Under the pieces are notes generated by a model, which was not told the origin of the DNA, did no database searches, and was given only the letters and a program-made list of their open reading frames with translations. Positions 1 to 64,000 of a DNA stretch of 64,000 nucleotides are shown here, piece by piece. Each line of letters begins with the position of its first letter. Position 1 is the stretch's first letter. The stretch comes from Blautia sp. (GTDB lineage: Bacteria; Bacillota; Clostridia; Lachnospirales; Lachnospiraceae): assembly GCA_017475035.1 (NCBI GenBank), contig JAFVGK010000016.1, positions 32,125-96,124 on the forward strand, read 5' to 3'. A program made the position numbers and the translations under genes.

Positions 1-75
1 TCTCTCGAGAAGCAGTCCGGTAAAGTTATCTCCGAAAGGGAATATAAGAAAAGATTCGGGAAAGCATTAGACTGA
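1..75 (+). CDS. 3' end of an unidentified gene (partial)
   Basis: An open frame enters from the left edge and ends at TGA 73-75, giving the last 24 residues of a protein with the tail KKRFGKALD. The stretch is lysine/arginine-rich and too short for family assignment. The strong hairpin at 155-220 could terminate its transcript. No function is proposed. Confidence 0.5.
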   Translation, partial: SLEKQSGKVISEREYKKRFGKALD

Positions 76-154
76 TTCGCCTGACAGAAGCTCACAGAAA
101 AATGTGAATGTTATACTCGCCAGCGCAATGAACTGCCGGTTCAGACCGGAAGAT

Positions 155-220
155 AAACAGGGGCCGGTTCTCTGACTGATACAATGTGTCAGTCAAAGAA
201 GCTGCCCCTGTTTGTTCTTT
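155..220 (+). terminator. Large stem-loop, probable terminator of the leftmost gene
   Basis: AAACAGGGGC (155-164) pairs with GCCCCTGTTT (204-213). An inner hairpin, TGACTGATAC against GTGTCAGTCA, sits inside it, and a T-rich stretch follows. It lies about 80 bases after the partial gene and just before repeat A1. Confidence 0.55.
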
Positions 221-328
221 ATAGCAAACGAATAAAATGTCTGCATTCTGATTCGTTTACTGCGCCGGATTTACGCCGCTGCAAGCGGCATGACCCCGCA
301 GTAAATTCGTTTCCATGCGTATACTATA
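221..328 (+). repeat. Dispersed palindromic element A, copy 1
   Basis: About 105 bp running from ATAGCAAACGAAT to GCGTATACTATA. It contains the internal hairpins AAACGAAT/ATTCGTTT and GCCGCT-TGCA-AGCGGC shared by all A copies. It ends seven bases before the stop codon of the minus-strand HD-domain gene. The other full copies are at 3903, 8656, 24191 and 38920. Confidence 0.85.
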
Positions 329-334
329 AACCCC

Positions 335-1201
335 TTACCGGATATTCGAGAGCATATGATGCCGCAGTGCTTCCACGACGCTGTTCATATGATACCGGAT
401 CAGGAAAAACTGATTCGAATACTCCGGGTACGCGTCCCGGCCTATATCCATCAAGGGATTGATATATTCCTGGGTTTCCTTTATATACTCGGCCATATGA
501 CGGTCCGAAAAGCAATTGGCCATATTGGAAATATTGTTGCATCGATCCAGAAGCTTCACGATCAAAGCAATCCTGTTTTTCGCGATCCCGTCATAATATG
601 CCTTCTGGTTTTCATCTGTCTTTTTATAATCCTTCTGTTTCGTAAGCAGTCTGACAGCCTCTTTCGTCGTGTCATTTACGGGCAGCTCCCCGATTTCCAC
701 ATCACAGTCTTCGCATACATCGTGAAGCAGACAGGCCGACAACAGATCATCATCCTCCAGCCCCAAAGCCAAAGCATGACAGGTCAACGTCAGGGGATGG
801 GATATATATGGGATTTTCTCATGACTGTGACCCTGTCTCCGGAACTGGCCCTGATGCTTTTCCTTCGCGAATGCCAGAGCGCGCCTGGTCTGGAATAAAC
901 TTTTCGCGTTGCAGTAGGCGCTCACATACGTCGCCATCTTTGTTTCGTTGAAGATTCGATCCGATACATTTGAGGTCACCTCCACGATTTCCGCGGAAGG
1001 TTTCTTCCCTGACAACAGCCAGTCCGTTGTAACGCCATACATTTCCGCAATGACAGGTAATTGTTCAACTTTCGGAACAGAATCGCCGCATTCCCATAAG
1101 CTCACTTCATGTGTCGTAATAAACAGCTTTTCCGCAATCTGCCAAAGCGGCATACCACAGTTTTTTCTTGCTTCAGCCAAACGAAATGCCAACGTTTCCA
1201 T
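335..1201 (-). CDS. XRE-type HTH protein fused to a RelA/SpoT-like HD (alarmone hydrolase) domain
   Basis: A 288-residue protein. Residues 1-65 form an XRE/Cro-like helix-turn-helix (WQIAEKLFITTHEVSLWECG). Residues about 108-228 match the HD hydrolase half of RelA/SpoT enzymes: HQGQFRRQG, ISHP (H135), LLHDVCED (H160, D161, E164, D165) and KLLDRCNN (D219, like KLADRLHN). The metal-binding residues expected of a ppGpp hydrolase are present, and there is no synthetase domain. The ATG at 1201 is chosen because GGGAGG lies eight bases upstream; an in-frame upstream ATG at 1219 overlaps that SD. A DNA-binding regulator with, or sensing through, an alarmone-hydrolase fold is inferred. The enzyme activity and target are unknown. 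Confidence 0.75.
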   Translation of the reverse strand: METLAFRLAEARKNCGMPLWQIAEKLFITTHEVSLWECGDSVPKVEQLPVIAEMYGVTTDWLLSGKKPSAEIVEVTSNVSDRIFNETKMATYVSAYCNAKSLFQTRRALAFAKEKHQGQFRRQGHSHEKIPYISHPLTLTCHALALGLEDDDLLSACLLHDVCEDCDVEIGELPVNDTTKEAVRLLTKQKDYKKTDENQKAYYDGIAKNRIALIVKLLDRCNNISNMANCFSDRHMAEYIKETQEYINPLMDIGRDAYPEYSNQFFLIRYHMNSVVEALRHHMLSNIR

Positions 1202-1410
1202 TCGTTGTTTCCCTCCCATTTTTTAACTGTCGCTTCATCCCGATCAGAGTATATCCGAAAATACGATATATCCTGCTCGTTTTTTTATTCGATTGTGTTT
1301 ATCCAAAACATGCTTGCAAAACTTAATCCTGCTTCAGTCCAGGTGCCTCATACTTATCCCGGAACATATGTATAATCTGACTATGAATGGGATACAATTT
1401 CAGTATAGCA

Positions 1411-1530
1411 TCATCTTTTATCATGGTCAATATCGGAAAACCTGCAGTGCCTGATTGCGGCACAAAATAAATCCTCCGGCTTGTCTGGCGAAAACGCTTC
1501 CACAACACGGAGGATTATTTCTTTGTACAT
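1411..1530 (-). CDS. Possible 39-residue small protein
   Basis: A short frame (MYKEIILRVVEAFSPDKPED at its start, ending FSDIDHDKR) with a good SD, AAGGAG, nine bases before the ATG. It lies 52 bases after the AlkD-like gene on the same strand, so it could be translated from that transcript; a repeat-B half lies between them. No family is recognised. It could be a genuine small protein, a remnant of a longer gene (the overlapping frame continues toward 1323), or chance. Confidence 0.3.
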   Translation of the reverse strand: MYKEIILRVVEAFSPDKPEDLFCAAIRHCRFSDIDHDKR

Positions 1531-1542
1531 GCTTTTGTGGCT

Positions 1543-1575
1543 CCTTTTTGCATGACCTTCTGTCGCCCGAACCAG
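1543..1575 (-). repeat. Element B, half copy 1
   Basis: Reads on the minus strand as GGGCGACAGAAGGTCATGCA, matching the left arm of the fuller B copies at 8757 and 39021. It lies between the AlkD-like gene and the small frame at 1530. Confidence 0.6.
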
Positions 1576-1582
1576 ATTGATG

Positions 1583-2275
1583 TCAGGCATCGCTTCTTTT
1601 CAGGCTTCGCAGGTATTCTTTCTGTTCAGGGCTTATACGGCAGCTTTCTATGGCTTTCCGGATCGTTTTATTGTGTGTCCGGATATCCAGTGCCTGTTTT
1701 TCTATGAAGGGTAATGCGGCCTGATATTGTTTGGCAAGCGCAGTCGCAAAATACCAGGCAATCATCATGTTTATGTAATATTCGTCTGAGCGGATTCCCG
1801 CAGCCATCTCCAGATATGCCGGATCGAAATCCTCATCCAGGAAATGCTCCATAAGCATTTTGACTCCGAAGCGGATCGTATATGTCCTGTCAGAAGCAAT
1901 CCAGCGCCGTACCGGTTCAGGCAGCTCTTTTTTGTGCTTTCCGAACACCTTCGGTGACATCTGGTCACAGGTGGCCCAGTTATCCACGTATGGGAGGAAC
2001 TCATCTACTGCCTTCAGACATTTTTCATAATCCCTGATCCCGGAAATGATAAAGGCATGGAGCTGGTTTTCATCAAACAAGGCATGAGGCAGTTCACTCA
2101 GAAAACAGCCGATATCATCCGTTTCGCCCAACCTTTTTGCCAGTCTGCGAAGCTCAGGCGTGCGCACGCCTATGAAGCATTCAGGAGAAACCGTCGGAAT
2201 CAGTTTGCTTTGGAAATCCCGGTATTTTATATCCTGCAGACGTAATAACTCTGTTCTGATTTCATCTGTACTCAT
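1583..2275 (-). CDS. DNA alkylation repair protein (AlkD-like HEAT-repeat family)
   Basis: A 230-residue, all-alpha protein matching the DNA alkylation repair family. Early motifs are QSKLIPTV and GVRTPELRRLAK, followed by helical repeats containing FLPYVDNWATCDQMSPKVFG, GVKMLMEHFLDEDF and YYINMMIAWYFATALAK. The WATCD segment and C-terminal THNKTIRKAIES are typical of the family. AlkD-type glycosylases excise N3- and N7-alkylated purines. The length is normal for the family, at about 220-240 residues. It probably heads the unit that includes the small frame at 1530. Substrate range cannot be read from sequence. Confidence 0.85.
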   Translation of the reverse strand: MSTDEIRTELLRLQDIKYRDFQSKLIPTVSPECFIGVRTPELRRLAKRLGETDDIGCFLSELPHALFDENQLHAFIISGIRDYEKCLKAVDEFLPYVDNWATCDQMSPKVFGKHKKELPEPVRRWIASDRTYTIRFGVKMLMEHFLDEDFDPAYLEMAAGIRSDEYYINMMIAWYFATALAKQYQAALPFIEKQALDIRTHNKTIRKAIESCRISPEQKEYLRSLKRSDA

Positions 2276-2632
2276 ATCAATCCTTTTCTTTCTCCGGTTT
2301 CTCTGTTCGGCGCGTCTGAATCCGCCCAGGCTGCGTTGTTGTCAGTCGCCGGGCCCGCTGCGGCTCCTTCCCCCGCCTCGCCTGAATGAATTGATCCTGC
2401 GCCATCTGTATAGGTTACTTAGCCGCAGATGAATCAACGTGGTCAGACAAAAAAGCCCCGTGCAGTTTTTTGAGACGAATGGATGAGGAACCAGTTTCTC
2501 AATCAGAAATACTACACAGAGCTTTTTTCAATACGGACTTCTTCTTTACTTTCGTTTCAGGTGTCCGTTCACAGCAATGCTTAGGATTGCCACGTAAATA
2601 AATGGATCGATTTTCGCGGCTATCCTTACTGA
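2276..2632. other. Intergenic stretch with repeat C1
   Basis: 357 bases without a credible gene. Repeat C1 fills 2308-2420. The rest (2421-2632) shows no strong stem-loop, promoter or coding signal that I can see. Confidence 0.6.
2308..2420 (+). repeat. Dispersed element C, copy 1
   Basis: About 113 bp starting CGGCGCGTCTGAATCCGCCC and ending CATCTGTATAGGTTACTT. It aligns along its length with 30177-30295, with scattered substitutions and short indels. Both copies are intergenic. It is not obviously palindromic. Confidence 0.8.
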
Positions 2633-3046
2633 TCAGAATGTAATGACTTCGGGTTCGGCTGTAAACGAACTGATCGTTGCCGTCGCATTCTTCAGGTAAA
2701 GTACCTGCGTATTGTCATCATCCGCGCTGTACATTTGCTTCAGGGAAGGCATTTTTTCCAGCATGGCGACTTTCGCATCATGATTATCATCATCTACCAG
2801 CTCAGCGGCAATCCGAATCCATGAACCATTCATGAAAGCGCAGATCTCAACAAACGGATTTGCGCTGATCTGTCTGGAAACGTCTTTAACCTTTCCTGTC
2901 TGGATATAAAGCTTTCCATCATAAAGAAGAATCGTGCCGAAGGGTCTGACTCTGGGTTTCGTTCCGTCTACGGTAGCCAGATAATAGGTCTGCGCGTCGT
3001 TCAGAAAATGGTATACCTTCTCAATTCCTTTACTGTTATCTTCCAT
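2633..3046 (-). CDS. Pyridoxamine 5'-phosphate oxidase-like (split-barrel flavin) protein
   Basis: A 137-residue protein of the PNPOx-like split-barrel family. Visible motifs are YYLATVDGTKPRVRPFGTIL (FMN-binding strand pair), LYIQTGKVKDVSRQISANP and ICAFMNGSWIRIAAEL. Such small proteins bind FMN or a related flavin, and many are uncharacterised reductases; true PLP synthesis is unlikely at this size. The ATG at 3046 is chosen for the SD AAAGGAG; the frame extends upstream without an SD. A consensus promoter (TTGACA, 17 bp, TATAAT) lies at 3093-3121, so the 5' UTR contains a half copy of repeat B. Confidence 0.8.
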   Translation of the reverse strand: MEDNSKGIEKVYHFLNDAQTYYLATVDGTKPRVRPFGTILLYDGKLYIQTGKVKDVSRQISANPFVEICAFMNGSWIRIAAELVDDDNHDAKVAMLEKMPSLKQMYSADDDNTQVLYLKNATATISSFTAEPEVITF

Positions 3047-3060
3047 ATTGCAAGTCTCCT

Positions 3061-3092
3061 TTTCTTTTTGTATGACCTTTATCGCCTGGATC
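3061..3092 (-). repeat. Element B, half copy 2, in a 5' UTR
   Basis: Reads on the minus strand as CCAGGCGATAAAGGTCATAC. It lies between the -10 box at 3093-3098 and the SD of the PNPOx-like gene, so it should be transcribed as part of the leader. Confidence 0.6.
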
Positions 3093-3121
3093 ATTATAAT
3101 ACGATGAAAAATGCCTGTCAA
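3093..3121 (-). promoter_or_regulatory. Promoter of the PNPOx-like gene
   Basis: On the minus strand, TTGACA (3121-3116) and TATAAT (3098-3093) are separated by 17 bp, a full consensus sigma-A-type promoter. It is followed by a leader of about 40 bases. Confidence 0.8.
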
Positions 3122-3227
3122 TGTCGCTGAGGACGAGCGAGAGCGTGCCATCCCGCGTTGCTCATGCCCGACAGGCATCGTTTAGCAGCGACCGTTTCTG
3201 ATGCCCGGCAGGCATCGTTCAGTCATC

Positions 3228-3875
3228 CTATTGTACTTCCCCATTTACAATCGCATGCCAGGCAGATGATAAATCCTCAAAAATCCCGGCAGCAATTTGC
3301 TTCACTTCTTCTGTCGGTTCAATCAGATCCGGGATCATGATACTTGCGCAGCCGGCTCTCGTACCGGCGATAATCCCGTTGATACTGTCTTCAAATACAT
3401 AGCAGTCTGTCGGAGGGACTCCTGCTTTTTCAGCAGCGAGAAGGAAAATATCCGGTTCCGGTTTACCCCGGCTTACCTGTGTGCCGGAAACAACCGTGTC
3501 AAAAAAGTGCGCCGTATTCGTTTTTTCCAGGTTTTTCTCAATCAAAAAAAGGGGGGAACTGGAAGCTACCGCAAGAACCATACCTCGTTCCTTCATCCCT
3601 GAAAGAATCTCGAAGACACCTTTTTTTACGAATATCGTCTCTGCTTCAAAAGAGGCATTCTGCACCCTCTTCATAATTTCATTCGGGTCAACGCCCGGGT
3701 AGTACTGCCTGACAATCTCTACCTGCCTCTCACCGGAGGTACCGCAGATGATATTTGCGAAGGAATCCGGCAGGGATACTCCAAGCTTTTGCGCTTCACG
3801 GTGCCATGCTTCCTGGAAAATTCTCTCGGTGTCAAAAAGTAAACCATCCATGTCATAAATTGCCGCCGTTTTCAT
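3228..3875 (-). CDS. HAD-superfamily phosphatase/phosphoglucomutase-like hydrolase
   Basis: A 215-residue haloacid dehalogenase family protein with a helical cap. Motif I is YDMDGLLFDTE near the N-terminus, with nucleophile Asp and acid Asp two residues later. Motif II is AVASSSP (Ser), motif III the Lys in RGKPEPDIFL, and motif IV EDSINGIIAGTRAG. This pattern is typical of the beta-phosphoglucomutase/YcjU/GS1-like subfamily, which dephosphorylates or isomerises small sugar phosphates. The start at 3875 follows an AGGAGG SD; the longer frame runs back into repeat A2. The substrate cannot be inferred. Confidence 0.85.
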   Translation of the reverse strand: MKTAAIYDMDGLLFDTERIFQEAWHREAQKLGVSLPDSFANIICGTSGERQVEIVRQYYPGVDPNEIMKRVQNASFEAETIFVKKGVFEILSGMKERGMVLAVASSSPLFLIEKNLEKTNTAHFFDTVVSGTQVSRGKPEPDIFLLAAEKAGVPPTDCYVFEDSINGIIAGTRAGCASIMIPDLIEPTEEVKQIAAGIFEDLSSAWHAIVNGEVQ

Positions 3876-3902
3876 AATGCCTCCTACCATAACGCAGTTT
3901 GG

Positions 3903-4006
3903 TATAGTAAACGAATATAAATGCTTGCGGTTTAATTCGTTTACTGCGCCGAATTTACGCCGCTGCAAGCGGCATGATTCCGCAGTAAATTCGTGCGCAT
4001 ACTATA
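3903..4006 (+). repeat. Dispersed palindromic element A, copy 2
   Basis: About 104 bp, TATAGTAAACGAAT through GCGCATACTATA, lying upstream of the HAD gene. Read on the minus strand, its terminal TATAGT (4006-4001) sits 17 bp from TTATGG, so the element end could supply a -10 box for that gene. Confidence 0.85.
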
Positions 4007-4319
4007 CGTTGACTTAATGTCTTCCATAAAAGCTTTCACATCCTCAGCATAACATAAAGACGGCTCTATATCTACCTTTATCTGAGAATCTGCGCATAAA
4101 TAACTATTCATTTCGCTTGTCTTCCCTCATAGAACGCCGTCCTGGCCATAAACAGGGCAGAGGAAGACCTGTCCGGCATCTGTCCTCCGGCGGGACGCCG
4201 GTCACCTTCAGGTAACAAAATTCCTTTCGGCGCCCCTGCCATAATAAAATGCGGACATAGCCCGCTATGTCCGCATTTTTGTTTCTCAGTCTCAAAGAAG
4301 CCCGGATGTCTGTCCGGTC
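4007..4319. other. Intergenic stretch between HAD gene and XRE-DHp-REC gene
   Basis: 313 bases with no credible gene. A 63-residue minus-strand frame at 4104-4295 lacks an SD and overlaps the terminator. The only clear feature is the stem-loop at 4245-4281. Confidence 0.5.
4245..4281 (-). terminator. Terminator after the XRE-DHp-REC gene
   Basis: AAATGCGGACATAG pairs with CTATGTCCGCATTT around a CCCG loop, with T-runs on both strands. It lies about 40 bases beyond the stop codon at 4320. Confidence 0.8.
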
Positions 4320-5225
4320 TTATGTCAGATACCTTTTTAATGTTTCAAACAGTTTATCCATGAAAATCGGTTTTTCCGTAAAATCATTCATGCCCGCTTC
4401 AAGCGCTTCCTTCGGGTTGTTTTTGTAAACATCGGCACTGACTGCTATAATCGGGACAGAAGCTTTTTTCGGTTCCGGCAGCTGTCTGATCCGGCGTGTC
4501 GCCTCCAGGCCATTCATCTTTGGCATCATGATATCCATCAAAATCAGATCGTAATATCCCTCCGGAGCTGCCTGGACCATTTCAACGCAGACAGCTCCAT
4601 CCTCGGCAAATTCCACTGACGCGCCGGTCTGCTTTAAGATCTCCGCGACAATCTCCCGGTTCATGCTGATATCATCGACGATCAAAACCCTTTTACCTGA
4701 AAAATCATAGCCTTCCAGAACATCTTCACCGGTTTCCGCTTTCCGGTTCAGATATTCTCCCAGCTCCTGAATGTTTGCGGGATGCCGCTTTTTTTCGATT
4801 TTCTCCTGATCCTGATAGGCAACCTGCATGAGCTGGTCAATGGATTCCAGCAGATATTCGCCTGATATGCGGATACTCTCCAGATAGTGCATAAGCAGCT
4901 TTGTATCCTCGTGATGCAGTTCAGCCAGTTTTGCACATCCCAGCATAATATGCAAAGGTGTCCGGATATCATGCGACATGTCCAATATCCTCAGCAGTCT
5001 GGAAGGCTGCCCTTCCTTCAGGCATCTGGTCAACAGGTCATTTGCCGTAACCCCCAGAATATCAGCCAGCCTTGGAATTAACGCTACATCCGGGTAGGAC
5101 AGATCCCGCTCCCATTTCGAAACTGCCTTATCTGTCACGCCAATCCGGCTTGCCAGCTGAGCCTGTGTCATTTTATTCTGCACCCGTAATGATCGGATAA
5201 GGAAACCAAGTGTGGATTGCTTCAA
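4320..5225 (-). CDS. XRE HTH - histidine-kinase dimerisation domain - response-regulator receiver fusion
   Basis: A 301-residue protein if translation begins at TTG 5225, which has GGGAGG eight bases upstream; an in-frame ATG at 5255 has no SD. Residues 6-65 form a classic XRE HTH (MTQAQLASRIGVTDKAVSKW). Residues about 78-140 look like a HisKA dimerisation helix pair with the phospho-acceptor motif DMSHDIRTPLH (His85). No ATP-binding HATPase domain follows; instead residues about 178-300 form a receiver (VDD at 183-185, phospho-acceptor D231 in LMDIMMP, S263, K285). It cannot autophosphorylate alone, so a relay or partner kinase is inferred. A possible promoter (TTGATT, 17 bp, TATGCT) lies at 5322-5350. 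Confidence 0.8.
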   Translation of the reverse strand: MKQSTLGFLIRSLRVQNKMTQAQLASRIGVTDKAVSKWERDLSYPDVALIPRLADILGVTANDLLTRCLKEGQPSRLLRILDMSHDIRTPLHIMLGCAKLAELHHEDTKLLMHYLESIRISGEYLLESIDQLMQVAYQDQEKIEKKRHPANIQELGEYLNRKAETGEDVLEGYDFSGKRVLIVDDISMNREIVAEILKQTGASVEFAEDGAVCVEMVQAAPEGYYDLILMDIMMPKMNGLEATRRIRQLPEPKKASVPIIAVSADVYKNNPKEALEAGMNDFTEKPIFMDKLFETLKRYLT

Positions 5226-5627
5226 TTTTATTACCTCCCGGCGGACATCGACCACCGATGCCAGCGACGCATACGACGTTTTATGCGTGCGAGTTGATCC
5301 ATTTCTTCTATAGCAAACCTTAGCATATCACCAGAAAAACACATAATCAATCGACAATTGGTTTAGTGAACATAACGAAGAAATACTTCATGCAGCAAAA
5401 AATCACGCAGATTTGAACTCTTTCATTTTTGTATGACCTTTTGTCGCCTGAAGTATTTTATCTCTTGTAAAAAACAGTCTGATAAGGTAAATATTAGCAT
5501 ATTCTATTCTGCTTCAAGCCTTACAGGTAAATCTGTTTTATCTGACATTCATTGAAATAAATGATATCGGGCATCAACAGGCGCGGCAGGATCGAAAATA
5601 CCTTGCGGAAGGAGGGGAGGGTACTTT
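5226..5627. other. Intergenic stretch between two signalling genes
   Basis: 402 bases between divergent genes. It holds a candidate minus-strand promoter (5322-5350), a half copy of repeat B (5421-5452) and a weaker plus-strand promoter candidate for the REC-GGDEF-EAL gene (TTGTAA 5465-5470, 17 bp, TAAATA 5488-5493). Confidence 0.5.
5421..5452 (-). repeat. Element B, half copy 3
   Basis: Plus strand CATTTTTGTATGACCTTTTG followed by TCGCCTGAAG, the right arm of element B. It lies upstream of both divergent signalling genes. Confidence 0.6.
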
Positions 5628-7316
5628 ATGATCAAAACCAAGAACATTCAAAGGCCACAGCTTGTCCTGGTCGTAGACGACCAGGAAATCAACAGAGACG
5701 CTATTGGCGCGATTCTGGAAGACGATTATGAGGTTATCTTCGCCGAAAACGGCAAGGAAGCATTGGCGCTGATGCAGAAACATGCAAATGAGCTTTCCAT
5801 AGTCCTTCTTGATCTGATGATGCCGGTTATGACCGGCTTTGAGGTATTGGAGCGGCTGCAAAAGGATGAAGTTCTTAAGGCGATCCCCGTCATTGTACTG
5901 ACCGCGGACAAAAAAGCAGAGCTTACCGCTCTGCAGATGGGCGCTGCGGATTTCATTACCAAGCCGTTTGATATGCCTGAGATTATTCTTGCCCGCGTAA
6001 GCAGGATTATAGAGCTGAGTGAAGGACGGATCCTGATCTCCGCGGCAGAGCACGATCCGCTCACCGGGTTGTACAGCCGCAACTTTTTCTTTGAATATGC
6101 CAATCGCCTGTTCCGGTATCATCCCGAGATACATATGGACGCCGTCGTCATAAATATCGAGCAGTTTCATTCCATCAATGAACTCAACGGCAGGAGCTTC
6201 GGAGATGAGGTGCTTCGCCATATCGGAAATGAAATCCATGCCTTCACGACAGAAACAGAAGCCATCGCTACCCGGATTGAAGGCGACCGGTTCGCCATCT
6301 ACTGTACCGGGCAGCCGGATTACCGCGCCTTGCTGAACCGCATACAGGACAAGGTAAACGCCCTGTCCACCAAAGCCAGTGTGCAGCTTCGCATGGGAGT
6401 CAATCCATGGAAAAAGGATATCGAACCTCTTGTCATGTTTGACCGGGCAAAGGTAGCCTGCAACATGGTCCGCGGGGATTATCAGAATCCATTGATGGTT
6501 TATGATGATGAGATGCGCATGAAGGAGCTCCAGAACCAGCGTCTGCTCGGCGATCTGCGTATCGCGGTTAAAGAAAAACAGTTCCGTGTATTTTACCAGC
6601 CCAAATATGACATCCAGGCCCACCCGCCGAGACTGAAGAGCGCGGAAGCGCTGATTCGATGGAATCACCCGGAGCTCGGGATGATCCCGCCGGGAAAATT
6701 TGTTCCTTTGTTTGAAAGAAATGGCCTGATCGGGATCGTGGATAATTATGTCTGGGAAGAAGCCGCCCGTCAGGTCGCCGATTGGCGGAATAAATATGGT
6801 TATCTTCTTCCGGTATCCGTAAATCTGTCGCGTTCAGAAGTCTTTGATCCTACCCTGACAGACCGTTTAGTCAATCTCATCAAAAAAAATGATCTGGATT
6901 TCAGCCATTTCAAGCTGGAAGTCACAGAATCTGCCTATACAGATAACGCCAGGCAGCTGTTAAAAGTAATCTCCCGCCTGCGTGACCTGGGGTTTGAGAT
7001 AGAAATGGACGATTTCGGCTCGGGATATTCCTCATTGAACATGCTCTCGGACATGCCCTTTGATGTGCTGAAGATGGATATGCAGTTTATCCGGAGCATT
7101 GAAAGCAGCGAGACAGACCGCAGGCTGGTAAAGCTGATCCTGGATATAGCCAGATATCTCGGTGTCTGTGCCGTAGCGGAAGGAGTAGAAACCGAAGGAC
7201 AGCTTGCGTTCCTGAAAAGCTCCGGCTGCGATCTGGTACAGGGTTTTTATTTTTCGCAGCCGCTTCCTCCGGAGGAATTTGAAAAACTGATTCAGAATGA
7301 AATAATATATCGTTAA
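5628..7316 (+). CDS. Response regulator with receiver, degenerate GGDEF and intact EAL domains
   Basis: A 562-residue cytoplasmic protein. The receiver at about 10-125 has DD at 17-18, phospho-acceptor D62 in LLDLMMP, T91 and K111. A GGDEF domain (about 140-300) is degenerate: the signature reads EGDRF at 218-222, so cyclase activity is doubtful. The EAL domain (about 310-555) looks active: AEALIRWNHP (E340), VNLSR, LEVTES, MDDFGSGYSS, LKMDMQFI, AEGVET and QGFYFSQPLP carry the known metal and catalytic residues of c-di-GMP phosphodiesterases. It is therefore likely a phospho-regulated c-di-GMP hydrolase. GGAGGGGAGGG precedes the ATG. The neighbouring XRE-DHp-REC protein is a possible partner. 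Confidence 0.9.
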   Translation: MIKTKNIQRPQLVLVVDDQEINRDAIGAILEDDYEVIFAENGKEALALMQKHANELSIVLLDLMMPVMTGFEVLERLQKDEVLKAIPVIVLTADKKAELTALQMGAADFITKPFDMPEIILARVSRIIELSEGRILISAAEHDPLTGLYSRNFFFEYANRLFRYHPEIHMDAVVINIEQFHSINELNGRSFGDEVLRHIGNEIHAFTTETEAIATRIEGDRFAIYCTGQPDYRALLNRIQDKVNALSTKASVQLRMGVNPWKKDIEPLVMFDRAKVACNMVRGDYQNPLMVYDDEMRMKELQNQRLLGDLRIAVKEKQFRVFYQPKYDIQAHPPRLKSAEALIRWNHPELGMIPPGKFVPLFERNGLIGIVDNYVWEEAARQVADWRNKYGYLLPVSVNLSRSEVFDPTLTDRLVNLIKKNDLDFSHFKLEVTESAYTDNARQLLKVISRLRDLGFEIEMDDFGSGYSSLNMLSDMPFDVLKMDMQFIRSIESSETDRRLVKLILDIARYLGVCAVAEGVETEGQLAFLKSSGCDLVQGFYFSQPLPPEEFEKLIQNEIIYR

Positions 7317-7358
7317 CAGGGCAGCGGAAAGCAAAACCGTGCCCTGTTATTTTTTTTG
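7315..7358 (+). terminator. Rho-independent terminator of the EAL gene
   Basis: AACAGGGC (7315-7322) pairs with GCCCTGTT (7341-7348), followed by a run of Ts. The stem starts inside the stop codon. Confidence 0.85.
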
Positions 7359-7380
7359 CCGTGATATATGTAACGGATTC

Positions 7381-8385
7381 TCACTCCTCTTCGCCTGCCA
7401 GATTGTTTACCGTTCCTCCTTCAAGCAGCTCTACCGGAAGGATCATCGGAACCCGTTTTACAGTCTCCGGAGTTTCTATCAGCCGGATCAGCCTCTGGGC
7501 AGCCGTCCTGCCGAGTTTTTCCGTATCCTGGTGGATCGTGGTCAGCTTCGGGGAAAGAGACTGCATCATCGGAATACCGTCATAGCCGGTAAACGAAATA
7601 TCATCCGGAATCCGTAAGCCGGCTTCCCGGGCGGCGTCCTGTGCGCCTAGATAACAGATATCATCCGGAAGCAAAATGCAGGTGGGACGTTCCGGAAGCT
7701 TCAGCAGTTCTCTCACAATCCGATGCGTCAGCCTTATATTCTCATACAGGCCTTCCCGTACGTATTCCGGAAAAACCGGGATCTGAAAGTATTCCATCGT
7801 ATTATAGAACTGCTTGATCCGCGTCCTGGTAACGATCGAGTTATTATGGCCATGCACAAAAGCAATACGCCTGTGCCCTCTTCCGATCACATATTCCACC
7901 AGTTTTTTCACTCCCGTCTCATTGTCCGAGAGTACCGCTGCCACCCGCTTAAAAAAATGGTCCACGGTAACGCAAGGTACATCGCTTTCCGTGAGCGCTT
8001 TGATCTGCAAAGACTCATAATCCGCGCAAACCATACAGACGCCGTCCAGATGCCGGCTATGACAGAAATCTACATAATTCATCCCACTTCCGATCGTATG
8101 CTGATTGATAAAAATAATATCATAGCCATTAGCCTCGGCTTCCTGCTTGAACGCATCCAGGATCAGGACAAAAAACGGGTGTGTCAGCCCTGCGCCGCTC
8201 TCTTCCGCATATATGATTCCCAGAGTATGAGGCTTATATTCAAGATCAACGGCTGTGCAGGCAGATAAAAACTCCCGTATCATCTCCATGCTGATGCCAT
8301 TAAGATTTACTCCTGCCAGCCGATGTACAATCGCCGGATCAATCCCTGTGCGCTTTATAACATCGTTGATTTTTCTTTCATCCAT
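7381..8385 (-). CDS. LacI-family-like transcriptional regulator with divergent HTH
   Basis: A 334-residue protein. The C-terminal 280 residues are a LacI/GalR periplasmic-binding-like ligand domain (LGIIYAEESG, GRGHRRIAFVHG, CILLPDDICYLGAQDAAREAG, ISFTGYDGIPMM, LTTIHQD). The N-terminal DNA-binding region (INDVIKRTGIDPAIVHRLAG) only loosely follows the usual LacI headpiece and lacks the V-S-x-x-T-V-S-R pattern, so operator recognition may differ. The ATG at 8385 has a GGAGGG SD. The promoter is TTGAGG-17-TATAAT at 8512-8540. No obvious target operon adjoins it. Confidence 0.8.
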   Translation of the reverse strand: MDERKINDVIKRTGIDPAIVHRLAGVNLNGISMEMIREFLSACTAVDLEYKPHTLGIIYAEESGAGLTHPFFVLILDAFKQEAEANGYDIIFINQHTIGSGMNYVDFCHSRHLDGVCMVCADYESLQIKALTESDVPCVTVDHFFKRVAAVLSDNETGVKKLVEYVIGRGHRRIAFVHGHNNSIVTRTRIKQFYNTMEYFQIPVFPEYVREGLYENIRLTHRIVRELLKLPERPTCILLPDDICYLGAQDAAREAGLRIPDDISFTGYDGIPMMQSLSPKLTTIHQDTEKLGRTAAQRLIRLIETPETVKRVPMILPVELLEGGTVNNLAGEEE

Positions 8386-8439
8386 TCTGCCCTCCCCCTC
8401 CGTTATTACTTCTAAGGATCTTCCGTCCGTCTTTTCCCG

Positions 8440-8500
8440 CAGTGCCGAATTCAGTCGGTTTAACGGCGGCTTTCTGCAGTAAATTCGTGTGCGTATCATA
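8440..8500 (+). repeat. Element A, degraded 3' part
   Basis: TTTCTGCAGTAAATTCGTGT followed by GCGTATCATA matches the right third of element A. It lies in the predicted 5' UTR of the LacI-type gene at 7381-8385. Confidence 0.5.
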
Positions 8501-8511
8501 ATCGTTGATTC

Positions 8512-8540
8512 ATTATAGCATGAGCAGTATTCCGCCTCAA
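8512..8540 (-). promoter_or_regulatory. Promoter of the divergent-HTH LacI-type gene
   Basis: On the minus strand, TTGAGG (8540-8535), a 17-bp spacer and TATAAT (8517-8512). The transcript would carry a leader of about 120 bases that includes part of element A. Confidence 0.75.
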
Positions 8541-8655
8541 TGCTTTTTAAAATAAATGTGCGGAACGGTTCCAGAGGCAGCAGTTCGCAGCTGTCATTTT
8601 TCACAATGGTTTTTCACGGCAGTTCTTTCTTTTTTTTCTGAAATATTGTATAATT

Positions 8656-8756
8656 TAGTAAACGAATAAAATGCCTGCATTTTGATTCGTTTACTGCGCC
8701 GGATTTACGCCGCGGCAAACGGCATGATTCCGCAGCAAATTCGTGCGCATACTATA
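8656..8756 (+). repeat. Dispersed palindromic element A, copy 3
   Basis: Full copy, TAGTAAACGAATAAAATGCC through TGCGCATACTATA, directly abutting element B4. The central hairpin reads GCCGCGGCAAACGGC instead of GCCGCTGCAAGCGGC, so its stem is weakened. Confidence 0.85.
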
Positions 8757-8826
8757 TGATGATTCAGGCGACAAAAGGTCATGCAAAAATGAGCTCGGTC
8801 ATTTTTGCATGAGATTGGGTCGCCCA
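8757..8826 (+). repeat. Element B, copy 4 (both arms)
   Basis: GATTCAGGCGACAAAAGGTC with the arm ATGCAAAAATGAGC, then TCATTTTTGCATGAG ending GGGTCGCC. The arms form a hairpin. It is fused to A3 in the same A-B order seen at 38920-39070. Confidence 0.75.
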
Positions 8827-8950
8827 CAGACACGAGGAAGTAGCCATTTTGCACTATTTATACTTGACTTTGCAAAACTTTCTGTGCAAAATGAGCGGAT
8901 TCCGAGTGGCTGTAGAATCGAGAGAGCAGCTCCGCTGCGAAGCGATTCGT

Positions 8951-8980
8951 AGAATCAGGCTTTTGTCGATGCAATCATCA
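8951..8980 (+). repeat. Module B' copy
   Basis: AGAATCAGGCTTTTGTCGAT followed by GCAATCAT. Near-identical strings occur at 29486, 33838, 62903 and, inverted, at 53688, usually near element B. Confidence 0.7.
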
Positions 8981-9013
8981 TATGATTCCGCAGTTAATTC
9001 GTGCGCATACTAT
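8981..9013 (+). repeat. Element A, 3' fragment
   Basis: TGATTCCGCAGTTAATTCGT followed by GCGCATACTATA, the last third of element A. Confidence 0.65.
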
Positions 9014-9036
9014 AACAATTACGTGAAATCCGGAAT

Positions 9037-9137
9037 GAGTCAGGTACGTATCCGCTGACTCACTTTGCGAATCCCTCCTTCCCCATGAAGGACAGGATCC
9101 GGTACAAAGTGAGAGCGGTACGCTGCCTGACTCTTTT
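9037..9137 (+). repeat. Long imperfect inverted repeat D upstream of rpoB
   Basis: GAGTCAGG, CCGCT and CACTTTG on the left pair in order with CAAAGTG, AGCGG and CCTGACTC on the right, forming an approximately 97-nt hairpin whose 3' side runs into CTTTTT. It could terminate read-through toward rpoB, or be another mobile element. Confidence 0.6.
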
Positions 9138-9145
9138 TCATTTAC

Positions 9146-9178
9146 AGTAAACGAGCAGAATGTCTGCATTTTGATTCC
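9146..9178 (+). repeat. Element A, 5' fragment
   Basis: AGTAAACGAGCAGAATGTCT then GCATTTTGATTC, the first third of element A including its first hairpin's left arm. Confidence 0.6.
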
Positions 9179-9251
9179 GTCAGTCCATTTCGTTCACGAT
9201 TATAAAGCAGCCCGGCAAAAGAAAAAACGCAAAAAGAAAAATAAAAAATGA

Positions 9252-9280
9252 TTGACACCCATATCCCGGTGTGTTATATT
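9252..9280 (+). promoter_or_regulatory. rpoB promoter
   Basis: TTGACA (9252-9257), 17-bp spacer, TATATT (9275-9280). Transcription would start near 9287, giving a leader of about 87 nt. Confidence 0.9.
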
Positions 9281-9301
9281 GTAGGATGCTTTACTTTGCA
9301 A

Positions 9302-9340
9302 AGGTATGCCCTTGTGTCCTGCGGTCACATACAGCATACC
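9302..9340 (+). promoter_or_regulatory. Stem-loop in the rpoB leader
   Basis: AGGTATGC pairs with GCATACCT, with an inner TGTG/CACA. It has no T-run. It sits 20 bases before the SD and may affect translation or mRNA stability. Confidence 0.5.
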
Positions 9341-9373
9341 TATGAACGATCTTTTATACAGGGGGGAACGTGA

Positions 9374-12300
9374 ATGGAAAAAAACAGAATTCGTTCTGTA
9401 CAGTCTGGAAAGAGCATGAGGATGAGCTTCCAGAGGCAAAAAGAAGTCCTCGAGATGCCTAACCTCATCGAGGTCCAGAAAGATTCCTACCAGTGGTTTC
9501 TGAAAGAGGGGCTCAAAGAAGTCTTTCGGGATATCTTTCCCATCGCGGATTATAGTGGGAAGTTCAGCTTAGAGTTTGTGGACTACACGTTCTCCGCCAA
9601 GGATGCGAAATATACGATAGCACAGTGCAAGGAGCGGGATGTCACATACTCCGCGCCTCTCACGGTAAAAGTGCGTCTGTTCAATAAGGAAAACTCCGAT
9701 CCCAAAGAGTCTGCCGGTAATATCGAAAGTAAGATTTTTATGGGAGACCTCCCTCTGATGACAGAGACGGGCACCTTCGTGATCAATGGCGCAGAGCGCG
9801 TCATCGTCAGTCAGCTGGTGCGTTCCCCTGGCATTTATTACGAGATTACGAGAGATAAAGTCGGAAAGAAGCTGTTCGCCTGCACCGTCATTCCGAACCG
9901 CGGTGCCTGGCTGGAATATGAGACGGATTCCAACGATGTCTTTTACGTGCGTGTAGACCGCACCAGGAAGGTTCCGATCACGGTTCTGCTCCGTGCCCTT
10001 GGCGCTGGAACGAATGACGAGATCATTCAGATTTTCGGAGAGGAACCAAAGATCCTTGCCAGCCTGACAAAGGACGTCACGACCAACTATCAGGAAGGAC
10101 TTCTGGAGTTATATAAAAAGATCCGCCCCGGCGAGCCGGCAGCGGTAGAAAACGCGGAAAACCTGATCAACGCCATGTTCTTTGACTCCAGACGTTACGA
10201 CCTGGCAAAGGTTGGCCGCTATAAATTCAATAAAAAGCTTCATTTTAATAAGCGCATCGTAGGCCAGAAGCTCTCCCGGGATGTCGTAGATTCGACTACG
10301 GGAGAAATTCTTGCGGAAGCGGGCACGAGGGTTACCAGAGATCTTGCGACAGTGCTGCAGAATGCCGCTGTCCCGGCTGTCTGGCTTGCGGGAGAAGAGG
10401 ATCATGAGATTAAGGTCCTGTCTAATCTCATGGTTGACATCCGCAGCTGGATCCCTGAGGTGGAAAACTTTACGGATGAGGAGCTGAAGAAAGAGCTCGG
10501 CGTTACGGAGTTTGTCTACTACCCGGCTCTGGAAAAGATTTTAAGCACCATCCCGCAGTATGAAAACCGGCGGACCGAAATCAGGAGAAGCATACGGGAG
10601 CTGATTCCGAAGCATATCACAAAAGAGGACATCTTTGCTTCCATCAACTACAATATGCATCTTGAATATGAAGTCGGCAACAGTGACGACATCGATCATT
10701 TAGGAAACCGCCGTATCCGCGCGGTTGGTGAGCTTTTGCAGAACCAGTACCGCATCGGACTGTCCCGTCTTGAGCGTGTAGTCAGGGAGCGCATGACGAC
10801 ACAGGACGCGGATACCGTTACTCCCGCCAGCCTGATCAACATCAAGCCGGTGACGGCTGCCGTAAAAGAGTTCTTCGGATCTTCTCAGCTGTCACAGTTC
10901 ATGGATCAGAACAATCCGCTGGGAGAGCTGACACATAAAAGACGTCTGTCCGCACTGGGACCCGGCGGTCTGTCCAGAGACAGAGCGGGATTTGAGGTAC
11001 GTGACGTACACTATTCTCATTATGGAAGAATGTGTCCGATTGAGACACCTGAGGGACCGAATATCGGTTTGATCAATTCCCTGGCTTCATACGCAAGGAT
11101 TAATCAGTACGGCTTCGTAGAAGCTCCTTATCGCAAGGTGGATAAGTCAGATCCGAGAAATCCGCGGGTTACCGATGAGGTTATCTACATGACCGCCGAT
11201 GAAGAAGATAATTATCATGTGGCGCAGGCGAATGAGCCTCTGGACGCGGAGGGACATTTTGTAAACCGGACGGTGTCCGGCCGTTTCCGCGAAGAAACGC
11301 AGGCCTACGACCGCAATATGTTTGATTATATGGACGTGTCGCCTAAGATGGTCTTTTCCGTGGCGACGGCTTTGATTCCTTTCCTGCAGAATGACGACGC
11401 AAACCGTGCCCTGATGGGCTCCAACATGCAGCGTCAGGCAGTGCCGCTTCTTACAACGGAAGCTCCGGTCGTCGGCACGGGCATGGAGGCAAAGGCGGCG
11501 GTAGACTCCGGTGTCTGCATCGTGGCGAAGCGAGCCGGTACCGTCATTTATTCTACGTCTACCCTGATCCGGATTACTGCGGATGAGGACGGGAAAAAGG
11601 ATGAGTATCATCTGACAAAGTTTTTGCGTTCCAATCAGAGCAACTGTTATAACCAGCGCCCGATTGTTAATCAGGGCGATCATGTGGAAGCCGGCGATGT
11701 CATAGCCGACGGTCCTTCCACGGACATGGGTGAGCTTGCCCTTGGCAAAAACCCGCTGATCGGGTTTATGACCTGGGAAGGCTATAATTATGAGGACGCG
11801 GTTCTTTTAAGTGAACGTCTGGTTATGGACGATGTCTACACTTCGGTACATATTGAAGAGTACGAAGCGGAAGCCCGTGACACAAAGCTGGGACCGGAGG
11901 AAATCACCCGGGATGTGCCCGGAGTCGGTGACGACGCGCTCAAGGATCTGGATGAGCGTGGGATTATCCGTGTCGGCGCCGAAGTGCGTGCCGGGGATAT
12001 ACTGGTCGGAAAGGTTACGCCGAAGGGAGAGACAGAGCTGACAGCCGAAGAGAGGCTGCTGCGCGCGATCTTTGGCGAGAAGGCCAGGGAAGTCAGGGAC
12101 ACATCCCTGAAAGTGCCTCATGGTGAGTATGGGATTATTGTAGACGCCAAGGTATTTACCAGGGAGAATGGCGATGAGCTGTCACCTGGCGTGAACCAGG
12201 CTGTACGTATTTATATAGCCCAGAAGAGAAAGATTTCAGTAGGAGATAAGATGGCAGGCCGTCACGGCAATAAGGGCGTGGTTTCCCGCGTGCTGCCTGT

Positions 12301-13336
12301 AGAGGATATGCCGTTCCTGCCAAACGGACGTCCGCTGGATATTGTGCTGAATCCTTTGGGCGTGCCTTCCCGTATGAATATCGGTCAGGTTTTGGAGATC
12401 CATCTGAGCCTGGCGGCAAAAGCTTTAGGATTTAATATCTCCACGCCTGTTTTTGACGGCGCAAATGAAAAGGATATCGCGGATACCCTTGAGATGGCGA
12501 ATGATTATGTCAATACGCCGGATTTTGAGGATTTCCGCGCGAAATATCAGGACATTCTCAAACCGGATGTCATGCAGTATCTGGATGATCATAAAGCGCA
12601 CCGGGCTTTGTGGCAGGGAGTCCCGATTTCCAGAGACGGAAAAGTGCAGCTGCGTGACGGACGTACGGGTGAGCCTTTCGACGGACCGACGACGATCGGA
12701 CACATGCATTATCTGAAGCTGCATCATCTGGTAGACGACAAGATCCATGCCAGATCCACCGGCCCCTATTCACTCGTAACACAGCAGCCTCTGGGCGGCA
12801 AGGCACAGTTCGGCGGCCAGCGTTTCGGAGAGATGGAGGTATGGGCGCTGGAAGCTTACGGTGCGTCATATACGCTGCAGGAGATCCTGACGGTGAAGTC
12901 TGATGACGTGATCGGACGTGTAAAAACATACGAAGCGATTATAAAAGGCGACAACATTCCGGAGCCGGGTATTCCGGAGTCCTTCAAGGTTATGCTGAAG
13001 GAGCTGCAGTCCCTTGGCCTGGATGTAAGAATCCTCAGGGCTGATGATACCGAGGTGGAGATTGCCGAGAATGTGGATTACGGCGATACGGATTTCAGAT
13101 CGGTGCTGGAGGAAGATTCCAGATCACACCGCGGTGATGAGGAGTCCTTCGGGAAATACGGGTATACCGAACAGGAGTTTGACGAACATGGTGAACTCCA
13201 GAACACATCATCCGGTCATGATGAGGAAGAGGATTATGAAGGAGATTCCGATTATTCGGATGAATTATCAGATGGCTATGACGACGATTATGACGACGAC
13301 AGTTATTCTGATGACAGCTACGATAACGAGGATTAA
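9374..13336 (+). CDS. rpoB: RNA polymerase beta subunit
   Basis: A 1320-residue beta subunit of RNA polymerase. The rifampicin-binding cluster is wild type ([15 protein letters not shown], then [13 protein letters not shown]), so target-mediated rifampicin resistance is not predicted. Other hallmarks are [43 protein letters not shown] and [20 protein letters not shown]. The last 60 or so residues form an acidic tail rich in Asp, Glu, Ser and Tyr beyond the conserved end. A GGGGGG-type SD precedes ATG 9374. The gene has its own consensus promoter, and rplJ/rplL are not upstream as they usually are in Firmicutes. rpoC follows after 17 bases. Confidence 0.98.
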
Positions 13337-13353
13337 TAAGGGGGAGGATATTT

Positions 13354-16300
13354 ATGGCAGAAACCACAAATAGTGCAGATACCTATCAGCCGATGACCTT
13401 TGATGCCATTAAGATCGGACTGGCTTCCCCGAAAAAAATCATTGCATGGTCACGCGGAGAAGTGTTAAAGCCCGAAACAATCAATTACCGGACACTCAAA
13501 CCGGAAAAGGAAGGTCTGTTCTGTGAAAAAATATTCGGACCCAGCAAGGACTGGGAATGCCACTGCGGAAAATATAAAAAGATCCGCTACAAAGGCGTAA
13601 TCTGTGACCGCTGCGGCGTGGAGGTAACGAAATCCTCCGTTCGCCGTGAGCGCATGGGACATATCCAGCTTGCGGCTCCGGTTTCTCATATCTGGTATTT
13701 TAAGGGGATCCCGTCCAGGATGGGACTGATTCTTGGCCTGTCTCCGCGCTCTTTGGAAAAAGTACTGTACTTTGCCAGCTATATCGTACTGGATCCGGGT
13801 GAAACAGGACTGGCACAGATGGCTATCCTTGGAGAAAGCGAATATCAGGAAGCAATAGAAAAATACGGCAGAGGCTCTTTCCGTGCCGGTATGGGCGCAG
13901 AGGCAATCAAAGAGCTCTTAGAGGCGATTGATCTCGAAAAAGACTCCGCCGAACTGAAAAAAGAACTGGAAACGGCGACCGGACAGAAGCGGGCAAAGGT
14001 GATCAAACGGCTTGAGGTAGTGGAATCTTTCCGGGAGTCAGGAAATCGTCCGGAGTGGATGATCATGACGGTGATCCCGGTGATCCCGCCGGATCTGCGT
14101 CCCATGGTGCAGCTGGATGGCGGCAGGTTCGCAACCAGTGACTTAAATGATCTGTACCGTCGTATTATTAACCGAAACAATCGACTGAAGAGGCTTTTGG
14201 AGCTGGGCGCCCCTGATATTATCGTACGGAATGAAAAACGTATGCTTCAGGAAGCAGTGGATGCCCTGATCGACAACGGACGCCGCGGCAGGCCGGTCAC
14301 CGGACCGGGAAACCGTGCGCTGAAATCCCTTTCGGACATGCTCAAAGGAAAGGGCGGCCGGTTCCGTCAGAACCTTCTCGGCAAGCGTGTGGATTATTCC
14401 GGCCGTTCCGTTATCGTAGTCGGACCGGAGCTGAAGATTTACCAGTGCGGTCTTCCGAAGGAGATGGCGATCGAGCTGTTCAAGCCTTTCGTGATGAAGG
14501 AACTGGTATCCAACGGAAAATCACATAATATCAAAAGCGCCAAAAAGATGGTGGAGAAGCAGGAAAACGATGTCTGGGATGTCCTGGAAAAGGTAATCAA
14601 AGAGCACCCGGTCATGCTGAACCGTGCTCCTACCCTGCACAGGCTGGGGATTCAGGCATTTGAGCCGATCCTTGTAGAGGGTAAGGCGATCAAGCTTCAC
14701 CCGCTGGTCTGTACGGCGTTTAACGCGGACTTTGACGGTGACCAGATGGCTGTCCATCTTCCGCTGTCCCAGGAGGCGCAGGCAGAATGCCGTTTCCTCC
14801 TTCTTTCACCGAATAACCTTCTGAAGCCTTCCGATGGCGGTCCCGTGGCCGTGCCTTCTCAGGATATGGTATTGGGCATTTACTATCTGACACAGGAAAG
14901 ACCGGAAGGAGAACCACCCCGCACTGCGCAGGAAAAGCCTTATGAAGATGTGGAAGAAGCGATCCGGGATTATGAGAAAGGCAAGATTCGTCTCATTACG
15001 CAGATTGAATTGATAAAAAAGGAAGCCGGCGAGGATGGAGAAGCGGTTTCAAAAACCGTAAAAACCACCTTGGGTGAGATCCTGGATAAGCGCCTGTATT
15101 ATAACAGTATCAATGAAGCGATCCTTGCATATGAAAACGGGGAAATAAAGCTGCAGACTCCGATTGAGGTGCGTGTAACCAAGAAGCTGAATGGCGGGTG
15201 GATGAGCGGAAATGTCAGATCGACACTTGGCAGGCTGTTATTTAACGAAACGATTCCTCAGGATCTTGGATTTGTGGATCGCAGCATTCCGGGAAATGAA
15301 CTGGTTCCGGAAGTGGATTTCCTCGTAAAGAAGAAGGAATTGAAGCAGATCCTTGACAAGGTCATCCATACACACGGAGCCACCAAGACGGCGGAAGTTC
15401 TCGATGCCATTAAAGCCATGGGATATAAGTATTCCACCCGTGCGGCGATGACGGTATCGGTTTCGGACATGACCGTTCCTCCGCAGAAGCCTCAGATGCT
15501 TCTGGAAGCGCAGGCGAGGGTAGACGCGATCACACGGAACTACCGCAGAGGCCTGACGACCGAGGAAGGACGTTATAAAGAAGTTATCGAAACATGGAAA
15601 AAGACGGATGATGCGTTGAAAGACGCCCTTCTGTCAGGTCTGGACAAGTATAATAACATCTTCATGATGGCAGATTCCGGCGCACGTGGTTCAGATAAAC
15701 AGATCAAACAGCTTGCGGGCATGCGTGGATTGATGGCAGATACCACAGGACGTACGATCGAGCTCCCGATTAAGTCCAATTTCCGTGAAGGTCTCGACGT
15801 TCTGGAGTATTTCATGTCTGCCCACGGGGCCAGAAAAGGTCTGTCCGATACGGCCCTTCGTACCGCCGATTCCGGTTATCTGACCAGACGTCTGGTAGAC
15901 GTTTCACAGGAACAGATTGTCAGGGAAATCGACTGCTGCGAAAACCGCAGTGAGATTCCGGGCATGGTGGTCAAGGCGTTTAATGACCCGAAGGGTGATG
16001 AGAGAGACAAGATCGATTCAGAATCCTCGATTGAAAGCCTGCGGGAACGTATTACGGGCAGATTTTCCTGTGAGACTATCCTTGACAGGAACGGCGAAAT
16101 CATCGTAAAGAAAAATCATATGATTACGCCTGCCCGCGCGGCCCGGATCATGAAGGACGGCGTCAGTAATGAGACCGGCGGACAGATTGACAGGGTAAAG
16201 ATCCGTACGATTCTTACCTGCCGCTGCAAGGTAGGCGTCTGCGCAAAGTGCTATGGCGCAAATATGGCGACCGGTGAACCAGTACAGGTCGGAGAATCCA

Positions 16301-17607
16301 TCGGCATTATCGCGGCTCAGTCAATCGGCGAACCGGGTACCCAGCTGACCATGCGTACCTTCCATACCGGCGGTGTGGCCGGCGGCGACATTACGCAAGG
16401 TCTCCCCCGTGTCGAGGAGCTTTTTGAAGCACGTAAGCCGAAAGGTCTGGCGATAATTACTGAGATTTCCGGCACGGCAGTATTATATGACACAAAGAAA
16501 AAACGTGAGATCATTGTCACGAATGCAGAAACCGGAGACCAGAAAACCTATCTCATTCCCTATGGTTCCCGTCCGGTCATCAAGGATGAACAGGGACAGC
16601 TTCAGGTTGAGGCCGGTGATCCTCTGACAGAGGGAAGCCTGAACCCCCATGACATTCTGCGCATTAAGGGTGTCCGCGCGGTGCAGGATTACATGCTGAA
16701 GGAAGTGCAGCGCGTTTACAGAAGCCAGGGTGTGGAAATCAATGACAAACATATCGAGGTTATTGTGTGTAAGATGCTGCGCAAGGTCAACATTGAAACA
16801 AATGGTGACTCGGATTTCCTTCCCGGTTCTATGGTAGATGTGCTTGACTTTGAGGATATTAATGAACAGCTGATCAGCGAAGGTAAGGAGCCCGCAGTCG
16901 GTACCCAGATTATGCTTGGCATCACGAAAGCGGCATTAGCTACGGATTCCTTCCTCTCTGCCGCATCTTTCCAGGAAACCACAAAGGTCCTGACAGAAGC
17001 TGCCATTAAGGGGAAGGTTGACCGGCTGGTCGGCATGAAGGAAAATGTTATCATTGGTAAGCTGATACCTGCCGGTACAGGTCTGAAAACCTATCAGGAT
17101 GTCGAGATTGATACACAGATGCCGGTTTTTGTACCTTTCCTTGAAAAAGCGGCAGAGGTTGCCGGTGGATCCAAACGCAGAAGAAAAGCGGAGGCTGACG
17201 AGGATTACAATTATGACGAGGAGGCCATCGATGATGACTCCGAAGATTCAGATCCTGAAATGTCGGACGAAGGAATGGACGGTCTCGAAGCCTTTGATTC
17301 GGAGGCGGAGTCAGATGAAACGTTCCCGGAAACCTTCGCTTCTGATACGGAAGACGGCACTCAGACGGATGTTATTTCTTTGACGGATCCTTCCGGGACT
17401 TCCGATAAGAAGGATGAGACGGCCTGGCTTTTCGAGGACGGTCAGGACGAAGGCAAAGGAAAGCCTGCAAAAAAGAAAAAAGCCGCGAAATCAAAAGCAA
17501 AAAGTAAATCAGAACAGGATATTGATGAAGATGAGGGTGACCATATTCAGGATATCCCGATGACTGATAACGCAGATTCTTCGGACACAGATAACGATAT
17601 GGATTAA
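13354..17607 (+). CDS. rpoC: RNA polymerase beta' subunit with long acidic C-terminal extension
   Basis: A 1417-residue beta' subunit, co-transcribed with rpoB (SD GGGGAGG). It has the N-terminal zinc ribbon ([20 protein letters not shown]), the catalytic Mg motif [12 protein letters not shown], the trigger-loop region ([20 protein letters not shown]) and the second zinc site ([13 protein letters not shown]). Ordinary clostridial RpoC ends near 1200-1280 residues. Here about 150 extra residues follow [20 protein letters not shown] (from about 17155), strongly acidic with a late Lys/Ala run ([17 protein letters not shown]). Residues about 530-635 look like two tandem copies of one module ([12 protein letters not shown]... 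and [12 protein letters not shown]...). Both oddities are described under findings. Confidence 0.98.
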
Positions 17608-17632
17608 AAAGGTCAATATCAGGATATTCATT

Positions 17633-17664
17633 ATGACCCCGCGCATATAAATGTGCGGGGTCAT
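17633..17664 (+). terminator. Hairpin after rpoC
   Basis: ATGACCCCGC pairs with GCGGGGTCAT. It lacks a following T-run, so it may be an mRNA 3'-end or pausing structure rather than a full intrinsic terminator. It lies in the 188-base gap before the amidase fusion. Confidence 0.5.
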
Positions 17665-17795
17665 AAACAAGAAGCGTATGAAAGACGGAGTCTTTCCGAT
17701 CTGTCTTTTTGGCGATCCAACGGCCGAAGCAGCAAAAATCGTCTTCCGAAGACATGAAGTCAACGGACAGAACTGCGTTATGGGAGGAGGAAACC

Positions 17796-20165
17796 ATGAA
17801 TAAGAAGTTACTGGGTATTACCCGTGTGGCAGCAGGAGCGGCTTTCGCCATTCTTTGGTCTATGCAGGCGATAGCGGCAGGTCATACGGTTGAGCTGGAT
17901 CCTGCTCATTGCGGAACAGCAGAGGAAAATGTGGGAGGGCTTACCAGTTCTTTTACCGGACAGAAGGAAGAAGAGCTGAATAAAAAGGTAACCGAAATAT
18001 TGGAAAGTATCCTCACGGAAAGAGGGTACACTGTTTTCCTGACATCTGAAGGACAAAGCGGGGAGGAAAGGTCTGCAAAGGCGATCGAGGATCAGGCTGA
18101 ATTGCTTCTTTCTATTCATGTTTCCCATGAGGATGGAGAGGAAGAAGGAATTCATGCATTTTACTCAGGCGAGGAAAACTCTTTGCATGAGGAAAGCGAA
18201 AAGCTTGCGGCTGCGGTGGCGGATCTGACAGCGACCAGAACCGGCAGGAAAAATCTTGGCGTATCCACCCGAAATGACTTTCCGGAGCTGAATAACGGAA
18301 CAATTCCTTCTGCTGCCGTGGAATTGGGCAGCTATCAAAGCATGAGCGACAGTCAGTATCTGTTCTTAGGACCACACCAGGCAGAGCTTGCTTTTGGCAT
18401 TGCTGATGGAATTGACACGTATTTCTCGTCTGTTCCCGAAAAGGAAGTCGTCGCGGAGCAAGCGGCACAGACTAAGAAATCCAAGAAAAAGAAGAAAAAG
18501 AAAGCGCAGGCGGCTGTCGAGGAAACACAAAGTGCTGATGCGGCAGGCGCAGCCGAGGGAACAGAGGCGGTTGAGGAAGTAAAAGCCACCGAAGAAACGG
18601 AGGCTGTTGCGGAAACTGAAGCGGTTGAGGAAACAGAGGCAGCGGAAGGAACCCAGACGTTTGCGGAAACGGGAGCGCTTGAGGAAGCAGAGGCAGCGGA
18701 AGGAACCCAGACGTCTGCGGGAACAGAAGCAGTCGAGGAAGTAAAAGCTGACGGAGAAACGCTGCCGGCAGGGGAGAACCAGTCAATCGGGGAAGCAGTC
18801 GAAGAAGTTGAAGCTCTTGAAGGAGCGGAAGACGGGTCAGCTGAGGCGGAATGGTTCGGTCCCCGTATTATGGAAACCTCAGACGATACTTTGGATCAGA
18901 TGTTCGAAGAAGTGTCATCAGAAGCGGAAGAGCAGGGATCCGCGACCACGCCCTCAGAGGGCGCAGATCAGACCGCTGAAGAAATGTCGGAAGACGTTAC
19001 AGATCAGACCGTCGAAGAAATGCCGGAAGACGTTGCAGACCAGATCGTTGAAGAAATGCCGGAAGACGTTGCAGACCAGATCGTTGAAGAAATGCCGGAA
19101 GAAGTTTCAGATCTGACAGACGAAGAAAAAACAGCAGATGAAGCAGATCAGGCGTCAGAAGAAATGCAGACAGAGAGTGATGCTGAGGTAACGGAAGAAG
19201 CTGAGACAGAAAAAAGCCTGACTGATCAGACTGCGGAAAACAAAGAAGAAACGGATGCGGCAGAAGAAACGCAGACAGAAAATCCTGAAGAGTCTATGGA
19301 AGAGCAGGGAACGCTTTCGGCGCCTGAGTCAGCCGGCCAATCAGAAGAGAGCCTGTTTTCTGAGGTGGGAAGAGAAACGATCAAAGCCCGTTTTAATGAA
19401 ATCTGTGTGAGCGCGTATGAGACCTTAAGCACCGGAAACGGCAGCTGGGCATTATATGTGCGGGACGAGGCAGATGATATCGGCGGTAATATCAATAGTC
19501 ACAAGATGCAGGCGGCAAGTCTGATCAAGCTTTTCATTATGGGAGCCGTCTATGAAAACTACGACAGTCTGTGTGCAAACTACGGAGAGGATGCTGTTTA
19601 TGGCTATCTGTATCCTATGATTACGGAAAGCAATAATGACGCGGCAAACTCCTTGGTAGAAATGCTGGGCGGCGGCGACAGCTTTGTCGGAATGCAGGTC
19701 GTCACAAATTATTGTACTGCCCACGGCTATAATGACACTTCCATGGGAAGACTGCTGCTTCAGAGCAATGAATTCGGCGATAACTATACTTCTGTTCTGG
19801 ATTGCGGACTGTTTTTGGATCAGATTTATAAGTCTGTGTATCAGACAGGCCAGGAGTCAGGCGCAGGCGTAGACTGGAAAAATACTTCCGGTACGGAAAC
19901 TCTGAAGCATGCGCAGGAGATGTTTGATCTGCTTAAGAATCAGCAAAGAAGAAATAAAATACCTGCTGCTCTTCCGGCGGACGTAAAGGTTGCCAATAAA
20001 ACAGGAGAGCTAGCAACGGTAGAAAATGACGCGGGTATTATTTATGACACCTACAACGGGCATGACCTGATCCTGGTATTTATGTCAGAAAACGTGGGTT
20101 CTACCGGCGAAGCGCAGAATACGATTGCCCAGGTCAGCCTGAAGATCTATAATTACTACCATTGA
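17796..20165 (+). CDS. Secreted N-acetylmuramoyl-L-alanine amidase / class A beta-lactamase-like fusion
   Basis: A 789-residue exported protein. Residues 1-28 form a signal peptide ending AIAAG. Residues 30-210 resemble an Amidase_3 (zinc amidase) domain: LDPAHCG, an early Glu in GQKEEELN, SIHVSHE and VELGSYQS, keeping the His/Glu ligands although the usual GHGG is AHCG. Residues about 215-520 are a repetitive acidic linker of TEAVEETEAAEGTQ-type and EEMPEDVADQ-type repeats. Residues about 525-789 are a serine-hydrolase domain like class A beta-lactamases, with S575-L-I-K578, S612-N-N and K735-T-G. Cell-wall hydrolysis or binding is inferred. The ATG at 17796 has a GGAGGAGG SD; an upstream in-frame ATG lacks one. 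It may be transcribed from rpoBC. Confidence 0.85.
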   Translation: MNKKLLGITRVAAGAAFAILWSMQAIAAGHTVELDPAHCGTAEENVGGLTSSFTGQKEEELNKKVTEILESILTERGYTVFLTSEGQSGEERSAKAIEDQAELLLSIHVSHEDGEEEGIHAFYSGEENSLHEESEKLAAAVADLTATRTGRKNLGVSTRNDFPELNNGTIPSAAVELGSYQSMSDSQYLFLGPHQAELAFGIADGIDTYFSSVPEKEVVAEQAAQTKKSKKKKKKKAQAAVEETQSADAAGAAEGTEAVEEVKATEETEAVAETEAVEETEAAEGTQTFAETGALEEAEAAEGTQTSAGTEAVEEVKADGETLPAGENQSIGEAVEEVEALEGAEDGSAEAEWFGPRIMETSDDTLDQMFEEVSSEAEEQGSATTPSEGADQTAEEMSEDVTDQTVEEMPEDVADQIVEEMPEDVADQIVEEMPEEVSDLTDEEKTADEADQASEEMQTESDAEVTEEAETEKSLTDQTAENKEETDAAEETQTENPEESMEEQGTLSAPESAGQSEESLFSEVGRETIKARFNEICVSAYETLSTGNGSWALYVRDEADDIGGNINSHKMQAASLIKLFIMGAVYENYDSLCANYGEDAVYGYLYPMITESNNDAANSLVEMLGGGDSFVGMQVVTNYCTAHGYNDTSMGRLLLQSNEFGDNYTSVLDCGLFLDQIYKSVYQTGQESGAGVDWKNTSGTETLKHAQEMFDLLKNQQRRNKIPAALPADVKVANKTGELATVENDAGIIYDTYNGHDLILVFMSENVGSTGEAQNTIAQVSLKIYNYYH

Positions 20166-20171
20166 AAGATC

Positions 20172-20197
20172 AGAAGCTGTGCAAAAATAACCTGTAC
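20172..20197 (+). repeat. Short repeat F, copy 1
   Basis: AGAAGCTGTGCAAAAATAAC followed by CTGTAC. An inverted match occurs at 48332-48358, and half matches flank the hairpin at 53625. Confidence 0.45.
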
Positions 20198-20232
20198 AGA
20201 TGGTGCAGGAAATTTGGTTCGCTTACTATAAC

Positions 20233-20280
20233 AAAAAAGGCCATGACTTATGTGAACGCATAAGTCATGGCCTTTTTTTT
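20233..20280. terminator. Bidirectional terminator between convergent genes
   Basis: AAAAAAGGCCATGACTTATG pairs with CATAAGTCATGGCCTTTTTT. This near-perfect 20-bp stem has T-runs on both strands, between the amidase fusion and the kinase operon. Confidence 0.95.
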
Positions 20281-20284
20281 ATAT

Positions 20285-21508
20285 TTAATCCTTGGATTCT
20301 TCATATGACATTTCCCAGATCTCGGAAAAGACTGCAAGAGGGCAATCTGTGAGGAGGCACATCAGGAGGAAACATTCATACGGATTTACGATATAGATTT
20401 CGCCCATGCCGCATTTTTCAAGCAAAGGCTGCACTTCGTGAATAAAGTGGCTATACCTGTCATAGGGATCATCATCCTGCATCTCCTGAGAGACGATGAA
20501 AAATTCCAGGGTCAGCAAGTCAAAACGTTCGACAGGAAACTTGTGGTTCAGTATGCTGGTAATTCTCTGTCTGCTGAAGCGTTTCTGGCTGAAATGCTTT
20601 GCCAGGATAGAGGCGGACATTTTCTTAAGATTTCCCATCTCGTTCACGGGGATGCCGTTGCATATCACTTTTTCCAGATCGGCAGGAGTGATATCATCTG
20701 CGGTCCAGACTCTCTTGCGGTCTTTTTCCTCTTCATCCTCCTGATACATTTCAGCAATGAGCTGTTTCGCCCGTTCCAGAAGACGCATAAACTCTGAAAA
20801 GGCTGTGCTTTTTTCAGAAAGAGGATCATCCCTGCATGCCTTCAGGCACGAAAGATACCACAAGAGATCATCATCGTTATCAATCACCAGGTCATTATCG
20901 AACAGCCTGGAAAGGGGAGGCTTGGAGGAAGCCGGCGGCAGTTTTTCGTATGCCCTTTTCAGAGCATCCGCTTTCGCGTAAGGATACTGATGGTTATAGC
21001 AATACCAGTATATGAGCTCCTCCGGGTTATGGAGATCAATATCCTGCTCTCTCAGCACCCTGGTCAGGAAATCAGACACATCCTCAACTGTCATCCGCAG
21101 TCCGAAACCAAGCAAAAAAACAGTTTCCCGTTTGACAGATGCCTGAGAAAGCCAGTTGTTCAGCAGGGCAGGCAGCTTCGTTGAGGTAGGATTCATGGAT
21201 TTCGGCGTTCGTGTTTCCTGAAATGAATCCATGGCTATTTCCCGGAATACTTCGGTGGGAACCTGAGAAAAAGGTTCTTCAATACCGGCGCGCTCATAGA
21301 TATATCGTTTGAGATGGTCTCCGAAGGAAACCAGTTCCATTTCTTTATAAAGATAATGGAAAATCACATCGGCATCTTCATCCTCAAAGCTGTCCAGGCT
21401 GACAACCTGGCGAAAACGCTGCGCAGCTCTTCGGGTAAATTCAAAATCTTTGACCGAGTCAAAAGCGACTGCCTCGTCAAAATCCAGATCCTGCATGCGA
21501 TTCTTCAT
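20285..21508 (-). CDS. Unknown protein of the kinase/phosphatase operon
   Basis: A 407-residue soluble, acidic protein with no signal peptide or membrane segment. No catalytic motif is visible. Two stretches (KRETVFLLGFGLRMTVEDVS followed by DFLTRVLREQDIDLHNPEEL, and SASILAKHFSQKRFSRQRIT followed by LNHKFPVERFDLLTLEFF) resemble the helical modules of clostridial XRE-like proteins in which a 'LALxLGLxxEE' helix precedes a leucine-rich pair. That is a weak, by-eye resemblance. It is the third gene downstream of a Ser/Thr kinase and PP2C phosphatase, so a substrate or effector role is an inference. The SD GGAGG is rather far (about 16 nt) from ATG 21508; the ATG at 21496 is an alternative. Confidence 0.7.
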   Translation of the reverse strand: MKNRMQDLDFDEAVAFDSVKDFEFTRRAAQRFRQVVSLDSFEDEDADVIFHYLYKEMELVSFGDHLKRYIYERAGIEEPFSQVPTEVFREIAMDSFQETRTPKSMNPTSTKLPALLNNWLSQASVKRETVFLLGFGLRMTVEDVSDFLTRVLREQDIDLHNPEELIYWYCYNHQYPYAKADALKRAYEKLPPASSKPPLSRLFDNDLVIDNDDDLLWYLSCLKACRDDPLSEKSTAFSEFMRLLERAKQLIAEMYQEDEEEKDRKRVWTADDITPADLEKVICNGIPVNEMGNLKKMSASILAKHFSQKRFSRQRITSILNHKFPVERFDLLTLEFFIVSQEMQDDDPYDRYSHFIHEVQPLLEKCGMGEIYIVNPYECFLLMCLLTDCPLAVFSEIWEMSYEESKD

Positions 21509-21555
21509 GGTGCCTTTTATGAAGCCTCCTTTCTGAACATTCCTTTTACGGCTTT

Positions 21556-22407
21556 TTATGATCCTTTAAAGAGACGGGACAGCCAGCCAAGGAAGGAGCT
21601 TTTTTCGGTATCTGTATCAGAAGAATGTGTGTCAACGGAAATATCCTTTGCGCTGACATGAATGAGAATGGCAGTAACGTTATCACGTCCTCCGCCATTT
21701 AACGCGGCCTGCAGCAGAGCGGCTGTCTTTTCCTCCAGAGGGTGCTCCTGTTTCAGGATTTCTGTGATCTGTGCCGGGGAAACCATATCCGACAATCCGT
21801 CTGAACACAGGAGAAGATCAAATTTCCCAAGATAGGGCAGCTTGACAAAGGATGGCTGCAGCACCATTTCTTCTTCGGGAAGGCCAAGGTACTGAGTAAG
21901 AGGCGCTTTGCCGAACATGCTTCGCCCGAATACATGGTCTGTGGAGAGCTGCTGCAGGGTATCTTCTTTAAACTGATAAATGCGGCTGTCACCCAGGTTT
22001 CCCAGGCAAAGCTCCTGCTCTCCAAATGCTGCTGCCGCAAGGGTGGAACCCATGGTAGAGATACGATGATGCTCCTGATAATCCAGCACAGCTTTATTGG
22101 CGGAGTCAGCAGCCTGCTGCAAAAACGCCTGCGGATCCTCTCTCAAAAGAGAAGATTCAGCTTCAGCCAGCTCTCCGATACGCTGTGCCCCGATAAAGGA
22201 GGCCATCTCTCCGCAGCTCTCGCCGCCCATCCCATCCAGGACGGCAAGAACCGCGAAATCCGAAGACGATATCTCTCCGAACCGGATCTGATCGTCACCA
22301 TCGTGGATCGCGGGGAGCGAAGCCCCGCAGCACCAGTAGTTATCCTCGTTATTGGGACGATGCAGCCCCTGGTGACAAAAATAAGCATATCTTATGTTTG
22401 CTTTCAT
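21556..22407 (-). CDS. PP2C-family Ser/Thr protein phosphatase
   Basis: A 283-residue metal-dependent phosphatase that removes phosphate from Ser/Thr residues. The motifs are in order: RPNNEDN (D22), VLDGMGGESCGE (D58, G59), TMGSTLAAA, LGDSRIYQ, LLLCSDGLSDMV and GGRDNVTAI, so all metal ligands are present. The C-terminal 35 residues are a polar tail ending WLSRLFKGS. Its ATG overlaps the kinase stop codon (ATGA), indicating translational coupling. It should reverse the action of the adjoining kinase. Confidence 0.93.
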   Translation of the reverse strand: MKANIRYAYFCHQGLHRPNNEDNYWCCGASLPAIHDGDDQIRFGEISSSDFAVLAVLDGMGGESCGEMASFIGAQRIGELAEAESSLLREDPQAFLQQAADSANKAVLDYQEHHRISTMGSTLAAAAFGEQELCLGNLGDSRIYQFKEDTLQQLSTDHVFGRSMFGKAPLTQYLGLPEEEMVLQPSFVKLPYLGKFDLLLCSDGLSDMVSPAQITEILKQEHPLEEKTAALLQAALNGGGRDNVTAILIHVSAKDISVDTHSSDTDTEKSSFLGWLSRLFKGS

Positions 22408-24044
22408 TCCCTTTGCTCCAACAAGTCAATAGAAGTATTCCAATAACGTGCTCCCGCAGAAGCGTAATCCGGATCAGCGATAGAACGGTCATGAACTTTA
22501 CCGGCAGTGTCGATCCATCGGATCAGGTCGCCGTTTTCGTTATAATAATACAATGCCTGAACAGAATCGTTCCATAGGTAGGTGAAAAACAGCTTGTGAT
22601 TCCAGAAATAATACTCCTCGACCATACCGCTTTCTGAAACATCCGCATAAATCACGGCACGGACCAGGTCGCCGGAGTGATTATAGAACAGCTGACGTTC
22701 TCCGGGAGTACCCTCGACGGTACATTCCGGAAGAAGCGCAATCACAGCATTTGTACGTTCATTAACCGTCTGGATAGCGAGAGAGAAGTCATCAATCTGC
22801 GCGGAACTGCTGTCATTGGTATACAAAGCGATCAGGGCCGATCCCGGAGAGATGGGCTGGCTGATGCCGTCATAAAGCCGTTTAATATAGATCCCTGAAA
22901 AGACGCAGGCGGATGCGGCAATCACAAGGAGTATAGACATCCAGATCGGCTGCCTTGACTTTGCCTGAATCCGTTTTGGACTGCTGCCGTAAAGCGCGTC
23001 GCGGGTCTCAGGATCCCGATGCTCAGAATCCCTGTCATCGGAATGCTCGTATGAGGTATCCTGACCATGGAAATCATCTGTCGTTTTTCTGCCTTTTCCG
23101 ACAGAACGCGCCTTGCTTCCCGCGATGTATTCACCCCGGCGAAGCTTTTCAAGATCCTGTCTCATCTGTTCCGGGTCGGAATAGCGTTCTTTTACGTTAA
23201 AGGCACAAGCCTTGAGTATGATTTCAGCCAGTTCTTCACTGGCATCACAGGGTCCGGGAAGAGGCTCTCCGTTCATCCGTTTGGAGAGAGCGTTTTCCTT
23301 ATCGTGATACGTGATCAGCTGCTTATCCAGATTGATGAACGGAAGCCGGTTCTTATTCATCAGCTTATAAAGGACAATGCCGAGGGAATAGATATCTACA
23401 GAACTGTCATATCGCTCTCCGTGATATATCTCCGGCGCCATATAGGCAAAGGTGCCTTTTTTCGACATACTGCTTAAGGAACGCTCCAGCTCTCTGGCTA
23501 TCCCGAAATCCCCGAGCTTGAAATCTCCGAAACGGGAAATAAAAATATTCTCCGGTTTGATATCGCGATGGATGATCGAAAGCTGGCCGCAGTATTCCAG
23601 AGCCTTACACAGATCAATTCCCAGCTTGATGACAGAACGCTCTGTCAATGTGTGGCTGGTACAATAATCGTTGAAGCTGGTAAGATATTCCATACGGATG
23701 TAAATATCCCAGCCGATATCATCCAGATATTCCAGAACCTTAAAATCCTCTACGGACACAATATGGGAATTGCCGCGAAAATACTCCATCGTGCAGATTT
23801 CGCGTGTACATTCCTCTACGACATCCTGGAAATAATTTCTCAGGGAAGCATTATTATGTGTTTCGGCACGGACGCTTGAAAGCTCGCTGCGGCTGGAAGG
23901 GACAGAGATCACCTTAATGGCGGAATAGAAACGCCTGCCTTGTTCTATGCGCTGAGCCTTATATACTTTGCCATAAGATCCTTCGCCGATCTTATCGATG
24001 ATACGCCATTCCTGCCAGGGTGAATAAGGGCGTTCACGCTCCAT
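22404..24044 (-). CDS. Membrane-anchored eukaryotic-type Ser/Thr protein kinase
   Basis: A 546-residue protein. The Hanks-type kinase domain spans about 10-290: GEGSYGKV (20-27), catalytic Lys44, IIHRDIKPEN (D161), GDFGIA (D179) and MAPE. A charged linker precedes a single membrane helix at about 366-387 (SILLVIAASACVFSGIYI). The external C-terminal 155 residues lack PASTA repeats and contain Tyr/Trp-rich strands (FYNHSGDLVRAVIYAD, EEYYFWNHKLFF, LYYYNENGDLIRWID) suggesting a repetitive beta sensor, possibly MORN/YD-like. The ATG at 24044 is preferred (GGAGG 11 nt upstream) over the GTG at 24056. A promoter lies at 24083-24111. It begins a kinase-phosphatase-unknown operon. Confidence 0.92.
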   Translation of the reverse strand: MERERPYSPWQEWRIIDKIGEGSYGKVYKAQRIEQGRRFYSAIKVISVPSSRSELSSVRAETHNNASLRNYFQDVVEECTREICTMEYFRGNSHIVSVEDFKVLEYLDDIGWDIYIRMEYLTSFNDYCTSHTLTERSVIKLGIDLCKALEYCGQLSIIHRDIKPENIFISRFGDFKLGDFGIARELERSLSSMSKKGTFAYMAPEIYHGERYDSSVDIYSLGIVLYKLMNKNRLPFINLDKQLITYHDKENALSKRMNGEPLPGPCDASEELAEIILKACAFNVKERYSDPEQMRQDLEKLRRGEYIAGSKARSVGKGRKTTDDFHGQDTSYEHSDDRDSEHRDPETRDALYGSSPKRIQAKSRQPIWMSILLVIAASACVFSGIYIKRLYDGISQPISPGSALIALYTNDSSSAQIDDFSLAIQTVNERTNAVIALLPECTVEGTPGERQLFYNHSGDLVRAVIYADVSESGMVEEYYFWNHKLFFTYLWNDSVQALYYYNENGDLIRWIDTAGKVHDRSIADPDYASAGARYWNTSIDLLEQRE

Positions 24045-24082
24045 GGATAATATCACCTCCCTCTGTCCTGTTTCTGGTTTCT

Positions 24083-24111
24083 ATTATATACGAAGAATTT
24101 CAATTTGTCAG
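24083..24111 (-). promoter_or_regulatory. Promoter of the kinase-phosphatase operon
   Basis: On the minus strand, CTGACA (24111-24106), 17-bp spacer, TATAAT (24088-24083), about 40 bases before the kinase ATG. Confidence 0.75.
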
Positions 24112-24190
24112 TAGAAAAACAGCTTAACTTTTAAAGTTCGTAATGATTCGGAAAACCTGTTTCTGATTCCTTACTGATTTTCGGTTTTTT

Positions 24191-24291
24191 TAGTATGCGC
24201 ATGGATTTACTGCGGAATCATGCCGCTTGCAGCGGCGTAAATTCGGCGCAGTAAACGAATCAAAACGCAGGCATTTTGTTCGTTTACTATA
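24191..24291 (-). repeat. Dispersed palindromic element A, copy 6 (inverted)
   Basis: Complete copy in the opposite orientation to the others: TAGTATGCGCATGGATTTAC through GTTCGTTTACTATA. It keeps both internal hairpins. Confidence 0.85.
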
Positions 24292-24366
24292 TTTTACATC
24301 CCACGATTGCACAGACAACAGTCTGACCTGAAAATCATCACATAAGTAAACACATTGAAAAAAGGC

Positions 24367-24395
24367 TTGACACAAAAACAATAGATATGTATAAT
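24367..24395 (+). promoter_or_regulatory. rpsL promoter
   Basis: TTGACA (24367-24372), 17-bp spacer, TATAAT (24390-24395): full consensus at ideal spacing. Confidence 0.93.
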
Positions 24396-24494
24396 AGTAC
24401 GGCGTGCAAATCAGCAAGCTTTTTTTAGTTTGTCTGAAAACGCAGAGAGAATACGATATAGCCGACGTGAGATTCATTAGGAGGTGAAACTTAA

Positions 24495-24911
24495 ATGCCA
24501 ACATTTAACCAGTTAGTGAGAAAAGGCAGAGAGACGGCAGTCAAAAAATCCACTGCTCCGGCTCTTCAGAGAACCTTTAATTCCTTGAGAAAAAAGGCAG
24601 TCTATCAGTCCGCACCGCAGAAGCGCGGCGTCTGCACAGCTGTAAAGACGGCCACACCTAAGAAGCCGAATTCCGCTTTGAGAAAGATCGCCAGAGTACG
24701 TCTTTCCAACGGCATTGAGGTTACGAGCTATATTCCGGGTGAAGGACACAACCTTCAGGAGCATAGCGTCGTCCTGATCCGTGGCGGCAGAGTAAAGGAC
24801 CTTCCTGGTACCAGATATCATATCATCAGAGGTACCCTGGATACTGCCGGTGTCGCGAACCGTCGTCAGGCAAGATCCAAATACGGCGCCAAGAGACCGA
24901 AGAAGAAATAA
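24495..24911 (+). CDS. rpsL: 30S ribosomal protein S12
   Basis: A 138-residue S12 of the ribosomal decoding centre. It starts [12 protein letters not shown] and carries [13 protein letters not shown] and [18 protein letters not shown], wild-type in the segments where streptomycin-resistance changes occur. The basic tail ends [10 protein letters not shown]. The SD AGGAGGTG is optimal. It heads the str cluster with its own promoter, separated from rpoC by about 7 kb of unrelated genes. Confidence 0.97.
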
Positions 24912-25648
<737 letters not shown>

Positions 25649-25749
25649 AGCTGAAAAACCAATTTGGAATAGAATATAATGAAAAGCAGGAAAGGAAAAG
25701 CTTTTTGCCGGATTGGCGAAACAGGCAGATCCTTTCAAGGAGGTAACCA

Positions 25750-27876
25750 TTGGCTGCAGAGAAAAGCAGAGAATATCCGCTGGAGAGAACCAGAAATATC
25801 GGCATCATGGCTCACATCGATGCGGGTAAAACGACCCTTACCGAACGTATCCTGTATTATACAGGCATTACATACAAGATTGGCGATACCCATGAGGGAA
25901 CAGCCATCATGGACTGGATGGAGCAGGAGCAGGAGCGAGGCATCACGATCACGTCAGCCGCTACGACCTGCCACTGGACTTTGGAAGAGGGAACGAAGCC
26001 AAAACCAGGTGCGCTCGAACACAGAATCAATATTATCGATACACCAGGACATGTAGATTTTACCGTAGAAGTGGAGCGTTCACTCCGCGTTCTTGACGGT
26101 GCGGTCGGTGTTTTCTGCGCGAAAGGCGGCGTAGAACCGCAGTCGGAAAATGTCTGGCGTCAGGCTGACACCTACAATGTCCCTCGTATGGCATTCATCA
26201 ACAAGATGGATATCATGGGCGCAAATTTCTTTGGTGCGGTTGACCAGATTCGGACCCGCCTGGGAAAAAATGCCATCATTACCCAACTGCCGATCGGTAA
26301 GGAAGATGAATTCAAAGGGATCATTGATCTCTTTGAGATGAAAGCTTACATTTATAATGACGAAAAAGGTGACGACGTCACAATTACGGAAATTCCGGAC
26401 GAGATGAAGGATGACGCAGAAGCTTATCGCGCCGAACTGATCGAAAAGATCTGCGAGCTCGATGAGGATCTGACCATGCTGTATCTCGAAGAACAGGAGC
26501 CTACGACAGAGCAGTTGAAAGCGGCCCTGCGTAAAGGTACCTGTGAGTGTACGGCAGTTCCCGTCTGCTGTGGCTCCGCCTACCGCAACAAAGGTGTTCA
26601 GAAGCTTCTGGATGCCATCATTGAATACATGCCGGCTCCGACGGATATTCCGCCGATTGACGGCGTCGATCTGAACGGCAGCGAAACCGTGCGCCATTCC
26701 TCAGACGAGGAGCCGTTTTCCGCGCTGGCATTCAAGATCATGACAGATCCTTTTGTAGGAAAGCTTGCCTATTTCCGTGTATACTCCGGTACGATGAATT
26801 CCGGCTCCTATGTCTTTAACTCTACCAAGGGAAAGAAGGAAAGAGTCGGCCGTATTCTTCAGATGCATGCGAACAAACGTATGGAGCTGGAGAAAGTGTA
26901 TTCCGGTGATATCGCGGCAGCGATTGGCTTTAAATTTACGACGACCGGTGATACGATCTGTGATGAAGATCATCCGGTAATCCTGGAGTCGATGGAGTTT
27001 CCGGAGCCCGTTATCGAGCTCGCCATCGAGCCGAAGACCAAAGCCGGCCAGGGGAAATTAGGAGAGGCCCTTTCCAAACTGGCTGAAGAGGATCCTACCT
27101 TCCGGGCGCATACGAACACCGATACCGGGCAGACGATTATCGCCGGTATGGGTGAGCTTCACCTGGAGATTATCGTTGACCGTCTTCTGCGTGAGTTTCA
27201 CGTGGAGGCAAATGTCGGAGCCCCGCAGGTTGCCTATAAAGAGACCATCACCAAAGAGGTGGATGTGGACAGCAAATACGCCAGACAGTCCGGCGGACGC
27301 GGACAGTATGGCCACTGTAAAGTTAAGTTCGCGCCTATGGACGCAAACGGTGAAGAGCTTTACAAGTTTGAGTCTACAGTTGTGGGCGGAGCGATTCCGA
27401 AGGAATATATTCCGGCAGTCGGCGAAGGTATCGAGGAAGCCATGAAGGCCGGTATTCTGGGCGGCTATCCTGTTGTCGGCATTCATGCGAATGTTTACGA
27501 CGGTTCCTTCCATGAAGTTGACTCTTCGGAACTGGCATTCCATATCGCAGGCTCCCTTGCCTTCAAAGACGCGATGAAGAAGGCTGATCCGATCCTTCTT
27601 GAGCCGATTATGAAGGTAGAGGTTACAACGCCGGAAGACTATATGGGCGACGTCATCGGCGATATTAATTCACGCCGCGGCCGTATCGAAGGCATGGATG
27701 ATATCGGCGGAGGAAAGATGATCCGGGGTTATGTTCCGCTTTCAGAGATGTTCGGTTACGCTACGGATCTGAGATCCCGTACACAGGGACGAGGCAACTA
27801 CTCGATGTTCTTTGAGAGATATGAACCAGTTCCGAGATCTATTGCGGACAAAGTATTGGATCACAGCCAGGATTGA
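25750..27876 (+). CDS. fusA: Elongation factor G
   Basis: A 708-residue translocation GTPase. G motifs: AHIDAGKTT, the switch segment [22 protein letters not shown] and NKMD. Domains II-V follow normally, ending [19 protein letters not shown]. Translation begins at TTG 25750 (protein starts [16 protein letters not shown]), fixed by AAGGAGGT seven bases upstream. There is no in-frame ATG before the conserved N-terminus. Confidence 0.97.
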
Positions 27877-28233
27877 CAAAATCATACCTTTATCTCTTGA
27901 AAAAGAGGTATATTTTATACATGCCGAAAGCATAAAAACAAGTCTTTTTGTGGGATTTGTCAGATAAAAAAACACATAAAAACAGAAACATATAAAAAGA
28001 AACGAGAAGGCATCAGACGCCGTTATTGCTGTGCAAAAAGAAGAAAAAAATTCTTGCAAAATCCTTGTATATGCAATATAATAGTCGACAGTGACTTTGA
28101 TGAATGTCCTTGCGTGCGTCTGTGCTGGTTCTCGTGTTCATAAAGGAAGACCTAAGGGAAGACCATTTGGACGCGTGGCTTTCATCATCCAGATGTATCA
28201 ACCCAAAGATATCTTTAAGGAGGACTCTTCAGA
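27877..28233. other. fusA-tuf intergenic region
   Basis: 357 bases with no gene. A weak stem (CTCTT/AAGAG near 27894-27910) may end the fusA transcript. The tuf promoter is at 28054-28082, and a leader of about 145 nt precedes the tuf SD. Confidence 0.6.
28054..28082 (+). promoter_or_regulatory. tuf promoter
   Basis: TTGCAA (28054-28059), 17-bp spacer, TATAAT (28077-28082). Confidence 0.9.
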
Positions 28234-29427
28234 ATGGGAAAAGCAAAATTTGAGAGAACCAAACCGCATTGCAACATCGGCACGATCGGACACGTAGACC
28301 ATGGCAAAACTACTCTGACCGCAGCTATCACCAAGACTCTGCATGACAGACTTGGACTTGGCGAGGCAGTTGCATTTGATAACATCGACAAAGCTCCGGA
28401 AGAGAAGGCTCGTGGTATAACGATCTCCACCGCTCACGTAGAGTATGAGACCAAAAAGCGTCACTATGCACACGTTGACTGCCCAGGTCATGCTGACTAT
28501 GTCAAGAACATGATCACCGGTGCTGCTCAGATGGACGGTGCTATCCTTGTAGTTGCTGCTACCGATGGTGTTATGGCCCAGACAAAGGAGCACATCCTTC
28601 TGTCCCGCCAGGTAGGCGTTCCCTACATCGTTGTTTTCATGAACAAGTGCGACATGGTCGACGACGAAGAGCTTCTTGAGCTGGTCGAGATGGAGATCAG
28701 AGAGCTTCTTTCCGAGTATGACTTCCCGGGTGATGACATTCCTGTTATCCAGGGTTCCGCTCTGAAGGCTCTGGAAGATCCGTCCTGCGCATGGGGCGAT
28801 AAGGTTCTCGAGCTGATGGATGCTGTTGACGATTATATCCCGGATCCGCAGCGTGACACGGACAAGCCGTTCGTTATGCCTGTTGAGGACGTATTCTCCA
28901 TCACCGGACGTGGTACCGTTGCTACCGGTAGAGTAGAGGCTGGTACACTTCATGTTTCCGAGGAAGTTGAGATCGTCGGTATCAAGGAAGAGACCCGTAA
29001 GGTCGTTGTTACCGGTATCGAGATGTTCCGCAAGCTCCTTGACGAGGCTCAGGCTGGCGACAACATCGGCGCTCTGCTCCGTGGCGTTCAGAGAACTGAG
29101 ATCGAGCGTGGCCAGGTTCTGGCTAAGCCGGGCAGCATTACCTGCCATACCAAGTTTACGGCTCAGGTATACGTCCTTACCAAAGAAGAAGGTGGACGTC
29201 ATACTCCGTTCTTCAACAACTATCGTCCGCAGTTCTATTTCCGTACAACGGACGTTACCGGCGTTATCAATCTTCCGGAAGGCACCGAGATGTGCATGCC
29301 TGGCGATAACATCGAGATGACAATCGAATTGATTCATCCGATCGCTATGGCGCAGGGTCTTACCTTCGCTATCCGTGAAGGCGGACGTACCGTAGGTTCC
29401 GGCCGTGTTGCTACCGTTATCGAGTAA
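28234..29427 (+). CDS. tuf: Elongation factor Tu
   Basis: A 397-residue EF-Tu, which delivers aminoacyl-tRNA to the ribosome. GTPase motifs: [32 protein letters not shown] and NKCD. Domains II and III end [17 protein letters not shown]. The SD AAGGAGGA is strong. It has its own promoter and a near-perfect terminator, so it can be expressed independently of fusA. Confidence 0.98.
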
Positions 29428-29442
29428 TTTATTCAATATATG

Positions 29443-29482
29443 ATACAAAAACCCCAGGCAGTAATGCCTGGGGTTTTTGTAT
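29443..29482 (+). terminator. tuf terminator
   Basis: ATACAAAAACCCCAGGCA pairs perfectly with TGCCTGGGGTTTTTGTAT around GTAA. Confidence 0.95.
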
Positions 29483-29485
29483 GGC

Positions 29486-29513
29486 AGAATCAGGCTTTTG
29501 CCGATGCAATCAT
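29486..29513 (+). repeat. Module B' copy
   Basis: AGAATCAGGCTTTTGCCGAT followed by GCAATCAT, between the tuf terminator and the rubrerythrin stop codon. Confidence 0.65.
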
Positions 29514-29532
29514 GATCCTGCACACCGGATGA

Positions 29533-30078
29533 TCAATAGTTCTCTGCGTGAATTTCAAAATAACTCTGCGGATGCGCACATACAGGACATACATCCGGTG
29601 CCTCTGTACCGATAACGATATGGCCGCAGTTCCTGCATTCCCAGATTTTGACTTCACTTTTCTTGAAAACTTCCTGCATTTCAACATTGTGAAGAAGAGC
29701 GCGGTATCTCTCCTCATGATGCTTTTCAATCGCACCGACGGCACGGAATTTTTCTGCCAGTTCCGGGAAGCCTTCTTCCTCTGCGGTCCGGGCAAATCCT
29801 TCATACATTTCCGTCCATTCGTAGTTTTCACCGGAAGCGGCAGCGGCAAGGTTCTCTGCTGTAGAACCGATCCCGTTCAGCTCCTTAAACCACATCTTGG
29901 CATGTTCTTTTTCGTTGTCAGCTGTCTTCAGAAACAGCGCTGCGATCTGCTCGTATCCCTCTTTTTTAGCTTTTGAAGCAAAATAAGTATACTTATTTCT
30001 TGCCTGTGATTCACCTGCAAAAGCTGCCTCCAGATTCTTTTCTGTCTGTGTCCCGGCATATGGATTTGTATTGCTCAT
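29533..30078 (-). CDS. Rubrerythrin
   Basis: A 181-residue non-haem iron peroxidase that protects anaerobes by reducing hydrogen peroxide. The N-terminal ferritin-like domain supplies the diiron ligands ([28 protein letters not shown] and IEKHHEERY). The C-terminal rubredoxin domain has [10 protein letters not shown] and [10 protein letters not shown], i.e. two CxxC pairs for one iron. The length is normal. The SD AAAGGAGA precedes ATG 30078. No neighbour shares a transcript with it. Confidence 0.95.
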
Positions 30079-30176
30079 CTTGTTCTCCTTTCTGAATGGT
30101 AATGAACCATCGACAAAATACTGACAATATCGATCTTGCGGTCACTAAGGAGCTGCGCATTAATAACCCTTACATC

Positions 30177-30295
30177 TGGCGCGTCTGAATCCGTCCAGGC
30201 AGCGTTGCTGTCAGCCGTCGCAGTACGCTTCGGTTCCTTCCGCCGCCTTGCCTTGTCTGGATGAACTTATCCTGCACCGTCTGTATAGTTATTCC
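30177..30295 (+). repeat. Dispersed element C, copy 2
   Basis: About 119 bp, from TGGCGCGTCTGAATCCGTCC to TGCACCGTCTGTATAGTTAT. It matches 2308-2420 along its length and is upstream of rubrerythrin and intergenic. Confidence 0.8.
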
Positions 30296-30544
30296 GCACA
30301 GCTCATAAAGTGAGTGATACCAAAGACAATCGCAAAATCCGAGCTGCGCGTTTCCGGAAATTCTGCGTATCCGTTTTTTGCTCATTCCTTTGGTGGATGC
30401 CTCGTAAATATGTAATGTTCTCCATAACAACTCATATCTAAGGCCGCCGCACAGATCGAAAAAAATACACGCCTTACAGGGCTGTATTTTGCGGATAGTG
30501 TAACATGGATCTGTACAATGGTCAAGATGCAGGAAAACGGGTGG

Positions 30545-30573
30545 TTGTCATATTGAGACAGATCCGTTATAAT
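30545..30573 (+). promoter_or_regulatory. Promoter of the C39-like gene
   Basis: TTGTCA (30545-30550), 17-bp spacer, TATAAT (30568-30573). Confidence 0.75.
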
Positions 30574-30634
30574 AATCAGACGGCAAAAAGTCATGTAAAA
30601 TAAATTCGCTAAAGATGAAAAGGTGATTTCTGAT

Positions 30635-31552
30635 ATGTATGTGGAAAAGAAAAAATCCGGCTTCCTTATGTGGATCAGGGAATATGGCCTGGTAGTGGTT
30701 TATATTGCCGCGATAGTAGTCCTTGGAGGTTTTCTGACTTCTTCCGCTATGAAAGAACCTGAGATCAGGGTGTCGGAAGACGAAAGCGACAGGATCCCAA
30801 AAAAGAAAGCAAAAGAAAAAAACACATCGAAAGATACGGAAAAGAAGGATAAAGAAAAAAAAGCGGAAGGCGAAGGGAACAGCTCCGATATTGTTTCCGC
30901 AGAATTAAATGAGAACCAGATCTACAGCTACCTCCAGGGATCCGGTGGCTGGGATGTTCGGGCGGACTGGTCCGGATCGTGGTACTATGAGATACTTGGA
31001 GGAGAAGCCTTAGGGTTTTTTGGCTGTGGACTGTGCGATCTGGCAAATATCTATAGTACGTTGACTCCTTATGACTGTTCCCCTCTGGATATGTACTATT
31101 ACGCAATTGAAGTATCCGGTTATTCTCCCGGAGGCGGATACGGGGCGATCGACTGGCCCTTTATGCAGGAGACTCTTGAGACAGTAGGAGTGAGCAGCCG
31201 GCTCTGCAAAAAAGATGAGACATACGAGCAGTTCCGTAAAAGGATCGCCGGAGGGATCACAGCCGTTGCCTTAGTGTGCAGCGATAGTGATGATACTTAC
31301 TGGCAAAATGTGGACGGGCATTATGTCAACCTATGGCTGTATGACTCCGGGACGGACACGGTATTTCTGGCCGACTCCGGGAATATGGCGCACAACAGAC
31401 AAAGGATACCGCTGCGATATGTCTATGATGCGTTATATCCCTACAGTGATATCCAATACCTGCTTGTGACGTCAGTGGATGAAACCGGAAACCAATGGAA
31501 GCATGACGGTGTTGATGATGACTGGGCTCCTCCGTCTTATTATCGTTCCTGA
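30635..31552 (+). CDS. Membrane-anchored C39-like cysteine peptidase domain protein
   Basis: A 305-residue protein. A single N-terminal membrane helix (LVVVYIAAIVVLGGFLTS) is followed by a 45-residue Lys/Glu-rich spacer and an extracytoplasmic domain of about 200 residues resembling papain-like C39 peptidases: candidate nucleophile Cys in GFFGCGLCDLANIYS, His in VDGHYVNLWLYD and Asp in FLADSGN. This layout matches 'C39-like' secreted peptidases or transglutaminase-like proteins; activity is unproven. The ATG at 30635 is chosen (AAAGG upstream); the GTG at 30623 is an alternative. It has its own promoter and no ABC exporter beside it, unlike bacteriocin-processing C39 domains. Confidence 0.7.
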   Translation: MYVEKKKSGFLMWIREYGLVVVYIAAIVVLGGFLTSSAMKEPEIRVSEDESDRIPKKKAKEKNTSKDTEKKDKEKKAEGEGNSSDIVSAELNENQIYSYLQGSGGWDVRADWSGSWYYEILGGEALGFFGCGLCDLANIYSTLTPYDCSPLDMYYYAIEVSGYSPGGGYGAIDWPFMQETLETVGVSSRLCKKDETYEQFRKRIAGGITAVALVCSDSDDTYWQNVDGHYVNLWLYDSGTDTVFLADSGNMAHNRQRIPLRYVYDALYPYSDIQYLLVTSVDETGNQWKHDGVDDDWAPPSYYRS

Positions 31553-31628
31553 AGCAGTACCGATAATCTTTTCAAAACTGAACTGTTTCAGTAGGATTTT
31601 GCAGAACGAAAGAGTTTTTTATCTACTA

Positions 31629-31657
31629 TTGACAAAACAAAAGGAAGGGAGTATAGT
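31629..31657 (+). promoter_or_regulatory. Promoter of the exported flavoprotein gene
   Basis: TTGACA (31629-31634), 17-bp spacer, TATAGT (31652-31657). The resulting leader is about 160 nt long. Confidence 0.8.
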
Positions 31658-31670
31658 CTATTAAGCAGTA

Positions 31671-31783
31671 ATCCATAAAAAGTGCTGATGTCCAAGACTG
31701 AATTCCGGCTATTGTTTTCTGAATCCGGACAGGATTTGAAAGTGTCGCTCGGATAGAAGAACTGGCTTCCGTACTTTATGGAT
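31671..31783 (+). promoter_or_regulatory. Structured 5' leader of the flavoprotein gene, candidate riboswitch-like RNA
   Basis: ATCCATAAA (31671-31679) pairs exactly with TTTATGGAT (31775-31783), closing a 113-nt domain. Inside it, TCCGG at 31693-31697 can pair with CCGGA at 31724-31728. It does not match the consensus of any riboswitch I know (FMN, c-di-GMP-I/II, THF and others considered). It lies 40 nt before the start codon. Confidence 0.45.
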
Positions 31784-31821
31784 CTCCATAATTGTTTTTT
31801 TATTTTATAGGAGGTTTTGTT

Positions 31822-33798
31822 ATGCGTAAGATGTTAGCCATGTTGTTGACAGTTACGATGGCTGCCAGCCTCACTTCCTTCCCTATGGCAGAAGAAAGCG
31901 GAAAGACACCTATGACCCCGGGCACCTATGAAGGTTCCGTACAGGGACAGAATGATGCCGTAACCGTAGCGGTTACAGTGACCGAGGATGCGATTGAGTC
32001 TGTAGAGATCGTATCCCATCAGGAGACTCCCGGCATCGGCGCACCGTTGACCGAAGAAGGATACGAGGGAGAAACCCCGATTGCGGTACTTCCGGGACGT
32101 ATTGTGGAAGCGCAGTCTATCGGCGTGGACGGGATTTCCGGCGCTACCTTTACCAGCGCTGCTATTAAAGGCGCTGTCAAGGATGCCCTGACACAGGCAG
32201 GCGCGAATATCGACGAATGGAGCGCAGCTCCTGAAAAACCGGAACCGGAACAGATCGAGATGACAGCAGATGTCGTCGTAGTCGGTGCCGGCGGCGCAGG
32301 TCTGGCTTCTGCAATTTCCGCACTGGAAAACGGAGCCGAGAGTGTGATCCTGGTTGAGAAATGCGGAGCTGTCGGCGGTGACACCCTGGTCTGCGGCGCT
32401 ATCTATAACTGCCCGGATGAGGAGCTTCAGTCTGTAGAGACCATGACAGACGCAAAGAAAGCTACCATAGAGGCGGCGTTGGCGAAAGAGCCTGTTTCTG
32501 ACGAGCATAAAGCCCTGCAGGACGCTGTGGCGGAAGAGTATGCGGCATATAAGGATGCCGGCCGTACCGATATCTTTGATTCTGAAAACTGGTTCGCCCT
32601 TCAGACCTACGACGGCGGTGATGACATCGCTGACCTTGATCTGGTAAAGACCCTGACCTTCAATTCCAAAGACGGTTATGACTGGGTTGTTGATAAAGGC
32701 ATGCAGTTCGCTGACAAGATCGGACAGGGCGCCGGTTCTTTGTGGCAGAGAACACATACATCTGTCATGCAGATGGGCACAGGCTTTATCACCACATATG
32801 TTAAGAAGCTCGCTGAATATGGCGACAAGGTCACCTACGTTCTTTCTACAACCGCTGATTCCCTGATCAAGGATGAGAACGGGGCAGTCGTAGGCGCTAC
32901 CGGTACGGACAAGAACGGCAACACCTATACCTTCCATGCAAACAAAGGCGTTGTGCTTTCTACCGGTGGATTCTCCGCAAACAGCAAGATGGCACAGGAG
33001 TACAATACTTCCGGTAAGTGGAATGACCTGAGCGGTGTAAAGACGACGAACCGTCTTGCCTGCTCACAGGGCGATGGCATTAAGATGGCTACCGAGATTG
33101 GCGCCGACCTGACCCAGATGGATCAGATCCAGCTTCTCTACCTCGGCAACCTGAAAGACGGCCAGCTGACCAAGTATCCGGCACGTGTCGTAAACGGGAC
33201 AGATCAGGAGATCTTTATTAACAAAGAAGGCAAACGTTTCGTCCAGGAGGACGGACGTCGTGACCAGATCTGCCTGGCTTCTCTGGAGCAGACAGACGGC
33301 ATGTTCTATTTCCTTGAATCCGCAGATGGAGACTATGTGGATATCGACGAAGCGATTTCCGCGGACGGTTTCTCACTTCGTTTCCTTGAGGAGCAGGGCT
33401 ATATCTATGTAGCAGATACGCTTGACGAGATGGCTGAGAAGCTGAATGCTGCCGGCGCGAATATGACGGCAGAGGATCTGAAGGCAACGGTTGAGAAGTT
33501 CAACGAGTGTGTGGAAAACGACAGTGATCCGGAATTCGGACGTACACTCTTCTCCACGAAGCTTGAGAACGGCCCGTGGGTAGCGACCCCGCGTCAGGCT
33601 TGCCTGCATCATACCATGGGCGGCGTGCACATCGATACCGAGTGCCATGTCCTTGATACAGACGGCAATGTCATTCCTGGTCTTGTAGCGGCAGGCGAGG
33701 TCACCGGCGGAATCCATGGCGGCAACCGTCTGGGCGGCAACGCGGTTGTCGACACAGTGGTATTCGGCAAACTGGCCGGCGAGAGCATCATGAAATAA
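31822..33798 (+). CDS. Exported FMN/FAD flavoprotein reductase (fumarate/urocanate-reductase type)
   Basis: A 658-residue protein with a Sec signal peptide (MLAMLLTVTMAASLTSFPMA). Residues about 30-125 form an FMN-binding domain with DGISGATFTSAAIK, the signature to which ApbE attaches FMN covalently through Thr. Residues about 148-658 form a fumarate-reductase-type FAD domain: VVVVGAGGAGLASAISALEN, GAVGGDT, STGGFSAN, HHTMGGVHIDTECHV and HGGNRLGGNAVVDTVVFG. Such proteins are terminal reductases for extracellular organic acceptors in gut anaerobes. The acceptor is not identifiable here. No haem motif or cytochrome gene adjoins it. The SD AGGAGG fixes ATG 31822. It has its own promoter, leader and terminator. 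Confidence 0.9.
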   Translation: MRKMLAMLLTVTMAASLTSFPMAEESGKTPMTPGTYEGSVQGQNDAVTVAVTVTEDAIESVEIVSHQETPGIGAPLTEEGYEGETPIAVLPGRIVEAQSIGVDGISGATFTSAAIKGAVKDALTQAGANIDEWSAAPEKPEPEQIEMTADVVVVGAGGAGLASAISALENGAESVILVEKCGAVGGDTLVCGAIYNCPDEELQSVETMTDAKKATIEAALAKEPVSDEHKALQDAVAEEYAAYKDAGRTDIFDSENWFALQTYDGGDDIADLDLVKTLTFNSKDGYDWVVDKGMQFADKIGQGAGSLWQRTHTSVMQMGTGFITTYVKKLAEYGDKVTYVLSTTADSLIKDENGAVVGATGTDKNGNTYTFHANKGVVLSTGGFSANSKMAQEYNTSGKWNDLSGVKTTNRLACSQGDGIKMATEIGADLTQMDQIQLLYLGNLKDGQLTKYPARVVNGTDQEIFINKEGKRFVQEDGRRDQICLASLEQTDGMFYFLESADGDYVDIDEAISADGFSLRFLEEQGYIYVADTLDEMAEKLNAAGANMTAEDLKATVEKFNECVENDSDPEFGRTLFSTKLENGPWVATPRQACLHHTMGGVHIDTECHVLDTDGNVIPGLVAAGEVTGGIHGGNRLGGNAVVDTVVFGKLAGESIMK

Positions 33799-33804
33799 TG
33801 AATA

Positions 33805-33866
33805 TGATTCATGCGGCAAAAGGTCATGTGATCCTTAGAATTATGCTTTTGCCGATGAAATCATGA
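33805..33866 (+). repeat. Element B copy 5 with B' module
   Basis: TGATTCATGCGGCAAAAGGT then CATG, followed by a B' module AATTATGCTTTTGCCGATGA (33841-33860). It lies just after the flavoprotein stop codon. Confidence 0.6.
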
Positions 33867-33891
33867 ATCCTTGACTGCGGATGCAGTCAAT

Positions 33892-33944
33892 AAAAAGGCG
33901 GTTCCGGTGGGAGACGTTAAAGTCACCATGGGAACCGCCTTTTT
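33892..33944 (+). terminator. Terminator after the flavoprotein gene
   Basis: AAAAAGGCGGTTCC pairs with GGAACCGCCTTTTT, with an inner GGTG/CACC. It is also usable by the convergent metallophosphatase gene. Confidence 0.9.
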
Positions 33945-33987
33945 GGTATTTTCCGCGTCAGGATAGCCCGGGAAAAGAAATGTAACC

Positions 33988-35187
33988 TTAATAGGTAAAA
34001 GAGAGAGAAGAAGCGTCCCGTACATCGCTCTCCAGGACAGATTTCATCCATGGACCATAATTATAATCCCAGAAAGCCTCTATCATATCTTCACAGGAAG
34101 GATCAGACGTGATTTCCGATAAGTGAGAGCCAAGAGTGCCTTCCTGATAGGAATACAAAAATCTGTTGGCAAGAGCAAGGATATGCTCTGTCTTTTCTTC
34201 CGTATATCCCTGTGCCCGGATGATTTCCCGAAAAGTATCGGACAACCGGTCAGAATGGTTCGATTCTATTACACGGATGGCTTCAATAAGCTCCGGCGAT
34301 CCGAATTGCTTCCAATCTATACTCCTGGTATGATAAGATACTTCATTCCCGTGGATGGAAAGGATACCATATTGATGCAGTCCGCTGTATGGCATGGAGC
34401 TTACCACTTCAAACATCCCGTTTTCCTCCTCGAGCATCTGAGAATGGAGGTGTCCGGTGAAAATCAGCCGCACTCCCTTACTGCTTAACAGTTCTGCTAA
34501 AGACGCATTCTGAATCCGATAGCTGGATGAATGATCGCTGTCCCTTCCGACAAGCACATTGTGATGGCTGAGAAAGATAATTTTGCTGCCCTGATACTTG
34601 TCCAGCATCCGGTTCAGCCACCGCATCGTCTCAGGAGAGAATTCTCCCATTTTTCCGGAATGAAAAGAATTGTCATCCATCGCGAGGAATACAATGCCAT
34701 GAGAGACTGACACATAACTCAGGGATGCCGGATCCCTGTCCGCCATCTCCAACAGAAAAAAATACTGCTCTTCAAAATCATCGGCATCCGACATATTAAA
34801 GTCGTGATTCCCGGTCGTAAGAATTACCTGAATCCCGGCATCTTTCACCCTTTGCAGCTTCTGTGCCAGATAAGACGCATCCTCTTTTGCTCCACTGTTC
34901 GTATTATCTCCGTTCAGAATAAACACATCCGGTTTCCGGGCAATCACTTCATTTATTATGGCATCCGCGGCTTCATCGGCATAGGCCATCAGAGGCACAA
35001 TGACATCCCTGGGATGGTCTGTATGCGTATAATGCAGATCGGAAATAATGTATGCCGTGAAGGTGCTTTCCGGATCCATCGAGGATAATTCGTTTCCGCA
35101 GATCGAATGGCTGCCAAGCAGAATCATATATATGACAAACCACACAAGATGCCAAACGTTATTCTTTCTGTCTGATCGTTTTTTCAT
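33988..35187 (-). CDS. Exported calcineurin-like metallophosphoesterase
   Basis: A 399-residue protein with an N-terminal signal or anchor helix (NVWHLVWFVIYMILLGSHS). It has the metallophosphoesterase motif series: ISDLHYTH, NGDNTNSG, TTGNHDF, FLSHHNV and FTGHLHSQ, which together provide the dinuclear metal site. The C-terminal 130 residues are extra helices outside the catalytic core. It probably hydrolyses phosphoesters at the cell surface; the substrate is unknown. The ATG at 35187 has a GGAG SD seven bases away. A promoter at 35244-35272 (TTGTAG, 17 bp, TATACT) reads toward it. It is divergent from the Na/Pi-type transporter gene, which suggests a phosphate theme. Confidence 0.85.
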   Translation of the reverse strand: MKKRSDRKNNVWHLVWFVIYMILLGSHSICGNELSSMDPESTFTAYIISDLHYTHTDHPRDVIVPLMAYADEAADAIINEVIARKPDVFILNGDNTNSGAKEDASYLAQKLQRVKDAGIQVILTTGNHDFNMSDADDFEEQYFFLLEMADRDPASLSYVSVSHGIVFLAMDDNSFHSGKMGEFSPETMRWLNRMLDKYQGSKIIFLSHHNVLVGRDSDHSSSYRIQNASLAELLSSKGVRLIFTGHLHSQMLEEENGMFEVVSSMPYSGLHQYGILSIHGNEVSYHTRSIDWKQFGSPELIEAIRVIESNHSDRLSDTFREIIRAQGYTEEKTEHILALANRFLYSYQEGTLGSHLSEITSDPSCEDMIEAFWDYNYGPWMKSVLESDVRDASSLSFTY

Positions 35188-35243
35188 TCTTTTTCTCCAA
35201 ACTGGTCGTATACTCTGTTGCCGCAGGTCGTTGATGTAAGAAA

Positions 35244-35272
35244 AGTATACAAAAAAATACATAAATCTACAA
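35244..35272 (-). promoter_or_regulatory. Promoter of the metallophosphatase gene
   Basis: On the minus strand, TTGTAG (35272-35267), 17-bp spacer, TATACT (35249-35244). Confidence 0.65.
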
Positions 35273-35367
35273 CTGGGATTTTTACAATCCAATGGATCAT
35301 GTTATTCTGCAGCTTTAAGCTTTTCTGATCCTATGCGGAAATATCAGAAAGAAGATATTTATGGGAA

Positions 35368-35397
35368 TTGACTTTACATACAGGTATCAGGTACAAT
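35368..35397 (+). promoter_or_regulatory. Promoter of the Na/Pi transporter gene
   Basis: TTGACT (35368-35373), 18-bp spacer, TACAAT (35392-35397). Confidence 0.6.
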
Positions 35398-35456
35398 AAA
35401 ACCGTCCTCATGACAGCTGCGTCGGAGGACGTAAATTCATTTAGGAGGAGTATCAT

Positions 35457-37274
35457 ATGGACGCATTTTCTATGATATTGTCACTTTTATGCGGTGTGGC
35501 TTTGTTTTTATACGGCATGCAGCTCATGGGTGACGGACTCAAGAGTGTTGCGGGAAACAAACTGGAGATGCTGCTGTATAAGCTGACAAGCACACCGATC
35601 AAGGGATTGCTGCTTGGGACCGGTGTAACCTCAGTGATTCAGTCATCATCAGCGACCTCCGTAATGGTGATCGGTTTCGTTAATTCCGGTATGATGAAGC
35701 TGAAACAGGCAATTGGCATCGTGATCGGCTCGAATATCGGTACCAGTATTACCGGATGGATCCTGTGTCTTTCCTATATTGACGGAAGCAATGGGATCGC
35801 CAGGCTTTTATCCTCCGCGACCATCAGCGCAGTGGTAGCGATTGCCGGTATTCTGATTAAAATGCTGGCAAAGAGGACAGTCCATAAAAACATCGGGAAC
35901 ATCATGATGGGCTTTGCGATCCTTATGGTTGGGATGCAGATGATGAGCTCCGCCGTGTCTCCCTTAAGAGACAGCAAGGTCTTTACAGAAGCGATCACGA
36001 TGTTTTCCAATCCGGCGTTAGGCGTACTTTTAGGTATTGTCATGACGGCAGTTCTTCAGAGCGCTTCCGCCTCCGTCGGTATCCTGCAGGCCTTATCCGT
36101 AACCGGAGTCATCTCCTTTGGAATCGCCTTTCCCATGCTTCTGGGCATCGGCGTCGGTTCCTCCTGTCCGGTATTGATTTCCGCCATCGGCGCGAACCGG
36201 AACGGTAAGCGGACATCCCTGATCTATTTATTGGATCACATCTTTGGGCTGATTGTGTGTTCCCTTCTGTTTTACGGTTTACACGCGGTGTTTCATTTTA
36301 CCTTTATCAATGCCATTGTAAACCCCGTCATCATCGCGGCAGTCAACAGCGCGATCCGTATTCTTACCGCTGTGTTATTGTATCCGTTGATGGGACAGCT
36401 GGAACGGGTGGCTAAATATCTGATCAAAGACTCCGCTGAGGAGCTTGAGGATATGGCAGACAGCGCGGACTTTGATCTTCTCGAGGAAAGACTCCTTGTA
36501 TCTCCGGCGCTGGCTCTCAGCCAAAGCAACCGGGTGATCAAAGGAATGTCCAGAAAAGTCCGCAAAAATGTGGGCAGGGCTTTGAACCTGATTCATGAAT
36601 ATTCAGAGAAAAGATTTGAAAAGGTACAGAGAAAAGAAGACCTTATTGACAAATATGAATCGAAAGTCGGCAACTATCTGATGCTTCTTTCGAGGCAGGC
36701 GATGGATTCCAAACAGACCAGACAGGTAACAATGAATATGCGCGCCATCGGAGATCTGGAAAGGATCGGTGACTACGCTTCCAATATTGCCCGTGTGACA
36801 AACCAGATCCAGGAAGAGAAGATTCAGTTTTCCGAAGATGCCATGCGGGATCTGAATGTCCTGATCGAAGCAGAACGGGAGATCGTAAACAGTACGATTT
36901 ATTCTTATCAGGAGCATGATCTGGAAACGGCAATAAGGATGAAACCCCTGGCAGCCGTGATATCCAGCCTGTGCGAGATCCTGAAAACCCGCCATATCGG
37001 CAGGGTAAGCCGCGGGGAATGTGATATGAAACAAGGCGCGGTATTCGATGAGCTTCTCAACAGCTTTGAGCGGATCGCCTCCCACTGCGTAGCGATCTCC
37101 GGTATCGTTCGCAGAGAATACCAGTCAAATCCGGATTTCCACGTCCACTCCGCGAAAGCCCAGGAGCTTACGCAAGAACAATATGAGGCTCTCTATCGGG
37201 AGTTCCTGTCGAAATATGATGTGGTAAGTCAGGAAGAAAGACCTCTGAGCCTTGAGGCAGAGTCGGTACAGTAG
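35457..37274 (+). CDS. Na/Pi-cotransporter family protein with PhoU domain
   Basis: A 605-residue protein. Residues 1-320 contain about eight to nine membrane helices with the inverted repeat typical of the SLC34-like family: GVTSVIQSSSATSVMVIGF in the first half and AVLQSASASVGILQAL in the second. Residues about 340-580 are a PhoU-like helical domain (MRAIGDLERIGDYASNIARV, FERIASHCVAISGIV). The family moves phosphate with sodium, or is implicated in phosphate efflux and homeostasis. The SD AGGAGG is strong. It is divergent from the metallophosphatase. No pst genes are near. Confidence 0.92.
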   Translation: MDAFSMILSLLCGVALFLYGMQLMGDGLKSVAGNKLEMLLYKLTSTPIKGLLLGTGVTSVIQSSSATSVMVIGFVNSGMMKLKQAIGIVIGSNIGTSITGWILCLSYIDGSNGIARLLSSATISAVVAIAGILIKMLAKRTVHKNIGNIMMGFAILMVGMQMMSSAVSPLRDSKVFTEAITMFSNPALGVLLGIVMTAVLQSASASVGILQALSVTGVISFGIAFPMLLGIGVGSSCPVLISAIGANRNGKRTSLIYLLDHIFGLIVCSLLFYGLHAVFHFTFINAIVNPVIIAAVNSAIRILTAVLLYPLMGQLERVAKYLIKDSAEELEDMADSADFDLLEERLLVSPALALSQSNRVIKGMSRKVRKNVGRALNLIHEYSEKRFEKVQRKEDLIDKYESKVGNYLMLLSRQAMDSKQTRQVTMNMRAIGDLERIGDYASNIARVTNQIQEEKIQFSEDAMRDLNVLIEAEREIVNSTIYSYQEHDLETAIRMKPLAAVISSLCEILKTRHIGRVSRGECDMKQGAVFDELLNSFERIASHCVAISGIVRREYQSNPDFHVHSAKAQELTQEQYEALYREFLSKYDVVSQEERPLSLEAESVQ

Positions 37275-37290
37275 TTAAAACAGAAAGTGA

Positions 37291-37319
37291 TTGACAAAAC
37301 ATCTGATAAATCCTAAGAT
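37291..37319 (+). promoter_or_regulatory. Promoter of the NCS2 permease gene
   Basis: TTGACA (37291-37296), 17-bp spacer, TAAGAT (37314-37319), giving a leader of about 110 nt. Confidence 0.75.
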
Positions 37320-37326
37320 AGGCAGA

Positions 37327-37397
37327 TATGAAAGAAGAATCTTTCATAATGTTTCTCTGCTGCGCTGACTCAGGTACGCACGGGGTCACCTGCAGAG
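37327..37397 (+). promoter_or_regulatory. Structured leader of the NCS2 permease
   Basis: Two stems: ATGAAAGA/TCTTTCAT (37328-37347) and CTCTGC/GCAGAG (37355-37397) with alternative inner pairings AGGT/ACCT or TGCG/CGCA. Clostridial purine permeases are often riboswitch-controlled, but I do not see the purine riboswitch consensus, so the identity is open. Confidence 0.4.
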
Positions 37398-37437
37398 GAA
37401 GCTATAAAAAAAACTCTATATGGAGGAAAACGTATCT

Positions 37438-38796
37438 ATGGAACAACTATTTCACCTGAAAGATCACCAGACGAATGTCAGGACGGAGCTTATGGCGGGT
37501 ATCACCACCTTTATGACAATGGCCTACATTCTGGCTGTAAATCCGAATATCCTTGCGGCTTCCGGCATGGATAACGGTGCGGTTTTTACCGCGACGGCTC
37601 TGGCGTCAACGATCGGCTGTCTGTGTATGGCTCTGATCGCGAATCTGCCGTTTGCCCTTTCAGCCGGCATGGGACTGAATGCCTACTTCGCCTATACCGT
37701 CGTTCTCGGCATGGGGTACTCCTGGCAGGTTGCCCTGACTGCGGTTTTTGCGGAGGGCCTTCTTTTCATTATTCTGTCTGTGACAAATGTCAGAGAAGCA
37801 ATCTTTAACGCGATTCCCGGAACCCTGAAGATCGGCGTATCCGTGGGGATCGGACTGTTTATTGCTTTTATCGGTCTGCAGAATGCTCATATCTGTGTGG
37901 ATTCCGCTACTCTTGTTTCGATGTTCTCTTTCAGCGGGTCCCTGAAAAACGGAACCTTCTCCACAGAGGGGATTACCGTCCTGCTGGCGATGATCGGTAT
38001 TCTGGTTACAGCCTTTCTGGTTATCCGTCAGGTAAAAGGAAATCTGCTGATCGGTATCGTGGTGACGTGGCTTCTGGGCATTATCTGTCAGCTGGCAGGA
38101 TGGTATGTCCCGGATCCGGAAGCGGGTTTTTACAGCCTGATTCCCGGCGGAGTGGCAGCGCTGCCTGCTTCTCTGGCTCCGACTCTGTTCAAACTGGATT
38201 TTTCCGTGATCGGCACGGTGAATTTCTTTGTCGTGATGTTTTCCTTCCTTTTTGTCGATATCTTCGACACTCTCGGAACACTCATTGGCTGCGCCTCCAA
38301 GGCGGATATGCTCGATGAAGAAGGAAAGCTTCCGGGAATTAAGGGCGCTCTTCTGGCAGATGCGGTTGCGACGACCGCAGGCGCATGTATGGGTACTTCT
38401 ACAGTCACGACGTTCGTTGAGTCTGCTTCCGGTATTGCGGAGGGGGGACGTACAGGCCTGACTTCTCTGACCACAGGAATCCTTTTTGCCCTTTCCCTGT
38501 TTTTCTCACCGATTTTCCTGACCATCCCATCCTTTGCCACAGCTCCCGCACTGATCGTGGTGGGCTTTATGATGATGCAGCAGGTGGTGAAGCTCGACTG
38601 GTCAGACGCGCTGGAAGCAATCCCCGCTTTCATCGCGATCATGTCCATGCCGTTCTTATATTCTATTTCGGAAGGCATCTGCATGGGCATCATTTCTTAT
38701 GTGGTGCTTCATCTTCTGGCAGGAAAGACAAAGAAGATCTCTCCGTTGATGTATATTCTGGCGGTCGTATTTATACTGAAATATGTGATGCTGTAA
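37438..38796 (+). CDS. NCS2-family purine (adenine/guanine/hypoxanthine) permease
   Basis: A 452-residue integral membrane protein of the AzgA/PbuG-like branch of NCS2. Signatures: TELMAGITTFMTMAYILAVN near the N-terminus, LPFALSAGMGLNAYFAYTVV, GTLKIGVSVGIGLFIAFIGL, DIFDTLGTLIG and GTSTVTTFVESASGIAEGGR. About 12 or more membrane spans. It imports purine bases by proton symport. The ATG at 37438 is preferred because the preceding ATGGAGGA at 37420 supplies the SD. It is monocistronic with its own promoter and structured leader. Confidence 0.92.
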   Translation: MEQLFHLKDHQTNVRTELMAGITTFMTMAYILAVNPNILAASGMDNGAVFTATALASTIGCLCMALIANLPFALSAGMGLNAYFAYTVVLGMGYSWQVALTAVFAEGLLFIILSVTNVREAIFNAIPGTLKIGVSVGIGLFIAFIGLQNAHICVDSATLVSMFSFSGSLKNGTFSTEGITVLLAMIGILVTAFLVIRQVKGNLLIGIVVTWLLGIICQLAGWYVPDPEAGFYSLIPGGVAALPASLAPTLFKLDFSVIGTVNFFVVMFSFLFVDIFDTLGTLIGCASKADMLDEEGKLPGIKGALLADAVATTAGACMGTSTVTTFVESASGIAEGGRTGLTSLTTGILFALSLFFSPIFLTIPSFATAPALIVVGFMMMQQVVKLDWSDALEAIPAFIAIMSMPFLYSISEGICMGIISYVVLHLLAGKTKKISPLMYILAVVFILKYVML

Positions 38797-38919
38797 CCTA
38801 ACCTGACTGGATGCCGGGATCGGATGCCGGGACGCTGGCGCTGAGACTCCGTCTGAAAAGAAAGCCTTTTTGGCTCTTTTGTCTGATTGCGCCGATTCCG
38901 GAATGTTTACACAGTATAT

Positions 38920-39020
38920 ATAGTAAACGAATAAAATGCTTGCATTTTGATTCATTTACTGCGCCGAATTTACGCCGCTGCAAGCGCATGATTCCGCAGT
39001 TAATTCGTGCGCATACTATA
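38920..39020 (+). repeat. Dispersed palindromic element A, copy 7
   Basis: ATAGTAAACGAATAAAATGC through TGCGCATACTATA, with one G deleted in the central hairpin relative to the other copies. It is joined to B6. Confidence 0.85.
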
Positions 39021-39070
39021 AAAAGGTCATGCAGGAATGAGAAAGCTCATTTTTGCATGACCTTTTGTCT
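39021..39070 (+). repeat. Element B, copy 6 (both arms)
   Basis: AAAAGGTCATGCAGGAATGA pairs with TCATTTTTGCATGACCTTTT. The hairpin with a T-run could terminate transcription from either side. Confidence 0.75.
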
Positions 39071-39255
39071 TATGATCCATGACCGGATGAAAAAGCGGCT
39101 TGTACACGCAGCATGCAGTGGCTGCTGTCACAGGCTTTCGGCAAAGCTCTGTCAGATCTTTTTACTACAAGGCTGTCCATCACATCAGAGAGAGGCATTT
39201 TCTGTCCTGGAACGCAAAGCACGATAGGCAGCAAAATAGTCATCCGGACGATATG

Positions 39256-40998
39256 TCAGTTTACATTTATCATTGTAAGAGGCGGAGAAACTTCACGATA
39301 CCATATATGATCTGTATGATAAATGTAGTTATGGAACGTCTCTTCCTCATAGATGGCATTCTGGTATCGTGCTTCATAGGGCAGTTCGGAAAAACACAGG
39401 CAAAGGCGGCCGGTCGGATCGCTGACGAAATCATTCCGCTCCTGTGTAGATCTGGAAACACAGCTGGCATTCGGGAAAAAATAATTGGCATAGTCCTGAA
39501 TATTGGACTGCAGCTGGTTATCTGTAAAGATCACCAGGGAAAACTCATCCTTGCATGACAGCTGGTTTTCTTTCAAAGAAGATTCAATGTAGCTGATCAG
39601 ATATTTCATGGGCTGGATATATCTGAAATACTGGAAGGATTCATGCTGCTGTCCGAAATGCAGCATTCCGATTACAATCCCGGTGATATATAAAACATAG
39701 AACGCAGGTTTGCCGATCCGGATATGGAAAGAGGAAGCCCATGTCATACATGAGAAGAAGACAGCCGTGATCAGAACCGGAATGACGATCATATTTCTCT
39801 GCATGATCCAGGATTTCTGGTAAGCCGTGTAACCAACCAGAATATTCGACATCACAACAACCCCCAGAACCCAGACAGCGATCACAAGATGATGAAAACC
39901 CAGCCGGAAGGTCAGGGCAAATATCATATAGATGAGTACGGCGCCTGCAAAAAAGCCCAGGAAACGCACATGCTTATCGGTAAAAAAATCCACCCAGGTT
40001 TTCAGGACATCTTCTGAGAAATTAAAACCTTCTTTCAGTACATTAATCCGGTCATTCCTTTCTCTCAGTAAGGTCGCGCCAAAGAATGCAGCCATGTTCA
40101 ATGTCAGCAAAAAACTGAAACATCGGGTAAGTAAGCTGCTGCGGGGAATGATTTCCTGATCTTTTTCCTTGTCTGCGGTTCGATCCCAATAACCAATGCC
40201 ATGGAGAAACAGAAAAGCCAGCAGTAAACCAAGAGAAGCCAGAACAGGAGTGTAGGAATCAGCGTACAGACAGCCGACCCATGATAAGGGGATTACGGTC
40301 ACCAGATCCCGGGTGCGGATCCATTGGAGATAGAGACTGATCCCGAGCATTGTCAGGGCTGCCGGCGTAATGGCCTGTTCGAAATTACGGTAATATTCCG
40401 TGATGAAAGGAAAAACCAGAAAGGCGCACATGGGCAGCAGCGCGGTTTTTTCGTCACATGCGTATAAAACAAGCCATTTTCTGAGTTCAAAAAACAGGGA
40501 GAGGAGTCCAAGGATAAACAAAAGTCCGAATCCCAGATGGAAGGCAGCTATGCTTCTGCCGAAAAGGCAGGAAGGCAGAGCGGCAAGCACGAACTGACGG
40601 TTAGGATATCCGAGGAAACCGGTGCCGGTATAGTTCAGGTCTTTTTCGCGGAAAGCGTTTAATCCTGCGGTAAGCTGGGCTGCGGAATCAGGATTGATAT
40701 CAGAAATCCGGATATTTCCGATACAGACGACAAATAACAGAAGAAAAACTGAAAAACAGACCAGGATATCCCAGCGATGCAGTTCCACGTCATCCATCAG
40801 GTAAAGGATTGCTTTCCCCAGGAATATTCCAAACAGGATCATTCCGGTAAAGAGCCATATCCGTGACGCGATATACGAAAATGGACCTTTCCGGGCATAG
40901 GCAAGAATTTCCAGCACAGAAATCAAAACCAGATATCCGGCAACAAAAGCAGGGCATAGTCGAGAGAGAGAAAAAAGAAGAGATTTTTGATCCTTCAT
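39256..40998 (-). CDS. Polytopic membrane protein, possible GT39/GT-C-like glycosyltransferase
   Basis: A 580-residue protein with about 11-12 predicted membrane helices and a soluble C-terminal 130 residues. An acidic segment (ISDINPDSAAQLTAGLNAF) after the second or third helix is placed like the loop-1 catalytic aspartate of GT-C glycosyltransferases, and TGFLGYPNRQFVLAALPSCL follows. That resemblance is by eye only. The start at 40998 is set by GAGGAG eight bases before the ATG; the longer frame runs through repeat E1. The role is unknown; lipid-linked sugar transfer to surface polymers is one possibility. Confidence 0.65.
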   Translation of the reverse strand: MKDQKSLLFSLSRLCPAFVAGYLVLISVLEILAYARKGPFSYIASRIWLFTGMILFGIFLGKAILYLMDDVELHRWDILVCFSVFLLLFVVCIGNIRISDINPDSAAQLTAGLNAFREKDLNYTGTGFLGYPNRQFVLAALPSCLFGRSIAAFHLGFGLLFILGLLSLFFELRKWLVLYACDEKTALLPMCAFLVFPFITEYYRNFEQAITPAALTMLGISLYLQWIRTRDLVTVIPLSWVGCLYADSYTPVLASLGLLLAFLFLHGIGYWDRTADKEKDQEIIPRSSLLTRCFSFLLTLNMAAFFGATLLRERNDRINVLKEGFNFSEDVLKTWVDFFTDKHVRFLGFFAGAVLIYMIFALTFRLGFHHLVIAVWVLGVVVMSNILVGYTAYQKSWIMQRNMIVIPVLITAVFFSCMTWASSFHIRIGKPAFYVLYITGIVIGMLHFGQQHESFQYFRYIQPMKYLISYIESSLKENQLSCKDEFSLVIFTDNQLQSNIQDYANYFFPNASCVSRSTQERNDFVSDPTGRLCLCFSELPYEARYQNAIYEEETFHNYIYHTDHIWYREVSPPLTMINVN

Positions 40999-41033
40999 AA
41001 AGTACTCCTCAGATAACGAAGTTTTCATGTTTT

Positions 41034-41094
41034 CGGATGACGATTCTGCTGCCTCGGCAGTTGAGCTGCCGAAAACAAAATCCGTCTCCTTAAA
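41034..41094 (-). repeat. Structured element E, copy 1
   Basis: On the minus strand, TTAAGGAGACGGATTTTG leads into a stem GATTTTG/CAGAATC with an inner CGGCAG/CTGCCG, ending CGTCATCCG. Relative to copy E2, the first stem pair changes on both sides (T-A to G-C). It lies about 40-100 nt upstream of the membrane protein ATG. Confidence 0.65.
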
Positions 41095-41204
41095 GCGAAA
41101 GATAAGATATTTCCAATCGCAAAGAAAACAGCAAAATAAGATTCCCGATTCTTCTTGATGGGGTGGAGCTTTCATGATATAATCAAATTTCACAACGATT
41201 CAGC

Positions 41205-41233
41205 TTGACTGAACAATAACAGAATAATATCAT
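41205..41233 (+). promoter_or_regulatory. Promoter of the metal-binding protein gene
   Basis: TTGACT (41205-41210), 17-bp spacer, TATCAT (41228-41233). The -35 lies inside an inverted repeat TTCAG-CTTGA-CTGAA (41199-41213), which could be a regulator site. Confidence 0.55.
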
Positions 41234-41289
41234 AAAAGCCGATATAAGACAATCATCTGAAAAAAGATTCTCAAGTGAGGAGAGACCTT

Positions 41290-42333
41290 ATGAAAAAATA
41301 CATGTATCCGGTTATTACGGTTTTGATAACCGGTTTTTTATTGCTTTGTGCATCCGTATATCATCCTGCAGCCGCAAAAGAAAACAGCAGGCGGATTGTT
41401 GCATCCATTTTTCCGGAATATGACTGGGTCATGAATATTCTCGGAGAGAATCCTGCAGACATAGAAACAACGATGCTTCTTGATAAAGGCGTAGACCTTC
41501 ACAGCTATCAGCCTGCGGTTGATGATATCCTGAAGGTTTCTGCCTGTGACCTGTTTATCTATGTCGGAGGGGAATCCGACCTGTGGGTAAAGGATGCTCT
41601 TCGGGAAGCGGCAAATCCGGATATGGTTGTGATCAATCTTCTGGATGTACTTGGCGATGCGGCAAAGGAAGAAGAACTGACAGAAGGGATGCAGGATGAG
41701 GATCATAAAGCTGACGCTGACGGAGAAGAAAAGACACTGCAGGCAGATATTCTGAGTGAGATCAACGGACAGGGTCGGGATCAGGGAGAGACAGAATATG
41801 ATGAACACGTCTGGCTTTCGCTTCAGAATGCGGAAACTTTCGTGAACGCCATTGCTACGGCGATCGCATCCATTGATCCTGAAAATGCTTCCGTTTACGA
41901 AAACAACGCCGCAGAGTATTGCGAAAAACTCAGCAGCCTCGATCAGAGATTTCAGGATGCAGTATCCAAAGCCCCTGTCAAAACGCTTTTATTTGGAGAC
42001 CGGTTCCCGTTCCGTTATCTGACGGATGATTACGGACTTGCCTGTTATGCGGCATTTGCCGGGTGTTCCGCGGAGACGGAGGCCAGTTTTGAGACGATAA
42101 CGTTCCTGGCTCAGAAACTGGACGAGCTTTCCCTTAGGTATGTGATGACAACGGAAAGCACGGATCAGAGAATTGCGGAAACCATTATTCAAAACACAAA
42201 AACAAAAGACCAGAAGATTCTTGTATTGGATTCCATGCAGTCTGTGACTTCTCTTGACATGCAAAACGGAGCTGCATATCTGTCCATTATGGAATCCAAC
42301 CTGGATACGTTAACAAAAGCACTCACGATGTGA
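41290..42333 (+). CDS. Zinc/manganese ABC transporter substrate-binding protein (ZnuA-like), orphan
   Basis: A 347-residue exported binding protein of the cluster 9 (ZnuA/TroA) family. It has an N-terminal signal peptide (VITVLITGFLLLCASVY). Metal-ligand candidates are His in KGVDLHSYQPAVDD, His in YDEHVWLSLQNA, and the Glu/Asp and His-replacing regions later (FGDRFPFRYL, TTESTDQ). An acidic His/Asp/Glu-rich loop (EGMQDEDHKADADGEEK) before the second ligand is typical of zinc binders. The usual ABC ATPase and permease genes are absent from both sides. The ATG at 41290 follows GAGGAGA. The terminator hairpin overlaps its last codons. Confidence 0.85.
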   Translation: MKKYMYPVITVLITGFLLLCASVYHPAAAKENSRRIVASIFPEYDWVMNILGENPADIETTMLLDKGVDLHSYQPAVDDILKVSACDLFIYVGGESDLWVKDALREAANPDMVVINLLDVLGDAAKEEELTEGMQDEDHKADADGEEKTLQADILSEINGQGRDQGETEYDEHVWLSLQNAETFVNAIATAIASIDPENASVYENNAAEYCEKLSSLDQRFQDAVSKAPVKTLLFGDRFPFRYLTDDYGLACYAAFAGCSAETEASFETITFLAQKLDELSLRYVMTTESTDQRIAETIIQNTKTKDQKILVLDSMQSVTSLDMQNGAAYLSIMESNLDTLTKALTM

Positions 42334-42347
42334 GTGCTTTTGTTTTT
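42312..42347 (+). terminator. Terminator overlapping the end of the ZnuA-like gene
   Basis: AACAAAAGCACTCAC pairs perfectly with GTGAGTGCTTTTGTT, followed by Ts. The stop codon TGA lies inside the right arm. Confidence 0.92.
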
Positions 42348-42407
42348 CTCCTGAGCAGCCAAATGCATGAAAATACAGGCGTTTTGTTCACTTGCCGTAT
42401 ATGAGCT

Positions 42408-43115
42408 TCAACCTCCGAGGTAAGCTTCCTTGACCTTAGGATTCCTCAAAAGATCAGAGGCGTCATCTGTCAGCACAATCTCGCCGGTTTCTATGACATA
42501 TCCTCTTTGTGCTGTTATCAGAGCCTGATTTGCGTTCTGTTCCACCAGGAGGATGGTGGTTCCCTGGCTGCTGATCTCACGTATCGTGTCAAAGACCTTG
42601 TCGACCAGATTTGGCGAAAGCCCCATGGACGGCTCGTCCAGAAGCATAAGCCTGGGTCTGCACATCAGCGCCCGCGCCATGGCCAGCATCTGTTGCTCCC
42701 CGCCTGATAACGTTCCTGCCAGCTGGTTTTTTCGCTCTTCCAGACGGGGAAATCTTTGATAGATATCGTTCAGATCCTTTTTTGACTCATTCCGGTCTTT
42801 TCTGGCATAACTGCCTAACAGAAGGTTATCCTGCACTGAGGTGCGGGCAAATACTCTTCTTCCTTCCGGGACCATTGTCATGCCCAGGAGCACAATTTCT
42901 CTGGTATCCATATCTGTTACAGATTTTCCGCAAAAAGAAATCTCTCCCGTATAGGGAATCTGGTGCATGATGGAGGTCAGCAGGGTAGTTTTCCCGGCGC
43001 CGTTGGCACCGATGAGAGTCACAATCTCTCCTTCCTCCACATGAAGAGAGAGGTTCTTTAATGCATGAATCTTTCCGTAATAGACATTCAGATCCCGTAT
43101 CTCAAGCATTGCCAT
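42408..43115 (-). CDS. livF: Branched-chain amino acid ABC transporter ATPase LivF
   Basis: A 235-residue ATPase that with LivG powers branched-chain amino acid uptake. Walker A is GANGAGKTT, the signature LSGGEQQMLAMARAL, and Walker B LMLLDEPSMGL, with an H-loop region in LLVEQNANQA (Gln/Asn as usual for LivF). LivF-typical segments are EIVTLIGANGAG and MTMVPEGRRVF. Its start overlaps the livG end by 14 bases. It is the last gene of the operon. Confidence 0.95.
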   Translation of the reverse strand: MAMLEIRDLNVYYGKIHALKNLSLHVEEGEIVTLIGANGAGKTTLLTSIMHQIPYTGEISFCGKSVTDMDTREIVLLGMTMVPEGRRVFARTSVQDNLLLGSYARKDRNESKKDLNDIYQRFPRLEERKNQLAGTLSGGEQQMLAMARALMCRPRLMLLDEPSMGLSPNLVDKVFDTIREISSQGTTILLVEQNANQALITAQRGYVIETGEIVLTDDASDLLRNPKVKEAYLGG

Positions 43116-43881
43116 ACCCGGATGCCCCCTTCCCCAGATAAGACTCGATCACCACCGGATCATTTTTCACTTTGTCCGGCGTTCCTTCCGCGATTTTCTG
43201 CCCGTGGTCGAAAACGACAACCCGCTCCGAAATATTCATGACCATACGCATGGCATGTTCGATCAGAAGGATAGAATAACGATCCTCCTTCAGACGTCGG
43301 ATGACTTCCATAAGCTCGTCTTTTTCATTGGGGTTCATCCCTGCGGCAGGTTCATCCAGAAGGATCAGAGACGGCTCCGTGGCCAATGCGCGGGCGATTT
43401 CCAGGCGCCGCTGCATGCCGTAAGGAAGATTTTTAGCTTTCCAGTCCCTTTTGTCGTAGATCCCCACATATTCCAGACACTTTTTGACGAATGCTTCATT
43501 TTCACGTTCTTCATCTTTTTGTCTTGCAGAGTGGATCAGGGCATCAAGAATCCCGGTGTTCCGGCGGCAATGTCTGGCGATGACGATGTTTTCAGCTGCC
43601 GTCATATTGGAGAACAGACGGATGTTCTGAAAAGTTCTTGCCATTCCCATGGAAGTGATTTTTTCCGGACGCATATGGGTAATGTCTTTCCCCCGGAAAA
43701 ATACTTTCCCCTCATCTGCGGGGGAAATACCGGTAATGACATTATAAAAGGTGGTTTTGCCGGAACCGTTGGGGCCGATGATCGCTACGATTTCCCCCTC
43801 ATCGATGGAGAAATCAATCCTGTCATTCGCATATAAGCCTCCGAAGGACTTGGTTACTTTCTTTGCTTCGAGCAGCATCAC
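43102..43881 (-). CDS. livG: Branched-chain amino acid ABC transporter ATPase LivG
   Basis: A 259-residue ATPase. Walker A is GPNGSGKTT, followed by MARTFQNIRLF (LivG hallmark), the signature LPYGMQRRLEIARAL, Walker B LILLDEPAAGMNPNE and H-loop LLIEHAMRMVM. It overlaps livM by four bases (ATGA) and livF by 14, consistent with tight translational coupling. Confidence 0.95.
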   Translation of the reverse strand: MMLLEAKKVTKSFGGLYANDRIDFSIDEGEIVAIIGPNGSGKTTFYNVITGISPADEGKVFFRGKDITHMRPEKITSMGMARTFQNIRLFSNMTAAENIVIARHCRRNTGILDALIHSARQKDEERENEAFVKKCLEYVGIYDKRDWKAKNLPYGMQRRLEIARALATEPSLILLDEPAAGMNPNEKDELMEVIRRLKEDRYSILLIEHAMRMVMNISERVVVFDHGQKIAEGTPDKVKNDPVVIESYLGKGASGYGNA

Positions 43882-44909
43882 AGAGCCTCCTGATCGTCTT
43901 TTTCTTTTTTGCCCCAGATTCCCTGAGGCCGGACACGCATCATCACAACCAGCAAAAAGCCGTAAAGTATCATCCAGGGGTCAAAGGGAAGCTTTAACAT
44001 ATCTTTTACGGAATGGAAAAACTCCGGAATGATGGAAAGCAGACAGCCTCCAAGGATCATACCCTTAATGCTTCTGACTCCTCCGATAACCACAAAGGTC
44101 AGGATCTGGATGGATTTTGCGGAGCTGAAAAGCTCCGGGCTGACCATGCTGGCAAAAACCGCCTGGAAACTGCCGCCCACCGCGCAAATCATGGCCGAGA
44201 TCATCATGGCAAGCACCTTATAATATTTTACCTCAATTCCCATAGCCTGAGCCGCGATCTCATCCTCTCTGATCGCATGGAAGGCGTAACCCACACGGGA
44301 TTGCTGGATGCGCCAGGAAAAGAAGGCGAGAGCGGATACTATGAGAAAGAGAATCAGGATGTAGCCGCCTTTATTGGTAGCAGCGATCTTAGTCAGTTTT
44401 ACGCCGAAGATTTGCGGGGATTTCAGTCCCGGCAGTCCTCCGTTTCCTCCGAGCCATGTGGTATTAATAGCGACATAGCGGAATATTTCGCAAAAGGCGT
44501 AAGTAATGACGATCAAAAACTGTCCTTTGACACGAAGAGAAGCCATGGAGAGCGGAATAGCCGCAATGGCGGCCAGCAGCATCCCTAAGGGAATGCTCAG
44601 CCAGAAATTAACCGGCGTATATTTTAAGAGCACGGCAGTGGTGTAAGCCCCGATTCCAAAGAAAACCGCATGGCCCAGAGACGTCTGTCCCAGATAACCC
44701 GTGACAAAATTCAGCCCAAGGGCAAGAATCGCGCTGATCAGGCAGTTAACCAGTACATGCTGTGCGTAAGTAGGGATCCATCCTTTGCCGCCGTGAAATT
44801 TGTCTATGAAACAGATCAGCAGGATCGCCAGGCTGCTGAGAAGAAAGGTTTTTCTCCCGCTCCATCCAAAAAACCATTCTCCGGAAGAGCGGCTGCGTTT
44901 ATCCTTCAT
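43878..44909 (-). CDS. livM: Branched-chain amino acid ABC transporter permease LivM
   Basis: A 343-residue permease with about nine to ten membrane helices. Family motifs are LGLNFVTGYLGQTSLGHAVF, RVKGQFLIVITYAFCEI, AIREDEIAAQAMGIEVKYYK and VIGGVRSIKGMILGG. An RBS (AGAGGA) precedes ATG 44909. Repeat E2 lies in the 107-base gap between livH and livM, an unusual interruption of the operon. Confidence 0.95.
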   Translation of the reverse strand: MKDKRSRSSGEWFFGWSGRKTFLLSSLAILLICFIDKFHGGKGWIPTYAQHVLVNCLISAILALGLNFVTGYLGQTSLGHAVFFGIGAYTTAVLLKYTPVNFWLSIPLGMLLAAIAAIPLSMASLRVKGQFLIVITYAFCEIFRYVAINTTWLGGNGGLPGLKSPQIFGVKLTKIAATNKGGYILILFLIVSALAFFSWRIQQSRVGYAFHAIREDEIAAQAMGIEVKYYKVLAMMISAMICAVGGSFQAVFASMVSPELFSSAKSIQILTFVVIGGVRSIKGMILGGCLLSIIPEFFHSVKDMLKLPFDPWMILYGFLLVVMMRVRPQGIWGKKEKDDQEAL

Positions 44910-44935
44910 TTTTTATCCTCTTACAATGCTGATTC

Positions 44936-44999
44936 GTCCGGATGACTATTTTGCTGCCTGTCGCGGTTCGCGCTCCAGGACAAAATATGTCTCCTTAAT
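44936..44999 (-). repeat. Structured element E, copy 2, between livH and livM
   Basis: On the minus strand, TTAAGGAGACATATTTTGTC, stem TATTTTG/CAAAATA, an inner GCG/CGC pairing, ending GTCATCCG. It is in the sense direction of livM and is probably transcribed within the operon mRNA. Confidence 0.7.
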
Positions 45000-45016
45000 C
45001 TACCGGACTTTTGCCA

Positions 45017-45913
45017 TCATACCTTTTCCTCAAATTTATATCCCATGAGCCCGGAAGGTCTTACCAGCAGGACAATGATCATCACGAAAAATCCGATGGC
45101 GTCCTTATATCCTGTGGAAATATAACCGGCGGTCAGGTTTTCCACGATGCCAAGCAGTACGCCGCCGATCAGAGAACCGGTAATGGACCCAATTCCGCCC
45201 AGGATGGCACAGCTCCAGCCTTTCAATCCTGCCAGAGCTCCCATCATGGGATTGATGGCATAAATCATGCCGATAAAGAAACCGGCGGCCGCGCCTAAGG
45301 CACCGGAGATGGCAAAGGTAATTTTGATCAGTCTTTCCGCATTTACCCCCATCAGGCTTAATGTCTGCATATCCTGGGATGCAGCCAGCATGGCCTTGCC
45401 TGTAAGCGTTTTTTTCATGAACAATTCCAGAATAGTCATAATCAATACGGATCCGACCAGGATGATCAGATGCAGGGAATTGATGGTAATCGGCGTACCA
45501 CCCACCGAAAACAGAGTAATGAGCTTTTGCTGTACCAAAACAGGATATGCCCTTGGATTGGGCGTAAAGGCTGCGCTGGCGGAATAACGAAGGATCTGGG
45601 AAAGCCCCAGCGCCGTGATGAAGCCGGTTCCGGCCAGAACGCCTTTTTTGCGAAGAGGCTTGTAGCCGAGCTGGTCAACACCCATGGCGATGACGGCGCC
45701 AAGCGCCATGGAAAGAAGCAGTGCCGGCAGCATCGGTAAATGAAGGAACGTTGTGATAAAGTATCCGCAATAAGCTCCGAGCATATATACCTCACCATGT
45801 GTCCAGTTGATTACGCCCACGATGCCGAAGACCGTGGTCCACCCGATCGCAATCAGAGAATAGATGCCTCCCTGAGAGAGACCGTTGATTATTTGCTGTA
45901 AAAAAACACTCAT
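45017..45913 (-). CDS. livH: Branched-chain amino acid ABC transporter permease LivH
   Basis: A 298-residue permease with about eight membrane helices. Motifs: IINGLSQGGIYSLIAIGWTT, FGIVGVINWTHGEVYMLGAY, ASQDMQTLSLMGVNAERLIK and LAGLKGWSCAILGGIGSITG, all typical of LivH. The ATG at 45913 places the conserved N-terminus correctly; its SD (GGGTGA) is modest. It is preceded by two hairpins that separate it from livJ. Confidence 0.95.
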   Translation of the reverse strand: MSVFLQQIINGLSQGGIYSLIAIGWTTVFGIVGVINWTHGEVYMLGAYCGYFITTFLHLPMLPALLLSMALGAVIAMGVDQLGYKPLRKKGVLAGTGFITALGLSQILRYSASAAFTPNPRAYPVLVQQKLITLFSVGGTPITINSLHLIILVGSVLIMTILELFMKKTLTGKAMLAASQDMQTLSLMGVNAERLIKITFAISGALGAAAGFFIGMIYAINPMMGALAGLKGWSCAILGGIGSITGSLIGGVLLGIVENLTAGYISTGYKDAIGFFVMIIVLLVRPSGLMGYKFEEKV

Positions 45914-45931
45914 GTCTGTCACCCGTGCTAT

Positions 45932-45960
45932 GAAAAAGGCCCGGAGTTGCCGCCGGGCCT
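45932..45960 (-). terminator. Attenuator-like terminator between livJ and livH
   Basis: On the minus strand, AGGCCCGG pairs with CCGGGCCT followed by TTTTT. A second stem GCAGCCGC/GCGGCTGC (45963-45984) precedes it. Partial termination here would make livJ mRNA more abundant than the membrane-component mRNA. Confidence 0.8.
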
Positions 45961-46009
45961 GCTGCAGCCGCAACAAAGCGGCTGCACTGCGCTTTTTCTT
46001 TTTACCCTC

Positions 46010-47197
46010 TTATTCCTGATACAGCTCGTATCCGCCGTCATGGATCACCAGTGTCAGATAATCCCTGACCCAGTCTCCGTTCTCGTCGAAATTCACATGT
46101 CCCGTCACACCGTCATATTGGGTTTCTTTCAGTGCTTCGATCATGGTCATTCTGGTCAGTTCTCCATCGTTGGCTTCCATAGCCTGACAGGCAGCATTGG
46201 CAATAACATACATCTGATCATAAGCCAGAGCGGCAAAGCCGTCCGGAACCTCGCCGTATTTCTCCTGATACTTCTTTACGAACTCCTGCACCTTCTCGTC
46301 CGGATTCGTGTAAATAAATACGCCGCAGGCAAACAAGCCTTCCGCATCCTCACCGGCGATATCAATGACGTTCTGATTGTACAGCCCCGGCTGTCCCATG
46401 ATGTGGGCTTCGATCCCCATCTGACGTGCCTGCTTGACGATCAGGGCGCCGTCGGTGGTAGTACCGCAAAGTGCGATGCAGTCCGGATTCAGGCTCTTCA
46501 CGGTAGTAAGGATCGCGGAGAAGTCCTGATCCGTATCCTGGTATTCAATTTTATCAAGGACGGAGCCGCCATTAGCCTCGAATTGCGCCACAAAGCTGTC
46601 TTTCAGACCAATACCGAAATCATTGTTCGGATAAAGCGCGACCGTCGTTTTATCTCCCATGCTCGCAAAATGGTTCGCAATCTGCGGACCTACAGCAGCG
46701 TCCTGTACGGCCATACGGAAGAAATAATCGGACAGGCCGGTCAGCATCCTTGCGGAAGAGCTTACGACCATCTGTGCCAGCTCCGCGTCACCGGTCATGG
46801 GGAGCATGGCCGCGGTGCAGGAGGTAAGGCAGGAACCGCCAAGTACCATGACTTCCTCATCGTCGATAAATTTCTGTGTGCCGGTTGCCGCCGTGGAGGC
46901 GTCACCGGTATCGTCGTAGGTCACCAGCTCGATCTGTGCGCCCAAAACACCGCCGGCAGCGTTGATTTCATCCATTGCGAGACGATAACCGTTCTCCTGC
47001 TTCATTCCGTATGTCGCGTTATTGCCGGACAGAGGAGCCACCAAAGCTATGCGAAGCGTATCCTTTTCGGCAGTGACATCTCCCGAAGAGAGAACTTTAC
47101 CTGCAGCATCTTCCGCATATGCAGAGCCGGAACATGCCATAACACTGGAAATCGCTACGATTGCAGTCAGCACTGCTGTGAGAATTTTTCTTTTCAT
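46010..47197 (-). CDS. livJ: Branched-chain amino acid-binding protein LivJ
   Basis: A 395-residue exported solute-binding protein of the Leu/Ile/Val family. The signal region ends SSVMACSGSAYAEDA; Cys at VMAC could be a lipobox, or cleavage could follow AYA. Ligand-domain motifs: IALVAPLSGNNATYGMKQEN, LAMDEINAAGGVLG, YPNNDFGIGLKDSF, LAYDQMYVIANA and TGHVNFDENGDWV. The SD AGGAGG fixes ATG 47197. It is first in the liv operon, behind the promoter at 47239-47267. The exact amino acid specificity is not determinable. Confidence 0.93.
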   Translation of the reverse strand: MKRKILTAVLTAIVAISSVMACSGSAYAEDAAGKVLSSGDVTAEKDTLRIALVAPLSGNNATYGMKQENGYRLAMDEINAAGGVLGAQIELVTYDDTGDASTAATGTQKFIDDEEVMVLGGSCLTSCTAAMLPMTGDAELAQMVVSSSARMLTGLSDYFFRMAVQDAAVGPQIANHFASMGDKTTVALYPNNDFGIGLKDSFVAQFEANGGSVLDKIEYQDTDQDFSAILTTVKSLNPDCIALCGTTTDGALIVKQARQMGIEAHIMGQPGLYNQNVIDIAGEDAEGLFACGVFIYTNPDEKVQEFVKKYQEKYGEVPDGFAALAYDQMYVIANAACQAMEANDGELTRMTMIEALKETQYDGVTGHVNFDENGDWVRDYLTLVIHDGGYELYQE

Positions 47198-47238
47198 TTT
47201 GTCCTCCTGTTGAAGTGCGTAAAACATTACCATTCAAT

Positions 47239-47267
47239 AATATAAAACGATAATCCGAATCTTGCAA
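47239..47267 (-). promoter_or_regulatory. liv operon promoter
   Basis: On the minus strand, TTGCAA (47267-47262), 17-bp spacer, TATATT (47244-47239), about 40 bases before livJ. Confidence 0.75.
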
Positions 47268-47277
47268 GTAATTTATA

Positions 47278-47308
47278 TGATTCAGGCGACAAAAGGTCAT
47301 GCAATCAT
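47278..47308 (+). repeat. Element B, half copy 7
   Basis: ATGATTCAGGCGACAAAAGG then TCATGCAATCA. It is a left arm of B fused to the end of B'. Confidence 0.65.
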
Positions 47309-47422
47309 CTCTATCCGGATTATTGAGATAAAGAGCTGCCATTTACGTCTCTCACGATGACAGGTCAGTCCGTGAACAGTGGCATTAAAGATAAGATGAA
47401 GGAACCCGTCCGGGTGTTCGCC

Positions 47423-47452
47423 TTGACAGCCTGTTGCAGCATATGTTATAAT
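47423..47452 (+). promoter_or_regulatory. Promoter upstream of the alpha/beta hydrolase
   Basis: TTGACA (47423-47428), 18-bp spacer, TATAAT (47447-47452), 174 bases before the ATG. Confidence 0.65.
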
Positions 47453-47625
47453 TTTTTCATAATTATCCAAGCAATTGGATCATTCATTTTTGTGTATATT
47501 GCACAGCGTGATACCTTGCGCTTTCATTCTTTCTTTGGGAAATGACAGTAGTCTGATATTTTTTGTGATTCTTTCAATCTTTACAGATACCCTTTACAGA
47601 CACCAGGAAATAATTAAGAGAGTAT

Positions 47626-48321
47626 ATGGAACCGGACGATATGGACATTAAACATTTTTACATAGAGGCAGGACAAGGAGATCCCATCATTTTACTTCAC
47701 GGAAACGGTGAAAGCTGTGAGTATTTTCGGGGACAGATAGATGAGTTCGCCAAATGGCATCACGTTTATGCCATAGATACAAGAGGACATGGGAAAACAC
47801 CAAGAGGCGGCAGGCCTTTTACGATACGGCAGTTTGCTGATGACCTGTTATGCTTTATGGATGAGTGCCATATTGAGAAAGCCCATTTGCTCGGTTTTTC
47901 CGATGGCGGAAATATCGCGATGATCTTTGCAATGCAGCATCCCGATCGGGTAAACAGGCTGATCCTGAATGGAGCAAATTTAGATCCCCGCGGTGTAAAA
48001 CGATCGGTTCAGATCCCGATCGAAATCGGGTATCGAATAGCAAAACGGTTTTCCGGAAAAAGCGATTCTGCCAGGCTATCCGCGGAAATGCTTGGTCTGA
48101 TGGTTAACGATCCTGATATCAGGCCGGAAGAATTGAAAGCGATCTGCGCGAAAACTCTGGTTATAGCCGGAACAAACGATATGATACTTGCGTCACATAC
48201 CCGCCTGATCGCGGAACATATTCCTGACAGTCAGCTTGTATGGGTGAAAGGCGATCACTTTATCGCAAACAAAAAACCACAAGAGTTCAATCGCGCCGTA
48301 CTTGATTTTCTGAAGGAATGA
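47626..48321 (+). CDS. Alpha/beta-fold hydrolase
   Basis: A 231-residue cytoplasmic serine hydrolase. Features: oxyanion-hole segment ILLHGNGESCEYF, AIDTRGHGKT, nucleophile elbow GFSDGG (Ser), acid in AGTNDMI (Asp) and GDHF (His), completing a catalytic triad. The cap region is short. Substrates in this family are esters, lactones or acyl compounds and cannot be predicted. The ATG at 47626 or the in-frame ATG at 47641 could start it. hypB follows 67 bases later on the same strand, so co-transcription is possible. Confidence 0.85.
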   Translation: MEPDDMDIKHFYIEAGQGDPIILLHGNGESCEYFRGQIDEFAKWHHVYAIDTRGHGKTPRGGRPFTIRQFADDLLCFMDECHIEKAHLLGFSDGGNIAMIFAMQHPDRVNRLILNGANLDPRGVKRSVQIPIEIGYRIAKRFSGKSDSARLSAEMLGLMVNDPDIRPEELKAICAKTLVIAGTNDMILASHTRLIAEHIPDSQLVWVKGDHFIANKKPQEFNRAVLDFLKE

Positions 48322-48331
48322 GCATACCTTT

Positions 48332-48358
48332 GTATAAGTTATTTTTGCACAGCTCCTT
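48332..48358 (-). repeat. Short repeat F, copy 2
   Basis: On the minus strand, AAGGAGCTGTGCAAAAATAA then CTTATAC, matching 20172-20197 in its core AGCTGTGCAAAAATAAC. Confidence 0.45.
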
Positions 48359-48388
48359 GTCCACGCGGATTCAGAAAGGATTTAATCT

Positions 48389-49066
48389 ATGAAAACGGAT
48401 TCCGTACGCGTAATCGAGATTAAAAAAAGTGTCTATGAGAATAATGACCGGGAAGCAGAGCTGCTTCGAAAGGAACTGCGGGAAAAAGGAGTTTTTCTGC
48501 TGAACCTGATGTCTTCGCCCGGCGCCGGGAAAACCAGCACCTTGATCCGTACAGCCGATGCTCTGAAGGAACGCTATAAAATCGGAGTGATGGAAGCGGA
48601 TATCGACTCGGATGTGGATACGAAAGCCATAGCCCGTACGGGGGTCGCTGCGATTCAGCTGCATACCGGAGGAATGTGTCATCTGGACGCCGGCATGACG
48701 CGCCAGGGCCTTGATGAGATTGGTTATGACCTGTTTGACTGCTGTATCCTGGAAAATGTCGGTAACCTGGTGTGCCCGGCGGAATTCGACACGGGCGCTT
48801 CTAAAAATGCCATGATTCTCTCCGTTCCGGAGGGTGATGATAAAGCGTTAAAATATCCGTTGATGTTCTCTGTCTGTGACGTGGTTCTGATTAACAAGAT
48901 GGACGTGGCACCGTATTTTGACTTTGACCTGGATCGATGTGTGGAGAATATCCGGCTGCGAAACACTGACGCAAAAATCATTCCCGTCAGCGCGAAGACG
49001 GGGGAGGGCATGGACGAGTGGTTTGCCTGGCTCTCCGGGCAGATCAAGGCGTGGAAAGAACGGTAG
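48389..49066 (+). CDS. hypB: Nickel-insertion GTPase HypB
   Basis: A 225-residue metal-chaperone GTPase that drives nickel delivery to hydrogenase (or another Ni enzyme) precursors together with HypA. Motifs: P-loop SSPGAGKTS, MEADIDSDVDT, the GTPase-domain metal pair Cys-His in GGMCHLDAGM, ENVGNLVCPAEFD and NKMD. The N-terminal CxxCGC metal site and poly-His region of some HypBs are absent. It is first of a four-gene run (hypB, flavoprotein, hypA, membrane protein). No HypC/D/E/F or hydrogenase subunits appear in the window. Confidence 0.93.
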   Translation: MKTDSVRVIEIKKSVYENNDREAELLRKELREKGVFLLNLMSSPGAGKTSTLIRTADALKERYKIGVMEADIDSDVDTKAIARTGVAAIQLHTGGMCHLDAGMTRQGLDEIGYDLFDCCILENVGNLVCPAEFDTGASKNAMILSVPEGDDKALKYPLMFSVCDVVLINKMDVAPYFDFDLDRCVENIRLRNTDAKIIPVSAKTGEGMDEWFAWLSGQIKAWKER

Positions 49067-49123
49067 TTTATGATTTCTTCGTCTGCGTGATTCTTCGCCG
49101 GCGGGAAAAGAAAGGAATTTCAT

Positions 49124-51679
49124 ATGGCAGGAAAAGATCCAAAATATCCCCTCCGCCCGGAATACGTGGATGTTTCGGGACCGATGAAGGAGGCATTTGC
49201 GGAGCTGGGGAAACTGATCACGGACCGTATCCCCATAAAACTCGGCCTTGAAAAGGTGACAAAGGATGATCCGGAGTATTGGGCAGTACGCATCCTCTGT
49301 TATGATGATGAAACGACAGCAAGATTTGTCATCGATAATTTCAAAGCCATCCGAAAGCCCAGGACCTTTGCTCAGTTAAAAGCTTCTTCCGGCCTTTCGG
49401 ATGAGGAGCTTACCGCGATGCTGGACAAAATCTCCTATACAGGCCTGGTGGAGTATAACCGGGAAAATGAACGGCACGAAAAACAGTGGGTGCTGCCGAT
49501 GTTCGTGCCCGGTTCCGGAGAGTTTTCCAATATGAACCTTAAGCTTATTGAGGAGCATCCTGAACTGGGAATGTTTTTCGAACACATGACGAGACTTCCT
49601 CTTGAGAGGGTTACGCCTATGGTGCCCCCGGGCGGAGCGGGGATCGGGATGCATGTCATTCCTGTGCAGAAGGAAGTGGACATGTGCAGCACAGCCATCA
49701 GCATCGAAAAGATTTCCTATTGGCTGGATAAATATGAAGGAAAATACGCCGCGTCTCCCTGCTCCTGCAGGAGAAGCAGGCTGACCTACGAGGAAGGCTG
49801 CGCGGATGATTTCCACGACTGGTGCATCGCCGTTGGCGATATGGCGGACTATGTGGTGGAGACGCAGAAAGGCGGGCGCTACATTACAAAGGAAGAAGCT
49901 CTTGAGATTTTTGAGAAGGGCGAAGAGAATGGCTTCGTACATCAGATCACCAACATTGACGGCGAGGATAAAATCTTTGCCATCTGCAACTGCAATGTCA
50001 ATGTGTGTTACGCCCTTCGCACGTCCCAGCTGTTCAATACTCCGAACATGTCCCGCAGCGCCTATGTAGCGCATATTGACAAGGATAAATGCGTAGCCTG
50101 CGGGCGGTGCGTGGAAGTATGTCCGGCAGGAGCTGTGTCTCTGGGGCAGAAGCTGTGCAGAAAAGACGGCTCTCCCATGAAATACCCCAAGCACCTGCTT
50201 CCCACCGACAAGCCCTGGAGTCAGGCTGACTGGGATTGGGATTACCGGGACAACAATCGGATCGAAACCCATGATACAGGAACCTCTCCCTGCAAGACTG
50301 CCTGTCCGGCCCACATTGCCGTACAGGGATATTTGAAACTTGCGGCGATGGGGCGCTATCAGGATGCCCTTGCCCTGATCAAGAAGAACAATCCCCTCCC
50401 TGCGGTCTGCGGACATATCTGCAACCGGCGCTGTGAGGATGCCTGTACCAGAGGCAGCATTGACCGCGCGGTTGCCATCGATGAAGTGAAAAAATTCATT
50501 GCCATGCAGGACTTAAACGCCGGGACCCGCTATATCCCGAAAAAGGTTATTCCCCGGGTTCAGGGGGAATTTGAGGAGAAAATTGCCATCATCGGCGCCG
50601 GACCCGCCGGCCTGTCCTGCGCCTTTTATCTGGCGGAAAAGGGATACCGCCCCACGATCTTCGAGAAAAACGAAAAACCAGGCGGGATGCTGGTCTATGG
50701 GATCCCTTCCTATAAACTGGAAAAAGACGTGATCGCCGCGGAAATTGATATTATCCGGGAAATGGGAGCAGAGATCAGGTGCGGCGTCGAGGTGGGCAGG
50801 GATGTCACCATCGAGGAGCTGCGCAGGCAGGGATATAAGGCGTTCTATATCGCCATCGGCTGTCAGGGCGGCCGCAGCATCGGCGTACCCGGAGAAGACG
50901 CCGGGGAGGTTTACACTGCGGTGGATTTCCTGCGGGAGATCAACGAGAAGGAAACATTTGACCTGAAAGGAGACGTGGTGGTCATCGGCGGCGGAAACGT
51001 TGCCATCGACTGTTCCAGAGATGCGAAGATTGCAGGTGAGGGAAAGGTGTACCAGTACTCCCTGGAAACCAGGGACATCATGCCCGCGTCGAAGGACGAA
51101 ATTCGGGAAGCGGAAGAGGACGGCGTGATTCTGGAAGGCGGATGGGGACCCAAGGAGATTCTGAAGGATGAAGAAGGCTGTGTTTCCGGGATTGTCTTAA
51201 AACGGTGCACCAGGGTATTTGGCGAGGACGGGCGTTTTGCCCCTGAATATGATGAGAACGATACAATAACCGTACCCTGCAGGCATATCGTCCTGGCTGT
51301 CGGCCAATCCATCGTCTGGGGAGAGCTTCTTGCCGGTACCGGGGTAAAACTCGGACGCGGAAACGGAGCAGTATGCGACAGTGTCACGTATCAGACGGAT
51401 GATCCGGATATCTTTGCCGGAGGCGACGTGTACACCGGCCCGAAATTTGTGATCGACGCGATTGCGGCAGGCAAGGAGGCGGCGATTTCGATTCATCGGT
51501 ATGTGCAGCCCCATTCTTCTTTGACGATTGGACGCAATCCGAATCATTATGTAGAGCTGAATAAGGACGACATCCGGGTCGATGATTATGATCACAGTGA
51601 ACGTCAGGTTCCGGGCAGACGGGAAAGAGGTCCAAAGAGCTTCCGGGATACCAGGCTGGTCTTACCGAAGAGCAGGTGA
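49124..51679 (+). CDS. Large FAD / iron-sulfur NAD(P) oxidoreductase (GltD/NfnB-like core), C-terminus split off by an apparent frameshift
   Basis: 851 residues to TGA 51677-51679. The N-terminal 300 residues are Cys-containing (SPCSCRRSRL, AICNCNVNVC). CVACGRCVEVCPAGAVSL (about 322) is a 4Fe-4S site. CKTACPAHIAVQGYL followed by AVCGHICNRRCEDACTRGS (about 389-445) is the Fer4_20 domain that delivers electrons to FAD in GltD and DPD. FAD and NAD(P) folds follow: IAIIGAGPAGLSCAFYLAE (about 486) and VVVIGGGNVAIDCSRDA (about 618). After RGPKSFRDT, the reading frame that continues sensibly is one base off (AGLTEEQVKIETARCL). Flavin-based electron transfer between ferredoxin-type centres and NAD(P)H is inferred. 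It lies between hypB and hypA. Confidence 0.85.
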   Translation: MAGKDPKYPLRPEYVDVSGPMKEAFAELGKLITDRIPIKLGLEKVTKDDPEYWAVRILCYDDETTARFVIDNFKAIRKPRTFAQLKASSGLSDEELTAMLDKISYTGLVEYNRENERHEKQWVLPMFVPGSGEFSNMNLKLIEEHPELGMFFEHMTRLPLERVTPMVPPGGAGIGMHVIPVQKEVDMCSTAISIEKISYWLDKYEGKYAASPCSCRRSRLTYEEGCADDFHDWCIAVGDMADYVVETQKGGRYITKEEALEIFEKGEENGFVHQITNIDGEDKIFAICNCNVNVCYALRTSQLFNTPNMSRSAYVAHIDKDKCVACGRCVEVCPAGAVSLGQKLCRKDGSPMKYPKHLLPTDKPWSQADWDWDYRDNNRIETHDTGTSPCKTACPAHIAVQGYLKLAAMGRYQDALALIKKNNPLPAVCGHICNRRCEDACTRGSIDRAVAIDEVKKFIAMQDLNAGTRYIPKKVIPRVQGEFEEKIAIIGAGPAGLSCAFYLAEKGYRPTIFEKNEKPGGMLVYGIPSYKLEKDVIAAEIDIIREMGAEIRCGVEVGRDVTIEELRRQGYKAFYIAIGCQGGRSIGVPGEDAGEVYTAVDFLREINEKETFDLKGDVVVIGGGNVAIDCSRDAKIAGEGKVYQYSLETRDIMPASKDEIREAEEDGVILEGGWGPKEILKDEEGCVSGIVLKRCTRVFGEDGRFAPEYDENDTITVPCRHIVLAVGQSIVWGELLAGTGVKLGRGNGAVCDSVTYQTDDPDIFAGGDVYTGPKFVIDAIAAGKEAAISIHRYVQPHSSLTIGRNPNHYVELNKDDIRVDDYDHSERQVPGRRERGPKSFRDTRLVLPKSR

Positions 51680-51918
51680 AGATTGAGACCGCGAGATGCC
51701 TGTCCTGCGGGGCTTCTATTGTGGATGAGAATCAATGCGTAGGCTGCGGCCTGTGCACGACCCGCTGTGAGTTTGACGCGATTCACTTACAGCGTGACAA
51801 TCCTGAATGTTCCACGATGCGCAAGAGCGAAGACAAATTGAAACACATTTTGGTTTATGGAGCAAAGAACACGATTAAGCTGAGGTTTAAAACCAAGACC
51901 ACTCCGGATTACAGGTAA
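51676..51918 (+). CDS. C-terminal 4Fe-4S domain of the same oxidoreductase, in the shifted frame
   Basis: 80 residues from GTG 51676, overlapping the preceding stop codon. The cysteine pattern CLSCGASIVDENQCVGCGLC then TTRCEFD gives CxxC and CxxCxxCxxxC sites, i.e. ferredoxin-like clusters. The frame can be extended back to about 51645 (AGLTEEQVKIE), exactly where the 851-residue frame loses sense. It could be a separate small ferredoxin subunit made by GTG re-initiation, but a one-base deletion near ATACCAGG (51647-51654), real or a sequencing error, explains it better. Confidence 0.7.
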   Translation: MKIETARCLSCGASIVDENQCVGCGLCTTRCEFDAIHLQRDNPECSTMRKSEDKLKHILVYGAKNTIKLRFKTKTTPDYR

Positions 51919-51923
51919 GGCCG

Positions 51924-52268
51924 ATGCATGAACTAAGCGTGGTATTTTATATTATCGAACAGGTAGAAGAGGTGGCTCAGCAGAATGAGGTCGATCGCGT
52001 AACCCGTGTGATCCTGGATCTGGGGGAGGTTTCCACGGTGATCCCCTCTTATCTGACGGACTGTTGGAAATGGGCCAGAAATAAGCATCCGCTGCTTACG
52101 GACTGTGAGCTGACCATCGAACCGATCGAAGCTGTCACCTATTGCGAGGCCTGCCGGAAAACCTACCCCACGATCAGACATGGCAGGATCTGTCCCTGGT
52201 GCGGGAGCCCCAGAACCTTTCTGAAGCAGGGAAACGAGTTCCTGATCAGGGAAATGGAGGTGGAGTAA
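51924..52268 (+). CDS. hypA: Nickel metallochaperone HypA
   Basis: A 114-residue protein. It begins MHELSV, whose His2 with the N-terminal amine forms the nickel site. The zinc domain has CEAC and CPWC separated by 14 residues. It partners HypB in nickel delivery. It lies five bases after the Fe-S reading frame and about 140 bases before the membrane-protein gene. The spacing of hypB, oxidoreductase and hypA implies one transcript. Confidence 0.93.
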   Translation: MHELSVVFYIIEQVEEVAQQNEVDRVTRVILDLGEVSTVIPSYLTDCWKWARNKHPLLTDCELTIEPIEAVTYCEACRKTYPTIRHGRICPWCGSPRTFLKQGNEFLIREMEVE

Positions 52269-52333
52269 AAGAAAGATCCTTGTTCCGCGCGTTCCTGCGC
52301 GGGTAACATAGGGGCAGATATGAAAGGTTTCTC

Positions 52334-52370
52334 TTTGATCATTCGTAATTTTTGATCGAGAATGATCAAA
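52334..52370 (+). promoter_or_regulatory. Stem-loop between hypA and the membrane-protein gene
   Basis: TTTGATCATTC pairs exactly with GAATGATCAAA around a 15-nt loop. No T-run follows, so it is not a typical terminator. It could be an mRNA processing or regulator-binding site 35 nt before the next ATG. Confidence 0.45.
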
Positions 52371-52405
52371 AAGGCGTACAGAGCAAGAAAGGAAGGAAAG
52401 GGCTT

Positions 52406-53518
52406 ATGTTTTTTCAGATCACTGATTTGTGGCAGATTCTGGGCTGGTGCCTGGTATTTATCGGCTTAATCATCATGAATGAACTCGGGCGGCGCACAAA
52501 AGCAGGAGGAATTCTTATTTTTGTCATCATACCCTGTGTACTCACGGCATATTATGTGCTGGCTCATCTGGGAATGTTCGGCGGAAATGCCAATCCGACA
52601 GTGGCATACATGGATGGCTGGTTCCATTATTTCAAGCTGTATGCGGCGGATATCGGCTGTGTCGGCTTCATGATGATCAAATATAAATGGGGGATCGGAA
52701 AAGAAAAGTGGTTTGCCTGGTTCCCATGGCTGATCGTGGCTGCCAACATTATGATCGCAAATGTTTCCGACATTGAGTCGGCTCTGGCAGCGTATCGCAT
52801 TTCGGGAAACCTTGCGGGGACATGGTGGGCTTCCAATGAAGGCGTATTTCTGTATGGCGGCTGGTGGAATGTGATCAACGCCCTGGCAGGCCTGATTAAT
52901 ATATTCTGCATGACCGGATGCATACATCTGTATACTTCCAAAGACGCAAACAAGTCCGATATGCTCTGGCCGGACATGACCATCTGGTTTATCGTGGCAT
53001 ATGATGTATGGAACTTCGAGTATACCTATCTGAATCTTCCCACCCATACCTGGTACTGCGGCGTAGCGCTGCTGCTGGCGCCGACATTTGCCAATGCTCT
53101 GTGGAACAAGGGCGCCTGGATTCAGAACCGTGCCAATACTCTGGCAATCTGGTGCATGTGGGCGCAGACCGTGCCGCTCTTCCAGCTGTCGGGACGTTTT
53201 GCCGCGGTACTGCCGTCCTTATATGGCGGAGCAACGGCAGCAGGCGTGTCTACCATGGATCTCTATTCCAAAGCTATCGAGCTTTATAACGCCGGCCAGG
53301 GGAAGACAGCGGCTGCCGGTGAAGCGATCGCGGCTATGGGTATTACCGCGGATCCAAGGATGCAGGGCTTTGTGGCTATGATGGCGATAGCAGTAAATGT
53401 CCTTTGCATCTCGGTGATCATCAAGCGCGCGATCCGTATCGGCGGCAATCCTTACTCGAACGAAGTATTCAAGGGAACAAGGGATTACGAGGAAGCTATG
53501 GCAAGGGCGGCCATGTGA
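52406..53518 (+). CDS. Nine-helix integral membrane protein of unknown function linked to hypAB
   Basis: A 370-residue protein with about nine membrane helices (for example LGWCLVFIGLIIMNELG, FVIIPCVLTAYYVLAHLG, WLIVAANIMIANV, FMMIKYKWGIG). Trp, Tyr and His are unusually frequent near the helices (DGWFHYFKLY, GGWWNVINALAG, NFEYTYLN, PTHTWYCG). From memory it resembles an uncharacterised Firmicute family (I believe DUF5692), which I cannot verify. The ATG at 52406 is preceded by AAGGAAAGG. It is last of the hypB-oxidoreductase-hypA run and followed by a strong terminator. A redox or metal role is speculation from context. Confidence 0.75.
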   Translation: MFFQITDLWQILGWCLVFIGLIIMNELGRRTKAGGILIFVIIPCVLTAYYVLAHLGMFGGNANPTVAYMDGWFHYFKLYAADIGCVGFMMIKYKWGIGKEKWFAWFPWLIVAANIMIANVSDIESALAAYRISGNLAGTWWASNEGVFLYGGWWNVINALAGLINIFCMTGCIHLYTSKDANKSDMLWPDMTIWFIVAYDVWNFEYTYLNLPTHTWYCGVALLLAPTFANALWNKGAWIQNRANTLAIWCMWAQTVPLFQLSGRFAAVLPSLYGGATAAGVSTMDLYSKAIELYNAGQGKTAAAGEAIAAMGITADPRMQGFVAMMAIAVNVLCISVIIKRAIRIGGNPYSNEVFKGTRDYEEAMARAAM

Positions 53519-53624
53519 GAATCATAAAGATTCAGGAGCTGTCCAAAAGATTTTTAATTGAAATTTGGCTGTTTTATCCGGATTATTTTGGATTGACCCG
53601 AATCCATAGCGGCTGATCACAGCG

Positions 53625-53670
53625 AAAAAGGTCATGAAAAATGAGCATGCTCATTTTTCATGACCTTTTT
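53625..53670. terminator. Perfect 46-nt palindrome (element B8) acting as bidirectional terminator
   Basis: AAAAAGGTCATGAAAAATGA extends to a perfect 23-bp stem with its reverse complement, ending TTTTT on both strands. It separates the hyp cluster from the convergent LacI gene and carries the GGTCATG core of element B. Half copies of repeat F flank it. Confidence 0.92.
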
Positions 53671-53687
53671 GCACAGCTCCTGATCCT

Positions 53688-53716
53688 ATGATTGCTTCGA
53701 CAAAAGCTTGATTCTG
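53688..53716 (-). repeat. Module B' copy (inverted)
   Basis: ATGATTGCTTCGACAAAAGC then TTGATTCTG, the reverse complement of the B' strings at 8951 and 29486. Confidence 0.6.
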
Positions 53717-53758
53717 CGGATCGCTTGTTTTTTTACATGATTTTTGTCTCCTGAATTA

Positions 53759-54772
53759 TCATCCAGGCTCACTTCTGATTTTGCCGCTGCTGGCCCGGAT
53801 GACGATTTCATAGTCGAGTATGATCTGCTCGCCGGAATCACTGTCCTGGCCGGAGATCCGCTCCAGAAGCTTTTCCATGGAGCGGCGGCCGATCAGGCTG
53901 CGCGGCTGTCGAACTGTGGTGAGCGTAGGCCTCAGGAGTGAGGACATCTCGATATCGTCAAATCCGCATACAGCTATATCGTCGGGAACCGTCATATGGT
54001 GATCCTCGAGTGCCTTGATTGCGCCGATGGCCAGAGTGTCACCGCTGGTGACGATGGCTGAGAATTCAACACCGGAGCGCAGGAGACCGGTGGCAGCGTC
54101 GTAGCCTCCCTGGATATCCGGGTCGGCCATACGCACGAGCTCCTCATCCAGCGGAATATTCATCTCCTCAAGAGCCTGGTAATAGCCGCTGAGCCGGGAA
54201 CGATAGAGTGCCAGCGCAGTGTTGCCGCCAATATAAGCCACGCGTCTGTGGCCGAGATTCAGCATATACTCTGTCATATCTTTGGATGCCGCCATATTGT
54301 CAATGGTGACATTTGGCAGCCTGGCCTCACTTAAGTAGCGGCAGGCGACCACGACAGGATTCTGGCTGGCGATCTCTTCCATGTATTCCTTGGGAAGGCA
54401 GGCGGAGAAATTGATGATCCCGTCGATCTGCTTCTGGATAAGGGATTCAAAGAAATACGTTTCCAATTCTACACTATTGTTCGTGTTTGCTACAAAGATG
54501 TGGTAACCTGCCTCCGCTGCTACGGCTTCGATGCCTCTTAGGATCTCCGAATAAAAGCTGTCACCCAGCCGGGGGAGCAGCACCAGTACATTCATGGTGC
54601 GTTGTGTACGAAATTGCTGGGCAAGACGATTGGGGCGATAATCCAGCTCTTTGATGGCCGCAAGCACCTTCTCACGAGTGGCTGGCAGCACATTGGGGCT
54701 GTCGTGAAGTACACGTGAGACCGTGGCCACGGAAACCCCGGACAGTTTCACGACATCCTGAATCGTTGCCAT
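53759..54772 (-). CDS. LacI-family transcriptional regulator of the TRAP locus
   Basis: A 337-residue protein with a canonical LacI headpiece (TIQDVVKLSGVSVATVSRVL, hinge YRPNRLAQQFR) and a sugar-binding-like effector domain (LGHRRVAYIGGNT, AIVTSGDTLAIGAIKALEDH, VCGFDDIEMSSLLRPTLTTV). It is divergent from the TRAP transporter genes. Two LacI-type palindromes lie in the intervening region and a third inside the locus, so it very likely represses the pathway until its substrate is present. The ATG at 54772 gives the standard N-terminus. Confidence 0.92.
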   Translation of the reverse strand: MATIQDVVKLSGVSVATVSRVLHDSPNVLPATREKVLAAIKELDYRPNRLAQQFRTQRTMNVLVLLPRLGDSFYSEILRGIEAVAAEAGYHIFVANTNNSVELETYFFESLIQKQIDGIINFSACLPKEYMEEIASQNPVVVACRYLSEARLPNVTIDNMAASKDMTEYMLNLGHRRVAYIGGNTALALYRSRLSGYYQALEEMNIPLDEELVRMADPDIQGGYDAATGLLRSGVEFSAIVTSGDTLAIGAIKALEDHHMTVPDDIAVCGFDDIEMSSLLRPTLTTVRQPRSLIGRRSMEKLLERISGQDSDSGEQIILDYEIVIRASSGKIRSEPG

Positions 54773-54822
54773 GGAACAAGCACCTCCTCTCAAAATGAAG
54801 TTTTGTACTCTGACTCAATGGT

Positions 54823-54872
54823 CACGGATGACTATTTTGCAGCCATGGGCAAAATATGTTCTTCCCAAAACG
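54823..54872 (-). repeat. Structured element E, copy 3
   Basis: On the minus strand, GGGAAGAACATATTTTGCCC, stem ATTTTGC/GCAAAAT with a short inner loop, ending GTCATCCGTG. As with E1 and E2, it lies upstream of and in sense with a minus-strand gene. Confidence 0.6.
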
Positions 54873-54993
54873 AAGTTTGTCCGTTGACTCGATGTATTCG
54901 TATACATTGTATCATAAATTCAGAAAATTTCCCAGTAAGATGGATCGTGCATATTGCACAAAATCGGATCAGAAAAATTGTAATCATTGTCTA

Positions 54994-55022
54994 TTGACAT
55001 TTTTGGCGTCCTGGTGTAATCT
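54994..55022 (+). promoter_or_regulatory. Promoter of the TRAP operon
   Basis: TTGACA (54994-54999), 17-bp spacer, TAATCT (55017-55022). The first operator covers the expected start site. Confidence 0.8.
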
Positions 55023-55028
55023 TTTACA

Positions 55029-55042
55029 TGTAAACAATTACA
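55029..55042 (+). promoter_or_regulatory. LacI/cre-type operator 1
   Basis: TGTAAACAATTACA, an imperfect palindrome placed at about +1 of the TRAP promoter, suited to blocking initiation. Confidence 0.75.
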
Positions 55043-55095
55043 TGCGAGATAACCGCTACGAAGATATATCAGAACTTATTTTTTTTCGCATAAAT

Positions 55096-55109
55096 TGTAA
55101 ACGATTACA
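55096..55109 (+). promoter_or_regulatory. LacI/cre-type operator 2
   Basis: TGTAAACGATTACA, 67 bp centre-to-centre downstream of operator 1. It fits both a LacI-paralogue operator and the CcpA cre consensus. Confidence 0.75.
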
Positions 55110-55203
55110 TCATGATTACAATCTTAACGCAGCCCGAAGAAACCCACAACAGCATCAGTTAAAGAAATGAAAAGGAATAAGGAAAGAGAGGTGTTTGGTC
55201 AAA

Positions 55204-55728
55204 ATGAAGTCAGTTTACCATGTTTTCGATCGCCTCGTTGAAATCATCGAAAACATTCTCTGTGGTGTGCCCATGGGCATCATACTGGTCGTAGAGATCG
55301 TACAGGTATTCTTCCGGTACGTTCTGCGAAGCGGCATCCCGTGGAGTGACGAGGTCATCATCAATTTGCTGGTGGTGTGCGTGATGTTCGGCGGCGCGAA
55401 AGCGATTCGTACCGGTGAACACACGGAGCTTACCGGCACATCGGATTCCCTGCCTGAAGGTCCCCGCAAGGTGGTTCGCGTGATTACCACATTTGCAACG
55501 TTGGCTTTCCTGGCGATCTTTGTGTATTCCAGTTTCATCTTTGTCCGCAGTGCGGGAAGATTGAAAACGACCAACCTGCGTATTCCCATGAAATATTGTT
55601 ATATGGTTCTGGCAGTCGGTTCCTGCTTCATGCTTTACGAGTTCGTGAAGACCATCAGGTACAGGATTACACGTCCGGCTATTGACGTGTATGATCCCGA
55701 GAACTATAGAGGGGAGGATGACGAATGA
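55204..55728 (+). CDS. TRAP transporter small membrane subunit (DctQ type)
   Basis: A 174-residue protein with four membrane helices (GVPMGIILVVEIVQVFFRYV with W-S-D-E in RSGIPWSDEVIINLLVV, then FATLAFLAIFVYSS and YMVLAVGSCFMLYEF), the DctQ pattern. It pairs with the large DctM subunit in sodium-driven uptake of organic acids. The start is ATG 55204, with GAGAGG 12 nt upstream; a TTG at 55195 is possible but too near the SD. Its stop overlaps the dctM start by four bases. Confidence 0.9.
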   Translation: MKSVYHVFDRLVEIIENILCGVPMGIILVVEIVQVFFRYVLRSGIPWSDEVIINLLVVCVMFGGAKAIRTGEHTELTGTSDSLPEGPRKVVRVITTFATLAFLAIFVYSSFIFVRSAGRLKTTNLRIPMKYCYMVLAVGSCFMLYEFVKTIRYRITRPAIDVYDPENYRGEDDE

Positions 55729-57041
55729 ATACGGGACTGTTGATTTTGATTCTGGTAATTGTGGCTTTTCTCCTGATCATCTTTGGTGTACCGGTGTATG
55801 CCAGCCTTGGTCTTGCGGGTACCATCAGCCTGATCGCTCTGACGATTACCAAGGGAGCGGCTCTTTCCTGGATCGTTATTCCTTCTTCCATATACAATGG
55901 AGCAACCACGATTTCCCTGCTTGCGATTCCTTTCTATGTGTTTGCCGGTGAGCTGATGAACAAGGGCGGCATCACGAAGAAGCTGGTGGCTTTCGCACAG
56001 CTGCTGATCGGACGTCTGCCTGCTTCTCTTGCTCAGGCTAACATTGTATCCAGTATGTTTTTCGGCGGCATCACCGGTTCCTGCCAGGCAGATACCTCCT
56101 GCATCGGAGGCTTGCTGATCCCCGCCATGGTGGACGAAGGCTATACTCCTGAGGAAGCCGTCGGCGTCACCATCACCTCTTCCACCTGCGGCCCGATCAT
56201 TCCGCCAAGTATTATGATGGTAGTGTTCGGCGTAGCAGTGGGCTGCTCCATTGGCGGTCTCTTTATGGCAGGCGTCATTCCGGGACTGCTGATCGGCTTC
56301 TCTCTGATGGGAATGGTGCTTCTAAGGGACCGCAAGTATCATTTCCCACGTCGTACAGGCGGCTATACCAAAGAAGAACGCAGACGCATTATAAAGGAAG
56401 GTCTGCTGCCTCTGGGCATGCCCATTATCGTGTTCGGCGGTATCATGGGCGGTGTGTTCACAGCGACCGAGGCCGGTGCGGCAGCAGTGTTTTATAGTCT
56501 GATCGTAGGCTTGTTCATTACCAGGAACGTGAAGGTGAAGGATCTCTATCCGATGCTCTTAAAGAGTGCTACAATGTCCGCCACGGTATTATTGATCATT
56601 GCCTGCGCGAAGATCTTCAGCTACGCTCTGGCGACGCTCCAGATGTCCACGATCGTAGCCAATGCCATTCTTTCTCTGACGCAGAATAAGTACGTGTTTC
56701 TTCTGCTGGTTAACATTGTATTATTGATCATGGGCATGTTCATGGACGGTTCCGCAGCCGTGATCCTGCTGGCTCCGATCCTTATGCCGGTTGCCAGCAC
56801 TATGGGCATCAGCACGCTGCACTTCGGCGTCATCATGGTGCTGAATCTCATCATCGGAGCCGGGACGCCTCCGCTGGGCGCCTGCCTGTTTATCGGCTGT
56901 AAGATCGCCGATATCCCTGTAGAGCGTGGCGTCAAAGGAGCGATTCCTTACATTCTGACGGAGCTGGTTGTTCTGATCCTGGTCACCTATATTCCGGCTC
57001 TGTGTACCTGGTTCCCGGCACTGATGGGTTATGCAATCTGA
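55725..57041 (+). CDS. TRAP transporter large permease (DctM type)
   Basis: A 438-residue permease with about 11-12 membrane helices. Family motifs: FGVPVYASLGLAGTISL, LLAIPFYVFAGELMNKGGIT, MFFGGITGSCQADTSCIGGL, TSSTCGPIIPPSIMMVVFGV and ATEAGAAAVFYSLIVGLF. It forms the channel for solute-bound DctP. Coupled to dctQ by an ATGA overlap. Confidence 0.95.
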   Translation: MNTGLLILILVIVAFLLIIFGVPVYASLGLAGTISLIALTITKGAALSWIVIPSSIYNGATTISLLAIPFYVFAGELMNKGGITKKLVAFAQLLIGRLPASLAQANIVSSMFFGGITGSCQADTSCIGGLLIPAMVDEGYTPEEAVGVTITSSTCGPIIPPSIMMVVFGVAVGCSIGGLFMAGVIPGLLIGFSLMGMVLLRDRKYHFPRRTGGYTKEERRRIIKEGLLPLGMPIIVFGGIMGGVFTATEAGAAAVFYSLIVGLFITRNVKVKDLYPMLLKSATMSATVLLIIACAKIFSYALATLQMSTIVANAILSLTQNKYVFLLLVNIVLLIMGMFMDGSAAVILLAPILMPVASTMGISTLHFGVIMVLNLIIGAGTPPLGACLFIGCKIADIPVERGVKGAIPYILTELVVLILVTYIPALCTWFPALMGYAI

Positions 57042-57053
57042 GCTGCCGATGCT

Positions 57054-57079
57054 GTCCGGGGCTGCTGCGCAGCCCGGAC
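57054..57079 (+). promoter_or_regulatory. GC-rich hairpin after dctM
   Basis: GTCCGGG pairs with CCCGGAC, with inner GCTG/CAGC bases. No T-run follows. It may stabilise or partly attenuate the operon mRNA before the isomerase gene. Confidence 0.45.
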
Positions 57080-57158
57080 GAGGTATCCGTATCCGACAAA
57101 TGCTTCACATATAAAAAATCCTTCTGTCTTATGGATGGAAGAGAAAGAGAGTTTCGAA

Positions 57159-58049
57159 ATGTACAAGATTGCAGGACACACCATGGGAACACCCGAGTAT
57201 ACGGTGTTCGAAGCGATTGAACTGTTTCATAAGATCGGACTGGACGGCGCGGAGATCGTGATACAGGACGGGTACAAGTCCGGTTTGCCCACGGAATGCT
57301 CCATGGAGCTGCTTCAGCAGATCAAGGACTGTGCCAGTGCAAACCATATAGAGATTCCCTGCCTGACACCTTATAACTCCCGCTTCAATGCTCTGGACGA
57401 GGATGTGCGGCGGTCTGAGATTGAAGCCATCGGACGAGTGATTGATTACTGTAAATTCCTCGGAGCCAGGTATATCCGTATTTACGGAGGCAACGTTGCT
57501 GCCGGTGAGGAAGGCGACCACTGGAATGAAAAACATGCGAAATTGGTTGCATCCATGCGCGAGCTGGGAGATATGGCATCCGAAAAAGGCGTTACGCTGG
57601 TGATCGAGAACCACTTTAATACAATGACTGTTTCTGCCAGGCAAAGTGCGGAAACCATTCGTGAGATCAACCATCCGAATGTTAAAATTCTTTATGACCA
57701 GGCGAATCTGACCTTTACCGGCAACGAAGACTGGCCGGAAGCGATTGAGCTGCAGAAGGGACTGGTCGGTCACATGCACGTGAAGGATCTGATATTCAAA
57801 GGAGAAAATCATGCCTTCGTCGGCAATGATGACGTATCGCATCCGGATGAAAACTCCCGCAATGTCATCACCCGGATTGTGGGGGAGGGTGTGATCGAAT
57901 GGCCAAGGATCCTGAAAAAGATGAAGGAAGACGGGTATGACGGCTGGCTCTCGCTGGAGTACGAGCGGCGCTGGCACCCGGATGACATCCCGGACGCTTC
58001 CATCGGTATGAAGAAATCCGCGGATTACCTGAAAACGATCCAACTGTAA
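57159..58049 (+). CDS. Sugar phosphate isomerase/epimerase-type TIM-barrel protein
   Basis: A 296-residue xylose-isomerase-like TIM barrel. Likely metal ligands: Glu in TLVIENHFN, Asp in KILYDQANL, His in HMHVKD and Glu in LSLEYERRW, the layout of hydroxypyruvate isomerase, tagatose epimerase and inosose dehydratase-like enzymes. ATG 57159 has AGAGAG seven bases upstream; an ATG at 57135 lacks an SD. Placed between dctM and dctP, it belongs to the catabolic pathway. The reaction (epimerisation, isomerisation or elimination) cannot be settled from sequence. Confidence 0.85.
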   Translation: MYKIAGHTMGTPEYTVFEAIELFHKIGLDGAEIVIQDGYKSGLPTECSMELLQQIKDCASANHIEIPCLTPYNSRFNALDEDVRRSEIEAIGRVIDYCKFLGARYIRIYGGNVAAGEEGDHWNEKHAKLVASMRELGDMASEKGVTLVIENHFNTMTVSARQSAETIREINHPNVKILYDQANLTFTGNEDWPEAIELQKGLVGHMHVKDLIFKGENHAFVGNDDVSHPDENSRNVITRIVGEGVIEWPRILKKMKEDGYDGWLSLEYERRWHPDDIPDASIGMKKSADYLKTIQL

Positions 58050-58118
58050 CCAGGCTGCATAGTCAGCTTAATATAAACAAACCATATAAACAAACCATAA
58101 AAGAACGGAGGAAAAATC

Positions 58119-59105
58119 ATGAAGAAGATCCTTTCTGTAGCTGCTATCCTTGGATTGACACTGGCTGTTTCCACTACGGGCTATGCCGCCACCATGAAAT
58201 ACGCTGTTACCTTCCCAAGCGCCGGCACACAGGCGGAAGGCGCTGAGAAATTTGCGGAGCTGGTTGAGGAATATACCAACGGCAGCGTAGATGTAGAAGT
58301 CTATTACGCATCCACCCTGGGCGGAAATACCGAATCCATGGAAGGCCTTCGCATGGGCACCATCGAGGCAACCGAGCTGTCCCTGACCGCCATTTCCGCT
58401 TATTCTGACATCTGGTCTACCTTCTCTCTGCCCTATCTGTGGGAGAGTGGTCAGCAGGCTATCGACGTCATCAGTTCCGAAAAGGTGATGGAGGTTCTGG
58501 AAAACGATCTCGAAGAGAACGGCATGATGGCTATCGCATGGCAGAATCTTGGCTCCCGCAACATCCTGAATACGATGCGCGCCATCAATGCTCCTGAGGA
58601 TCTGAAGGGTATGACGATCCGTGTCATTCAGGATCCGGTTCTGGTAGACAGCATCTCCGCCATGGGCGGCGCTCCTGTAACAATGGCATGGTCCGAGTGC
58701 TACTCCGGCCTGGAGCAGGGCACTATCAACGGACTTGAAAACTCCGCGCCTGTTATCGTTGCCAATTCCATGGAGAATGTCGGCAAGTACTATTCTCTGA
58801 CTGAGCAGTTCATTATGCCTGACCCGATCCTGATCAGCGCTTCCTGGTTCAACATGCTGACACCCGATGAGCAGGAAGGCGTCCTGAAGGCCGGTGAGGA
58901 ATACACCCGCGTCTGGAATGAAGAGATCTGGCCTGAGGCTGAGGCTGCTGCCCTCGAAACGATCGCCGAAGCCGGCTGTGCTGTAAACGAAGTGGACAAG
59001 GCTTCCTTTGTCGAGGCTACACAGTCCGTACGTGATGATTTTGTTGACAAGGGCACTCCGGAACAGGTAGAGCTTTACAACCTTCTGATGGAGGTTCGCG
59101 GCTGA
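58119..59105 (+). CDS. TRAP transporter solute-binding protein (DctP type)
   Basis: A 328-residue exported protein: signal peptide MKKILSVAAILGLTLAVSTT followed by GYAA. The DctP signature GMTIRVIQDPV contains the conserved Arg that binds the carboxylate of the ligand, followed by VTMAWSECYSGLEQGTINGL. The ligand is therefore an organic or sugar acid. The SD GGAGG is strong. It is separated from dctQM by the isomerase gene, an atypical order. Confidence 0.95.
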   Translation: MKKILSVAAILGLTLAVSTTGYAATMKYAVTFPSAGTQAEGAEKFAELVEEYTNGSVDVEVYYASTLGGNTESMEGLRMGTIEATELSLTAISAYSDIWSTFSLPYLWESGQQAIDVISSEKVMEVLENDLEENGMMAIAWQNLGSRNILNTMRAINAPEDLKGMTIRVIQDPVLVDSISAMGGAPVTMAWSECYSGLEQGTINGLENSAPVIVANSMENVGKYYSLTEQFIMPDPILISASWFNMLTPDEQEGVLKAGEEYTRVWNEEIWPEAEAAALETIAEAGCAVNEVDKASFVEATQSVRDDFVDKGTPEQVELYNLLMEVRG

Positions 59106-59116
59106 TTGCTCCATCG

Positions 59117-59160
59117 TCTGTGCCTGGCGGTCCATTAAGGATCGTCGGGCACAGATTTTA
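59117..59160 (+). terminator. Terminator after dctP
   Basis: TCTGTGCC pairs with GGCACAGA, with inner GGTCC/GGATC, followed by TTTTATA. It would be partial, shifting expression toward the transport genes. Confidence 0.7.
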
Positions 59161-59165
59161 TAGGG

Positions 59166-59179
59166 TGTAAACGTTTACA
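59166..59179 (+). promoter_or_regulatory. LacI/cre-type operator 3
   Basis: TGTAAACGTTTACA, a perfect 14-bp palindrome 24 bases before the lyase ATG and just after the terminator. It suggests a second regulated initiation point or roadblock inside the locus. Confidence 0.8.
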
Positions 59180-59202
59180 AACAAGCCAATGGAGGTTTAA
59201 AA

Positions 59203-60117
59203 ATGTATACCAAGCGCATGGAAGGTGTGGTGATCGCTGCGATCACACCGATGAACGAAGACGGAAGCGTAGATTATCAGGGTGTGGCTGATTTTGCGGA
59301 ATATCTGGTACAGGCCGGTGTCAACTGCCTTTATCCCAATGGTACCAACGGCGAGAGCCTTATATTGACCAGGGAAGAACGTGAGAAAATCGCGGAGATT
59401 TTTGTTAAAGTAAGCAATGGCCGGGTTCCCGTGTTTATTCAGTGTGGTGCCATGACGACTGCTGAGGCAGCCTCCCATGCACAGCATGCCGTGAAGATCG
59501 GAGCGGATGGCATCGGCGTCATGACGCCTGCGTTCTTTACAATGGACGATGAGGGATTGTTCCAGTATTTCAGCGCGGTTATTGCTCCTCTCCCGGAAGA
59601 TTTCCCGGTCTATATTTACAATATTCCCGGCTGTACCGGCAATGATGTGAGCCCGGCTTTGCTGGCACGTTTGCTCAAGGCTTTCCCGAATATTAAGGGA
59701 ATCAAGTTCTCCAAGCCTGACCTTATGCGTCTGGAGGACTATATGTTAAAGGCTGATCGACGTCCTGATCTGTTGATCGGATGTGACAGCCTGTTTGTAC
59801 CCTGCCTGACCATCGGCGGCGTTGGGGAAGTCAGTGGCCCCGGAGCCTTGTTCTACGAGCGGTTTACCCGGCTTTATAAGCAGTTTAAAGAGGGCGATCT
59901 GGCCGGAGCAATGACTACACAGCAGCAGATCGTCGTCACGGACCGCGCGCTGGAAGGCATCCCCGGTATTCCGGCACTGAAGACTCTTTTGAAGCTGCGG
60001 GGCGTGATCAAATGTGACGCCTGCCGCGCGCCTCTGCGTCCTCTGCGTGATGACGAGGTTGAAAAACTGACCGCTGTCTGGAATGGATATTGTGAGGAGG
60101 AGAAGATTCATGTCTGA
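59203..60117 (+). CDS. DHDPS/N-acetylneuraminate lyase family aldolase or dehydratase
   Basis: A 304-residue Schiff-base class I lyase. Motifs: AITPMNEDGSVDYQGVADF at the N-terminus, YPNGTNGESLILTREER (GTTGE-type pyruvate-carboxylate site), catalytic Tyr in YIYNIPG, and Schiff-base Lys in IKGIKFSKP. Family members cleave or dehydrate 2-keto sugar acids (sialic acid lyase, KDG aldolase, KDG dehydratase). With a TRAP importer, a sugar-acid substrate is likely. The SD GGAGG is strong. It overlaps the next gene by eight bases. Confidence 0.9.
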   Translation: MYTKRMEGVVIAAITPMNEDGSVDYQGVADFAEYLVQAGVNCLYPNGTNGESLILTREEREKIAEIFVKVSNGRVPVFIQCGAMTTAEAASHAQHAVKIGADGIGVMTPAFFTMDDEGLFQYFSAVIAPLPEDFPVYIYNIPGCTGNDVSPALLARLLKAFPNIKGIKFSKPDLMRLEDYMLKADRRPDLLIGCDSLFVPCLTIGGVGEVSGPGALFYERFTRLYKQFKEGDLAGAMTTQQQIVVTDRALEGIPGIPALKTLLKLRGVIKCDACRAPLRPLRDDEVEKLTAVWNGYCEEEKIHV

Positions 60118-61054
60118 TAAACTGCGAGTGGGTGTGATTGGTACCGGCTATGTATCCAAAAATAATTATCTGCCGGTGTTAGCCCAGACCGAGGATATCG
60201 AGTTTGTGGGTGTGATGGCAAAGAACTATGAAAACGCGCAGCGCGCAGCCAGATCCTTCGGGGCGCAGAACGCGGTACAGACAATCGAAGAGCTGGTGAA
60301 GCTGGGCCTTGACTGTGCTTTCGTGCTGACGCCAAAGGCAGTGCATGCGGAGCAGGTTTCTTATCTGATGAACCACGGGGTTCATACCTTCTGTGAAAAG
60401 CCTATGGCCACAACCCTCAAAGACTGCGCCATGGTATGCGAGCTGGCAGAGAAGACAGGCAAAAAGCTGATGATCGGCTTCAACCGGCGCTATGCTCCTG
60501 TGATCACGCAGGCTAAGGCTGCATGGGGAGATTCCATGCCGGATGTCATTATTGCCCAGAAGAACCGGCCTCAGACAGAATATCATGCTACACTGGAAAA
60601 TGCCGTGCACATGGTAGATCTGATGCGTTATTTCTGTGGCGAGGCGAAGGATGTGCAGGCTTTGTCGAAGTATACCGACAGGGATTATGAGACCTTTACT
60701 ACAGCCCAGATCGAGTTTGAAAGCGGATCTTCCGGTATCCTGATTGCTGACCGCAGTGCGGGGCAGTGGGAGGAGAGTATTGAGATGCATGGCTTAAACC
60801 GCACGGTGCTGGTGCATATGCCGGAAAGCCTGACGGTGGTGGACAACGAACAGCGTCACACCACTGAGCAGACGCCTCTGGCGATGGGCTGGGCCAAGAG
60901 CGAGGATAAGCTGGGCTTCAGCTATGCGATCCGCCACTTCTTTGACTGCATCCGCAACGACACGACGCCTCTGACCAGCCCGCAGGATGCTTACAAAACC
61001 CATGAGCTTTTGAACCGTATCCTGGTCAGCGCGGGACTGCCGGGCATGGAATAA
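60110..61054 (+). CDS. Gfo/Idh/MocA-family NAD(P)-dependent dehydrogenase 1
   Basis: A 314-residue oxidoreductase. A Rossmann motif VGVIGTGYVSKNNYLPVL opens the protein, and the signature CEKPMATTLKDC contains the conserved Lys. The substrate-side segment has HMVDLMRYF (His-x-x-Asp type). ATG 60110 is fixed by GGAGGAG and overlaps the lyase stop. These enzymes oxidise or reduce a sugar hydroxyl, commonly at C1 or C3 or on inositol. The substrate is unknown. Confidence 0.9.
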   Translation: MSDKLRVGVIGTGYVSKNNYLPVLAQTEDIEFVGVMAKNYENAQRAARSFGAQNAVQTIEELVKLGLDCAFVLTPKAVHAEQVSYLMNHGVHTFCEKPMATTLKDCAMVCELAEKTGKKLMIGFNRRYAPVITQAKAAWGDSMPDVIIAQKNRPQTEYHATLENAVHMVDLMRYFCGEAKDVQALSKYTDRDYETFTTAQIEFESGSSGILIADRSAGQWEESIEMHGLNRTVLVHMPESLTVVDNEQRHTTEQTPLAMGWAKSEDKLGFSYAIRHFFDCIRNDTTPLTSPQDAYKTHELLNRILVSAGLPGME

Positions 61055-61066
61055 GGAGGAGCGAGA

Positions 61067-62038
61067 ATGAAAGTAAATGACCTGAAAATCGCTTTTATCG
61101 GGGTCAGCCATTGGCATGTGCCGCTGTATTTCGCGGGACTGCCCGAGAACAGCGTCGTGGCGGTCAGTGATCCTGACCCGGCAATCGCCAAACGTTTCGG
61201 ACAGCAGCTTCATTGCAAGGTCTACACCGATGGCCTGACACTGCTTGATGAGATCAAACCTGATTTTGTATTTGCCTTCGCTCCCCATTGTGAAATGAAA
61301 GCATTGTCATTGGAACTCATTGCCCGGAAGGTGCCCTTCACGATGGAGAAGCCCATGGGGATGAGCTACAAAGAGGTGGCGGAAATCGCCGAAGCGGCTG
61401 AAGCGGCAAAGGCTTTCTGTGCCATCCCCTTCGTGTGGCGTTACAGTGACACGGTTGCCCAGCTCAAGGAAAGCTTGCTCAGCGGAAAGATTATCCACAT
61501 GTCCTATCGCTTTATCGCCGGTCCGCCCTCCCGCTACCTGGCCACATCCGGATGGATGCTGTCCAGGGCAACGGCAGGCGGCGGCTGCATGACCAATCTG
61601 GGTGTCCATTTCATCGATATGGCGCTGCATCTGACCGATTCCAGGGATGCTCAGGTGCTGGCAAGCGCCTATCAATATGGCGAATATGATATCGAAACGT
61701 ATGCGGCTTCCCTCCTCAAACTCTCAAGCGGAGCTTCCCTGACGCTGGAGACAGGATACGCTTATCCGATGGACGAAGAAGTAAAACGGGAAAACCGCTG
61801 GACCATCGTCACGGAAAACGGCTATTATACGTTGGCGGATAATTGCCTGGAAGCCCGCGAATTTGGAAAGGATACCGTGCGCATCCCCTTGAGCACTGAC
61901 AGCGACGTGTATTATCCCAAGTTTGCCGCAGCTACACTGGATGACTACGTGAATGGCCGCAGACCTCGCGCCGCGATTCCGGAGGTGCTCACGGTACGCG
62001 GTATACTGGATCGCATGAACGAAGCGGCAGATGCCTGA
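61067..62038 (+). CDS. Gfo/Idh/MocA-family NAD(P)-dependent dehydrogenase 2
   Basis: A 323-residue paralogue of the preceding enzyme but only distantly similar. The Rossmann start is divergent (IAFIGVSHWHVPLYFAGL, lacking a second glycine of GxGxxG). The signature is MEKPMGMSYKEV, and the substrate segment GGGCMTNLGVHFIDMALHLT has the H-x-x-D pair. The SD AAGGAGGAG is strong. Two paired Gfo/Idh enzymes with TIM-barrel proteins recall pathways that pass through keto-sugars. Confidence 0.88.
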   Translation: MKVNDLKIAFIGVSHWHVPLYFAGLPENSVVAVSDPDPAIAKRFGQQLHCKVYTDGLTLLDEIKPDFVFAFAPHCEMKALSLELIARKVPFTMEKPMGMSYKEVAEIAEAAEAAKAFCAIPFVWRYSDTVAQLKESLLSGKIIHMSYRFIAGPPSRYLATSGWMLSRATAGGGCMTNLGVHFIDMALHLTDSRDAQVLASAYQYGEYDIETYAASLLKLSSGASLTLETGYAYPMDEEVKRENRWTIVTENGYYTLADNCLEAREFGKDTVRIPLSTDSDVYYPKFAAATLDDYVNGRRPRAAIPEVLTVRGILDRMNEAADA

Positions 62039-62055
62039 TGGGAGGAGGAACCAAT

Positions 62056-62832
62056 ATGGTTATGATGGGCGGATTTGGATTGATCAAAGACTATGACGCC
62101 ATAAAGCAGGCCGGTTTTGACTATGCCGAGCTGGATATGCCCGAAATCGAAGCGTTGAGTGAAAAGAATTTCGAGGCTTTTCGCGCCCATGTAGAGACGG
62201 TGGGATTTCCTGTTCCCACAGGCGCAAGGATTCTGCCCATTACCGAGCCGACTTTTTTTGTGCCGGGCTTTAAGGAAACTGATCTGAAGCCTTACCTGGA
62301 ATCTACCTGCGCCAGGTCGGAACGCGTGGGAATCCGAAAAATCCTGTTCGGAAATGGCAAAGCCCGCTGGCTGATCGACGAGAACAGCAGGCAGAAGGAA
62401 CAGGTATTTATCAGTTTTCTGCGCATGCTTTGCGAAATTGCGGGTAATCATGGCCAGGAGATTCTGATCGAACCATTGGGGCCTAAATATTCCAATTACA
62501 TCAATACACTCCCCGAGGCAGCAAGGGTCATTGACGCCGTGGGCATGCCAAACCTCGGAGCTATGGCGGATCTGAGACATTTTGTCTGGTCCGGAGAGCC
62601 TTTTGAGGATATTAAAACCTATCGTGATATTGTAGGACACTTCCATATTGACTTTCCGTTATCCTGGCCGGCACGACTCTGGCCTTGTGTCCGGGATGGC
62701 TATAACTACGCAGCGTATCTGAAATATCTGAAGGGTGAAGATGTCACCCTGACGGTAGAGGCAGACATTCCTGAAGACTGGATGAATGCAGGCAGGGATG
62801 CGCGAGAGCTGATTGAGTACTATATGAAATGA
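62056..62832 (+). CDS. Second sugar isomerase/epimerase-like TIM-barrel protein
   Basis: A 258-residue TIM-barrel protein of the AP-endonuclease-2/xylose-isomerase-like superfamily: FDYAELDMPEIEAL, EILIEPLGPKYSNYINT (Glu), GAMADLRHFVWSG (Asp), VGHFHIDFPLSWPA (His) and LTVEADIPEDW (Glu). The metal ligands are spaced as in epimerases. ATG 62056 follows GGGAGGAGG; an ATG at 62038 overlaps the previous stop but precedes the SD. Its relation to the protein at 57159 is superfamily-level only. Confidence 0.85.
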   Translation: MVMMGGFGLIKDYDAIKQAGFDYAELDMPEIEALSEKNFEAFRAHVETVGFPVPTGARILPITEPTFFVPGFKETDLKPYLESTCARSERVGIRKILFGNGKARWLIDENSRQKEQVFISFLRMLCEIAGNHGQEILIEPLGPKYSNYINTLPEAARVIDAVGMPNLGAMADLRHFVWSGEPFEDIKTYRDIVGHFHIDFPLSWPARLWPCVRDGYNYAAYLKYLKGEDVTLTVEADIPEDWMNAGRDARELIEYYMK

Positions 62833-62935
62833 TTCAGGGAAAAAAGGTCATGCAGAAAGAAGACGTATTTTGTCTTTTCTTTTTTGCATGAGACCGGGTT
62901 GCAGAATCAGCCTTTTGTTGATACAATCATGTAAT
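62833..62935 (+). repeat. Element B copy 9 with B' module, hairpin
   Basis: ATTCAGGGAAAAAAGGTCAT then a stem TCATGCA...AGAC / GTCT...TGCATGA (62848-62891), and a B' module at 62903-62930. The stem followed by T-rich sequence may act as a terminator before the dehydrogenase. Confidence 0.65.
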
Positions 62936-62952
62936 AAGAGGAGATCATGACT

Positions 62953-63873
62953 ATGAAGAAAATCGCGTTGCTTGCAGGTGGCAAGCTGGAATTACAGAAT
63001 CAGGAGAAGGATATAGCGCTTCAAGACGGCATGGTTCGGATTCACGTAAGCGCCTGTGGCATTTGCGGGAGCGATCTGTCACTGCTGAGCGGCAAACGTG
63101 ACGTGACGAAGGAACTCTATTTCGGTCATGAATTTTCGGGTATTGTTACGGAAGTCTCGGACGGCAGCGTCGGCTTCAAGCCCGGCATGCGCGTGGCCAG
63201 CGAGCTTTCCCGTACCTGCGGCCGCTGCTGGCATTGCCTGAACGGGCTGCCGGAATACTGCCGCAGCATGAACGATGCCATGACTCCCGGCGGATTCACG
63301 GAATCTACTCTGGTACGAAGTACTTCAGACTATGCTTTTTTAAGTCCGATTCCGGATACGCTGGATGATGTAACTGCCGCCCTGATGGAACCCACCAATT
63401 GTGCTTATCAGATCGCTATGAAATCGCAGCTCAAGCCGGGGGATAATGTGGTTGTTTACGGACTTGGAGCTATGGGCATCATCGCCGCCATTATATTAAA
63501 GAGGCTTGGCGCGGGGGCTGTCGTTTGTGTGGGCAGGCGTCCGGCTCGTCAGGAGAAGGCGCGGCAGACCGGTATCTTCGATGCGGTGGTCGGCAATGAC
63601 GAAGAGGGTAAGGCAGTCATCCGTGAAATCTGCGGTGAACGAGGAGCAGATATCGTGATCGAGGCTACAGGTTCTCCACAGGTACTGTCGGAAGCCATGC
63701 TGACGGCAAGATACGGAGGCAGGGTTGTGGTGGCCAGCGTTTATCACGGAACCATTCCTGAGTTCGATCCGCTGCCTGTTTTCCGGCGCGAGCTGACCAT
63801 TGTCGGTGCAAAAGGTCCATCTACCTTCCTTCGGTCAGACGGAAGTTCCGAGGTCGTATACCAATGCTTTTAA
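62953..63873 (+). pseudogene. Zinc-dependent alcohol/polyol dehydrogenase, truncated at the C-terminus
   Basis: A 306-residue medium-chain dehydrogenase fragment. Catalytic zinc: CGICGSD and GHEFSG. Structural zinc: CGRCWHCLNGLPEYC. NAD motif: VVYGLGAMGIIAA, with later ATGSPQVLSEAM. Family members are 340-350 residues; here the sense ends at GPSTFLRSDGSSEVV and then reads YQCF-stop, so about 35-40 residues are missing. At the same point the sequence becomes AT-rich. Insertion or deletion by a mobile element is inferred. Start ATG 62953 (GAGGAG nine bases upstream) is preferred over ATG 62947. The protein might still fold but lacks the final helix and strand. Confidence 0.75.
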
Positions 63874-64000
63874 AATAAGGCTATAGCCAAATATATCCTA
63901 TAACTGTAGCGCCCCCTGAAGTAGGGTGCTTTTTATAATGTATAGACAATTCACGAGCAAAAATTAATATATATGTAACCAAAATATAACAAAGTCGAAA
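63874..64000. other. AT-rich right edge, possible mobile-element boundary
   Basis: 127 bases of clearly lower GC than the locus before it. A small terminator-like hairpin (AGCGCCCCCTGAAGTAGGGT then GCTTTTTA, 63908-63935) is followed by AT-rich sequence running out of the window. No gene is visible. It may be the end of an integrated element whose body lies beyond the window. Confidence 0.45.

Follow-up and report, generated by a model that had tools for sequence, protein, structure and literature searches.

An IsrA-like reductase gene cluster with hypA and hypB in a Blautia genome and its association with HypB across related genomes

A 64,000-nucleotide stretch of a Blautia sp. genome (the window) carries hypB, an Fe–S/FAD oxidoreductase gene, hypA and a DUF5692 membrane protein gene in a row. 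By its sequence, and likened to IsrA through the published description of that protein, the set is assigned to the clade-9-type (IsrA-like) reductase clusters. In a census of 293 genomes of the class, HypB is present wherever a full-length IsrA-like protein is encoded, also in genomes that lack HypD. The explanation we moderately favour is that of an IsrA-like reductase into whose N-terminal domain HypA and HypB would load nickel, with DUF5692 as an optional partner. The kind of cluster, its HypA, HypB and DUF5692 neighbours and the proposal of nickel insertion are already known. The published argument is one of gene neighbourhood, to which a genome-wide association with HypB, split by the presence of HypD, is added here. 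The usual reading of HypA and HypB is as hydrogenase genes. Should they serve the IsrA family, the gut and rumen genomes that carry this family are being misread, and there is one more kind of nickel enzyme.

The gene cluster and its oxidoreductase

The open reading frames of the window give the plus-strand order hypB (48389–49066), isrA-like oxidoreductase (49124–51679 as read), a short ferredoxin frame (51676–51918, GTG start, 80 residues), hypA (51924–52268) and DUF5692 membrane protein (52406–53518; the frame is listed from a TTG at 52352, the ATG at 52406 being the likelier start). Reading frames and profile matches agree with an earlier note on this DNA, which had listed here, in order, hypB, an oxidoreductase gene, hypA and a gene for a membrane protein of nine helices. 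An alpha/beta hydrolase gene (47626–48321, plus strand; PF00561) ends 67 bases upstream of hypB and is possibly co-transcribed with it. It gave no match above 40 bits in 80 related loci (the best 80 of 413 relatives among candidate genomes), which places it outside the conserved cluster. From the hydrolase to DUF5692, the gaps are 67, 57, −4, 5 and 137 bases. Upstream of the hydrolase lies a plus-strand promoter-like site (47423–47452) with a sigma-70-type consensus of 12/12 and an 18-base spacer; the region has 11 such sites in all, compared with 9.0 on average in shuffled sequence. Past DUF5692, a long near-perfect inverted repeat followed by a T run (53630–53672), absent from the output of the terminator scan, may be a terminator. 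Two genes at 55195–57041 resemble what we take to be TRAP-transporter membrane subunits.

The oxidoreductase comprises an N-terminal domain (N-domain) and, by Pfam, one Fer4 ferredoxin domain, a DPD-II-type Fe–S domain and an FAD/NAD(P)H domain, in that order. Its best NCBIfam model, PRK12771, scores under the cut-off. The earlier description as a GltD/NfnB-like flavoprotein with cysteine clusters is borne out by matches to Fer4, Fer4_20 and Pyr_redox_2, and by structure comparison of an intact relative, L091 (predicted model with pLDDT 86.7 and pTM 0.89). Among the 50 Foldseek matches listed for L091, the top solved structures are Nfn-ABC, NfnI, glutamate synthase and dihydropyrimidine dehydrogenase (DPD) enzymes, over 423–555 alignment columns. 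In our reading these cover the flavin half, and the ranges of the sequence matches agree. The N-domain carries six cysteines, two CxC motifs and two more (C213, C215, C234, C288, C290 and C295 in the window protein), which are invariant in two alignments: A1 (nine rows: the window and eight relatives) and A2 (44 rows: the window and 43 of 78 full-length proteins). In alignment A5, whose rows are cut at 312 codons, C295 is no more than nearly invariant.

As read, the protein of the window ends after 851 residues, near 51.65 kb, ahead of the C-terminal ferredoxin. The latter, with its own Fer4 match, is in the separate frame at 51676–51918, which overlaps the oxidoreductase frame by four bases. 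This break corrects the earlier note, which had overlooked it. All eight relatives in A1 read through the C-terminal ferredoxin domain, and it is fused in 78/78 of the full-length relatives, which come from 78 of the 80 loci and span 897 to 974 residues (the proteins of L073, with 614 residues, and L090, with 728, are excluded from that set). The break may be real in the organism or a fault of assembly, which is possible because the genome is a draft of 200 contigs.

Taken as real, the break could mean that the window cluster is decaying, isrA being a pseudogene and hypA, hypB and DUF5692 its remnants. The cluster at L025:8091-10247, with a split N-domain, hypA and a shortened hypB, is apparently decayed. 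Two genomes (G323 and G347; loci L250 and L251) have a lone hypB at the place of the whole cluster in Butyrivibrio-type relatives, as judged by the following genes. In related Butyrivibrio loci (L030, L043 and L078), DUF5692, hypB, isrA and hypA are all present. Downstream of the lone hypB, L250 and L251 encode a GGDEF protein (scanned in L250) and have what is presumably a topoisomerase-like gene. Against decay of the window cluster stand the single break, the otherwise open frames of hypB, hypA, DUF5692 and the 80-residue ferredoxin, the draft state of the assembly and the intact genes of the nearest relatives; we regard this account as unlikely.

HypA, HypB and DUF5692 in related genomes

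HypB of the window matches TIGR00073 with 238.8 bits against a cut-off of 121.2. It has the G-domain residues C97, H98 and C129 and no N-terminal cysteine cluster; the C, H and C are conserved in 61/61 aligned HypB proteins of related loci (61 of the 62 loci with hypB, after a length filter). HypA matches PF01155 over the cut-off (103.1 bits) and TIGR00100 under it (74.7 against 88.1). Its H2, E3 and two CxxC zinc motifs are in place, and H2, E3 and the four cysteines recur in 70/70 aligned HypA proteins. We take C97, H98 and C129 of HypB, and H2, E3 and the CxxC motifs of HypA, to be metal sites. The accessible text of Kronen et al. 2023 (PMC10134865) agrees on these residues.

Most of the 80 loci, the best of 413 relatives, belong to Lachnospiraceae or to further Bacillota of rumen or gut, and the rest include Treponema, Collinsella, Lancefieldella and a Bacteroidales bin. 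Within 6 kb of the isrA-like gene, hypA is found in 70 of these 80 loci, hypB in 62 and DUF5692 in 39, and five have none of the three. For the 53 of them flanked by 4 kb or more in each direction, the counts are 50, 41, 28 and two. The association of the four genes, whose co-occurrence the earlier note had proposed as a check, is not chance. Neighbouring genes were also considered as a clue to the substrate and were set aside: families common to at least four of the 80 loci were general (ABC-ATPase-like in 16) or regulator-like. One regulator-like family occurs in 16 of the 80, mostly divergent, and a similar gene in L120 is of the GntR/FCD type.

In the census, a full-length IsrA N-domain was found in 31 of the 293 genomes (38 genes), outside which count fall six weak matches with E-values of 7e-20 to 2e-15 (in G146, G293, G254 and G218, a second one in G202 and a third in G247). 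HypB is encoded in 56 genomes (65 genes), HypD in 60 and DUF5692 in 22 (23 genes). HypB is present in 31/31 genomes with full-length IsrA versus 25/262 without (Fisher 8e-27, not corrected for kinship), and HypD in 14 of those 31. None of the 23 genomes with HypD and no HypB has IsrA. Among the 19 with HypB and no HypD, 17 have a full isrA gene 6 kb or less from hypB, and an N-domain protein lies beside hypB in 19/19; the other two cases are a contig-cut fragment (G254: 85 residues, directly after hypB at a contig end) and a stand-alone protein (G276). Six genomes have IsrA, HypD and more than one HypB. A separate HypB lies beside each of IsrA and HypD in five (G137, G165, G247, G341 and G343); in the sixth, G299, isrA has one HypB next to it and an Ech-type operon includes another. 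By position, isrA is no more than 6 kb away for 33 of the 65 HypB genes, one of which has HypD within 10 kb as well; 17 are near HypD only and 15 near neither. The last group consists of those of G254 and G276, ten in Ech-type NiFe hydrogenase operons (large subunit Pfam-checked in five, assigned by sequence likeness in the remainder) and three others. Of these three, one (L249) adjoins a partial hypE, a match under the model's cut-off, and two are the lone hypB genes of G323 and G347. The census supports the view that HypA and HypB serve the IsrA-like enzyme rather than a hydrogenase.

The source genome (5.08 Mb, 200 contigs, 93.6% complete, 5.0% contamination) fits this view. The NiFe large-subunit model PF00374, which also catches Ech-type subunits over its cut-off (5/5 tried), has no match in this 93.6% complete assembly, nor has HypD. 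A search for CO dehydrogenase with the Prismane model gave two matches, both hydroxylamine reductases. One HypB scores over the cut-off, that of the window, beside isrA on contig C24; a second match is weak and lies below it. The earlier note's statement that there are no hydrogenase structural genes holds genome-wide in this assembly for the NiFe large subunit, and its statement on hypCDEF holds for HypD, the member searched. The result that the note had named as refuting, a complete NiFe operon with hypCDEF elsewhere and the other two genes occurring independently of hypAB, was not found: neither PF00374 nor HypD matched, and HypB accompanies full-length IsrA in 31/31 genomes. As a qualification at the level of genes, hypB lies within 6 kb of 32/38 census isrA genes, and 6/38 are without it. 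The proposal that the chaperones work without a hydrogenase and most likely serve the flavoprotein is supported, nickel itself being the conditional part.

HypA and HypB might instead serve another nickel enzyme of the cell, such as a LarA-family protein encoded elsewhere. The source genome has one LarA-family match (PF09861; L028:1381-2757, contig C162; nearest NCBIfam model LarAH10, under its cut-off), and in another genome, at L238, an N-domain gene with hypA and hypB is followed by CO dehydrogenase. LarA enzymes have their own cofactor pathway, LarBCE. In addition, neither a NiFe hydrogenase nor a CO dehydrogenase was found in the source genome, and its sole over-cut-off HypB is beside isrA on C24, with the LarA gene away on C162. 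This alternative appears very unlikely.

The DUF5692 protein matches PF18948 with 404.1 bits against a cut-off of 27. Its predicted model (pLDDT 87.4, pTM 0.85) has nine long helices and no PDB fold match at E≤0.001; the sequence search gave no relative at E≤1, and no cofactor motif was seen in the alignment. The earlier note had considered the membrane protein as a nickel protein or as part of an electron-transfer complex. DUF5692 does follow IsrA closely: 21/22 census genomes with DUF5692 also have IsrA, and for 15/23 DUF5692 genes isrA is no farther than 6 kb away. Yet 10/31 IsrA genomes have no DUF5692, and all ten have HypB. Together with the missing solved fold relative and cofactor motif, this leaves a DUF5692 nickel client or membrane electron carrier unsupported and highly improbable, and an optional partner of the reductase is the reading retained here.

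The N-domain outside the reductase

The N-domain has no Pfam match and no solved PDB relative at E<0.01; weak matches to winged-helix regulators cover its first part. It also stands alone, with one or two ferredoxin clusters. These proteins of about 270–480 residues share the six cysteines and the following Fer4 with the IsrA family and differ from it in having no FAD/NAD(P)H half. All six cysteines are present in 112/112 rows that span the region. Of these, 50 are IsrA rows, among which the window appears two times, and five of the remaining 62 are full IsrA too; an additional, fragmentary row is not among the 112. A hyp match lies within 5 kb in 8/69 stand-alone rows and none in 61/69. The eight include a fragment (L115) and a doubtful hypB match (L217, E 9e-11), and a second row of L239 in the set is also a fragment. 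The 60 larger regions behind these counts are a hand-picked subset of the places found and not independent sequences, L184 and L238 both being from genome G659.

In four loci (L114, L182, L183 and L184), the stand-alone gene is followed directly by hypA and hypB. The clearest is G276 (L114, 7237-9303), with a 385-residue N-domain protein, a short hypA-like gene (84 residues, covering 68 of 112 model positions), hypB and no HypD. It is the sole clean case, because the absence of HypD is established there only and the genome of L184 has a CO dehydrogenase. L182 has an FAD-binding protein just upstream of the unit. At L238:6851-12609 the order is N-domain, hypA, hypB, a MinD/CooC-like ATPase, a ferredoxin-like gene and CO dehydrogenase (TIGR01702), and in L232 the hyp genes are 2.2 kb from the N-domain gene, with an FAD-type protein between. 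Near stand-alone genes, hypA and hypB recur in five loci each, always on the same strand. Judged by appearance, the remaining recurrent families are general ones (ABC-ATPase-like in 11 loci, sensor- or regulator-like in 7 to 9, aminotransferase-like in five). The stand-alone units, chiefly that of G276, point to the N-domain rather than the flavin half as the client of HypA and HypB. They also make the nickel question testable on a small protein.

The same family also supplies arguments for a plainer account, that the N-domain centre is an ordinary Fe–S centre and HypA and HypB are metal-handling helpers that deliver another metal or serve a protein encoded elsewhere. The six cysteines are equally conserved in stand-alone proteins without hyp neighbours, some of them in genomes (G146, G218 and G293) that have no HypB match at E≤1e-30. 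The cysteine centre alone therefore does not need HypA and HypB, and the six cysteines by themselves are no evidence of nickel. A residue that separates hyp-linked from unlinked members was searched for in these alignments and none was found, which leaves this account without a discriminating ligand to oppose it. Position 273 was tried as a marker of a nickel ligand and rejected. It is His in all rows of A1, A2 and A5 and Gln in the first five unlinked relatives, but His also in 28/61 unlinked rows; in the hyp-linked L238 and L232 (within 5 kb) it is Leu and Thr, evidence confounded by the adjacent CO dehydrogenase and the 2.2-kb distance, respectively. On such comparisons, the published choice of the six cysteines as nickel site is weakened by the relatives without hyp neighbours and is not established. 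Set against a plain Fe–S centre are the presence of HypB in 31/31 IsrA genomes, the N-domain protein found in 19/19 genomes with HypB and no HypD, and the retention of metal-site residues in both chaperones. We judge the plain centre rather unlikely.

Proposed mechanism and relation to known systems

The favoured explanation, nickel loading of an IsrA-like reductase, can be stated as a sequence of steps in which the nickel, the substrate, the direction of electron flow and the role of DUF5692 are what we infer. NAD(P)H would reduce FAD in the NfnB-like half. Electrons would then enter a chain of [4Fe-4S] clusters, two in the DPD-II-type domain and ferredoxin-type ones before it and, in intact copies, after it. 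This chain would feed a metal centre on the six invariant cysteines of the N-terminal domain, and the centre would reduce an unsaturated C=C bond, perhaps of a conjugated diene. HypB and HypA would load nickel into this domain without HypC–F, and DUF5692 would be optional, a partner in the membrane that perhaps deals with a lipophilic substrate. A bolder version, tentative and possible rather than probable, is that HypA and HypB alone mature the N-domain, which would then be a new nickel-protein module occurring free or fused in IsrA, and that the fused form is the first NAD(P)H-driven family of nickel C=C hydrogenases, present in many rumen and gut anaerobes. A role in rumen fatty-acid biohydrogenation is speculation, prompted by the presence of the cluster in Butyrivibrio and Treponema. 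A gene for a conjugated linoleic acid reductase has already been cited in print (a title in the reference list of PMC4478896).

Much of the background comes from the isr system of Acetobacterium wieringae ISORED-2/strain Y, also covered in the accessible part of Jin 2022 (PMC9765523). Kronen et al. 2023 (PMC10134865), in the text accessible, describe IsrA, a protein of 901 residues whose abundance is higher with isoprene, as a proposed isoprene reductase. It has sites for FAD and NAD(P)H, a Cys6 site that includes two CxC motifs, and four [4Fe-4S] clusters. In the isr operon, two hypA genes, hypB and a ferredoxin gene lie beside isrA, and among 988 IsrA homologs the neighbour frequencies are 0.73 for HypA, 0.56 for HypB, 0.40 for DUF5692 and 0.21 for TetR. 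According to the same text, the strain has neither NiFe hydrogenase genes nor hypCDEF, and HypA and HypB are proposed to insert nickel into IsrA, perhaps at Cys6. That the chaperones serve the flavoprotein is thus not a new proposal, having been printed there. Other Acetobacterium with IsrA homologs do not reduce isoprene (PMC10134865, accessible text). In Jin 2025 (PMC12509576), the genes are named a putative diene reductase cluster. Among 5.39 million open-access papers, DUF5692 was found in Kronen et al. only. A mostly open-access search found no biochemical proof of nickel or activity for the IsrA family. For the ferredoxin of the isr operon, the accessible text reports no association with HypA or HypB; unlike it, ferredoxin-type N-domain proteins in the stand-alone units described above can have one.

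The family shares Fer4_20 and the FAD/NAD(P)H domain, its central and C-terminal half, with NfnB/Nfn-ABC, GltD and DPD, as seen by sequence and Foldseek, and differs from them in the extra N-domain of about 310 residues and the C-terminal ferredoxin. HypA and HypB are shared with the HypABCDEF maturation of NiFe hydrogenases, whereas the source genome gave no match to HypD or the NiFe large subunit. The closest likeness is to the isr operon. Common to both are the Cys6 N-domain, the DPD-II-type Fe–S, FAD/NAD(P)H and ferredoxin sites, the adjacent hypA and hypB, and a genome without a NiFe hydrogenase. In contrast to the isr operon, the window has one hypA and, among the reading frames of 46–56 kb, no separate 350-residue ferredoxin gene, and it carries DUF5692 and the frame break.
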